42,878 nucleotides of DNA. It comes from Anaerolineaceae bacterium (GTDB lineage: Bacteria; Chloroflexota; Anaerolineae; Anaerolineales; Anaerolineaceae). A program made the position numbers and the translations under genes. The notes under the pieces were generated by a model. It saw nothing but the letters and a program-made list of their open reading frames with translations, had not been told where the DNA came from and ran no database searches. Every line of letters begins with the position of its first letter. Within the stretch, counting starts at the first letter, position 1. Positions 1 through 42,878 of this stretch are shown piece after piece. The DNA is taken from positions 1-42,878 of the forward strand of contig JAFGXF010000002.1 of the NCBI GenBank assembly GCA_016936755.1. The letters are read 5' to 3'.

Positions 1-51
<51 letters not shown>

Positions 52-139
52 ATGGAGTACTCACAGGTCCTGTCCCTGAACCACTTTACGGTCTACAGTT
101 ACTCTGCAACCTTCCGAACTGTGTGTACTACAGGGCTAG

Positions 140-168
140 ATTTTATCATAGCCACACCAGATTAACAA
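140..168 (-). promoter_or_regulatory. Possible promoter of the left tRNA-Val copy
   Basis: On the minus strand a TTGTTA -35-like box (163-168) and a TAAAAT -10 box (140-145) are 17 bp apart. The -10 surroundings (GATTTTATCAT on the plus strand, 139-149) match those of the right tRNA copy at 5755-5765. The leader from the -10 box to the tRNA is about 88 nt here and 12 nt at the right copy, so an 85-nt leader or another start point must be assumed. Confidence 0.35.
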
Positions 169-231
169 GTCTACTGTATATTCAGTACTTTTAAAAAATT
201 TTACTATCTCGATTTATTTAAAATCCGTTAT

Positions 232-1656
232 TCATTTCAATGCAACCGGCAAGAAGTACAATTTCCAAAAAGTCTCATCAGCACCCACATCACAATTTGA
301 TACTCCGACTAAATAGACTCTTGTATCACCATCAATATCCTTGGGTATATCTGTTCGACACTCTACAAGGTCTATCGCTTGTGAATTGTAATCAAGATGA
401 TAATCCCCTATAGAACTATCGATATATCTTGGATTGAGATTTGTAAAGTAAGGATTACCCAAATCTCCATTGTCAATATTTCCCCAAAATAAATTATTAA
501 CAATCGTAACGTCTCCATTGGGATTATTCTTCACAATCCCAATGGCACTATTACTTATGATGTTCGAATTTATTTGGCCAAAGATACCATCAGAAATATT
601 TATACCAATCGGACTATTATTTAGTGTGTTATGACTCATAAGAATATCGAGTGGACGCGATTGGCTATCATAAAAATCAACATTACGTTCTTTATGGTCA
701 GAAAAAAAATTATTGGTAATAGTGAGTTGCGATGAATCTAATGTGAAATTTGATGATAGTCCCTTGTCCGCCTCAGGGTTAATAATAACATTTCCATCGA
801 CGATTGAACTTGAGTTTGATGTCACAACAACAGAAGGGCCCCCATAGTTATATACTATTCTATTGGATAATAAAGAGTCATTGCTGGATGATATATATAC
901 AGCTGTTCCGATACAATATAAATCCTTCGCCGCATAATTATTATAGGAAATTATGTTATCCTGAATTATCGAATCACTACTCCAAGTAAATATTGCTCCG
1001 CCTCCCCCACATTGAATTCCTGAAGTGTCCGACTCATTTTGGTAAATATTATTCTTTTCGATAATTGCATTACCTATTGAAAATTCTATAGCTATAGCGC
1101 CACCACGTCCATCTCCTAGCGTGCTTCCTTTATTCGAATAGATATTGTTGTTTCGTATTTCAGGGTTACTATCATTAATCAGGATACCTCCTCCACATCT
1201 GCTCTCATGAGGGCATGGTGCAGTTGAGGCATTTCCATTTGTGATATTAAAGCCATCAATAATCGGTGAACCAGCAGAATTTATAGTAAATACCCTTCGT
1301 TCATCTTCTCCATTAATTATTGAAGGATAAGCTCTCGGGTCCTTAATTATTGGTCCACTTGCTTCACCATCCCATCCACCATATAAATGAATCGATTTAT
1401 CTAAATAAATCACTTCAGAACCAGAGTCAGCCGTGTACTGGCCTTCTGCAAAGTATAAATTATCTCCAGAGCCACTAGCATCGATAGCTGTTTGATACAA
1501 ACAAGGGATAGACTGACTACATGCGGTTCCAGACCCAACAGGGCTTACGAAATAATCCTTTTCCATTGGGGAAAAGTTGATAAATAGGTGTTTTGTGGAA
1601 CCTACCAAACCAAATAGTATTACTGGTAGAACGAGTATATATCCTGTTTTGTGCAT
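232..1656 (-). CDS. Secreted right-handed beta-helix protein with choice-of-anchor Q-like C-terminus
   Basis: The 474-aa product starts with a lysine and a hydrophobic stretch (about residues 5-20) typical of a Sec signal peptide. Many irregular N/I/G-rich repeats follow (for example IIDGFNITNG and IIEKNNIYQN, about residues 120-400), as in pectate-lyase-like parallel beta-helix proteins. Near the C-terminus, the pattern DYHL, AIDL, DIDGDTR and DVGADE resembles the choice-of-anchor Q domain. The last residues, FLPVALK, resemble the short LP-containing ends common in Anaerolineae secreted proteins; this last point is recalled knowledge. An AGGGAG ribosome site lies 7 nt before the ATG. The gene is AT-rich like the rest of this segment. 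A surface adhesin or carbohydrate-binding role is possible, but no catalytic motif was recognised. Confidence 0.75.
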   Translation of the reverse strand: MHKTGYILVLPVILFGLVGSTKHLFINFSPMEKDYFVSPVGSGTACSQSIPCLYQTAIDASGSGDNLYFAEGQYTADSGSEVIYLDKSIHLYGGWDGEASGPIIKDPRAYPSIINGEDERRVFTINSAGSPIIDGFNITNGNASTAPCPHESRCGGGILINDSNPEIRNNNIYSNKGSTLGDGRGGAIAIEFSIGNAIIEKNNIYQNESDTSGIQCGGGGAIFTWSSDSIIQDNIISYNNYAAKDLYCIGTAVYISSSNDSLLSNRIVYNYGGPSVVVTSNSSSIVDGNVIINPEADKGLSSNFTLDSSQLTITNNFFSDHKERNVDFYDSQSRPLDILMSHNTLNNSPIGINISDGIFGQINSNIISNSAIGIVKNNPNGDVTIVNNLFWGNIDNGDLGNPYFTNLNPRYIDSSIGDYHLDYNSQAIDLVECRTDIPKDIDGDTRVYLVGVSNCDVGADETFWKLYFLPVALK

Positions 1657-1775
1657 TTTGATTCTCCCTTTTACCTGGAACCCCTTGCCTTGGTGAAATT
1701 TCTACCCTTTCGAGTTATATATCAGTTCTTTAATGATGTAGAAGAAGCTCTTCATTCCATTTGACAAAATGAAAC

Positions 1776-2309
1776 CTACAACAAATTATGATTTCCCAAT
1801 TGTATCAAGTCAAGTAAATCCGAGCCAGAAGCACGAGGTACAACCATTTCATTATTAGCCATTTCATCGATAATATCATCTAAACGGTGAATGATTATCC
1901 CCCGCTCTTCAATGTATTTCAATTCCTCTTCATACTTCAAATGATGGATGACAATTTCGAGTGACCATTTTCCTGGATATAACTTACTTCGTAATTTTTC
2001 TTTCTTTTCATGGTGGAATTTATTTGTAATCCATTCCTCCGCACCAGCTCGTAGCTCATCCTCCGTTCTCGTTTTCGCATTATGGGGTCCTCGACCAGAC
2101 TCCTTTTGAATCGCTTTTGGAAGTGGGATAAGGTAACTCATCGGGCTTGTTGAGGCCTGAACTTCCACATGACGGCAGATTACTTCATCGTTTACGAAAC
2201 CAATTGCCAGTAAATCAATTTCTTGAACACCAAGCCTAATACCGCGAATGGTGAAGTAACCTTTTCGATTCAGCCATTCCTCAACTATTTCTTCTGCTAA
2301 TAGTGACAT
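1776..2309 (-). CDS. Small PD-(D/E)XK-like nuclease (Mrr/holliday-resolvase-like core)
   Basis: The start is set at the ATG at 2309 because GGGAG lies 5 nt upstream; an in-frame ATG at 2327 would add six residues without a ribosome site. The 177-aa product begins with a helix and the phrase WLNRKGYFTI. Then come E30-I-D32 and, after a strand, E49-V-Q51. An ExD...ExQ arrangement after a KGY segment fits the core of PD-(D/E)XK nucleases, where Q can replace the final K, as in Mrr-like enzymes. The rest is charged and helical with no second domain recognised. It is the third gene of an operon, 31 nt after the HEPN-like gene. Substrate and activity are unknown; the family call is from motif reading only. 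Confidence 0.6.
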   Translation of the reverse strand: MSLLAEEIVEEWLNRKGYFTIRGIRLGVQEIDLLAIGFVNDEVICRHVEVQASTSPMSYLIPLPKAIQKESGRGPHNAKTRTEDELRAGAEEWITNKFHHEKKEKLRSKLYPGKWSLEIVIHHLKYEEELKYIEERGIIIHRLDDIIDEMANNEMVVPRASGSDLLDLIQLGNHNLL

Positions 2310-2340
2310 CGTTGCTCCCAAATACATACACCAAAGACTA

Positions 2341-3096
2341 TTATTTATCCTCGAACATACTAGATATGTCAGTAAACCATGGGATGCTGAAAGCTTTGTG
2401 GTTTTGAAGGCTCTTTAATTCTATATCCTCTACCTTTACTTCGAGACCGGCAAGCTCATTCTTTTTTATTATCTCAGTGATTATTGAATCGATGAGTGTT
2501 TGCTCCATATTTACAATGTCAAATATTTCACGGATAAGAATTTCAAGTGTATATTTAATATCAATTGCTTTTAGTAACTGTAGGAGGTTGTTTATTTGGA
2601 TTGTTTCTGAAAAGAAAAACAAGTTGTTTGAATAATGTGTTCCGAATAAATATATAAGGGGATAATAATCATTATTGAATCGCTGATTGTTTGCCTCATT
2701 TTTTGAATAGTGAAAACCAAAGTTATCCCGTATCTCTCTTATCGCGTTTGACTTCGCGAAATATCTCTTAAGTCTTGACTGCGCGTTTTTAGCTTTATCA
2801 TCAAACCTAGATTGATATATCGAAGAAAAGCTCGATGAATAATAGGACTTTCTAAGATACTCCCATGCCTCATTTAATTTTCCAGCAAGTATTTGTATTA
2901 ACATAATTACGAGTGTATTACTTCCATGCATGTGAGCTTCATCAGTAGTATTTGTATTTGATGCCCAATATAGCATTTTTGTTAACCCGTTTAATTCATT
3001 AAATACATGCCCAAGTGTATGAAGGACTACATACTCATTTTCCGGTAAAGTACATAATTTATCTATATCCAGCTCACATCGTTTAATAATCATCAT
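2341..3096 (-). CDS. Uncharacterised helical protein with HEPN-type Rx5H motif
   Basis: The 251-aa product is predicted mostly helical from its composition. The one strong motif is IREIRDNFGFHYS, with R123, D124 and H129. HEPN ribonucleases carry an R-x4-6-H motif with a polar residue right after the arginine, and this sequence fits exactly. HEPN proteins are common toxins and effectors of abortive-infection and toxin-antitoxin systems; that is family knowledge. The gene lies between two nuclease-like genes with gaps of 25 and 31 nt, so a joint role is likely. The start has AAGGAT just upstream. No known partner antitoxin (for example a nucleotidyltransferase) is next to it. The overall family was not recognised and the HEPN call rests on one motif. 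Confidence 0.55.
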   Translation of the reverse strand: MMIIKRCELDIDKLCTLPENEYVVLHTLGHVFNELNGLTKMLYWASNTNTTDEAHMHGSNTLVIMLIQILAGKLNEAWEYLRKSYYSSSFSSIYQSRFDDKAKNAQSRLKRYFAKSNAIREIRDNFGFHYSKNEANNQRFNNDYYPLIYLFGTHYSNNLFFFSETIQINNLLQLLKAIDIKYTLEILIREIFDIVNMEQTLIDSIITEIIKKNELAGLEVKVEDIELKSLQNHKAFSIPWFTDISSMFEDK

Positions 3097-3121
3097 CCAG
3101 GTATCCTTTTCTTAGAAGCCT

Positions 3122-5020
3122 TTATGCTAGATTGATAATAAAGTCAATCGTGCTCCCCATTTTTGTATTGGTTAATACTGATGCTAGATTATCCCTTGAT
3201 TCACCATCAGGATAATAATAGACCCCGGCACCGACATAATTCTTCACCGTTGGTAATTCTTCATTAATACAATTCCAACATGCTTTCCAAGTCATAGAAG
3301 AATCTGTTGTGTGTGGGTGATGTAAAACAAAAATCGGAGCTTCAATTTTTGCTAGTATTGTGAATTCTTCTCGAACTCGTTTTCTCCATGGATTGAAGGT
3401 TGTCTTCTTCCCCCTCTCACTAAAGATTGCTAAATCATGGCAACCAAGAATCATCACTTTACCATATCCGATGTCGATAAAATGGCTACTGAGATTTTCA
3501 ATCCTTACCAATCCTTTTTCCTGGCCAGCAGTCGGGAGTGTTTTACCAGTCCAATGATATTTACCGGTTCTCAGGTCGAGCAAAGCGACTAATTCAGAAT
3601 GGAGGTATCGTATCTGTTGACTGGATGTAGAAATATCGGGTTTATCTGTATCTATGCCAATCGTTATTGAATCCGTAAACTTGGCTAAGTTGCTCTGAAT
3701 ATCTGGAATAATAACCTCACGGCATCTAACCTCAGCAATGGTAAATAGTTTCTGAATAACATCTTGAGGTGGATGCTTATTATCAAAAGTCCTTTTAATC
3801 TCACTAGGCCATGGGAAGGTTAAAAATGCACCAGGGGTAATTAAGCAATTTACTCGAGTATCAACTGGCCAATCATCACATATGGCTTTTAAGATATCAC
3901 TTGCATGTTTTTCATCTGCGTTCCATTTGTTTATAATAATGATTCTAGCCAGTTTTGGATTCATTTCATACTTGGTAACAACAGATACTTTTTTCGATGG
4001 GGATTTGCCGGAGACCATTTTCCCAGCCAATACATCTTTAAATTTACGTTTATCATCTTCGGATTCGGGATTTAAACTGCACCATTTGTAATCCCGTGAA
4101 TGAAGACGTATCGTGGGTTTCATCCTTCGAGTTATCGGCACTAAATCTCGAAGTGTATCGTACCAAGCTCTTTGTTCGTCACGATAACTTGGATTGGTAT
4201 CCTTCGCATCGATTTCATCGCATAACCTCATCCATCTATTAATATCAAAGCCTAAGGGTAAATCTATCGGGTAATGCAATAATGATATTTTCCTCGCCTT
4301 GGTAAAGTGTTGAGATTCATCAAATTCAATAAATGCATCAAGGGTGGGAACATAAAAGTCAACAGGGGGCAGGTTCCTCGTTCTTACAAATTCCTGGTTA
4401 TTTCGAAGACGCTGGAGATGGTCAAATATTGCAGTTAGTTCAGTTAAGTAAGGATGGTTAGGATAATCTTCAGGAAAAGTGCCGGCAGTAAGTCGATGGT
4501 TTACCAGAACAATTCCAAAGATATTCTCCAGCAACCTTTGAATTGTCTTTTTACATTCTTGGCATCGTTCGTTGTGGATTATTTCAGCACTTGAATTATC
4601 AATATGGTCTTTTTCAGTAAACCAGAATCTCTTCAAAACGGCCTTCTTTCCATACTCTTTTGAGATTCGAGTATTTTCAACGACTTTTTTCGTTTCCTTC
4701 CCACCACTGAATTGACCGGTAGATAACTCTCTTGCCTTTAAAGTTCCATCGTGCAATTCCTTTTTATCTTTTCTGATAATTGAGAATCCCCGATTTTCCA
4801 GGAATTCATTTGTCTCTTTTCCACCACTGAACATGAATGATGGCCATTCCTCACCATTTGCATGTATATTTGCTATTGAGACCACGTACTTAGGCGGATA
4901 ATCAACCATTTCATATATCAGAATAAACTTCTTTGATTCTCTGCCAGGTGGAACACCATCCCTCCGAATTTCAGCAAGTGCTTTTAATATATGCTCACGA
5001 TTTATATTTTGGGGTATCAC
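3122..5020 (-). CDS. ScoMcrA-N-like domain + PD-(D/E)XK/Vsr-like domain + unknown C-terminal domain
   Basis: The GTG start at 5020 is chosen because GGAGG lies 5 nt before it; the in-frame TTG at 5032 overlaps that ribosome site. The product is 632 aa. Residues about 5-85 match the N-terminal head domain seen in ScoMcrA-type HNH endonucleases: DGVPPGRESKKF, YPPKYVVSIAN and FSGGKETNEFLENRGF. A second FSGGKET follows at about 104-110. Next come a CxxC pair (C153, C156), then E194, and VDFYVP followed by FIEFDESQH (D221, E232-x-D234, H238). This resembles Vsr/DUF559-type PD-(D/E)XK cores. The C-terminal 290 residues include MILGCHDLAIF and HHPHTTDSS and were not recognised. It is the first gene of the three-gene operon. 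An invader-DNA nuclease is plausible but inferred. Confidence 0.65.
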   Translation of the reverse strand: MIPQNINREHILKALAEIRRDGVPPGRESKKFILIYEMVDYPPKYVVSIANIHANGEEWPSFMFSGGKETNEFLENRGFSIIRKDKKELHDGTLKARELSTGQFSGGKETKKVVENTRISKEYGKKAVLKRFWFTEKDHIDNSSAEIIHNERCQECKKTIQRLLENIFGIVLVNHRLTAGTFPEDYPNHPYLTELTAIFDHLQRLRNNQEFVRTRNLPPVDFYVPTLDAFIEFDESQHFTKARKISLLHYPIDLPLGFDINRWMRLCDEIDAKDTNPSYRDEQRAWYDTLRDLVPITRRMKPTIRLHSRDYKWCSLNPESEDDKRKFKDVLAGKMVSGKSPSKKVSVVTKYEMNPKLARIIIINKWNADEKHASDILKAICDDWPVDTRVNCLITPGAFLTFPWPSEIKRTFDNKHPPQDVIQKLFTIAEVRCREVIIPDIQSNLAKFTDSITIGIDTDKPDISTSSQQIRYLHSELVALLDLRTGKYHWTGKTLPTAGQEKGLVRIENLSSHFIDIGYGKVMILGCHDLAIFSERGKKTTFNPWRKRVREEFTILAKIEAPIFVLHHPHTTDSSMTWKACWNCINEELPTVKNYVGAGVYYYPDGESRDNLASVLTNTKMGSTIDFIINLA

Positions 5021-5139
5021 GAAAACCTCCAAGGAAGTTTCTAATACCAGTATTTCATACTAGATGATTCTATACCTTAATTACTTTCTCAACGGCGGCC
5101 ACATTCTTGGATTTGCTTGGCTCCACCGGTAACCATCCC

Positions 5140-5670
5140 GTAAAATAGTACCACAAGAAAGTGGAAACTTCTGGCAAAATTAGACCAGGAGTAGCCACAT
5201 GAAGCGATCGACATATAGCGAAACACAGATCGTCAACATATTGAAAGAAGCGGAGGAAGGTATACCGGTGGAAGAATTAAGCCGGAAACATGGTTTCAGC
5301 AAGAGTGCCTTCTACAAGTGGAAGGGCAAGTACAGCGGGATGGATGCAAGCGCTCTGAAGCGGTTAAAAGAGCTGGAGGAAGAGAATCGTCGGTTAAAGC
5401 AGATGTATGCCGATCTCAGTCTGGAGCACGCAGCTCTGAAGGATATCCTTCAAAAAAAACGATAAGGCCTGGCGAACGTCGAGAGTTGGCTGCGTATATC
5501 ATGGAAGTGCATGGATTGAGCGAACGTCAGGCTTGCAAGGTATTGAATATGAGCCGGTCGGTATTTCGTTATCAAGGACATAAACCGAATGACAGCGAAA
5601 TCAAGAAAGAACTGCTGGCGCTGGCGGAACGAAATCCCCGCTGGGGTTTTGGCAAGATGCTAGCCTACCT
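5140..5670 (+). mobile_element. Truncated IS3-family insertion sequence
   Basis: The remnant holds a complete orfA and the first 70 or so residues of orfB, in the -1 frame. The rve integrase (DDE) domain and right end are missing because the sequence turns into the tRNA-Val gene at 5670/5671. The left boundary was not resolved; about 5140 is a guess from the start of the untranslated leader (GTAAAATAGTACCAC...). It cannot transpose by itself as shown. Confidence 0.7.
5199..5465 (+). CDS. IS3-family transposase OrfA
   Basis: The 88-aa product has the usual OrfA layout. An N-terminal helix-turn-helix (STYSETQIVNILKEAEEG, then LSRKHGFSKSAFYKWKGKY) binds the IS ends. A leucine-zipper-like coiled coil (RLKELEEENRRLKQMYADL) follows at about residues 53-85. 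A GAGTAG-type purine stretch (CAGGAG) precedes the ATG. A run of eight A at 5452-5459, just before the stop, is a likely -1 frameshift site for making the OrfAB fusion. Since orfB is truncated, any fusion would lack catalysis, but OrfA could still be made and bind IS ends elsewhere in the genome. Confidence 0.85.
   Translation: MKRSTYSETQIVNILKEAEEGIPVEELSRKHGFSKSAFYKWKGKYSGMDASALKRLKELEEENRRLKQMYADLSLEHAALKDILQKKR

Positions 5671-5671
<1 letters not shown>
5453..5671 (+). pseudogene. Truncated IS3-family transposase OrfB
   Basis: In the -1 frame relative to orfA, the reading continues from the A8 slip site as KKTIRPGERRELAAYIMEV, then LSERQACKVLNMSRSVFRY and NPRWGFGKMLAYL. These match the HTH_21-like N-terminal part of IS3 OrfB. 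At about 5670 the reading runs into the antisense of the tRNA-Val gene, so the DDE rve domain of roughly 200 residues is absent. The break lies exactly at the tRNA 3' end, which suggests recombination or an assembly join rather than gradual decay. Confidence 0.8.
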
Positions 5672-5743
<72 letters not shown>

Positions 5744-5755
5744 AAAGAGAAAAGG

Positions 5756-5784
5756 ATTTTATCATGCCACATGATGAGCGTCAA
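5756..5784 (-). promoter_or_regulatory. Promoter of tRNA-Val
   Basis: On the minus strand TTGACG (5779-5784) and TAAAAT (5756-5761) are 17 bp apart, a near-consensus sigma-70-type promoter. The -10 box ends 12 nt before the tRNA 5' end, the usual distance for a short trimmed leader. Confidence 0.75.
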
Positions 5785-5839
5785 TGCAGCGCATACATCC
5801 CAGGGTATTCATCCGTTGGATGCATCATGTTTAACCGGA

Positions 5840-8800
5840 TCAATCCCCAGGATTCAGCGGCACTTCCATGTAAAAATTGCTGCCCCGTCCAAGCTGGCTC
5901 TCAACCCAGACGCGCCCGCCATGTTGCTCGGCAATCGTTTTTACGATGGATAAACCCCAACTGGCCCTGGACGAATCGAGACTACCCTCCTCCAGCGGAG
6001 GCCGGTCGAAGATATGCGGCAGGTCAAGCGGTGCGATACCATTACCGTTGTCACTGACCTGGAAAGTGACCTTCGTTCGATCTGCTTGCACCGCCAGGCT
6101 GGCGCTTCCATTCACCGGTGCATACTTGAGCGCGTTCTCCACCAGGTTGAACAAAGCCCGCTCCAGTAATACCGGATCCGCTTCGATGCCCTTGTTTTCA
6201 TGGGTGCCCAGATTGACCTCCAGCATGATCTTTTTCTGCGCCGCCTGTTCCCGCAACGAATCGATCACCGTACTGACAAGGGAACCAATCTGAACGAATT
6301 GCGTTCTGATCGTCTTGCCCCCCTTCAGCCGATCCGGGTCGAGCAGGTTGTTCACCAGGTGCGTCATATCATCGATCCCGTCCAATATCCTTTGCAAATA
6401 ACTCTTCTGCTGTTCATTCAACTCACCAACCATGGCCAGCATGGAAGCATACCCCCTGGCAGTCAGCAAGGGCGAGCGAAGATCATGGCTGACGGTTGCA
6501 ACGAATTCCGTTTTCAAACCATCGGCTTCCTTGAAACGGGTCACATCCCGCAGCAGGCAGGCTTTGCCCACCTGTTTGCCATCCAGCATGACCGGAGACA
6601 GGGTGGCGTAGAAAAGCCGGCCATCCGGGTACTGGATCTCTCTGGATATCTCGTCATCCCCGACCGCGGTCAGCAGTTTTCGCAGTTCCTCCTGTGGAAA
6701 AACCTCGCGCACCTGTTTACCGGTCAGTGGACCTTCCTGAGGACCCGCCAGATCCCGCGCGGCAGGATTCATCAATATCAGATGTGCTTTTTGATCAATG
6801 ACCAGAACAGGATCCGGGGTGGCGGCCAGGACAGCTTCCAGGCGCTGCCGCCCCAGTGCCGCTGAGTCGTACAGACGGGCATTGGTGGAAGCCAACACAG
6901 CCTCCCCCGCCAGAGTTTTGATGAATCGTATTTCCTCTTCACTGAAATCCCGGGGTGAATCATAAGCCACCCAGAAAGTGCCGTGTTCTTCCTCATCACT
7001 TTGGAGCGGTATGGCAACCAACGCGGATGGATGGCTCTTCTCCGGTGGCAAGGACAACACGCGCCCACGTTGAAGGTTGTTAATGATCAATTGCCCATGC
7101 TCGCGTGTCAATTCACTGATCTGGTCATCCAGATAGGCATATGCTTCGCTGGATGGGCCTGTACCAAAGCGTGTGTTCTGCTCCTGTTCAACATCGGTGA
7201 TCCCCTCAATGATGATTCGGGCTGCGCTGGCATCATCACCCAGCCCGGCTTCCAGGATGGGTATCACGGCTTCCTGGATCGCCAAACTGGAAGCCACTCC
7301 CTGGCTGACCTCAACCAGGCGGTTCAATTCATCCATCCGGCTTTTCAATGCACCGCGCATCTTTTCAAAGGCATGTGATAATTGCCCAATTTCATCCGAG
7401 TCTTTAATCGGGCGCACCGGAACAGCCAGCTGCCCCCCCGCAATCTTCTCAGCATCCGCGGTCAGCCGAAGAATGCTCTTGCTGATACTGCCAAGCGACA
7501 TCCACACCACACCACACACAAGCAGCAGTATCCCGAAGGATAAAAGCAACATGGTCCCCGCAATTTGCAGGACTTCCTTCTGAATCATCCAGCCAGGAAT
7601 AACCACACTGGCGCCCCAACCCGTTTGAGGCACCCTCTGGTAATATGTCCATTGACGCAAACCATCGCTGGATACGGTCTGGTAAAGCCCGTTATCCTCC
7701 GGCTGTGTCATGTATTGCCGGTTCATCAATTGGGCAGCTGAGGGGTGGAAAATCAGATATCCATTTTCATCGATCAGTTCAAACAGCAAACCACTGTTTT
7801 GGGCATTATCTAGGGAAGCCAGCAACAACTGTCCTTGAGGGTTACCGGTGAAATCCGATCTGCCAATCAGCACCCTCACCGGGTTGGCATTGTCTCCCTG
7901 GATGGCTTCAATGAACGATATTTGTGCAGACCGGCCATCCCGCAGAGCCGGCAGAGATGCCAGGCGTAATTGGCCATCCTGGAACGTGCGGGTGAGCTCC
8001 TCAGCCTCAGCCCCTTTCGGCTCCCCCTGCTGGTAATCGAGTACCGGGTGGCTGGCAACAACCTTCAGATCACGGTCGACGACGATCAACTGATCGAATA
8101 ATGGCCTGTCATTCAGCATTTCACGCAAGGCAGCCTCAACCGTATCTGCTTCTGAGGCAAATAAACGCGTGTCGAGTGCCAGGCTGGCCAAAGCATCCGT
8201 ATTGCTACGCAAAAGGGCTTGTATGCTCGTATCCACCTTTTCACATTCAGTGATCGCACGGTTTACCTGGCTTTTAAGTACGCGGTTTTCAGAATTATGC
8301 CATGTGACCAATGAAGCGAGAATGAACAAAACGATGATCCAGGGAACTATGTTCAATGCAAAGCGAGACTGCAGATTTCTTTCGCCAGGTGAGGGGATGA
8401 AGTATTCCGGCAGCAGCAAATCTGCCGGAGCCATTTTGTAGAATCCCTCACAGGCTATACCGGCGACAAGCAGTTCTGCAAATGTGATCATCATGAAATA
8501 CGGGAATTCCCGAAAGACCTGATCAAGCCGCACGTAAAGCGAACCATTTTCAACCAGCAAGACACCCATTACATGAATATTGACCGCCCCGATCCCCACG
8601 ATCACCGAAGCGATGATCGGGTGCCTTAAAGCCCGGAAAAATGCTGTTCGGTAGGGCTGCTTGACAAGCCAGGCGAAAACCATGGCAAATAAAGCAGTTT
8701 CCAGGGGAATGAGTATTGAGTGATCGAAGAGATAAGCGCGCGTTACTCCAGAAATGAATCCGACCACAAGGCCGGGCACACCTCCAAATAAACCGGCCGC

Positions 8801-9109
8801 AAGCATCCAGGGAATCGCAGCCAGCAACATGGCGACATGACGTGTATCCCACAAAGACATCGCGTAAGTCTGGAGAAAACCCGCTCTTTCAAATGAAACA
8901 CCCGCCAGTGAATTAAAAAGGACCCCCAGGATCGCCAGAATGGAAATAAATATCCAGTTCACGTGGATATGCCTGCCAACCCGCCGGTGTTCGGAACGAA
9001 CCATCAATACAATGATGGTGCAAAATATGACTGCCCCGAAGACTGATACCGGATTATCAGGCCAGATAATGCCATATGGAGGAGCGTGGGGAATCAGGTG
9101 GATTTGCAT
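5840..9109 (-). CDS. Membrane sensor histidine kinase with LytS-like TM, Cache, HAMP, GAF and PAS domains
   Basis: This 1089-aa protein has several parts in order. Residues 1-240 hold about six membrane segments, with a stretch (GVPGLVVGFISGVTRA) like the 5TMR-LYT sensor domain. A TM helix at about 260 leads into an extracytoplasmic Cache-like region (280-515). Then come a TM helix near 525, HAMP (540-600), GAF-like (600-745) and PAS (about 755-865, TPDPVLVIDQ). HisKA carries SHDLRSPL, with the phospho-accepting His near 874. HATPase_c (975-1086) shows ENALKYAP, DNGNGIA and WGLSIVK. It should autophosphorylate in response to an external or membrane signal. No response regulator is adjacent. 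It follows plsC by 104 bp; a TATAAT at 9213-9218 on this strand may be its own -10 box, but no good -35 was found. Confidence 0.88.
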   Translation of the reverse strand: MQIHLIPHAPPYGIIWPDNPVSVFGAVIFCTIIVLMVRSEHRRVGRHIHVNWIFISILAILGVLFNSLAGVSFERAGFLQTYAMSLWDTRHVAMLLAAIPWMLAAGLFGGVPGLVVGFISGVTRAYLFDHSILIPLETALFAMVFAWLVKQPYRTAFFRALRHPIIASVIVGIGAVNIHVMGVLLVENGSLYVRLDQVFREFPYFMMITFAELLVAGIACEGFYKMAPADLLLPEYFIPSPGERNLQSRFALNIVPWIIVLFILASLVTWHNSENRVLKSQVNRAITECEKVDTSIQALLRSNTDALASLALDTRLFASEADTVEAALREMLNDRPLFDQLIVVDRDLKVVASHPVLDYQQGEPKGAEAEELTRTFQDGQLRLASLPALRDGRSAQISFIEAIQGDNANPVRVLIGRSDFTGNPQGQLLLASLDNAQNSGLLFELIDENGYLIFHPSAAQLMNRQYMTQPEDNGLYQTVSSDGLRQWTYYQRVPQTGWGASVVIPGWMIQKEVLQIAGTMLLLSFGILLLVCGVVWMSLGSISKSILRLTADAEKIAGGQLAVPVRPIKDSDEIGQLSHAFEKMRGALKSRMDELNRLVEVSQGVASSLAIQEAVIPILEAGLGDDASAARIIIEGITDVEQEQNTRFGTGPSSEAYAYLDDQISELTREHGQLIINNLQRGRVLSLPPEKSHPSALVAIPLQSDEEEHGTFWVAYDSPRDFSEEEIRFIKTLAGEAVLASTNARLYDSAALGRQRLEAVLAATPDPVLVIDQKAHLILMNPAARDLAGPQEGPLTGKQVREVFPQEELRKLLTAVGDDEISREIQYPDGRLFYATLSPVMLDGKQVGKACLLRDVTRFKEADGLKTEFVATVSHDLRSPLLTARGYASMLAMVGELNEQQKSYLQRILDGIDDMTHLVNNLLDPDRLKGGKTIRTQFVQIGSLVSTVIDSLREQAAQKKIMLEVNLGTHENKGIEADPVLLERALFNLVENALKYAPVNGSASLAVQADRTKVTFQVSDNGNGIAPLDLPHIFDRPPLEEGSLDSSRASWGLSIVKTIAEQHGGRVWVESQLGRGSNFYMEVPLNPGD

Positions 9110-9213
9110 GCGCTATCTCTGGCTGTCTGGTTTCCTGCCTGCTGGTAAATGTAATTCTATGAGAATCGCTGTTATGCAGCCTAATACCCATCAACTGCAT
9201 CTGTTCAGGATTA

Positions 9214-9945
9214 TTATAACGCGGGATTATTTAACTGGCGATTATGGTTTGTTCCTTCCCCGGCGCATTCACTTTTATAGTAACCCTGGTACTCCTCTGG
9301 CAGCAAATCGGCGATCCGGCACATGATAAAGTCAACTTTCATCTGGCGTACTTCCCTCGGGGATGCGGCATTTGCACCCAGCTCTGTGGGAAGGTCGAAT
9401 GCTTTACCAACGATCACCTTGACCTCAGGGCGCAATCCGCGTGAACCCTGCTGGTAATAATCATCCTTGGTACCCACGACCCCCACAGGCAATACCTGCA
9501 CACCGGTCGCTTCAATGAAATAAACCACGCCGGATTTTCCCTGTGCCATGCCACGCCCATGCGATCGTCCACCTTCCGGAGCCATCATCACCGGCCGTCC
9601 GCTGCGCAACGCTGCAAGCACCCTGGTGGCAGCCTCCCGGTCGACCTCGCCTCTTAGAATCGGGATCGCTCCGTAGGATTTAACCAGGATATTCTGCCCC
9701 GGGCGGCCCCAAATATCCTGTGCACCCAGCGCTTCTAGGGCTCCTGGCCAAATCGCCAGCAGTAACGGAGCGTCATAAAGGGATACATGGTTGAACACTA
9801 CCAGGTATGCGCCACTTGTGGGAATATTCTCTCGACCAATGAGTTCGATCGGTCCCAGCAATTTGAAAATCCAACGAAAAACAGGCCTGAAAATGAAACG
9901 CAAAACGGATTTGTACCAGGGCAAAATATAACGACCCGCTGTCAT
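9214..9945 (-). CDS. plsC: 1-acyl-sn-glycerol-3-phosphate acyltransferase (PlsC family)
   Basis: The 243-aa product carries the acyltransferase HX4D motif as NHVSLYD (H53, D58) and a later APEGGRS block at about 122-130 that helps bind the glycerol phosphate. It should transfer a fatty acyl group to lysophosphatidic acid to make phosphatidic acid at the inner face of the membrane. Its ATG overlaps the cmk stop (ATGA, 9942-9945), so the two are translationally coupled. A cmk-plsC pair is common in bacteria. Because broad acyltransferase families share this motif, the exact acyl acceptor is inferred. Confidence 0.88.
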   Translation of the reverse strand: MTAGRYILPWYKSVLRFIFRPVFRWIFKLLGPIELIGRENIPTSGAYLVVFNHVSLYDAPLLLAIWPGALEALGAQDIWGRPGQNILVKSYGAIPILRGEVDREAATRVLAALRSGRPVMMAPEGGRSHGRGMAQGKSGVVYFIEATGVQVLPVGVVGTKDDYYQQGSRGLRPEVKVIVGKAFDLPTELGANAASPREVRQMKVDFIMCRIADLLPEEYQGYYKSECAGEGTNHNRQLNNPAL

Positions 9946-10616
9946 CGGATCAATGCCTTAACCTGTTCAAATACCTGTTCGATTGAGAGATGGTCGGTGT
10001 TAATGATATGGGCGTCATCTGCCGGTTTCAACGGGGCAATTGACCGATGTGAGTCAATATCATCCCGCTTTCTCATCGACTCGGCGATCTTCTGATAATC
10101 CGGTGATTCCCCACTGGCGAGTAATTCCTGGTGGCGGCGGCGTGCACGTTCTTCCACGGAAGCCACCAAATAGAGCTTAAGATCCGCTTCAGGAAAAACA
10201 ACCGTGCCAATATCGCGGCCAACCATGACAACCTTCCCACGGGAACCGATCGCGCGTTGTTTTTCAGTCATGGCCTTGCGAACGCCGCCATATGCTGAAA
10301 CCGGCGATACATTGGCATCCACAGCAGCTGTACGAATCTCATCGGTGACATCGAGCCCATCCAGGGTCACATCGTATGTTCGTCCGGAACCCGGTGTGGG
10401 TGATTTCACATCGATGGTGATCCTATTTGCCAAACCTGTGATTTCAGCCTCGTTTTCGATATCGATACCAGCTCTTAGGGCAGCCAAAGTGACCGTACGG
10501 TACATAATGCCAGTGTCAAAGTACAAATAATCGAGCCAGTTGGCCAGATGAATGGCGAGTGTGGATTTCCCGGATGCTGCGGGTCCGTCAATGGCGATGA
10601 TGTTGGGTTCGGTCAT
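9942..10616 (-). CDS. cmk: (d)CMP kinase
   Basis: The 224-aa product begins with a P-loop, AIDGPAASGKST (residues 8-19), the signature of cytidylate kinase. It then has YFDTGIMYRTVTLAALRAG, VVMVGRDIGTVVFPEADLK and a C-terminal RDDIDSHRSIAPLKPADDA, all typical of bacterial Cmk. It phosphorylates CMP and dCMP to the diphosphates, supplying CTP for nucleic acids and CDP-lipid synthesis. Length matches the family. It lies 8 bp after the GT39-like gene and overlaps plsC at ATGA. Confidence 0.95.
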   Translation of the reverse strand: MTEPNIIAIDGPAASGKSTLAIHLANWLDYLYFDTGIMYRTVTLAALRAGIDIENEAEITGLANRITIDVKSPTPGSGRTYDVTLDGLDVTDEIRTAAVDANVSPVSAYGGVRKAMTEKQRAIGSRGKVVMVGRDIGTVVFPEADLKLYLVASVEERARRRHQELLASGESPDYQKIAESMRKRDDIDSHRSIAPLKPADDAHIINTDHLSIEQVFEQVKALIR

Positions 10617-10624
10617 GGTCTTTT

Positions 10625-12373
10625 CTATTGTATTATAGATTCACTGCCGGTTATAAACAGGTCCTGCCGGATCCATACATTCAAGTTTGTGGAGGTTTCA
10701 AACACCTTCCGGTGAAATATCCAGTCCAATAATCCTAAAGCATCCACAGAATTCCAATCAACGGTTTTATACCAGCTGATCGTTTCTCCACTATAGCCAC
10801 TGGATAATCCCAGTTGGTAAACAGCGTCGCTGATAATCACCGCCGGTGAATCAACAGGACCCAGTGCATTCACATACTTGGTGTTGTCATAGGGAATCAG
10901 CAGCCACTGTAAAGATGGTGCTTGAATATTTACCACCACGATGGAGAGACGCTCATCGCCAACAGTGTTCCATTGTGAGAACGAATCCAGATCCTCCAAG
11001 AGCAAGTCTGCGCCCGCGATGCGCATATTCGCCTGCCAGGGTTCCGGATTGGATCTGGCATTCAATCCGCCAGCTGATACGCTGAAAGAAATCATGCAAA
11101 CCAAGACTACCAGTCCCACGCCAATGAATACCCCCCTGACAGCCACATCGATCCCCCAGCCGTAAGCCACGAGGAAACTGATGATGATGATCACCACCAC
11201 TCCACCCAGGATCGCCAGTGAGCGCCCGACGTCCAAACCGCCAAAACTTCCCAGCACCCAGGTGATATTCAGAATAATGAAAACAATCAGGGCGATTACC
11301 AGGGCGGCATGCCCCAGGATTGGCAACATCACATCACGGGGGCCGATGGAAAAACGGCTGAGCAGCCAGGCAGCTAATATCCACATACATACAATGCTCC
11401 AGGCTGCGAAACCCATTTGGCGGCTGGTGTAGATGATCGCGAGAGTGGTGAATATCAGGAAAGCAATCAATACCGTTCTGCGGGATGCATCTCCGTGTAT
11501 CCAACCGCTGATGCCCTCACAAACACCCAGCAGCAATGGGATGGTTTGATAGATAAACAGGGCTACCACTAATTGCCGCAGGGATACACCATTCCCGGTG
11601 AACCAGCCTCTGACATATTCCACCAACCCGGATGCAGCCGCACTTAATCCAGAGGGCAGGAGCATGAACAGGCTGCCTCCCAACAGGATCGTGCCAAGGA
11701 CAACCAACCAGAAATTTCTGTCCATGGCTGCCAACCAGGAAAAACGTGATCCGGCGGGTGCTTGAGAAGGTGAGCCCGGATCAGACCGCTTGTTGGAAAG
11801 GAACAGGGTATCGATCAAGATGATCAACACCACACCGATCATCCCGAACCAAAAAGCAGATCCTGACAACACAGCCAGCCCGATGAACAGACCAGCAAGA
11901 GTGCTGCGTTTTTTCCAGGTACAACAGACACCCGCAATCGTAAGAAACAAGGCTGGCATAACCGAACCAGCCTGGCGCGAAAGGGATACAAGTGCCGGAT
12001 CGATGGCCAACCCAAATGCCAGGATGATCGCAGGCATCCTTCCCAATTCATCACGCATTGTCAGGGGCAGGATCACCAGCAGGCAACCTGCCAGAGCCGG
12101 GATCAGTCGGGAAAGGAAAACGGTGCTCCCAAAAAGAGAGAAAAAGGCGGCAGTCAACAATGTATACAGTGGTTGACTGCCCTGCACTTGTGAGCCGCCC
12201 AGAATCGCATGGGCTTTCAGTGCTTCTCCAGCCTCGATATCAGAGAGCGGCAAATTGCCAAGATGGATGAATCGCAGTGCAACTGCGAGGATGACAGCAG
12301 TGAGCAGCAGCCATGTTTCCGTGCGATGGTTTCCATGCCCCCTGTTTTGGGTTATGGGATGCGGATTAATCAT
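10625..12373 (-). CDS. GT39/ArnT-like polytopic membrane glycosyltransferase
   Basis: The ATG at 12373 is preferred because GGAGGT lies 8 nt upstream and it overlaps the DUF2298 stop by 8 nt; an in-frame start at 12448 would overlap by 83 nt. The product is 582 aa with about a dozen membrane segments. The first periplasmic loop (LRFIHLGNLPLSDIEAGEA) and the following LSRLIPALAGCLL resemble the PMT_2/GT39 group, where an acidic residue in this loop is catalytic and the sugar comes from a polyprenyl-phosphate donor. The C-terminal 130 residues look extracytoplasmic. It pairs with the DUF2298 gene just upstream, the same two modules that are fused in the 1760-aa protein. Confidence 0.75.
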   Translation of the reverse strand: MINPHPITQNRGHGNHRTETWLLLTAVILAVALRFIHLGNLPLSDIEAGEALKAHAILGGSQVQGSQPLYTLLTAAFFSLFGSTVFLSRLIPALAGCLLVILPLTMRDELGRMPAIILAFGLAIDPALVSLSRQAGSVMPALFLTIAGVCCTWKKRSTLAGLFIGLAVLSGSAFWFGMIGVVLIILIDTLFLSNKRSDPGSPSQAPAGSRFSWLAAMDRNFWLVVLGTILLGGSLFMLLPSGLSAAASGLVEYVRGWFTGNGVSLRQLVVALFIYQTIPLLLGVCEGISGWIHGDASRRTVLIAFLIFTTLAIIYTSRQMGFAAWSIVCMWILAAWLLSRFSIGPRDVMLPILGHAALVIALIVFIILNITWVLGSFGGLDVGRSLAILGGVVVIIIISFLVAYGWGIDVAVRGVFIGVGLVVLVCMISFSVSAGGLNARSNPEPWQANMRIAGADLLLEDLDSFSQWNTVGDERLSIVVVNIQAPSLQWLLIPYDNTKYVNALGPVDSPAVIISDAVYQLGLSSGYSGETISWYKTVDWNSVDALGLLDWIFHRKVFETSTNLNVWIRQDLFITGSESIIQ

Positions 12374-14858
12374 ACGGTACCACCTCCAGTATGATGACTG
12401 AGCCTTGATCGAAGACCACTGGCAGATGTTGTATGAATTTACCGTCATTCACGTGATATGTCGCCCTTTCGAGATTACCAATAAAGATATAGCGGATCGC
12501 ATATTGCCGAATGATAGATTCAGCAGTTGACCAATCATTGGTGGAGTAAAGCTTTTCAATATCATATGCACGCGTGCCCATTTCCTCATCACCGCCGCGC
12601 CATTGGCCTTCATGGCCCGGCCAACCCAACACAGTGGGATATCCTGTTAAAGTGGACACGCGGGCATAACCAGTATAACTGCCACCGATCGCTTCAGCCA
12701 GTATGCCGGGGGGTTTGGTACTTAACCATGCGACTGCCTTTGCTTCGTCCGGATACATATCACTGAAATATCGGTTACCATCCAAAGTCCGCGATTCCAT
12801 CTTACCAAAATGATTTGATTTAATTTCCAACATCACCGGTGCATATACCAGCGATGCAATCAGAATGATCATTAATCCGGTCTTGACACTCACCCCCAGC
12901 CACCCCCGACTTTGTTGAAAAACCCTGATCAGTGCATAAGCCCCACTGATACTGAGTAATATCCAAGCATGATAATAGAATTTAAATATGGTGTTCATGC
13001 GCCATCCGAACAGGTCGCGCAGATAAAAGAATTCAGGGATACTCAACAGGAGAATGCCCACTGCCATGACGATCAGGATGAACTCAGGTGGTTGTCTGGC
13101 CTTGTCAGGTCTCGAAGGAAAAGACATATCACCTGCTGATATTTTGGATTCCTTGCGCCGCAGAAGGTAATGAATTCCAGTCGTAATCAGCAACAATGTC
13201 AGCCATGTACCGGGTGCCATCATCCGCCGCTGGATCGTTGCCAGCATAACCGATAAAAATGAATGACCGTGGGAGTTGAACAGGGCTTCCAGCCATGGCC
13301 GGGCAGCCGGGATCATCCAGCCGAACCAACCTGCCACAATCATCAGGATGAAAGCCGCCAAAAACAACCCACAAGAAAATAACAGCGATTGCCCAAAACG
13401 CCTGGTCGACTTCGAAGTTCGGATTTCCATGAAAAGGAATACCATGATTGGCGCCAACAGGGATCCAAACATCACTCCAAAATGAGCACCCCGCGTGAAA
13501 AACAAAAGACTGGGAATCAAACCACCCGCCTGGCTGGAAAAGCTGAGGTAGTAAGGCAGGTACATCACAAACCCGGCAAGCAGAATCGTAATAAACAACA
13601 GCGCACTATCCAAAAACAGGCTCACGCGCGATTTGTGCGACGATACTCCCTTCAAAAGGTATACCCCACTGAATAGAAGCACTGAGAAAGGAAAATCCCA
13701 GATGTTGAGAAATCCCAACCCCCCCAGGCAGAGACCGGTGAATAACAACTCATCCCAGGTGAGGGGAAAGCGAATTCCCCATACAGAAAGACCTGTTTTT
13801 GCCTTGCCATGGAACAGGTTCAGGGCGATCATGATACCCAGCAGGACAAATGGCGTCGCCAACAAATGCGGGTGTAGATCAGCCAGTAAAAACGTAAAAT
13901 TGGGGAACTCATCGATGATCTCCCGCGATGCATTCAACAGGTCGTAATCCTGTAACACCCGTGATGCCCGCCACCACGGAAGATACCGGGTTGGGAACCA
14001 ACTGAATGGCTCAGCCGGTGGACTGGAGAGATCCAGGATATCCAGCCACTTCCAGAATGAGGATACCAGTGAGCCGTCTGGTAATCTTTTCCAGAACAGA
14101 CTGCGCGCATGCAGGATTTCAAGAACGCCTTCCAGGTTCGCCATGATCAGCAGGAACAATGGGCCTGACAAAGGCAATGAAAGGTCACCCCGCAATGAAC
14201 GATCTCTCCTGCGTTTACCCAAAGAGAGCAGGTTATAGATGATGCCATATGCGCCCACCGCTGAGAGCCCAAACCAGAGTGCAATTGCCAGGTTGAATCC
14301 AATACCCGACAACACACCGCTTAACCGGATGAGCATCGCCACCATTACATAGCCGAAATAATAATATGATATGGCATAACCTGATAGCCAGGGGTCATGA
14401 GGTGGGATTCCCGGGGATGCCAGGATCGAATTGATAAAAGCCAGTTCCATCGGCTTTTCTGTTCCAACTATCTCGGGGTTGGCCGAGCGGATGAAGGCCC
14501 ATAAAGCGAATGCACACAGAAAAACCAGCTCTGTGGCAATGATCATTTTTTTGTTTGCAGCCATCCAGGTGACAATGCCTTGCAGACCCTGCTTGCGAAG
14601 GATCAAGCCACTGAAAAGACAAATGACGATCAGTGCGAAAACCTGCCCGCCAATGTTGTTTTGAACGATCCCCAGTGATGCCAGAAACCAGAAAATAAAG
14701 CCCCATAACAACAAACCGATTCCACGAATAAATGCGTATCCTCTGTCACGAAGATTGACGAAATACCGGTAAACGATCGGTAATGTGAGCAGGCCGACAA
14801 CTGTAATGATCAGGTACCAGGAGAGGAATGACAACAGATCGCGCATATGGGTTGCCAA
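12366..14858 (-). CDS. DUF2298 (Chlor_Arch_YYY) polytopic membrane protein
   Basis: The protein has 830 residues and many membrane spans. Characteristic points are WYLIITVVGLLTLPIVYR at the N-terminus, PHDPWLSGYAISYYYFGYV, FPNFTFLLADLHPHLLATP, and a C-terminal soluble part with TVLGWPGHEGQWRGG. All have direct counterparts in the C-terminal half of the 1760-aa fusion (SYFNAVLKS..., FPPYDPWLSGGYINYYYYG, FTFLYADLHAHLIALP, GVVGWNWHQRQQR). The family is known from Chloroflexota and archaea and is probably a GT-C-type glycosyltransferase; its substrate is unknown. The TTG start at 14858 has GGAG 9 nt upstream, inside the end of the DUF952 gene; ATG 14846 is the alternative. Confidence 0.82.
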   Translation of the reverse strand: MATHMRDLLSFLSWYLIITVVGLLTLPIVYRYFVNLRDRGYAFIRGIGLLLWGFIFWFLASLGIVQNNIGGQVFALIVICLFSGLILRKQGLQGIVTWMAANKKMIIATELVFLCAFALWAFIRSANPEIVGTEKPMELAFINSILASPGIPPHDPWLSGYAISYYYFGYVMVAMLIRLSGVLSGIGFNLAIALWFGLSAVGAYGIIYNLLSLGKRRRDRSLRGDLSLPLSGPLFLLIMANLEGVLEILHARSLFWKRLPDGSLVSSFWKWLDILDLSSPPAEPFSWFPTRYLPWWRASRVLQDYDLLNASREIIDEFPNFTFLLADLHPHLLATPFVLLGIMIALNLFHGKAKTGLSVWGIRFPLTWDELLFTGLCLGGLGFLNIWDFPFSVLLFSGVYLLKGVSSHKSRVSLFLDSALLFITILLAGFVMYLPYYLSFSSQAGGLIPSLLFFTRGAHFGVMFGSLLAPIMVFLFMEIRTSKSTRRFGQSLLFSCGLFLAAFILMIVAGWFGWMIPAARPWLEALFNSHGHSFLSVMLATIQRRMMAPGTWLTLLLITTGIHYLLRRKESKISAGDMSFPSRPDKARQPPEFILIVMAVGILLLSIPEFFYLRDLFGWRMNTIFKFYYHAWILLSISGAYALIRVFQQSRGWLGVSVKTGLMIILIASLVYAPVMLEIKSNHFGKMESRTLDGNRYFSDMYPDEAKAVAWLSTKPPGILAEAIGGSYTGYARVSTLTGYPTVLGWPGHEGQWRGGDEEMGTRAYDIEKLYSTNDWSTAESIIRQYAIRYIFIGNLERATYHVNDGKFIQHLPVVFDQGSVIILEVVPYD

Positions 14859-15206
14859 CTATTCCAACTCCATTGGAAAATTGAAAGTGCCATCGGTTTG
14901 CGGTTCAAATGGCACAATATGCATGACTGCATCCAGGTTGATGCTGCCATAAACATGAGGGAACAATTCTTCTTCAGTGGAAGGTTCGTTTATCCAACGG
15001 CTGGTGAGTTTGTGCGGATCGATCTCCAACAGGACCAATCCGTGAATTCCGGCATAATAGCGCCTGGCGGTATCGCATACCTGATGACGGAAAGAGCAAT
15101 GGATGAATCCTTCCTGGTCAAGCGAAGGTGCAGTGTAGCTGCCGATCTCTTCGGCTTTCAACCAGTCATCGTTTTTAGTGATGTGATAGATATACATTGT
15201 GTTCAC
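14859..15206 (-). CDS. DUF952 family protein
   Basis: The 115-aa product shows the DUF952 pattern: YHITKNDDWLKAEEIGSY near the start, EGFIHCSFRHQV in the middle, and RWINEPSTEEELFPHVYGSIN with AVMHIVPF near the end. The family is small, cytosolic and of unproven function; structure-based work has linked it to an ADP-ribosyltransferase-like fold, but no activity is assumed here. The start is GTG at 15206 with AGG 6 nt upstream; ATG 15197 is possible. It sits between the fusion gene (17 bp gap) and the DUF2298 gene (stop directly next to its TTG start), so it is carried inside the glycan operon. Confidence 0.88.
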   Translation of the reverse strand: MNTMYIYHITKNDDWLKAEEIGSYTAPSLDQEGFIHCSFRHQVCDTARRYYAGIHGLVLLEIDPHKLTSRWINEPSTEEELFPHVYGSINLDAVMHIVPFEPQTDGTFNFPMELE

Positions 15207-15223
15207 ATTGTGCCTATGCGCAG

Positions 15224-18200
15224 TTAGTTTCGGTTAACTTCATAGATCACAGTCAAACCATCATTATAGACTTCCTGCCATAAATTGCCATTCCATCGAC
15301 TGAATTTATCCAGTCCAGTACCGGGATAATAGGCATGCTCCAATTGCCCCACGATAATATAGGACACTTCATATTTATCCAAAAAGTCTTCAGAGATTGC
15401 CTTGCTGTCGGTGGTGTAGAACCCGGTAATATCCGCGATCCGCTCGGTGACAGTCGTTTCAGGTCGCACAGCCCGTTGCTGGCGTTGATGCCAATTCCAG
15501 CCAACCACCCCGGGCAGACCGGTATAGATCGTAAAGCGCGAACCCCAGCGATACTCAGGTGTGTTACCTTCAACAATAACCGGTGAACCAGATACATGAT
15601 CCTGCATCCACTGGATGGCTTTGTAATCGGATTCCAAATCCATCACAACACCCATATCATCATAATACGCATATTGCATGAACGCCATGCCATCCAGGGA
15701 TATGGGTGTCGCTGGCGCCATCCGATCGGTCACCTTATCTTTTGTTGCGGTCAATGGGAAGAGTGTTGCAACCGCAACCAGGAGGATGACCGTTATCTGC
15801 CAGAAGGTTTGCCAGGCCCTGTTCCAGCGACGCAGTGCCCTCAGGGTCCAGGCCAAAGCTGCAGCGGAGGAGACCGCAAACAGTGACCAGGCTTGCAGAT
15901 AAAATTTAAATACCGTATTCATCCTGCCAATATCATCCTTTAGCACGATCAATTCCACTGCCAGCGACAAGGCCAAAGCGCTGCCGGTCAGGAACATCAC
16001 AATCCGCTTGGCATCTGATAAATTGCCAACAAAAAGCAGAAAAACGATCCAGACACCCAACAGAAGCACCAGCCATCCGATCTCCAGGTTGAACAGGAAT
16101 GTCAGCGCGATCAAGGCTGACAGGACGATTGCTCCGGCCATGAATAACCAGCCCGCATGTCTGCGCCATTCAGATACCTTACGCAGCGGTGTCGTATCCA
16201 TCCAGTGATATGTCTCCCAAGCCAGCCAGGATACGATCACAAACAGGAATAATCCCCAATGTGTGAGATAAGACCAGATCGGGGTCGTCTCCCCTTGCCA
16301 TGGATTGCTGCCGACCAGGCGTGTAAACCATTGGCTGAAGGGTTGGTACAGCAGTTGCGCGGCCAGGATCAGTGTCCCCACCAGTATCACCGCCAGGATC
16401 AGCCTGGCTGTCAGATGATGCCGGTCCTGACCATCCTTCCCCCGCGGCCAGCCATACTGGATGGTTGTGTAAAGCAGGGCGATCGCTGTCAGCACAAGAT
16501 AGGTCGGGTAATCCCAGGTGTTGGTCGGCCGCAATGAACCGATCGCCACAGCTCCAACAGATAAACTCAGCACCAGACTTGCGGTATAGTGGCGGCCATC
16601 GGAATCACCATACTTCGATTTTCCCAACACGGTCGATACCACCCAGGCGAGAACCAGCAAGGTCACCGGTAATGCGATCAAGTGTGCATGCAAATCAGCA
16701 TACAGGAATGTAAAAGCCGGGAACTCAGTAATCGGACCATCCCCAATCGCCCGGCTGGGTATCCAATACCAATCACCCGGGTAGAACGGCAGAAATGGCT
16801 CTTTAAAATAAGCCATTAATCCTTTGAATGTCCATCCGATTCGTTGCAGCAAACTGGCCTGTATGATACTTCCACCTGGGGCAACCAATCTTTGGAGACC
16901 ATGCCAGATCATGCGCAAGGTGGCCAGATTGCCAAATACCGCAGTCCCTAAAACAGCCGAGATGCCGCCCAGGCCTGGCAGCCATTTTAGCAAACTTGCG
17001 TTTCCACGTCCTGATGTCTGGCTCGCAGAGACCAGATTCCAGCCAAGCGAATATGCGCCCAAACCCAACAGACTGAAAAGTGTGGGAAGGATCAGGTTGT
17101 ATGCAAAGGATGGGATCAAACCCAGCCATTTAACCGGTGTACCAATGATCACAAAACCATAGTAATAGTAATTAATATATCCGCCGGATAACCAGGGGTC
17201 ATAAGGTGGAAAGCTGGTGGATTTCAATACGGCATTGAAGTAGGAGAAATCCATCGGCTTTTCGCCACCTTTTGAAGGATGCCACAGGTCGGGGTTTCCC
17301 ATGCGTACCGCCAGGAATATCAGGAACAATACCAGACAGACCAACTCGACTGTCAGATAATACTTCCAGTTGACTTTCAATTCAGCCCACAGGCTTTTCC
17401 GTTGGACATATCCAAAGATAACCCCCAACAATGCGATACCTGCCAACACCAGGCTGATCAGAGTCTTACCATATTCAGCTCCCAGTGAAGCGGCCAACCA
17501 CACGGGAAGTGCCAACAGCAGCAGACCGGTCATGCGGCTGAGTGGGTAGCCTCGATCCGGTAATCCGGGAAAAGCCAGCCGGACGATTGGATAACAAAAC
17601 CATCCCAACAGGGTGATCATCAGGTACCAGGCCACAATGCCAGCCAGAGGGGAGCGATTAATGAGACTCGTGCGCGAGAAGAGATCTGACCAGGTGCCCC
17701 CTTCGCGTTGTGCTGCCAGCCGTTCTTCCGACAGCATCAACGTATTTTCGGATATGATCTTGCCGGCATCCTTCGGAATCAGGTGAATGATATTGCTGAT
17801 ATCAACTGCACTGAGAATATCGTATACCCGTTGTGGGTCATAATTCATCGTTTTCCGGAAGATCAACACCTTGGGATGATCATAGACCGTGAAGGCTTCT
17901 TCTGCGAACTGGTCATTGAACTGCAATACGCCCAGGTTCGGATATGATGTAAAGGTTTTTACCAGTTCAAAACCGAATTGTCCGCTGAACATGCCCGGTT
18001 CTGCCACGTTGTAACACCAAACAATTTCCCGATCATCAGGGCAGCCGAGTAAGTTACGGTAGTAAGCACTGGTGAGTGGGTAGCGTTCAGGAACGCGCGT
18101 GGTGGTGCCCCATTGTCGGTTGGAACTGATAAAAATGGTGTCAGCCTGGTCGAGGGTGGACAGGAAATTATCCAATTTTACGGGGGTGTCATCCCAATAA

Positions 18201-20506
18201 AGTTCCAAATTGAGATCACCACGATAAATGCCACTGTACTGGTCACCGGCATATGCAGAAATATTCTTTACATTGTATGGCAGTGCATCATCCCAACTGC
18301 TCTCCAATGCTGGTGAAGACCCATAAACTGCCAGTGCGCCATCCCCTTCAACCAGACAAAGCTGTAACGTATATACAATACCTGGATCGAGTGCAAGTGG
18401 TTGATCAAACCTGAAGATGACCTCACCCCCTCGCGGATCTGAGACTGCCGGGAATAACCCGCTGACCGCTGCATCTGCCAATCCATTCTGGCACGTCTCA
18501 GAGCCGGGATTAATGATCAGCTTAAGCTTCTTATTATCCCTGGATGCTGACTGATCGACCACATGCGGCAGAACGATGGTCTGAACAGTGGCAACCTCCA
18601 TGGGCGTAAAACCCATCGCGTATGGTTGACCTGCACGCACTTGCTGAACGGTTACCGGAAGTACCTGGTGACGGATGGCCATATCTGATTCCATGGTTAA
18701 TGAGATCGGTCCGCTCATGTTAACAGCGGTCATCCCATCAGGGACAGAAACCGTGATCAAGTATTCCATGCCTTTTTCCAGCGGTATCACAGGCAGAACA
18801 GGAAAGGCATATTGGTTTCCCCGTAAATCTTCTGTGGTCGCAAACAGGTCTGATATCACTGACCTGGCGAGCACATTCCCGGTTTCAGATATGGGTGTGA
18901 TAACGATTTGGATGGTTGTTGGTTGTGTGTTGCCGGGATCACCAGCCAGATGAGGTACTACCAACTCGGTTAATACATCATCGGTTTGTGCACGGAAACT
19001 GATCTGGTAGGGTTTATCCGCTTCCACCAGCATCCCGGCACGGTATGCCAATGGTTGGCTGATTTCACCATCAGCGGTCATTAATTGCAGATTGATCGGC
19101 CCCGGAATATTCTCCATGATCCACTCACTGGCTGCCAGGCGGGTAACAGGCCGGGAGTAGATGCGTGTGAATGCAAAGGCCCATGCAAAGCTTCCACCAA
19201 TGGTGATGATCATCAATCCAACGGCCAGAACTCTTTGCCAGAAGTCCTTACGCCTTGACTTGCCATGTGCATGCTTCCAGATGGAGACCAGCAGCCAGGC
19301 AACCAGGATGGCGGTCGAGGGGTAGATCAACATCTGATAGCGCATGGCACGCACCCAGGCCAGCCCCTGCCATAGGGAATACAAACCGGTCCAGATCCAT
19401 AACAGGATGTGAGGCTTCCATTCTCCATTGATGATGCGCCATCCCATCCATAAAAAGGCTGCCACTCCGGCCAATCCAAATGGCAATCCCATTCCCCACA
19501 GGATCGTATTCAGCCAGGCAAACCAGAGCGGTCGGTTCGCCCATTGCAGCGCTGGTGGAAAATCAGCCTTGCCGGAACTTTGAATATTCAGTTCCTGGAT
19601 ATTCGCCCACCATTTATGGTTAATGTTGAAATCCAAGAATCCTGGCCCGCTGAAAGAATACGGTTGAAAAACACGGAAGGTTAACAAGCAGATCAGCCCT
19701 GCCAGGCCCAGGAAGATCAATACACGAATGGTTCTGGTGATTGGCCAGTTCGAACGCTTGACCCCATAGCGCAGCAAAACCGCCATAGGCAGCAGGATAA
19801 CCAGCGCACCAGCATTGATCTTTGATGCGACCGCCATGCCAACGGCGAGCGCAAATAAACCATAAGGCTTGAATTCCTTGAATATCAGGCGGAGACCCGG
19901 TTTTTCCTGCAAGGTGCCATCCCCGGATTCCTCTTCATGTGTGGGTGTCACCAGACATACGACCTGGTAGACAGCCAGGAAACCGAACAGATTGGCAAAG
20001 GTATCCACGGTAAAAAAATGTGACTGCTGGATCGGGACAACACTGAAAGCAGCCAGCGCAGCTGCGATCAAACCAACTGGTTTTCCATATAAGCGCCTGC
20101 CGATCCAATAGACCACCAACACCGTGAGAATATCCGCCAGGGCAGAAAGTTGGCGCCCGACCAGAAAGATCTGGTCATAACCTGTCTTTTGGAATACTTC
20201 AGCAATATAACGGACAATAAAGAGGGGTAAGGTACCATATACGAAGAAATTGAATCCAACATTATGCGGATTCAAAGGCGAGATATCTGTATTGAAGTAG
20301 TCAGAAATCGAACTCACCGTACTGATGCTGGATACCACCATGGTCAAAAAACGTTCATCCGGATGGAGGTGCGCATTCTGATCCCAGTTCAAACCGATGA
20401 AACGCAAATAGATTGCAGCGATCACGATTAACAGGATAAGAATATCTGACAACCAGGATTGCCTTTTGGAATTCTTTTCTGTACGGATACGCTCTGATTT
20501 ATTCAC
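15224..20506 (-). CDS. GT39-like + DUF2298 fusion membrane protein (1760 aa)
   Basis: Residues about 1-450 form a polytopic GT39/ArnT-like module, with LRFIGLNWDQNAHLHPDERF in the first outer loop. Residues about 450-955 are a long, largely soluble outer part rich in beta-strand-like segments; two stretches are similar to each other (beginning YRAGMLVEADKPYQISF and VQQVRAGQPYAMGF), suggesting repeated beta-sandwich units. Residues about 955-1760 are a full DUF2298 module parallel to the 830-aa neighbour. The fusion suggests that a GT39-type step and the DUF2298 function act on one product at the outer membrane face. No frameshift was seen across 5.3 kb. The gene starts 10 bp after the preceding GT39-like gene. 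Confidence 0.8.
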   Translation of the reverse strand: MNKSERIRTEKNSKRQSWLSDILILLIVIAAIYLRFIGLNWDQNAHLHPDERFLTMVVSSISTVSSISDYFNTDISPLNPHNVGFNFFVYGTLPLFIVRYIAEVFQKTGYDQIFLVGRQLSALADILTVLVVYWIGRRLYGKPVGLIAAALAAFSVVPIQQSHFFTVDTFANLFGFLAVYQVVCLVTPTHEEESGDGTLQEKPGLRLIFKEFKPYGLFALAVGMAVASKINAGALVILLPMAVLLRYGVKRSNWPITRTIRVLIFLGLAGLICLLTFRVFQPYSFSGPGFLDFNINHKWWANIQELNIQSSGKADFPPALQWANRPLWFAWLNTILWGMGLPFGLAGVAAFLWMGWRIINGEWKPHILLWIWTGLYSLWQGLAWVRAMRYQMLIYPSTAILVAWLLVSIWKHAHGKSRRKDFWQRVLAVGLMIITIGGSFAWAFAFTRIYSRPVTRLAASEWIMENIPGPINLQLMTADGEISQPLAYRAGMLVEADKPYQISFRAQTDDVLTELVVPHLAGDPGNTQPTTIQIVITPISETGNVLARSVISDLFATTEDLRGNQYAFPVLPVIPLEKGMEYLITVSVPDGMTAVNMSGPISLTMESDMAIRHQVLPVTVQQVRAGQPYAMGFTPMEVATVQTIVLPHVVDQSASRDNKKLKLIINPGSETCQNGLADAAVSGLFPAVSDPRGGEVIFRFDQPLALDPGIVYTLQLCLVEGDGALAVYGSSPALESSWDDALPYNVKNISAYAGDQYSGIYRGDLNLELYWDDTPVKLDNFLSTLDQADTIFISSNRQWGTTTRVPERYPLTSAYYRNLLGCPDDREIVWCYNVAEPGMFSGQFGFELVKTFTSYPNLGVLQFNDQFAEEAFTVYDHPKVLIFRKTMNYDPQRVYDILSAVDISNIIHLIPKDAGKIISENTLMLSEERLAAQREGGTWSDLFSRTSLINRSPLAGIVAWYLMITLLGWFCYPIVRLAFPGLPDRGYPLSRMTGLLLLALPVWLAASLGAEYGKTLISLVLAGIALLGVIFGYVQRKSLWAELKVNWKYYLTVELVCLVLFLIFLAVRMGNPDLWHPSKGGEKPMDFSYFNAVLKSTSFPPYDPWLSGGYINYYYYGFVIIGTPVKWLGLIPSFAYNLILPTLFSLLGLGAYSLGWNLVSASQTSGRGNASLLKWLPGLGGISAVLGTAVFGNLATLRMIWHGLQRLVAPGGSIIQASLLQRIGWTFKGLMAYFKEPFLPFYPGDWYWIPSRAIGDGPITEFPAFTFLYADLHAHLIALPVTLLVLAWVVSTVLGKSKYGDSDGRHYTASLVLSLSVGAVAIGSLRPTNTWDYPTYLVLTAIALLYTTIQYGWPRGKDGQDRHHLTARLILAVILVGTLILAAQLLYQPFSQWFTRLVGSNPWQGETTPIWSYLTHWGLFLFVIVSWLAWETYHWMDTTPLRKVSEWRRHAGWLFMAGAIVLSALIALTFLFNLEIGWLVLLLGVWIVFLLFVGNLSDAKRIVMFLTGSALALSLAVELIVLKDDIGRMNTVFKFYLQAWSLFAVSSAAALAWTLRALRRWNRAWQTFWQITVILLVAVATLFPLTATKDKVTDRMAPATPISLDGMAFMQYAYYDDMGVVMDLESDYKAIQWMQDHVSGSPVIVEGNTPEYRWGSRFTIYTGLPGVVGWNWHQRQQRAVRPETTVTERIADITGFYTTDSKAISEDFLDKYEVSYIIVGQLEHAYYPGTGLDKFSRWNGNLWQEVYNDGLTVIYEVNRN

Positions 20507-20516
20507 TGATTCTGAC

Positions 20517-22712
20517 CTATGGCACCTTGAATATCAGGAAATCCTTGCTTTCCACTCTGGACTGATATTTTACAAGCTCTCCGCTGGGATAGAGCTCATC
20601 CAGCAGAATGACCGCATTGGTATCCTGAAGGTTCACGATGAAAAGCTTCGGACCCTCCTTTGAAAGGGTGTCAGCAAATTGCTCCGGCCAGATGGCATAA
20701 TCATGACCCGGAAAGCCGGCTGTGAAACCAAGCACACGGCTATCCACCCAGTATGGAAATCCAACCAACCAGGCTGAATCGAGTCTCCCCCCTTCTGCTA
20801 CGAATTGCTGGATCACCTCTCCCATCTCTGAAGTGTTCCAGGTGGATCGCTGATAGACAGGATAATATTGGTTAAATACGAGATCATAATTCTGTGCGCC
20901 CGAGAAAAATAACAGGATTCCCACAACAACAAAGGCTGTGATCCTTCCCATGGCAGCCTGCATCCGGCTGGCGATCGAGGCCATGAGTGCATCCACCGCC
21001 AGAGCGATGACCAGAAAAACCGGAACAATTGCACCGGCTGTTCTATTTAAGCTTGGGTTCTCCGCTGGAAATGCCAGGGAGAGTATGGAAGGTAACATCA
21101 GGATGGGTATCGATATAAGCAGGAACAAGTCCTGCCATGAACGGCGTGATACATAACGAATGATCAATAAGACCAATCCAATAATGAACAAGGCAGCGGA
21201 TATCAGGTCGAGTGCCGGCCGGTGGGTCACCGAATGAACCCAGATTTCACCATTTGAAACATTAAACATACGGACCGCATTCCAGAGATTCTGCATGAAA
21301 ACCTGGAGCGCAGGTCCGGGAAGTGGTTGTTCGATCGACCCAACCCGTGTCATGGTGCGATAGACAAACACATCCGGATGGTTGACCGCATAACGCATCA
21401 AAGGGATAAAAATGACAAGAGAGATCAGGCTGATCACCAGCAAACCCAGCACTGCCCTGCGGCGTGTTGCTGCGCTTTGACGGTGCAGCAGGAACAGGAT
21501 AAAACCGATCACAACCAGTATGGGCACGATTCGAAAGGATGTGTACCCATGCAGGCCAATCCCCAGTGCCAATCCTGCCCAGATGAAATCATTTCGTGAT
21601 TGACGCCTGAGACCTCTGAGCATATAGAAAAGAACCGGCGCCACGAACAAGGGATAGAACGGGAAGCGCAAACCAAGCCGTGAAATGACGTTCGGCCAGT
21701 ATGCCAGTCCCGAGAATACTGCGGCCAGCAAGCCGATACGTTTGCTGGCATATTCCTTCCCCAAAAGGTAGATATAAGGCAAGGTCAACAAACCTGCCAG
21801 GGCTGTGCCCAGTTTCAAAGAAAAGAATGTCACCCCGCTATTGAAAATTTTACTGATCAAAGCTGTCCAATAAAATTGGAAAAATTCGCGTCCGGTGTTA
21901 CGCGGGAAGTAAACCGGCCATTGCCCATTCAATACATCCATCACATCCATCAACTTCTCAGCATGATCACTGACCATCTCGGGCGGTATCTGATCGAGTC
22001 GATAAAGGCGGAAGAAAAGAATGACGGCACCCAATACCATGACAAGTGCCAATCCGGGCAGCATTCTTCGCCAATTTAATGTTTTAACAGTACTTTGGAT
22101 CCTCACCCATATGCCAATGAATGTCTCACGTGGATACGACCAGAAAGCGAGCATGGCAAGTAAAAGTGATGCACACCATAATATGGTATTCAGCACTGTG
22201 AATACATCCTGGTGAAACAAAAGGAAGGATAAAACCCCAAATCCCAAACCAAACCATAACAATTCCAAGCGTACGGGTTGATCCTTCGACTCCAATACCG
22301 GCCGGGGTGGAGCCAGGCGGATCTCCCGCTTTCGATAAGCCACGATCAGCAGGATAGCGCTTAACAGGTAAAAGATCTCTGCAAATGTGATTGTGCGAAC
22401 CGGCGGATCCAGGTTGATTTGAGCGATCAGCGCAAAAAGCAGAACGCCGAATGCCAGCCAGGGAATACCTGCCCGGGTTTTTTCTTCCCGTTCTGGAAGA
22501 GGATCAACAATATTTACATCTTTAACGGATGCCCCTGTTTCCCTATTTATACGGATTGGTTTATCAGGTATGTGGGGTTTGCCGGGTTGAACAGATTCGG
22601 CAATGTAAACCGACTTCTTCTCCAAAGGGGGCAGTGTGATCTGCGGACCCTGGTGTTTTTTCCCAAAGGTCAGTCTGGATTTTACATAATCAAGGACGGT
22701 TGGTTCACGCAT
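20517..22712 (-). CDS. GT39/ArnT-like glycosyltransferase with N-terminal cytoplasmic extension
   Basis: The 731-aa product starts with about 85 polar, proline-rich residues, unusual for the family. About a dozen membrane helices follow. The first large outer loop reads YRLDQIPPEMVSDHAEKLMD and later GREFFQFYW, as in PMT_2/GT39-type enzymes that use polyprenyl-phosphate sugars. LGLRFPFYPLF and GLHGYTSFRIVP are further family-like stretches. The last 130 residues look extracytoplasmic. No strong ribosome site precedes the ATG at 22712, so the start is less certain than the rest. It lies 51 bp after the FkbM gene and 10 bp before the 1760-aa fusion gene. Confidence 0.76.
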   Translation of the reverse strand: MREPTVLDYVKSRLTFGKKHQGPQITLPPLEKKSVYIAESVQPGKPHIPDKPIRINRETGASVKDVNIVDPLPEREEKTRAGIPWLAFGVLLFALIAQINLDPPVRTITFAEIFYLLSAILLIVAYRKREIRLAPPRPVLESKDQPVRLELLWFGLGFGVLSFLLFHQDVFTVLNTILWCASLLLAMLAFWSYPRETFIGIWVRIQSTVKTLNWRRMLPGLALVMVLGAVILFFRLYRLDQIPPEMVSDHAEKLMDVMDVLNGQWPVYFPRNTGREFFQFYWTALISKIFNSGVTFFSLKLGTALAGLLTLPYIYLLGKEYASKRIGLLAAVFSGLAYWPNVISRLGLRFPFYPLFVAPVLFYMLRGLRRQSRNDFIWAGLALGIGLHGYTSFRIVPILVVIGFILFLLHRQSAATRRRAVLGLLVISLISLVIFIPLMRYAVNHPDVFVYRTMTRVGSIEQPLPGPALQVFMQNLWNAVRMFNVSNGEIWVHSVTHRPALDLISAALFIIGLVLLIIRYVSRRSWQDLFLLISIPILMLPSILSLAFPAENPSLNRTAGAIVPVFLVIALAVDALMASIASRMQAAMGRITAFVVVGILLFFSGAQNYDLVFNQYYPVYQRSTWNTSEMGEVIQQFVAEGGRLDSAWLVGFPYWVDSRVLGFTAGFPGHDYAIWPEQFADTLSKEGPKLFIVNLQDTNAVILLDELYPSGELVKYQSRVESKDFLIFKVP

Positions 22713-22763
22713 GGGAAATTCGCCGGTTTGGTCTGTGGGCGACCAAACCGCAATTATAGTGCA

Positions 22764-23555
22764 TTATCCCGGTAGCTCCGCGTATAGGTAACCAATTTCC
22801 GGGTGGACGACATTCGCTCGGACCGATACATGGTAACCCATTTGTTCAAGCGCAGACACCAGCCGTGAGTGGTGACGCTCACCAGCTTCTTCATGATATT
22901 CCATCACAATGCGCTTGAAGGCTTTGACAGTTTTCGTATCGCTGCCGAGCAGGATGTCGAATTCAGCTCCTTCACAATCCATTTTCATCAGGTCAACAGA
23001 TTCGAGATGATTTATTTTCAACACATCCGCCAGGCTGACTGCCTGGACACGCTGATGATCCCCACCCATCCCATCCGTATAGGTGCTGGTGATCTTGAGT
23101 GGCTCTGACTGGCTGAGGTCTAGTGTCAATGTCGTCATCGAGTTCCAGACTGCAAGCGGATGTACGATCACATTTTTAATCCCATTAATAGCCAGGTTCT
23201 CCTTCAGGAGTCTGACCGAATCCAGGAATGGCTCGTAGGCGAAGATACGGGACGTGGGGTGAGCTGCAGCGATATATATGCAAAACTCCCCGATCGCAGC
23301 ACCGATATCCACAACCGTCCATTCATCTCTGCTTTCACAACCATATTTTGTATAGAACCGGTCGATGAAGGTTTCCTTGATACTCCAGATATCCATCTTC
23401 CCGCGCACATTCATTGTGATGGACGGCTGTCTCAACGTCACCCGCATGGGACCCAAATCGGAACAACTGAGGAATACACGCAGTATTTGCCAGGGATTCT
23501 TAAAGCCCGTAATTATTTCAAGGATGGATTTCAGGTAATACCAGTGCTTAGCCAT
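22764..23555 (-). CDS. FkbM family methyltransferase
   Basis: The start at 23555 (MAKHWYYLKS) is preferred because it overlaps the upstream stop by 8 nt; an ATG at 23606 would add 17 residues within the upstream gene. The 263-aa product has a SAM-binding VVDIGAAIGEFCIYIAAAHP, an acidic YEPFLDSVRLLKENLAIN, and the typical FkbM signature DLMKMDCEGAEFDIL. Such enzymes O-methylate sugars or polyketides. Coming after a GT4 and another methyltransferase, it most likely modifies a surface glycan. The acceptor is unknown. Confidence 0.87.
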   Translation of the reverse strand: MAKHWYYLKSILEIITGFKNPWQILRVFLSCSDLGPMRVTLRQPSITMNVRGKMDIWSIKETFIDRFYTKYGCESRDEWTVVDIGAAIGEFCIYIAAAHPTSRIFAYEPFLDSVRLLKENLAINGIKNVIVHPLAVWNSMTTLTLDLSQSEPLKITSTYTDGMGGDHQRVQAVSLADVLKINHLESVDLMKMDCEGAEFDILLGSDTKTVKAFKRIVMEYHEEAGERHHSRLVSALEQMGYHVSVRANVVHPEIGYLYAELPG

Positions 23556-24357
23556 GCGAAGGAGCCTTTCGTCTGGCAATATAAAAAGACATCGTCCCAT
23601 CCTCACAGGTGGGGTCTTCCAGGAAACGCCTGGTCATAAACCAGGGAAAGATCAGATTCCAGCGCCTGCGAACCAGAATCCACCGACCGGCGAGCTTGCG
23701 CCAGAAAAGCGCGGGCAGACCAAAAAGATGTCCCCATTCCAGGATATGCAATGCCTGCGGGGGGAAGTAATCCCATGTTTTCTCGATCTCAAACCCGGCC
23801 TTGTCCAGCCTTTTTTTCCAGGTCTGGGGTGAATCACAATATTCATGCCGGGCAATACGACTGTACAAACGGATATACCCCTCCGCCAGAGTGTGTAATT
23901 TCAACCTTCTGAACAGACCAGTCCCCCATAGGCTCTCATTGAAACGATGATTCGGGGTGCAAAAGACAAAAAATCCGCCTGGTTTCATCACTCGCCCCAA
24001 TTCATTCAATACATCCTGGATATGGGGAATATGCTCGAGAACCGAGTTACTGACAGCACTGTTGAAATGAGCATCCTCAAAGGGTTGGATGGCTCCATCC
24101 GCCTGAACAGCCAACAGGTAAGCCCTTCGCGCTTCGGCCTCATGAATAACTTCATGCAAGGGATCCAGCCCGATATCCAGAGGTTGTGAAAACGCAACTG
24201 AAGCAAAATGGCCATCTCCACATCCCAGGTCAAGGATCGGCGACTTGAGTGTAATCGCCTGATAGAAACCATCTTCTACGGCACGCAGCATGGCACGAAA
24301 ATAAGGCAGATCGCGCAGGTGCCGCCAAAGGATCTCATCGGGTGAGGCAGCCCTCAT
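23548..24357 (-). CDS. Class I SAM-dependent methyltransferase
   Basis: The 269-aa product has a Rossmann SAM site, PILDLGCGDGHFASVAF, followed by an acidic GLDPLHEVIHEAE. NSVLEHIPHIQDVLNELGRVMKPGGFF then matches Methyltransf_11. The C-terminal 90 residues are aromatic-rich and may bind the acceptor near the membrane. The ATG at 24357 forms an ATGA overlap with the GT4 stop and has AAGGAG 11 nt upstream; ATG 24366 is possible but only 2 nt from that site. A sugar or lipid-glycan acceptor is inferred from its neighbours. Confidence 0.85.
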   Translation of the reverse strand: MRAASPDEILWRHLRDLPYFRAMLRAVEDGFYQAITLKSPILDLGCGDGHFASVAFSQPLDIGLDPLHEVIHEAEARRAYLLAVQADGAIQPFEDAHFNSAVSNSVLEHIPHIQDVLNELGRVMKPGGFFVFCTPNHRFNESLWGTGLFRRLKLHTLAEGYIRLYSRIARHEYCDSPQTWKKRLDKAGFEIEKTWDYFPPQALHILEWGHLFGLPALFWRKLAGRWILVRRRWNLIFPWFMTRRFLEDPTCEDGTMSFYIARRKAPSHG

Positions 24358-25505
24358 TCTTTGCATAACTCCTTAAAAACCTTTTCATATTGCAGGGCAA
24401 CCTGGTCAGCGGATAAACGTTTCAATACCTGTTTCGCTAAAGGTGATTTTTTCACCGGAGACTCCAGCAACTCGTTAATGGCTTTCGCCAGGCTGGATGG
24501 ATCGCGTGGCGGAACCACCCGCCCCATACCTGTCAGTAAAACGGGCTGGCGAATACCCGGCATATCACTGGCCACCACAGGTCGGCCACAGCTCATCGCT
24601 TCCACCTGGACCATGCCAAATGAATCGGTGGAATTGATCGAGGGGAAAACAATCAGTTGACAGGCGCGATAGAACGCACCCAACTCACGGTCCGGGATGA
24701 TTCCCAGGAAAGTCCAGTGACGATCAAACTCAGCAATGAGGGGCATCAATTTGGCAGCATAAACATCTTCGCCCATGACACCCTGGTATTGGCCGACAAA
24801 CATCACCCTGGCATTTGGATGTTCACGCAATACTTCCGGCAAGGCTGCCACCAGGTATTCAACGCCTTTCTCTGTAGCCAGTCGGGCCACCATACCAATG
24901 ACCTGATCCTCGTTATTGATTTGATATTTCTTTCGAAAAGCTGTGACATCCTTCGCTGATACAGATGGGGTTTCAATGGGCGGATAAATTTCAATCACCT
25001 TTTTCAAGCTGGGGCGAAGGAACCGCGAATGGTGGGCAAAATCGAGTGTGTTGGTGATCACCCTTTTCGATAACCAGATCGAAATGCGGTTTGCCAGGTT
25101 GGAGACGATGTTGGCAATTGCATTGATCGCTCCCCGGGGAAGTAACAGGTCACAATGATATGTCAGCACAACCGGTTTGCCTTGCAACCTGGCCATGATG
25201 GCCATGATAAAAGCATCGAACTGCGGCACATGTAAATTGACGATATCCACCTCGCGGATGAGCTTCCAGGCATGCATGGGCAGGCCCGGCATTATAACCC
25301 CCTTGCTGACCCGAAAACACACCGGCAGGCGGGTAACCTTCACCCTGTTCAATGACTCACTGAGGGGCAGGGATCGGTCATATTGCGAGGTGAGTACTGT
25401 GACCTGATGCCTGTGGGCTGCCAGGGCGTGTGCAAGTCGTTTCACATATATCGTTAATCCCGATTTGTGAGGATGGTAATAGGTGAGGGCGATTAAAATA
25501 CGCAT
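24354..25505 (-). CDS. Glycosyltransferase family 4 protein
   Basis: The 383-aa product shows the GT-B layout. The N-terminus MRILIALTYYHPHKSGLTIY carries the glycine-containing loop. VIGMVARLATEKGVEYLVAALP opens the nucleotide-sugar domain. FVGQYQG, WTFLGIIPDRELGAFYRAC and FPSINSTDSFGMVQVEAMSCGRPVVASD complete the GT4 donor site, with the E-x7-E-like region in the last block. It should add a sugar from a nucleotide donor to a lipid or glycan acceptor at the inner membrane face. It is coupled by ATGA to the next methyltransferase and lies 56 bp after lepA. Confidence 0.9.
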   Translation of the reverse strand: MRILIALTYYHPHKSGLTIYVKRLAHALAAHRHQVTVLTSQYDRSLPLSESLNRVKVTRLPVCFRVSKGVIMPGLPMHAWKLIREVDIVNLHVPQFDAFIMAIMARLQGKPVVLTYHCDLLLPRGAINAIANIVSNLANRISIWLSKRVITNTLDFAHHSRFLRPSLKKVIEIYPPIETPSVSAKDVTAFRKKYQINNEDQVIGMVARLATEKGVEYLVAALPEVLREHPNARVMFVGQYQGVMGEDVYAAKLMPLIAEFDRHWTFLGIIPDRELGAFYRACQLIVFPSINSTDSFGMVQVEAMSCGRPVVASDMPGIRQPVLLTGMGRVVPPRDPSSLAKAINELLESPVKKSPLAKQVLKRLSADQVALQYEKVFKELCKE

Positions 25506-25561
25506 CGATGATCTGTCCGTTGGTTCGCTTTACAGGTTCTAGATTAACCCCATATTTTGAT

Positions 25562-27361
25562 TCATTCTTCTCCCAATCGCAGGATCGCCATGAAAGCATC
25601 CTGGGGAATTTCCACACTGCCGACCATTTTCATACGGCGCTTGCCTTTTTTTTGCTTTTCCAATAATTTCCTTTTACGCGTGATATCGCCGCCATAACAC
25701 TTGGCAAGCACATCCTTTCTCAGTGCTTTAACAGTGGCACGTGAGATCACCCGCCCTGAGGCAGATGCCTGGACAGCAACCTCAAACAGTTGCCGGGGAA
25801 TGATGGCTTTAAGTTTGGTAACCAGCCGTTGTCCCTTATGATAGGCATCCTTCTTGTGCACAATGGCTGCCAGGGCATCCACCGGGTCGTCATTGACCAG
25901 CACCTCCAGCTTGACCAACTCATCCGGCCGGTAATCTGCAAATTGATAATCCAGCGAGGCGTAGCCTTTGGTTCGCGATTTTAAATCATCGAAAAAGTCG
26001 ATGATGATCTCTGACAACGGTATGTCGTATGATAACTGCACCCGGTTAGGTGCCGGGTACTCCTGGCTCAGGAAAATGCCACGCCGCTTGGTTGCCAGTT
26101 CCATTACAGTCCCATAAAATTCAGTGGGTGTGAATATCTGCACCTTCATCCAGGGTTCACGGATCTCGGCGATCTGCTCTTCACCAGGAAAACGTGCCGG
26201 TGAATCGATGTGCACGGTTTCTCCGCTCACGAGCACTATTTCATATTCAACTGAAGGGGCTGTGACAATGATATTCAGGTCGTATTCACGTTCCAGGCGT
26301 TCTTGAATGATCTCCATATGGAACAACCCGAGAAAACCACACCGAAAACCGAAATTCAAAGCCTGGGATGTCTCTGGATCATAGATTAACGAAGCATCGT
26401 TTAATTGCAGTTTCTCCAAAGCATCTTTCAAATCGCTGTAATCATCACCGTCAACCGGATAGATACCTGCAAAAACCATGGGTTTCACCTTGCGGTAACC
26501 CGGCATGGGTCGGTTAGCCGGATTGGAAACCAATGTAATGGTATCCCCAACCCTGCATTCTGAAACGGTTTTCAATCCGGTGGCAACATAACCAACATCA
26601 CCCGGGAAAAGCTCGGAAACAGGCCGCAGGTCCGGGCCAAAAAAACCAATTTCGACCGGTTTGAGTTCTGTATGTGTGGCCATCAAACGCAGCATGGAGT
26701 TCGTTTTAATGGAACCGTCAAAAACCCGAATATAAGCAATCACGCCTTTATATGAATCATAATGTGAGTCAAAGATCAGCGCCTTCAATGCCTCATCACC
26801 CTGTCCGCCAGGTGGTGGAATGCGATTTATGATCGCATCCAGAACCTGGTCAATATTCAAACCCTCCTTGGCCGATATGCGCACGATCTGATCACCCGGT
26901 GTACCCAACAAGTTGGTCAGGTCATCTGAGACCTCATCCGGCCGTGCCGAATTCAGATCGATTTTGTTGATCACCGGGATGATGACCAGGTTGGATTCAA
27001 GTGCCAGGTACAGGTTGGCCAAGGTTTGGGCTTCGATTCCCTGGGTGGCATCCACCACCAGCAACGCACCCTCACAGGCTTCCAGGGCGCGTGAAACTTC
27101 ATAATTGAAATCAACATGACCGGGTGTGTCGATCAGGTTCAATTCGTATTGCTTTCCATCCTTCGCAATGTAATTCATACGCACGGCAGATGCCTTGATG
27201 GTCACACCCTTTTCACGCTCCAGATCCATTGAATCAAGCACCTGATCGGTCATCTCACGCTCTGAGATGGTGCCAGTCATTTGAAGCATACGGTCTGCCA
27301 GAGTCGATTTGCCGTGATCAATATGGGCAATAATACAAAAATTGCGAATGTGATCGTTCAT
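25562..27361 (-). CDS. lepA: Elongation factor 4 (LepA GTPase)
   Basis: The 599-aa product has the translation GTPase motifs: G1 AHIDHGKST (12-20), a G2 region at [12 protein letters not shown]3 DTPGHVDF, G4 NKID and a G5-like ISAKEG. The EF4-specific C-terminal domain is present, including [42 protein letters not shown] and [14 protein letters not shown]. Length is typical. EF4 binds ribosomes and remodels them during stress or initiation. It follows tlyA by 48 bp and may share its transcript. Confidence 0.98.
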
Positions 27362-27409
27362 GAGTGGTTCAAAGTATACCTTATAAGACTTTCACAGCAT
27401 TCGCTGGGA

Positions 27410-28210
27410 TCACTGATTCACCTGCAACCTGCCTGGAAAACATCCCGCCATCAGCTTCTGAACATCCACCTTTTTCGCGGGTTGGTTTACCAGGTGAATC
27501 AGGAACTCGCGGTTGCCTTTGGGTCCAGTAAGCGGACTTTGGATCAAGCCAACCGGTGCCAGGCCGATTGAACTGCTGAAATCCAGGATATTGTAAACAA
27601 CTTCCTGGTGGATATTTTCATCAAGGATGACTCCTTTGCCACGCCCTGCTGCTTTTTGTCCGGCTTCAAATTGTGGTTTGATGAGCGCTACGATGCTGCC
27701 CTTCGTTTCTGTCAGCCAGTTCTTAACGACCGGCAGTAATACCTTTAATGATATAAATGAAGCGTCAATTGCGGCTATTTGGATCGGTTCGGGCAAGGAT
27801 TCGATAAATCGTGCATTCGTGCGCTCCATTAATACTACCCGCTGATCATTTCGGATTTTCAATGCGATCTGGCCATAGCCAACATCAATGGCATAGACTT
27901 TAACCGCCCCTGCCTGCAGTAGGCAATCGGTGAATCCACCGGTGGATGCACCCACATCGGCACATACCGCACCTGAAACGATGAGATTAAAAGCGGTCAA
28001 CCCTGCCTGAAGTTTCTCGCCCCCCCTGGATACAAATCTCGGTCCAGCCTCCACACAAATCCCGGCATCCAACCCGATCAATTCTCCAGGCTTATACCTG
28101 AACTCACCGTTGACGCGGACTGTCCCAGCCATGATCAATTTCTGCGCCAACGCTCGTGAAGCGCAAAGTCCCCGCTCAACCATTTGGATATCAAGCCTCT
28201 GTTTTGCCAT
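27410..28210 (-). CDS. tlyA: TlyA family rRNA 2'-O-methyltransferase
   Basis: The 266-aa product starts with an S4 RNA-binding domain (RLDIQMVERGLCASRALAQKL, VRVNGEFRYKPGELI). An FtsJ/TlyA methyltransferase domain follows: FVSRGGEKLQAGLTAF, the SAM motif DVGASTGGFTDCLLQAGA, then DASFISLKVLLPVV and VALIKPQFEAG. TlyA methylates cytidine 2'-OH in 16S and/or 23S rRNA. It is divergent from the UbiA-family gene across 48 bp that contain a palindrome and facing extended -10 boxes. No ribosome site is seen, so a very short leader or leaderless mRNA is likely. Confidence 0.93.
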   Translation of the reverse strand: MAKQRLDIQMVERGLCASRALAQKLIMAGTVRVNGEFRYKPGELIGLDAGICVEAGPRFVSRGGEKLQAGLTAFNLIVSGAVCADVGASTGGFTDCLLQAGAVKVYAIDVGYGQIALKIRNDQRVVLMERTNARFIESLPEPIQIAAIDASFISLKVLLPVVKNWLTETKGSIVALIKPQFEAGQKAAGRGKGVILDENIHQEVVYNILDFSSSIGLAPVGLIQSPLTGPKGNREFLIHLVNQPAKKVDVQKLMAGCFPGRLQVNQ

Positions 28211-28219
28211 GCATCAAAA

Positions 28220-28252
28220 ATTCTATCAGATATATCACAATCGTGATATTAT
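28220..28252. promoter_or_regulatory. Divergent tlyA/ubiA-like promoter region with 18-bp palindrome
   Basis: ATATCAC (28232-28238), a 4-bp spacer AATC and GTGATAT (28243-28249) form a perfect inverted repeat. On the plus strand it overlaps an extended -10 box, TGATATTAT (28244-28252), placed 6 nt before the ubiA-like ATG. On the minus strand an extended -10, TGATAGAAT (28220-28228), lies 9 nt before the tlyA ATG. Neither gene has a ribosome site. One regulator bound at the palindrome could control both genes. Confidence 0.55.
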
Positions 28253-28258
28253 TGCCGC

Positions 28259-29134
28259 ATGTTTCGTGCCCTGCTCAAAGCCATGCGGCTGCGCCAGTGG
28301 ATAAAAAACGGAGTTTTACTGGCGCCGCTTTTATTTGACACCCAGGCAACACGTATTTTGCCTCTGTTGCGCAGCCTGGCGGCATTTGGCCTGTTCTGCC
28401 TGCTCAGTTCAGCGGTTTATCTGGTCAACGATATTTTTGATATTGACGCCGATCGTCAGCATCCACAAAAGAAGAACCGGCCGATCGCATCCGGTAAACT
28501 GCCGATTTCGGTGGCAATTATCGCAGTCATCATCCTGCTAATCATCTGCCTGGTTCTGGGATACCTGTTGTCACCCTGGCTGGCTCTCATCGAAGTGACA
28601 TATTTCCTGTTAATGCTGGCATATTCACGCTGGTTGAAACACATGCCTCTGATCGATGTACTGGTGATCGCAGGCGGTTTCGTCCTGAGAGTGCTAGCCG
28701 GTTTGAGTGTGATTACGGTGAAGTATTTCTCCCCATGGCTGTTCGTGGTCACCACATTACTGGCGCTTTTCCTGGGTTTCGGAAAACGCCGCTCCGAGCT
28801 GGCGGTGCTGACAAAAGAGGCCAATGCCCAGCGACGAGTTCTGGATGGCTATACCATTCCATTACTCGACCAGATCATCACCGTTGTCACCACTGCCACC
28901 ATCCTTACGTACAGCCTATACACCTTCTCAGCTGAGATCACACCCGGCACACACACGATGATGTTAACCATTCCGTTTGTTCTATACGGGATCCTGCGCT
29001 ATTTATGGCTGATCCAGGTAAAACATGCCGGTGGGGCTCCCGATGAAGCATTAATGACCGATCGACCGATGCAAGCCGCAGTACTCTTGTGGTGTATGGC
29101 CGTCTTCATCATTTTATACGTTATCCAATATTAG
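28259..29134 (+). CDS. UbiA-family prenyltransferase, decaprenyl-phosphate phosphoribosyltransferase-like
   Basis: The 291-aa product has about nine membrane helices. The first Asp-rich site reads NDIFDIDADRQHPQKKNRPI; this N-D-x3-D-x3-D-R-x-H-P-x-K-x2-R-P form is typical of DPPR synthase (Rv3806c/UbiA) rather than quinone prenyltransferases. The start MRLRQWIKNGVLLAPLLFD also fits that subgroup. Such enzymes move phosphoribose from PRPP onto decaprenyl phosphate for arabinose donors. Partner epimerases (DprE1/DprE2) are not in the window. It is followed 10 bp later by mevalonate kinase. The start fits a leaderless mRNA. Confidence 0.85.
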   Translation: MFRALLKAMRLRQWIKNGVLLAPLLFDTQATRILPLLRSLAAFGLFCLLSSAVYLVNDIFDIDADRQHPQKKNRPIASGKLPISVAIIAVIILLIICLVLGYLLSPWLALIEVTYFLLMLAYSRWLKHMPLIDVLVIAGGFVLRVLAGLSVITVKYFSPWLFVVTTLLALFLGFGKRRSELAVLTKEANAQRRVLDGYTIPLLDQIITVVTTATILTYSLYTFSAEITPGTHTMMLTIPFVLYGILRYLWLIQVKHAGGAPDEALMTDRPMQAAVLLWCMAVFIILYVIQY

Positions 29135-29144
29135 CGGAAAATCA

Positions 29145-30092
29145 ATGCCTGCAATATATGCTTATGCACCTGGCAAGGTGATTCTCACCGGTGAACATGC
29201 AGTTGTCTATGGTCGACCGGCAATCGCGGTGCCGGTGCATGAGGTGCGTGTACGGGCAGCAATTCAAGCAAATCCAACTGATTCAAAAGGTACAGTTCAC
29301 ATCCTGGCACCTGATATCAGCCTGGATACAGTCTTGAACGACATGCCCGCTGACCATCCCATGTCGATCATCTTCCGGGAGGTGCAAAAGGAACTGGGGA
29401 TTGAACACCTGCCTGCGCTGACCCTCACTGTTACGTCCACCATTCCAATCGCCGCCGGGCTTGGTTCGGGAGCAGCCATTTCAGTGGCGATCAGCCGCGT
29501 ACTCTCGTCTTTTCTTGGCGCCCCGCTGCCAGAAGAATCCATATCCCGGATCGCTTTCGAAACCGACCATTTCTATCATGGTACTCCTTCAGGCATTGAC
29601 AACACGGTCATCAGCTACGGTCGGATGGTTTTTTTCATTCGTGGGAAACCGATCGAGATGCTGGCCAATCCACTGGCTTTCACGTTGGTTATCGCTGACA
29701 GTGGAAAGAAATCCCTGACAGGCAAGGTGGTGCATGATCTGCGCACGCGGGTCGAGATTGATCCAGCACGTTATCAAGCCATATTTGACCGATCCGAAAT
29801 CATCAGCCGATCGGCACGTGAAGCCATTGAACAGGGGGATCACACCCGGTTGGGGACACTCCTCAGCGATAACCATTTCCTGCTGCAGCAGCTTGCAGTC
29901 AGTACGGCTCATCTCGACCTGTTGGTCAAGACAGCCATGGAAGCCGGTGCATTGGGAGCGAAACTGTCAGGAGCTGGTTGTGGTGGGAACATCATTGCGC
30001 TGGTTGATGCAAATAGTGCAAAATCGATCGCCAGCGCCCTGAGATCCGCCGGAGCAGTTAATACCATCATCACAACCGTTCCCAGGTCTTGA
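29145..30092 (+). CDS. mvk: Mevalonate kinase
   Basis: The 315-aa GHMP kinase begins YAPGKVILTGEHAVVYGRPAI, the mevalonate kinase N-terminal signature. PIAAGLGSGAAISVAI is the ATP-binding GHMP motif 2. TPSGIDNTVISYG supplies the catalytic Asp region, and KLSGAGCGGNIIAL is motif 3. It phosphorylates mevalonate to 5-phosphomevalonate in the mevalonate route to isoprenoids. Its place after a polyprenyl-phosphate enzyme fits lipid-carrier supply. The remaining mevalonate-pathway genes are not in this window. Confidence 0.93.
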   Translation: MPAIYAYAPGKVILTGEHAVVYGRPAIAVPVHEVRVRAAIQANPTDSKGTVHILAPDISLDTVLNDMPADHPMSIIFREVQKELGIEHLPALTLTVTSTIPIAAGLGSGAAISVAISRVLSSFLGAPLPEESISRIAFETDHFYHGTPSGIDNTVISYGRMVFFIRGKPIEMLANPLAFTLVIADSGKKSLTGKVVHDLRTRVEIDPARYQAIFDRSEIISRSAREAIEQGDHTRLGTLLSDNHFLLQQLAVSTAHLDLLVKTAMEAGALGAKLSGAGCGGNIIALVDANSAKSIASALRSAGAVNTIITTVPRS

Positions 30093-30116
30093 AGGATATG
30101 GCAGTAATGGTATAAT
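30089..30116 (+). promoter_or_regulatory. Promoter of the 36-aa membrane protein gene
   Basis: TTGAAG (30089-30094) and a perfect TATAAT (30111-30116) are 16 bp apart, with a TG one base before the -10 (TGGTATAAT, extended -10). The -35 box overlaps the end of mevalonate kinase. Transcription would start near 30123, about 40 nt before the small gene. Confidence 0.7.
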
Positions 30117-30163
30117 CTGGTCGCCCGTTCAAATGACTCTATCAATGAGGTGATTAATTAACC

Positions 30164-30274
30164 ATGGCAGATAAAAAAACTGAAAAAACAAAGAAAAAAC
30201 TGAATGTGTGGGTGGTAGGCCTGATCAGCTTGGTGATCGTCCTCATCGTGTACGTAGCATTCCTGGCCAAGTAA
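30164..30274 (+). CDS. 36-aa single-span membrane protein
   Basis: The ATG at 30164 has GAGGTG 11 nt upstream. The product starts with a strongly basic, lysine-rich segment (MADKKTEKTKKKLN) and continues with one hydrophobic helix (VWVVGLISLVIVLIVYVAFL), ending in AK. This gives an N-in topology by the positive-inside rule. It has its own strong promoter, good evidence that it is expressed. It does not carry the conserved tryptophan-proline motif of SecE, and no family was recognised. Small one-span proteins like this often modulate larger membrane complexes; nothing here shows which. Confidence 0.65.
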   Translation: MADKKTEKTKKKLNVWVVGLISLVIVLIVYVAFLAK

Positions 30275-30322
30275 AAGGGTCATTTACCCGAAGTAATTTT
30301 TCAGTAAGTAATCCAAAAAACG

Positions 30323-30366
30323 ACCTTGCAGGGGCGTAATTTTAACGTCCCAACCACACGCAAGGT
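30323..30366 (+). other. Two-tier RNA hairpin before tRNA-Ser
   Basis: ACCTTGC (30323-30329) pairs with GCAAGGT (30360-30366). Inside it, GGGGCGT (30331-30337) pairs with ACGTCCC (30345-30351) with one G-U pair, leaving a seven-base loop and an eight-base bulge on the 3' side. No T-run follows, so this is not an obvious terminator. It could be a processing signal for a transcript running into the tRNA or a small structured RNA. Confidence 0.45.
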
Positions 30367-30373
30367 TGAATTC

Positions 30374-30503
<130 letters not shown>

Positions 30504-30527
30504 CTTGAATATATTAAAAGGGATACC

Positions 30528-31265
30528 CTACACCTGATCGCTTTTCATTTTCCGGGTAAAGACCACGATCGCGATAATCAGGGTAATAAGGGCATATCCG
30601 ATCACCCACCACAGATGCGGCAGGATCGAAGCAAAATCACCCCGCATAGCCGCCCGACCGGCTTCCACCGCATGAGAAAATGGCAGTGCGTCTGCGATCT
30701 TCTTGAACCACCCCCCCACCAGCTCAATTTCGAACCAGGTGCCGCTCAGCCAGGCGCTGAAATTGGTCAGACCTGCACCGATGATACCCCCAACCTGTTT
30801 GTCGTTGAAGAGACTGCCAGTCAGTAGTCCAATTGCGATGAAGAGGATAGCAGCCGGGATCACCACAACAACCGCCAGCAGTGCATTGAAGTTAACCTCC
30901 AGGCCCAGGATGGCGGCAGCGATAAAACATATGAAGATCTGAGCCACTGCCATCAGGAGAACCGGGAGAGTATAACTGAGGATGTAATCGGAAGCTGTCA
31001 GCGGCGAGGCGAACAACCGCATCAGGAAAGAGGTGGCCCTGTCCTTGGAAATCAAAATTCCAGCGAACAGCGAAAAGAATGAAAGACCAAATACAGCAAT
31101 ACCCGGGGTCAGACGTTCGATGGCGAACATATCGACCGGGATATTGGCCTGGATGGCTGACAGAAGGAGAAGGACAACCAGCGGAAAACCGATTCCAAAG
31201 CCCAAAGTCAGCGGGTCTCTTAATATCTCTTTGAGGTTCCTGGAAGCGAAAATTTGGAATTTCAT
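30528..31265 (-). CDS. ABC-2 type transporter permease
   Basis: The 245-aa product has about six membrane helices and the ABC-2 layout. An N-terminal amphipathic start reads RNLKEILRDPLTLGFGIGFP. The middle reads ISKDRATSFLMRLFASPLTASDYIL, which is typical of drug and daunorubicin-type exporters (MRxLASP). The C-terminal part is GGIIGAGLTNFSAWLSG and LPFSHAVEAGRAAMRG. It should form the membrane channel for the ATPase encoded just before it; the genes overlap at ATGA (31262-31265). The substrate is unknown. A terminator follows. Confidence 0.9.
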   Translation of the reverse strand: MKFQIFASRNLKEILRDPLTLGFGIGFPLVVLLLLSAIQANIPVDMFAIERLTPGIAVFGLSFFSLFAGILISKDRATSFLMRLFASPLTASDYILSYTLPVLLMAVAQIFICFIAAAILGLEVNFNALLAVVVVIPAAILFIAIGLLTGSLFNDKQVGGIIGAGLTNFSAWLSGTWFEIELVGGWFKKIADALPFSHAVEAGRAAMRGDFASILPHLWWVIGYALITLIIAIVVFTRKMKSDQV

Positions 31266-31996
31266 GCGGTCACCTCCGGTTCTGTAGCGCAGGCGACAAA
31301 TGCATCCTCAAAGTTTTTAGAGCCTGTTTTAGAAATCAACTCCCCCGCCGTCCCGACCGCTTTGATTTCACCTTTTGACATAATCCCGATCCTGTCCGAA
31401 AGCGCTTCGGCTTCCTCCATGTAATGGGTCGTCAGGATGATCGTGATTTTCCCTTTCATTTTTCTGATGGCAGACCAAAGCTCCCGGCGTGCCAGGACAT
31501 CCAGGCCAAGTGTCGGCTCATCCAGGAACAGGACCTGCGGATCTGAGATCAACGCCATGGCGATGCTGAGCCGGCGCTGCATGCCCCCGGATAATATTTT
31601 TGCTTTATCACCAGCGACCTCTACAAGGCCGAAGGCGGAAAGCATCTCGTCAGACTTCATGCGGGAATCTTTCCTGTTGCTACCGTATATCCCGGCAATC
31701 AACTCAAGGTTTTCCCTGACAGACAAATTGCGAGCCACCGCAGTTTCCTGTGGTGAAACATTGATCTTTTCTTTCACCTGATGCGGCTTCGTGACGATAC
31801 TATCCCCGAGCACAAGCGCATCTCCACTTGTAGGTTTGGTCAGGCATGACAGCATTTTTATGGTGGTCGTTTTGCCTGCACCATTCACACCGAGCAAGGC
31901 AAAAAGCTCCCCCTGTGAAATTGAGAGGTTGAGATCATTCACAGCTGTCTTGTTGTTATAGCGCTTGGTCAGACCGGTTGTTTTTATAGCAATCAT
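31262..31996 (-). CDS. ABC transporter ATP-binding protein
   Basis: The 244-aa product has all ABC motifs: Walker A GVNGAGKTTT, the Q-loop region at SPQETAVARNLSVRENL, signature LSGGMQRRL, Walker B VLFLDEPTLGLD and the switch His in LTTHYMEEAEALSDRIG. It belongs to the multidrug/antibiotic (DrrA-like) exporter ATPases and should drive the permease that follows. It overlaps both the regulator gene before it and the permease after it by 4 nt, giving tight coupling. Confidence 0.93.
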   Translation of the reverse strand: MIAIKTTGLTKRYNNKTAVNDLNLSISQGELFALLGVNGAGKTTTIKMLSCLTKPTSGDALVLGDSIVTKPHQVKEKINVSPQETAVARNLSVRENLELIAGIYGSNRKDSRMKSDEMLSAFGLVEVAGDKAKILSGGMQRRLSIAMALISDPQVLFLDEPTLGLDVLARRELWSAIRKMKGKITIILTTHYMEEAEALSDRIGIMSKGEIKAVGTAGELISKTGSKNFEDAFVACATEPEVTA

Positions 31997-32220
31997 TCGT
32001 CTTGTCCTTCTTTTTTATTCAGCAAACTAAATGCCGCATCAGTAAACAGCTTGAAGCCATGGCTATTAATGATAGCCATACCCCGCTTCGCATCGCCGAG
32101 CAGGAGCAGTTTATCTCCCGGTTTGATATCAAATACCTGGCGGGCTTCCTTCGGTAATACGATCTGTCCTTTTTCTCCAACTTTCACAGACCACATATAT
32201 TTCCCTGGAGGGGCTTTCAT
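31993..32220 (-). CDS. AbrB/SpoVT-type transcriptional regulator
   Basis: The 75-aa product has one swapped-hairpin AbrB domain: WSVKVGEKGQIVLPKEARQVFDIKPGDKLLLLGD. This is the standard length for a free regulator and such proteins bind DNA as dimers. It is the first gene of a three-gene operon with an ABC-2 exporter, with ATGA overlaps throughout, so it likely controls the operon, itself included. An inverted repeat in the promoter is a candidate operator. No toxin gene is adjacent, which speaks against an antitoxin role. Confidence 0.9.
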   Translation of the reverse strand: MKAPPGKYMWSVKVGEKGQIVLPKEARQVFDIKPGDKLLLLGDAKRGMAIINSHGFKLFTDAAFSLLNKKEGQDE

Positions 32221-32242
32221 GTATCACATCTCCTACTTGTTA

Positions 32243-32294
32243 GATTAGTATGATTTGTATAACTAATCCTACTTCCAATAGCTATAAATGTCAA
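32243..32294 (-). promoter_or_regulatory. Promoter and candidate operator of the AbrB-ABC operon
   Basis: On the minus strand TTGACA (32289-32294) and TAGGAT (32266-32271) are exactly 17 bp apart. GATTAGT and ACTAATC (32262-32268 and 32243-32249) form a 7-bp inverted repeat that overlaps the -10 box and start point, a good place for repression. A GTAGGAG-like ribosome site lies before the ATG. Confidence 0.7.
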
Positions 32295-32470
32295 GAGTCT
32301 CCAATAAGACTTGAGCTTGCGCCTGTCTCCAACTTTGAGCCTGTAAAATGCATTCCCTTGTTTTACAGTCCCTCCCAAAACAGGGAAGATATAAGTAATA
32401 TTTATCGAATCGTCACTCAGGAAATATCAGCAAAAACCTCAGGCAAATGAACATACCCGGGGTCGGGTAA

Positions 32471-33868
32471 TTATGGAAAGAGGATCCTCTCGAAATCCAC
32501 CGACCAGTCCGTGGGGCGGTATTCTCCGCTGACCGTGCCCTGTGTGTATTCCCCCTTGAATTCACCGCGTGAGATCCTCCCCAGGGCTTCGAGCAAGGCA
32601 TCGATCTCGCCGGTTTCATTATATAAACCGAAGGAGATGCGCACCAGTCCCGGGACCGAACGTTTGTCATGCGAGCGAACCTGGTCGCGTACCTGTTCGG
32701 CCTCCTGCTTGCTGACACCAAGCAGAGATAACATGTACGGATGAGCACAGAAGCAGCCATGCCGGACGCCGATCCCAAATTCATATCCCAGGATGGCTGA
32801 AACCAGCGCATGCGGGTACTTCTCAAAATTAACTGGTACAACACCCAACCGCGAAGCGGCACTCCCCGGATCACGATCCCCATAGATGGTCAGCCCGTCC
32901 ACAGCAGGCAATCGCTCGAGCAAATAGTGGGTTAATTCAACCTCATGGGCAGCCACTTTTTCCATACCAATGGCATCCAGCGCAAGGATGGCAGCTGATA
33001 GTGCCACCGCCCCGACCACGTTCGGGCTGCCGGCTTCATCCTTTTCCGGTGGGTGGGTCCAGACCACATCATCGAGCGTGACGATCTCGACCTGCCCTCC
33101 GCCACACAGGTCCGGGTCACCCTGTTCGAAGGTGTCCAACCGCCCGATCAGCGCACCGCTGCCGAAGGGTGCGTACATCTTATGCCCGGAGATGAAAATG
33201 TAGTCGAGATGCGCCGGGTCATCCAGGCTGCCTACCTTGATTTTCCGGTGGGGTGCAAGCTGCGCACAATCCACCGCGATCTGGGCGCCGATCTGGTGGG
33301 TCTTCTCCGCCAGTCGATGGATCGGGTTGATGAACCCGGTCACATTGCTGGCGCCGCTGATGGATACCAAAGCGATTCGCTTTCCATATTCTTTCAATAT
33401 CCGGTCGAATTCATCCTCATCCAGGCTGCCATTCGGGCGGGTGCCGATATGAATCACTTTGTTGGCACAGCGCCAGGGCAGATCATTGGAGTGATGCTCC
33501 ATCAGGCTGACCAGCACCACATCCCTCCCCTCGCGAGCCGGGAAGCGGTGCGCCAGTTTGTTGACCGCCTCGGTGGTGTTCTTGCCAAATATGACGGTGT
33601 GGGTTTTCGGATCCGCCCCGACGAAATCCAGGATCACCTCGCGGGCATGGTCGTATGCCCAGGTGGATAGCAGAGACTTGAATCCCGTCCCGCGGTGGAC
33701 TGAGCTGTAATATGGCAGCAAACGATCGATGGCATCCTTTACTGGCTGCATCGAGGGCGTTGATGCGGCGTTGTCGAAGTTTATATACCGCTGGGTGCTG
33801 CCATCCAGGAGTGGCACCTGCTGGTCGAGGCCAATGAACAATTTTCGATAATCGGGGGATTTTGTCAT
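32471..33868 (-). CDS. Aminotransferase class V / cysteine desulfurase-like enzyme
   Basis: The 465-aa product is a PLP enzyme of the SufS/Csd type. It has INFDNAASTP at the start, VLVSLMEHHSNDLPWR, VDCAQLAPHRKI, the PLP lysine in SGHKMYAP (about residue 229), and RHGCFCAHPY with the likely catalytic cysteine near 371. It is about 60 residues longer than SufS, partly through a C-terminal tail (about 430-465). No suf or isc genes are nearby, so it may supply sulfur for another purpose or act as a related lyase. The gene stands alone, 250 bp from the AbrB operon. Confidence 0.85.
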   Translation of the reverse strand: MTKSPDYRKLFIGLDQQVPLLDGSTQRYINFDNAASTPSMQPVKDAIDRLLPYYSSVHRGTGFKSLLSTWAYDHAREVILDFVGADPKTHTVIFGKNTTEAVNKLAHRFPAREGRDVVLVSLMEHHSNDLPWRCANKVIHIGTRPNGSLDEDEFDRILKEYGKRIALVSISGASNVTGFINPIHRLAEKTHQIGAQIAVDCAQLAPHRKIKVGSLDDPAHLDYIFISGHKMYAPFGSGALIGRLDTFEQGDPDLCGGGQVEIVTLDDVVWTHPPEKDEAGSPNVVGAVALSAAILALDAIGMEKVAAHEVELTHYLLERLPAVDGLTIYGDRDPGSAASRLGVVPVNFEKYPHALVSAILGYEFGIGVRHGCFCAHPYMLSLLGVSKQEAEQVRDQVRSHDKRSVPGLVRISFGLYNETGEIDALLEALGRISRGEFKGEYTQGTVSGEYRPTDWSVDFERILFP

Positions 33869-33967
33869 GCCATTATTTTACTATTGAAACATGGTCAGAA
33901 GATTATGTAAACGATTTTCCCTGGAACCAGACGCAACTGGGTTTACTCCATCCAGATTCATCTATAT

Positions 33968-34003
33968 TACTACACGCACTAGAAAGGACTATTTCCTCCA
34001 CAT
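33968..34003 (+). repeat. 36-bp direct repeat, copy 1
   Basis: This copy matches 34057-34092 at 33 of 36 positions. It starts TACTACACGCACTAG and includes AGGACTATTTCCT with an AGGA/TCCT inverted pair. Function unknown; the distance between copies is 89 bp. Confidence 0.8.
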
Positions 34004-34056
34004 TTAATGGAAATTCTTTAATCTCAATGCCAGGCACTTCTTCAATATCTGAGTAG

Positions 34057-34092
34057 TACTACACGCATTAAAAAGGACTATTTCCTCTACAT
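34057..34092 (+). repeat. 36-bp direct repeat, copy 2
   Basis: Second copy, differing by three C/T or G/A transitions from 33968-34003. It ends 14 bp before the mraZ -35 box, so a regulatory role is possible; a small dispersed repeat is the alternative. Confidence 0.8.
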
Positions 34093-34106
34093 GTGGGGGT
34101 TGACTC

Positions 34107-34135
34107 TTGCAATTTTGGCTTAATTCGTATATACT
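34107..34135 (+). promoter_or_regulatory. mraZ promoter
   Basis: TTGCAA (34107-34112) and TATACT (34130-34135) are 17 bp apart. A TTGACT at 34100-34105 is a better -35 match but lies 24 bp from the -10. The MraZ box begins directly after the -10 box. Confidence 0.55.
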
Positions 34136-34170
34136 ATGGGAAAAAGTGGCATAAAGTGGTAGAAAGTGGG
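34136..34170 (+). promoter_or_regulatory. MraZ box: four 10-bp-phased repeats
   Basis: ATGGG, GTGGC, GTGGT and GTGGG occur with their T at 34137, 34147, 34157 and 34167, separated by AAAAA, ATAAA and AGAAA. This matches the known MraZ operator type (TGGGN repeats with 5-nt spacers) in front of the dcw operon. Its place over the start point implies autorepression. Confidence 0.8.
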
Positions 34171-34179
34171 TCGTAATGG

Positions 34180-34201
34180 AACGCCGGGAAATCCCGGCGT
34201 T
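34180..34201 (+). other. Perfect hairpin in the mraZ leader
   Basis: AACGCCGGGA and TCCCGGCGTT are exact complements around AA. The stem is very GC-rich. No U-tract follows, so a simple terminator is unlikely; it may stabilise the leader or hide or expose the ribosome site (AGGAG at 34212-34216). Confidence 0.65.
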
Positions 34202-34227
34202 CGGGCTAAATAGGAGTATTAGAACAA

Positions 34228-34665
34228 ATGTTCCTCGGGCAGTACGAACACACCATCGATGACAAAGGACGCTTGACCATCCCGGCGCGCTATCGTGACC
34301 TGCTGCCGGATGGTGCTTACATCACCCAGGGTTTTGACCGCAACCTGATCGTCCTGCCACCCGCCCTATACGAACAGCTATCCAAACGCATCAGCAGCCT
34401 CAGCCTGACAGAACCCTCCGCCCGGCTGCTGCGCCGGCTGATGTTCTCCTCGGCCGAGAAGGTGGATGTCGATAAATCCGGCCGCATCCTCATCCCCTCG
34501 TTCTTGAGACTAAACGCCAGCCTGGAAACGGCCGCCATGGTGGTCGGATCGGGCGATTTCTTCGAGATCTGGTCCCCGGCAGAATGGGAAAGCCAATCCG
34601 CCAAGCTGAAAGACGCGGATGCCAATGCTGAACGGTTTGCCGGGTTGGATCTTTCAGCTTTGTAG
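34228..34665 (+). CDS. mraZ: Transcriptional regulator MraZ
   Basis: The 145-aa product has two AbrB-like halves with the conserved DxxxR motifs: DDKGRLTIPARYR near the start and VDKSGRILIPSFLR near residue 88. The start MFLGQYEHTID is typical. MraZ forms rings that bind its repeated box and control the dcw operon; in this window the box lies just upstream. AGGAG is 11 nt before the ATG. It is the first gene of the dcw cluster. Confidence 0.97.
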   Translation: MFLGQYEHTIDDKGRLTIPARYRDLLPDGAYITQGFDRNLIVLPPALYEQLSKRISSLSLTEPSARLLRRLMFSSAEKVDVDKSGRILIPSFLRLNASLETAAMVVGSGDFFEIWSPAEWESQSAKLKDADANAERFAGLDLSAL

Positions 34666-34679
34666 TAACACAGGCGGGG

Positions 34680-35606
34680 ATGAACACTACCTACCCTCAC
34701 CTGCCCGTACTTTACCAAGAGATATTGACGGCAATCCAGCCCAAAACGCCCGGACTTTATGTGGACTGTACACTGGGCGCCGGTGGCCATGCCCGGGGAA
34801 TACTGGAAATGAGTTCTCCAGGCGGCCAGTTGCTCGGCTTTGACCTGGACCCGGCTGCCATCACAATCGCAACAGAACGTCTGAAGGATTATGGGACGCG
34901 GGCGATCCTGGTCAAAGCCAGTTACACCTGTTTGAGTGAAGAGCTCAAACGGTTGGGCTGGCAGGCAGTCCAGGGTGTGGTCCTTGACCTGGGCGTGTCC
35001 TCAATGCAGTTCGACCAGCCGGAGCGAGGGTTCAGTTTCCGCGAGGATGCCCCCCTGGATATGCGCTTCAACCCTGATCAGGGGCAAAGCGCTGCAATCC
35101 TGGTCAACAAGCTGGGTGAAAGTGAACTGGCGGATATCCTGTGGCGCTACGGAGAGGAAAGATACTCCCGGCGCATTGCCAGAGCCATCGTGGCGAACCG
35201 ACCGGTGGAGACGACCCGGCAGCTGGCTGAGCTGGTCAAGCAGGAGTACCGGGGCAAGGTTGGACACATACACCCCGCCACCCGCACCTTCCAGGCACTG
35301 CGCATCGCTGTCAATGGCGAACTTGAAGCGCTGGAAGCTGTGTTACCCCAGGCAGTCCAGGCCCTGGCTGCCGGAGGTAGACTGGCGGTTATATCGTTTC
35401 ATTCGCTGGAAGACCGTCTTGTCAAGCAATACTTCCAGCTTGAAAGCAAGGATTGCATCTGCCCGCCCGAACAACCGCTTTGCACATGCAGTCACCGGGC
35501 AAGCCTGAAGCTGATCACGAAGCACCCGCTCACCCCTTCAGGATCAGAGCTCGACATCAATGAACGAGCACGTTCTGCAAAACTCCGAGTTGCTGAAAAA
35601 CTTTAA
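34680..35606 (+). CDS. rsmH: 16S rRNA (cytosine(1402)-N(4))-methyltransferase RsmH
   Basis: The 308-aa product has the RsmH signatures HLPVLYQEILTAIQP, DCTLGAGGHARGILE (SAM site), DLGVSSMQFDQPERGFSFR and DAPLDMRF, with FQALRIAVNGEL and ISFHSLEDRLVKQYF near the end. It methylates N4 of C1402 in the ribosomal decoding centre. It lies 14 bp after mraZ, the conserved order of dcw clusters. Confidence 0.97.
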   Translation: MNTTYPHLPVLYQEILTAIQPKTPGLYVDCTLGAGGHARGILEMSSPGGQLLGFDLDPAAITIATERLKDYGTRAILVKASYTCLSEELKRLGWQAVQGVVLDLGVSSMQFDQPERGFSFREDAPLDMRFNPDQGQSAAILVNKLGESELADILWRYGEERYSRRIARAIVANRPVETTRQLAELVKQEYRGKVGHIHPATRTFQALRIAVNGELEALEAVLPQAVQALAAGGRLAVISFHSLEDRLVKQYFQLESKDCICPPEQPLCTCSHRASLKLITKHPLTPSGSELDINERARSAKLRVAEKL

Positions 35607-35645
35607 CAACTGATCAAAGGAGTCATAAAAACAGGAATAGCCACA

Positions 35646-35714
35646 ATGCGCCTGGACTCCGGTAATGCCGGACAAAACAGCGTGGCACGTAAATTGCATG
35701 GACATCGCATATGA
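35646..35714 (+). CDS. Possible 22-aa leader ORF coupled to ftsL-like gene
   Basis: ATG at 35646 has AGGA 9 nt upstream. The 22 codons (start MRLDSGNAGQNSVARK) end in a TGA that overlaps the next gene's ATG as ATGA (35711-35714). The ftsL-like gene lacks a good ribosome site of its own, so translation of this short ORF could deliver ribosomes to it. Chance cannot be excluded. Confidence 0.35.
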   Translation: MRLDSGNAGQNSVARKLHGHRI

Positions 35715-36169
35715 CAACACAACGACTGACACAAGCATATCGACAAACACCCTGGCGCACCCAACTTCAATGGATCGGGCTGTTTCTGCTGGTCTTGATC
35801 ATACTCGCCACTGTGGCTGGGGTTTACCTCAGTGTCAGTGCCAGCGCAGCCGCTGTTGGCCGTGAAATTCAGCAGTTGGAATACGAACGGGAGATGGTCG
35901 CGCGCGAAATCGCTGATAAGCGCACGCTTTTGGCACAACTCACCTCCACCCGGCAGATGGCCTTGCGTGCGACTGAACTGGGTTATGCGCCCATCCAGGC
36001 AGGTTCAGTTCAGTATATGGTCATTCCGGGATCTATCCCCCGTCAGCCAGCCAGCCTGGTGACGGGTTCAGCATATACCGGTTATCAGCCATCGCTGGTC
36101 GAGCCACGTTTTACACAGTCGCTGCTTGAATGGATCACCGATCAATTCGTCACTTTTTCAAGAGATTAA
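35711..36169 (+). CDS. FtsL/DivIC-type septum protein
   Basis: The 152-aa product has a short cytoplasmic start, one membrane helix (about residues 21-43, WIGLFLLVLIILATVAGVYL) and a coiled coil (about 45-85, VGREIQQLEYEREMVAREI). That is the layout of FtsL and DivIC bitopic division proteins. The order rsmH, this gene, PBP2/ftsI matches the ftsL slot. Sequence conservation in this family is low, so topology and position carry the call. A proline-rich outer tail of about 60 residues follows the coiled coil. Confidence 0.8.
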   Translation: MTTQRLTQAYRQTPWRTQLQWIGLFLLVLIILATVAGVYLSVSASAAAVGREIQQLEYEREMVAREIADKRTLLAQLTSTRQMALRATELGYAPIQAGSVQYMVIPGSIPRQPASLVTGSAYTGYQPSLVEPRFTQSLLEWITDQFVTFSRD

Positions 36170-36172
36170 GAT

Positions 36173-37951
36173 ATGACGGAACGTAACTTTTCCCTGCGTT
36201 ATAAAGCAATTGGCATCATCTTTTTGGTGGTTGGTGCGGTCATTCTTATCCAGATGTTCAGGCTGCAGACCAGCGCCACCGCCAAAGCCCTTTTAAAAGC
36301 ATCTGAACGCTATGCGGGTGTTTCCAAATTGGTATATCCCGATCGCGGCAACATTTACGACCGCTGGGGGCACCTGTTAGCCGGTGATCAGCAGGTATAT
36401 GAAGTCGGTATCAACCTGCAGGCTACAAATCGCGATGCTGAAACCATCGCTTCAGTTCTGCAGGCGGTACTGAACGTGGATTATGCCACTGTATTGGAAG
36501 CTGCCGGGATGCCCTATATCGAAGGCAAGTCTGAATACATTGTCATCACCGACTTTATATCAGCTGACAAGGTCAATGCCCTGGCTGAGCTGCAGGAGCG
36601 TTATGCATCCCTGCCAAAGATCGATGGTCAGTCCAATCCAAGCCTTGCCGGGCTTGAATGGAACGGGCATCGCGTTCGCAATTATCCTGAAGGCAGCCTG
36701 GCATCCAATATCCTCGGTTTTTATGCGTTTGGTGAACGGGATTACGCCAGTGGTTACTTTGGCATCGAGGAGGAATACAACGACCTGCTATCCGGCACCC
36801 CCCAGCAGGTATTCATACCTTCCAACCCGCACCAGATGTATGACATACCGGATATGACCCCGGGCACCAGCCTGGTCTTAACCATCGATCGGTCCATCCA
36901 GGCCAGTATTGAGAACACGCTATCACGTCATATCAAGAAAACAAAAGCCAAATCGGCCACGATTGTCGTCGAGGATCCTGAAACCGGCGAGATCCTGGCG
37001 CTTGCCAGTTACCCGCAGATGAATCTTAACGAATACTGGAAGTACACCGAGATCTACCCCAATGCGACTTCATTCAACCGGGCGGTCAGCAGCGTTTATG
37101 AACCCGGATCAGTCTTTAAGGTCCTGACCATGGCGGCGGCTTTGGACAGTGGTGCAGTTACACCAGATACCGTTTTTATGGACACCGGTACCTTTGAAGT
37201 AGATGGATATACGATATACAACTGGGATTCCGGAGCCTGGGGACCACAAACCATGCTGGGCTGCTTGCAGCATTCATTGAATGTCTGCCTGTCCTGGGTT
37301 GCTTCCCAAACCGGGGCAGATACATTTTACGACTACCTGCAGGCTTTTGGACTCGGTCGCCCAACTGGTATTGACCTGGCCGGTGAGGCTTACTATCCGC
37401 TGCGCAGACCCGGGGATGCACAATGGTTCAATGTGGACCTGGCTACCAATTCATTCGGCCAGGGCATAGCCGTCACTCCCATGCAGATGATCATGGCCGT
37501 ATCTGCCATCGCCAATGATGGCAAAATGATGGCACCCCATATTGTGCGATCCATGGTTGACAATGGACGGCAATACGATGTCACGCCCCAGGTGGTTGGA
37601 ACACCCATCCGGGCAGAAACTGCCGCTGTCCTGACCAATCTTCTGGCTACTTCACTTGAAGAAGAATCATCCGTGGCACTCGTTCCAGGTTACAGCCTGG
37701 CAGGTAAAACGGGTACAGCCGAAATCGCAACAGAATACGGCTACACCACCTACCTGACAAACGCATCATTTGTAGGCTGGGGTCCAACTGAAGATCCCAA
37801 ATTCGTTGTGTACATATGGCTCGAAGAACCAAAGAACAGCGTCTGGGGCTCAGTGGTTGCCGCCCCGATGTTTTCAGAGATCGTAAAGAACCTGGTGGTT
37901 CTGATGAATATCCCACCGGATAACGTGCGTATGGAGCTGGCAAACCAATAG
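36173..37951 (+). CDS. ftsI: Penicillin-binding protein 2 / FtsI-type transpeptidase
   Basis: The 592-aa class B PBP has a membrane anchor (about 12-30), a dimerisation region with PDRGNIYDRWGHLLA, and a transpeptidase domain. Active motifs are S-x2-K in PGSVFKVLT (about 314-317), S-x-N in HSLNVCL (about 368) and KTG in AGKTGTAE (about 511). It cross-links septal peptidoglycan and pairs with FtsW. No PASTA domains are present. It is 3 bp after the ftsL-like gene, and its stop is directly followed by the murF ATG. Confidence 0.94.
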   Translation: MTERNFSLRYKAIGIIFLVVGAVILIQMFRLQTSATAKALLKASERYAGVSKLVYPDRGNIYDRWGHLLAGDQQVYEVGINLQATNRDAETIASVLQAVLNVDYATVLEAAGMPYIEGKSEYIVITDFISADKVNALAELQERYASLPKIDGQSNPSLAGLEWNGHRVRNYPEGSLASNILGFYAFGERDYASGYFGIEEEYNDLLSGTPQQVFIPSNPHQMYDIPDMTPGTSLVLTIDRSIQASIENTLSRHIKKTKAKSATIVVEDPETGEILALASYPQMNLNEYWKYTEIYPNATSFNRAVSSVYEPGSVFKVLTMAAALDSGAVTPDTVFMDTGTFEVDGYTIYNWDSGAWGPQTMLGCLQHSLNVCLSWVASQTGADTFYDYLQAFGLGRPTGIDLAGEAYYPLRRPGDAQWFNVDLATNSFGQGIAVTPMQMIMAVSAIANDGKMMAPHIVRSMVDNGRQYDVTPQVVGTPIRAETAAVLTNLLATSLEEESSVALVPGYSLAGKTGTAEIATEYGYTTYLTNASFVGWGPTEDPKFVVYIWLEEPKNSVWGSVVAAPMFSEIVKNLVVLMNIPPDNVRMELANQ

Positions 37952-39373
37952 ATGTTCCACTTGATGGATCTGCTGGAAGCGATCACCGGCAAACGCCCTG
38001 AACAAGCCTCGCTGGTTCTACCTGAAGCGGTTATTGATTCGCGTCAGGTGATCCCTGGAGCGATGTTCATTGCCCTGCCGGGTGAAAAAGTGGATGGGCA
38101 TGATTATGTACAGGATGCTTTCGACAGAGGCGCCCGCCTTGCAGTAATTCAACAGAAAGCCATGGGTGACCTCTCAGTCATCGATCTCTCTTCAGGCAGG
38201 CTGCCCAAACCATTGATCATCCCGGATGCCCCATTTTGCATCCAGGTGGCTGATGGGTTGAAAACATTGCAGGAAACCGCTCGTATCGTTCGCAGTCACT
38301 CAAAACTGAAGGTGATCGGTATCACCGGTTCAGTTGGCAAATCCACGACCAAAGAGGTTGTGAGTGAAGTCCTCGCACAACGTTTTCATACATTGAAAAA
38401 TCCGGGAAATCTGAATAATGAGATCGGATTACCGCTGACTCTCCTGAAAATCGGCCGTGGGCACGAACGGGCTGTGCTTGAAATGGGTTTTTACGTACCG
38501 GGCGAGATCAAGTTTCTCTGTGAGCTTTCCAAACCTGAAATTGGCGTGGTAACGAACATCGGTACAGTACACGCTGAACGTGCCGGCTCCCAGGCAACCA
38601 TCGCGCGGGGCAAAGCGGAATTGGTAAAAGCCCTGCCCCCTGCCCCCGTAGGAGTTGCCATTCTCAATCACGATGATCCATGGGTAAACAAGATGGCGAA
38701 AGAAACCCGGGCACGGGTGCTGTTTTATGGTCTCGATCCCCAATCGGATTTGTGGGCGGATGAGATCATCAGTCTTGGACTGGAAGGCATCACTTTCCAC
38801 CTGCATTACCAGGGTGAAACGCTGCACATGAAAGTGCCGTTGATCGGGCGCCATTCGGTCCATACCGCCTTGCGGGCCATTGCAGTTGGTCTGGTGGAAG
38901 GTCTGACGTGGCATGAGATCGTCAGCGGACTGACTTCAGATCAACCACAATTACGTCTGGTGGCAGTTCACACTGCCTCTGGAGCCCTGGTTATGGATGA
39001 TACATACAATGCATCACCAGAATCAACCCTGGCTGCATTGAACCTGCTTGGCGACCTGGATGGCAGGAAGATCGCTGTACTGGGAGATATGCTCGAGTTG
39101 GGTCAATACGAGCGACATGGCCATGAAATGGTTGGTTCACGCGCAGCTGAGATTGCAGATAAACTGATCACACTTGGCGTGAGAGGCCGCATCATTGCCA
39201 GGGCAGCTTTGCAAAGTGGATTGAAGAAAGACTGTGTTTCAAGCTTTGACACGACCGATGAAGTGATCGGTTATTTACAAAAGACATTGAAATCTGAGGA
39301 TGTTGTGCTGGTGAAGGGTTCACATGGCATGCACATGGAACGTATCGTTGCTGCCCTGGAGGTCAATTCATGA
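37952..39373 (+). CDS. murF: UDP-N-acetylmuramoyl-tripeptide--D-alanyl-D-alanine ligase
   Basis: The 473-aa Mur ligase has an N-terminal substrate domain with DSRQVIPGAMFIALPGEKVDGHDYV, the ATP site GITGSVGKSTTKEV, NNEIGLPLTLL, VVTNIGTVHAE, and the C-terminal VMDDTYNASPESTLAAL and AVLGDMLELG. These last two are typical of MurF. It joins D-Ala-D-Ala to the UDP-MurNAc-tripeptide. It follows ftsI with no gap, where murE would normally stand. It overlaps mraY at ATGA. Confidence 0.95.
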   Translation: MFHLMDLLEAITGKRPEQASLVLPEAVIDSRQVIPGAMFIALPGEKVDGHDYVQDAFDRGARLAVIQQKAMGDLSVIDLSSGRLPKPLIIPDAPFCIQVADGLKTLQETARIVRSHSKLKVIGITGSVGKSTTKEVVSEVLAQRFHTLKNPGNLNNEIGLPLTLLKIGRGHERAVLEMGFYVPGEIKFLCELSKPEIGVVTNIGTVHAERAGSQATIARGKAELVKALPPAPVGVAILNHDDPWVNKMAKETRARVLFYGLDPQSDLWADEIISLGLEGITFHLHYQGETLHMKVPLIGRHSVHTALRAIAVGLVEGLTWHEIVSGLTSDQPQLRLVAVHTASGALVMDDTYNASPESTLAALNLLGDLDGRKIAVLGDMLELGQYERHGHEMVGSRAAEIADKLITLGVRGRIIARAALQSGLKKDCVSSFDTTDEVIGYLQKTLKSEDVVLVKGSHGMHMERIVAALEVNS

Positions 39374-40362
39374 AAGATGCATCTCTTGCCATCACATTGA
39401 CGGGTTTGAGTTTCATGCTGGCAGTCATTTGGGGGGGCCCTTTGCTGCGGATCCTGAAACATTTCAAACTCGGTAAGCAGATCCGGGTTGAGGAACCCGA
39501 CCGCCATTTGATCAAAATGGGCACACCCACCATGGGTGGCTTTATGATCATCCTTCCGGTCACGTTTCTCACCATCCTGCTCAACGCGGTATCCATCATT
39601 GGCCTGGAAGTCATTGGCCGTTCCATATTGGTTCCGGTGATTGCCATGATCGGATTTGGACTGCTGGGTGCCATCGATGACTGGGAAGGAATCCGAGGTT
39701 TGCGCAAGGGTTCAGGAATGCGCGCACGAACCAAATTCCTGTTTCAGGTCCTCTTCGCATTGGGTATCGCGCTCGTCCTGCGTTATGTATTGGAAGTTCC
39801 ACAGTTGTTTTGGCCCGGTCGGGAAGGGTCTTTCGATCTGGGTGTTTTTTATGTACCGATAGCCATGTTCATCATCGTCGGTTCCTGCAATGCAGTGAAT
39901 ATTACAGATGGTCTGGATGGCCTGGCAGGCATGATTTCCGCCACGGCATTCGTTGCCATTGGCAGCATCGCCCTCGCCCAGGGACAGGTATTTCTCGGCC
40001 GTTTCTGTTTCACCCTGGTGGGTGCCACTTTCGGATTCCTGTGGTTCAACGCACACCCGGCCGAATTGTTCATGGGAGACACCGGGGCATTGGCGTTGGG
40101 AGCCACCCTTGGGGTAGTGGCATTGATGACCGGCCAATGGCTGGTCTTTGGCCTGATCCTGATCATCCCGGTTAGTGAGACACTCAGCGATATTTTGCAG
40201 GTCCTTTATTTTAAGATCACCAAGGGTAAGCGCATTTTCCTGATGGCGCCCCTTCATTATCACTTTGAGCTGCTTGGCTGGAGCGAGACACAGGTTGTGC
40301 AACGTTTCTGGCTGATCAGCCTGGTATTCGCCATGTTGGGAGTGGCGATCGCCTTAACCTAG
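39370..40362 (+). CDS. mraY: Phospho-N-acetylmuramoyl-pentapeptide-transferase
   Basis: The 330-aa product has about ten membrane helices. Family motifs are KMGTPTMGGFMI, FGLLGAIDDWEG (first Asp pair), CNAVNITDGLDGLAGM (catalytic DGLDGL) and FMGDTGALALGATLG, plus the His-rich MAPLHYHFELLGW. It moves phospho-MurNAc-pentapeptide to undecaprenyl phosphate, giving lipid I. Start ATG overlaps the murF TGA. Confidence 0.97.
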   Translation: MKDASLAITLTGLSFMLAVIWGGPLLRILKHFKLGKQIRVEEPDRHLIKMGTPTMGGFMIILPVTFLTILLNAVSIIGLEVIGRSILVPVIAMIGFGLLGAIDDWEGIRGLRKGSGMRARTKFLFQVLFALGIALVLRYVLEVPQLFWPGREGSFDLGVFYVPIAMFIIVGSCNAVNITDGLDGLAGMISATAFVAIGSIALAQGQVFLGRFCFTLVGATFGFLWFNAHPAELFMGDTGALALGATLGVVALMTGQWLVFGLILIIPVSETLSDILQVLYFKITKGKRIFLMAPLHYHFELLGWSETQVVQRFWLISLVFAMLGVAIALT

Positions 40363-40370
40363 GTGTAAAA

Positions 40371-41756
40371 ATGAGTGCCTGGTTGGATAAAAACGTTCTC
40401 GTCATCGGCGCAGCCCGTCAGGGGCAAGCCGCAGCACGCCATCTTGCTGGTCAGGGAGCACATGTCATTTTAAACGATCAGAAACCTGCCGCTGAGTGTG
40501 ATGCGATCAAGGCTTCATTCAGCAACAGCAACATCCGTTTTGAATTTGATGGTCACCCGCTTGAACTACTTAAGGGTGTTGACCTGGTATGTGTTTCCGG
40601 CGGGGTCCCGCTGACCCTGCCACTTGTTCAGGAAGCATATCGCCGGAATATTCATGTTACCAACGATTCCCAGCTGTTCATGGAAAATGTCCCCTGTCCT
40701 GTGATCGGCATCACCGGATCAGCCGGTAAAACCACCACCACGACTCTGGTGGGTCGCATGGCACAAGCTGCAGTTGACCAGCACCTGGTGCCTTATCGTA
40801 AAGTATGGGTGGGCGGCAATATCGGCACACCATTGATCGATCAGCTTGACCGGATCCAACCAAATGATCTGGTGATCCTTGAATTTTCAAGTTTTCAACT
40901 GGAATTAATGACCAGTGCGCCACATGTGGCAACCATTTTAAATATCACACCCAACCATCTTGACCGGCACACCTCGATGGCTGCCTACACCGCCGCCAAA
41001 CAGCACATCCTCGATCACCAAAAAAACCAGGATATCGCTGTGTTGAATCGTGAGGATCCAGGTGCTTTTAGATTAAAAGCAAAAGTTAAAGGCCGGCTGG
41101 TCACTTTTGGGCTTCAGCCATCCGATTTGCCTGGAACTTTTCTCGAGGGCGGGATGATCACATTCAAGGATGAAAACGGTGAACACCGCTTGTTTTCCAG
41201 GGATCTGATTGAGCTGCGTGGCGAACACAACGTCGTCAATGTCATGGCTGCGGCTGCGATCGCCTGGATGTCAGGTATTCCAGCAGAGCCGATGATCCAA
41301 GCATTGTCAGGTTTCAAGGGTGTTGCCCACCGGCTGGAATACATCCGGACACTCAGGGGAACCCAATGGTACAACGATTCGATAGCCACGGCACCGGAAC
41401 GCACTGCTGCGGCCATCCTTTCCTTCAACGAACCACTTGTGTTGTTATTGGGTGGACGGGATAAGGATCTGCCATGGGAAGATCTTGTGAAGCTGATTAA
41501 AGTAAGGGTCAAACATGTGGTTCTGTTTGGAGAAGCAGCGGGAAAGATTTTTGATGTAATCGCCAAAACACCGGCATCGAAGTTACCGGTTCTTTCTCTC
41601 TGTTATGGTTTGGAACAGGCCGTTCATACGGCAGCTTCGTTCGCCTCAGAAGGTGATGTGGTGCTTTTCTCACCCGGTGGAACGAGTTATGACGAATTCC
41701 ATGATTTTGAAGAACGTGGAGACAGGTATAAAGAATGGGTGAACAAGCTTACGTAA
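40371..41756 (+). CDS. murD: UDP-N-acetylmuramoylalanine--D-glutamate ligase
   Basis: The 461-aa product begins with a Rossmann-like domain (VLVIGAARQGQAAARHLAGQGA). It has the ATP site GITGSAGKTTTTTLVG, NIGTPLIDQL, LEFSSFQLELM, NITPNHLDRH, and later GVAHRLEYIR and YNDSIATAPE, the MurD pattern. It adds D-glutamate to UDP-MurNAc-L-Ala. AGGTG lies close before the ATG; it is 8 bp after mraY and its end overlaps the ftsW start by 22 nt. Confidence 0.96.
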   Translation: MSAWLDKNVLVIGAARQGQAAARHLAGQGAHVILNDQKPAAECDAIKASFSNSNIRFEFDGHPLELLKGVDLVCVSGGVPLTLPLVQEAYRRNIHVTNDSQLFMENVPCPVIGITGSAGKTTTTTLVGRMAQAAVDQHLVPYRKVWVGGNIGTPLIDQLDRIQPNDLVILEFSSFQLELMTSAPHVATILNITPNHLDRHTSMAAYTAAKQHILDHQKNQDIAVLNREDPGAFRLKAKVKGRLVTFGLQPSDLPGTFLEGGMITFKDENGEHRLFSRDLIELRGEHNVVNVMAAAAIAWMSGIPAEPMIQALSGFKGVAHRLEYIRTLRGTQWYNDSIATAPERTAAAILSFNEPLVLLLGGRDKDLPWEDLVKLIKVRVKHVVLFGEAAGKIFDVIAKTPASKLPVLSLCYGLEQAVHTAASFASEGDVVLFSPGGTSYDEFHDFEERGDRYKEWVNKLT

Positions 41757-42878
41757 TCGATGATACCCCTGTGGTTGACCCGCGTGTTCACGCGCGCCGC
41801 CGCACCCGCATCCGAACCGATGTTCCGATCATCCTGGTGACAGTCACCATTCTGATCTTCGGTTTGTTGATGATGTATTCCTCCAGCTCTGATATTTCCT
41901 TGCTGGTGTTTGGCAGCCCCACATACATTTTCCGGCGTCAGTTGATGTGGCTGCTCATCGGCGGCCTGGCGGCCATCTTCCTGAACTACTTCGATTACCA
42001 CAAATTCCGCCGGTTGTTAATGCCCATGCTGATCACCTTATGGATTTCGCTGGTAGCTGTATTAATCATCAAAGACATCCGCTTTAACGCAGCCCGCACC
42101 TTGTTAGGCGGTTCGATTCAGCCTTCAGAATTAGCCAAACTGGTCATCATTATTTACTTATGTTTCTGGCTATACGTACGCCAGGATAAGTTGAACGATG
42201 TTAACGTCGGTTTGATCCCGATGGGCTTGATGCTTGGTTTTACCGGTGGCTTGATCTGGCTTCAGCCCGACCTGAGTGCCGGTGCGACCATCCTGATCCT
42301 GGGTGTCATGCTCTTCATCCTGGCTGGTGGCGACTGGCGCCAGATCCTCCTGATCACCATCGTGGGTTTTCTCGTCGGCCTGGTAATGGTTAAAGTCATC
42401 CACACCGGTGAAGCCCGCATCAACAGTTACATTGAAGGCCTGAAGGATCCAATTCAAGCCAGCTACCAGGTGCGTCGCTCCCTTGAGGCAGTTGTTCGTG
42501 GCGGTCTATTTGGTGTGGGGATCGGCCAGGGAACCGTTAAGCTGACCGGTTTGCCCGTACCTCACATGGATAGTATTTTTGCGATCATCGTTGAAGAAAC
42601 CGGCATGCTGGGTGCCACGTTCGTGATGAGTCTTTACGGCATCTTCCTGTGGCGCGGGCTCACCATCGCAAAACGTGCCCAGGATCAGTTGGGATCCCTG
42701 TTGGCCGGCGGGTTGACGATCTGGATTGTTATGGAGGCGGCCATCAACATGGCGGTCATCATCGGTCTTTTCCCTGTCACCGGGAATGTACTTCCGTTGA
42801 TCAGTTATGGCGGATCGAACATGGTCACCACACTGGCCGGAATTGGCATCATTATGAGTGTTGCCCGTAATTCCACGA
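41735..42878 (+). CDS. ftsW: FtsW/RodA-type peptidoglycan polymerase (3' end outside window)
   Basis: The ATG at 41735 lies inside the murD end and has AGG 8 nt upstream; the frame stays open to the window edge (381 codons). The product is a SEDS protein with about ten membrane helices. Motifs are MMYSSSSD, RRQLMWLLIGG, QPSELAKL, WLQPDLSAG, GGLFGVGIGQGTVK, LPVPHMDSIFAIIVEETG and LPLISYGGSN. It should polymerise lipid II into septal glycan with the PBP2/FtsI encoded upstream. Typical FtsW lengths of 370-400 residues suggest only the last few residues are missing. Confidence 0.94.
   Translation, partial: MGEQAYVIDDTPVVDPRVHARRRTRIRTDVPIILVTVTILIFGLLMMYSSSSDISLLVFGSPTYIFRRQLMWLLIGGLAAIFLNYFDYHKFRRLLMPMLITLWISLVAVLIIKDIRFNAARTLLGGSIQPSELAKLVIIIYLCFWLYVRQDKLNDVNVGLIPMGLMLGFTGGLIWLQPDLSAGATILILGVMLFILAGGDWRQILLITIVGFLVGLVMVKVIHTGEARINSYIEGLKDPIQASYQVRRSLEAVVRGGLFGVGIGQGTVKLTGLPVPHMDSIFAIIVEETGMLGATFVMSLYGIFLWRGLTIAKRAQDQLGSLLAGGLTIWIVMEAAINMAVIIGLFPVTGNVLPLISYGGSNMVTTLAGIGIIMSVARNST

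Follow-up and report, generated by a model that had tools for sequence, protein, structure and literature searches.

The gene ORF3 codes for a multi-domain protein in which a putative ScoMcrA-type head, a PD-(D/E)XK nuclease domain, probably of the Vsr type, and a C-terminal nitrilase-superfamily fold follow one another on a single chain. It belongs to a broad family, bacterial and archaeal, in which a predicted Vsr/AbaSI-like nuclease is joined to a nitrilase-fold module, on one chain or through an adjacent gene, often together with a head of the ScoMcrA type. The two genes that follow it closely on the same strand, ORF2 and ORF1, are not conserved with it. The best explanation is that ORF3 alone is the functional unit and that ORF2 and ORF1 lie behind it as separate accessory genes, i.e. 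unrelated passengers. ORF3 would then be a stand-alone nuclease, probably antiviral, that is gated by a nitrilase-fold module for recognition and oligomerization. We give this reading, the role in defence included, about an even chance of being correct.

Genomic context and gene coordinates

The window, i.e. the whole stretch of 42,878 nt that was analysed, corresponds to one entire contig (C122) among the 144 contigs of a draft genome. Its GC content is 0.36-0.39 across positions 1-5000 and 0.47-0.56 beyond. The low-GC first 5 kb are bordered by an IS3-type transposase fragment and a tRNA-Val gene (Table 1), and the left end of the contig (positions 1-52) is a 52-nt stretch identical to part of the same tRNA gene. 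The AT-richness that the initial annotation noted for this segment was confirmed. The contig may be mis-joined at the IS3/tRNA junction.

ORF3, ORF2 and ORF1 are co-directional and separated by gaps of 25 nt (ORF3-ORF2) and 31 nt (ORF2-ORF1), as had been read from the sequence at the outset, the second value presuming that ORF1 starts at ATG 2309. Each of the three has diverged homologues and is therefore a real gene. Homologues also favour the starts retained here: those of ORF1 begin at a methionine equivalent to ATG 2309, and methionine stands in the column of the ORF3 start GTG 5020 in 36 of 40 relatives, with a GGAGG just upstream in the window. A second in-frame candidate start of ORF3, TTG 5032, is located four codons upstream of GTG 5020, and the residue numbering of ORF3 counts from TTG 5032.

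Table 1. Coordinates of the genes and predicted domains in the window (ORF3 residues numbered from TTG 5032)
Feature	Position	Strand	Basis or remark
tRNA-Val	5668-5744		
ORF3, 632 aa from GTG 5020	3122..5020	-	ScoMcrA-head + Vsr-like PD-(D/E)XK + nitrilase-like
ORF3, putative ScoMcrA-type head, residues 5-96	4745..5020	-	PADLOC mREase_IV on relatives, weak 5zmm
ORF3, predicted Vsr/AbaSI-like PD-(D/E)XK domain, residues 153-340	4013..4576	-	motif, profile, structural match
ORF3, predicted nitrilase-superfamily (CN hydrolase) fold, residues 355-636	3122..3970	-	Foldseek, VIA; Gly401, K497, C531
ORF2, 251 aa	2341..3096	-	Rx5H (IRDNFGFH), HEPN-like by motif only
ORF1, 177 aa	1776..2309	-	UPF0102/YraN-like (E-x-D-L-L-A ... 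H-x-E-V-Q)

Domain architecture of ORF3

The initial annotation had described the large protein as ScoMcrA-N-like and PD-(D/E)XK-like. Both assignments were supported, but a third domain had been overlooked. It came to light when the structure prediction that the annotation recommended was run, as an AlphaFold2 model of ORF3 built from a 35-row alignment (pLDDT 86.9).

The N-terminus is predicted to be a ScoMcrA-type head, an assignment supported in relatives. The PADLOC model mREase_IV matches the heads of L016, from Desulfacinum hydrothermale (residues 19-101, E 1.4e-5), and L043, from Neobacillus sp. PS3-12 (residues 8-91, E 2.6e-4); the sequence of ORF3 alone gives no significant PADLOC match. 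The profile of the head matches the N-terminus of ScoMcrA (5zmm) weakly, with an E-value of 0.15. A head of this type is also found on the Thermococcus plasmid pTBMP1. The ScoMcrA head domain has no known function (PMC6224610).

The middle domain is supported as a PD-(D/E)XK nuclease domain and is probably of the Vsr type: structural comparison, profile and motif are each modest lines of evidence, but they agree. D225 and the residues E236-x-D238-E239-x-Q241-H242 of an E-x-D-E-x-Q-H-F motif are near-invariant (at least 90% of 70 homologues), as are F243 and the RDEQRAWYD stretch (R284-D285-E286-Q287-R288) in the same homologues. The canonical lysine is absent. The best PDB sequence match of the domain profile is AbaSI (E 0.026). 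When the domain was modelled alone (pLDDT 94), its top structural match was Vsr (1vsr, Z 6.5), with I-Bth0305I, a homing nuclease of the EDxHD type, ranking third (Z 5.6), both Z-scores being modest; Foldseek returned nothing significant for the domain alone. The cysteines 157, 160, 271 and 318 are possible metal ligands. The nuclease core around ExDExQHF overlaps DUF7255 (PF23913), a Pfam family devoid of functional description that is below its cut-off in ORF3 (E 0.015) and above it in the relatives L004 and L090.

The C-terminal part of the model (residues 358-634) matches nitrilases with a Foldseek E-value of 1e-7. Yeast Nit2 is matched by VIA with a Z-score of 14.6 over 207-210 residues, the VIA search on the whole model having covered residues 355-634 only. 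The alpha-beta-beta-alpha nitrilase fold spans the full domain in the model. The C-terminus of ORF3 is thus modelled as a nitrilase fold, as distinct from a demonstrated nitrilase enzyme. Its Glu-Lys-Cys triad is incomplete: the Glu position is occupied by G401 and the residues Lys497 and Cys531 are retained. The same holds for all members of the module type to which ORF3 belongs (C1), with Gly at the catalytic Glu position and conserved K497 and C531. A further residue, E480, is conserved and may stand in for the missing Glu close to C531. Ordinary nitrilase hydrolysis is unlikely in this clade because the catalytic Glu is replaced by Gly.

Recurrent pairing of the nuclease with nitrilase-like modules

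The profile of the ORF3 middle domain was compared to the genomes of 84,980 species and yielded 122 relatives, the best 80 of which were fetched with flanks of up to 9 kb. A nitrilase-like module of type C1, T1 or T2 was fused or adjacent to the nuclease in 52 of these best 80 loci. It was carried by the same chain in 40 cases and by an adjacent gene in 12, at distances from an 11-nt overlap to a 151-nt gap (e.g. L071, 0 nt; L056, 1 nt; L079, 4 nt; L027, 11-nt overlap). Four of the adjacent C1 cases (L020, L027, L034 and L053) resemble a C1 gene that is frame-broken or truly split. No recognised nitrilase partner was present at 22 of the 80 loci. At six further loci the adjacent gene belonged to a neighbour family, C6, for which no nitrilase match was found and which was counted apart. 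The T5 module was likewise left uncounted: T1 and T5 were aligned by hhalign at 99%, but their motifs are not shared and both profiles are shallow, and the match was regarded as unreliable.

The three types differ in their relation to known nitrilases. T2 is the Pfam CN_hydrolase family (E 4e-16 and 9e-12 for fused modules, 1e-15 to 7e-13 for separate genes) and retains the Glu-Lys-Cys triad in nearly all members. C1 and T1 gave no sequence match to Pfam CN_hydrolase; both keep the Lys and the Cys and have Gly in place of the Glu, or sometimes Ala in T1. The predicted fold identifies C1 as nitrilase-like, and T1 is a candidate on account of motifs that are in register with those of C1, the hhalign probability being low. 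At locus L003, in a different genome of the phylum, a C1 module was also found in one chain with a nuclease of the unrelated GIY-YIG type (PF20815, E 3e-31). In a quick, poorly resolved tree of the nuclease domain the partner type changed at least 23 times, the best supported case being that of L067/L069 (C1) within a group of mostly T2 (SH-aLRT 96).

These types bear on an alternative in which the nitrilase is the effector and the nuclease and head are its sensor or regulator, an essential metabolite being destroyed upon infection (abortive infection). The nitrilase of DRT1, which is proposed to act in this way, offers a precedent: it was described as an effector that becomes active upon tetramerisation (PMC13275509). 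The intact triad of T2 makes this reading fit T2 better than C1. The loss of the catalytic Glu in C1 and T1 and the conservation of the nuclease residues throughout the family argue against it, and the association of C1 with a different nuclease fold is more like that of a recognition module. An effector role of the nitrilase is considered unlikely. The triad-intact and Glu-less types would form a natural set with which to address the effector-or-sensor question on this fold.

Distribution and genomic neighbourhood

Matches of the ORF3 type are rare: in the phylum they were seen in 4 of 400 genomes (the source genome included) and in the family in 1 of 147. Phages yielded no match and plasmids very few, the tblastn hits on plasmids and phages being confined to single domains. 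Scans of viral contigs with single-protein patterns or with alignments also gave nothing. Mobility of the family is not evident because of this lack of phage matches and near lack of plasmid matches. A CN-hydrolase match on a plasmid (H29) is located inside a catabolic cluster and was discarded as unrelated.

Several relatives of ORF3 are found near defence genes. Neighbours of C1-type loci are PDC-S02, 77 nt downstream (L016), PDC-M16A (L018), a type II methyltransferase (L019), a McrBC-like gene (L023) and a GajB-like helicase (L015). At other loci, neighbours matched the GajB-like, CARF and IetA models. No dominant partner gene emerged from the 143 neighbours surveyed, a survey made without a background control.

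Alternatively, ORF3 may serve DNA repair or act on mismatches instead of in defence, as a Vsr-like housekeeping nuclease whose nitrilase fold is regulatory. The nearest fold, Vsr, is a mismatch-repair nuclease, and presence across archaea and bacteria together with rarity in phages and plasmids would suit such a role. On the other hand, the family is patchy in the phylum and the family of the source genome, ORF3 itself sits in a low-GC island, defence genes accompany several relatives and the type of partner module changes across the tree of the nuclease. A repair function is judged distinctly unlikely, and a probable antiviral role is retained below.

Relation to known systems and proposed mechanism

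ORF3 shares with ScoMcrA and type IV restriction enzymes the type of its N-terminal head and a multi-domain plan of head plus nuclease. In contrast to ScoMcrA, no SBD, SRA or HNH domain was recognised in ORF3 by Pfam search, and these positions are occupied by the nitrilase fold and the predicted Vsr-like nuclease. The 5hmC-dependent enzymes AbaSI and PvuRts1I have a Vsr-like PD-(D/E)XK domain, which is the N-domain in PvuRts1I (PMC4157451), and the nuclease of ORF3 is probably of this kind. As in ORF3, their nuclease is followed by another domain on the C-terminal side. Their reader is SRA-like, whereas ORF3 has a nitrilase fold and an extra N-terminal head. In plan, ORF3 resembles the modification-dependent restriction enzymes, to which it does not belong.

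ORF3 shares with DRT1 (PMC13275509) a C-terminal nitrilase domain within a larger, probably defensive protein. The partner of the DRT1 nitrilase is a reverse transcriptase and its catalytic residues are kept, whereas ORF3 has a nuclease and lacks the Glu. No reverse transcriptase domain was found in ORF3 with Pfam or PADLOC, and the PADLOC Drt1a model reached only an E-value of 0.013 on a T2 relative. The nuclease-nitrilase pairing has no PADLOC model. In the open-access literature, work combining nitrilases with phage defence or nucleases was of the DRT1 type only. The initial annotation knew of no named system with the three genes of the window, and indeed no PADLOC model was significant for them (best E 0.0022, partial). 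This repeated coupling of a nuclease to a nitrilase-fold module, which spans numerous phyla of bacteria and archaea and is missing from PADLOC, makes a good candidate for a defence family that has so far gone unrecognised. If it is confirmed as defence, the role of the nitrilase fold in immunity would extend beyond DRT1.

We infer that defence, sensing and gating are combined in ORF3 as follows. The protein would act without its neighbours as an innate, probably antiviral DNase. Its nitrilase-fold domain would multimerise and thereby assemble ORF3, and the Lys/Cys pocket of this domain may sense a ligand, e.g. a modified base or a metabolite arising during infection. Sensing of the ligand would license the nuclease, so that the invading DNA is cut. 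In the sister type T2, with its intact Glu-Lys-Cys triad, the module may be catalytic as it is in DRT1. A more specific version, which we regard as highly improbable, is that the nitrilase fold reads the nitrile- or amide-bearing bases of some phages (7-cyano- or 7-amido-7-deazaguanine), the Glu-less Cys/Lys pocket gripping the base and directing the nuclease. If true, it would represent a new class of modification-dependent restriction.

ORF1 and ORF2 as separate accessory genes

The initial annotation had proposed a three-gene defence system in which a small PD-(D/E)XK protein acts jointly with a DNA sensor or nuclease and with an Rx5H HEPN RNase as effector. The close co-directional spacing on a single contig is in its favour, but one tight operon is insufficient to call a system. 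Relatives of ORF1 or ORF2 were found at none of the best 80 of the 122 ORF3-type loci, at which flanks were limited to 9 kb and some contigs were short. Apart from the source genome, the 147 family genomes include four with ORF1, one with ORF2 and none with ORF3, and these genes are never found together. No relative of ORF2 or ORF3 was found near the ORF1 relatives within the fetched stretches. The annotation had itself named homologues that never co-occur as the outcome speaking against its system, and this is what was observed. The three-gene system is unsupported because of this lack of co-occurrence at ORF3-type loci, in family genomes and near relatives of ORF1 and ORF2. The negative evidence is strong but not absolute, and a joint system is rated as extremely improbable.

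ORF1 and ORF2 could also be linked functionally to one another, e.g. as a small nuclease and a HEPN toxin, with ORF3 merely upstream. HEPN-like proteins are often toxins, the gap between the two genes is just 31 nt and one relative of ORF2 is located immediately upstream of a RES-domain gene (L101). Nevertheless, no ORF2 relative lies close to any of five ORF1 relatives, nor an ORF1 relative close to either of the two ORF2 relatives, which makes such a link very unlikely. The accessory genes present here are undescribed and probably defensive as separate units, so that the earlier proposal of undescribed defence genes is retained in this form and abandoned for a single system.

The HEPN assignment of ORF2 stays at the level of the motif. 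R123 and H129 of the Rx5H motif are invariant in three homologues (ORF2 and two aligned relatives), in line with the initial annotation; few homologues exist and no match to a family, by sequence or fold, was found. In addition to the RES-domain gene, a DUF2235/Tle1-type gene adjoins ORF2 relatives. The reading of ORF1 as a small PD-(D/E)XK-like nuclease is similarly a motif-level one. ORF1 shares the EIDLLA ... EV(Q) pattern of UPF0102/YraN, a resemblance below the curated cut-off of Pfam PF02021 (E 0.014; 16.2 bits against 23.6), and differs from this family in having Q or T in place of the ExK lysine. ORF1 is an independently mobile gene outside the conserved unit. One of its relatives is flanked by an AbiP2 reverse transcriptase on one side and an IS element on the other, near a type IIG restriction-modification gene, and another is carried by a Vibrio plasmid within an array of DUF3265 genes, which we take to be an integron cassette array.

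Domain combinations in other genomes and plasmids

The nitrilase-like module type of ORF3, C1, in which Gly replaces Glu, is also found joined to another nuclease. At locus L003 (679-2787), a GIY-YIG nuclease lies N-terminal to a fused C1 module that is followed by an extra C-terminal segment; this fusion is a second nuclease-nitrilase architecture. The C6 proteins, a second neighbour family adjoining the gene of the ORF3-type nuclease domain (L063, L074, L081, L085, L088 and L092), are about 260 aa long and contain CGE-x-N and NP-x-H motifs.

In a Mucilaginibacter plasmid (L012, 2866-5441), the nuclease domain, in a distantly related form, directly follows a DUF262 gene, with a PLD endonuclease and a cytosine methyltransferase in the vicinity. 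In the Thermococcus plasmid pTBMP1 (L006, 5995-7245), DUF7662 is fused to a ScoMcrA-type head. A relative of ORF1 (47.5% identity) is carried by a Vibrio plasmid (L008, 7013-7543), where its surroundings include DUF3265 genes, a RelE/RelB-type pair and a gene for phage abortive infection. At locus L011 (3789-5936), 142 bp separate an AbiP2 reverse transcriptase from another ORF1 relative, which follows it downstream; a type IIG RM gene lies past this relative.

The AT-rich segment

Two copies of one tRNA-Val stretch flank the AT-rich segment. The left copy is truncated by the contig end, where the boundary may be that of the island or of the assembly. The second frame of the IS3-family remnant is cut short where the tRNA-Val gene has its 3' end. 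The beta-helix protein, which shares the segment with ORF1-ORF3, is probably exported.

Features of the AT-rich segment and its edges
Feature	Window position	Strand	Remark
tRNA-Val stretch, left copy	1-52		
Right-handed beta-helix protein	232-1656	-	Beta_helix match, E 5e-11
IS3-family transposase remnant	5199-5710	+	
tRNA-Val stretch, right copy	5668-5744
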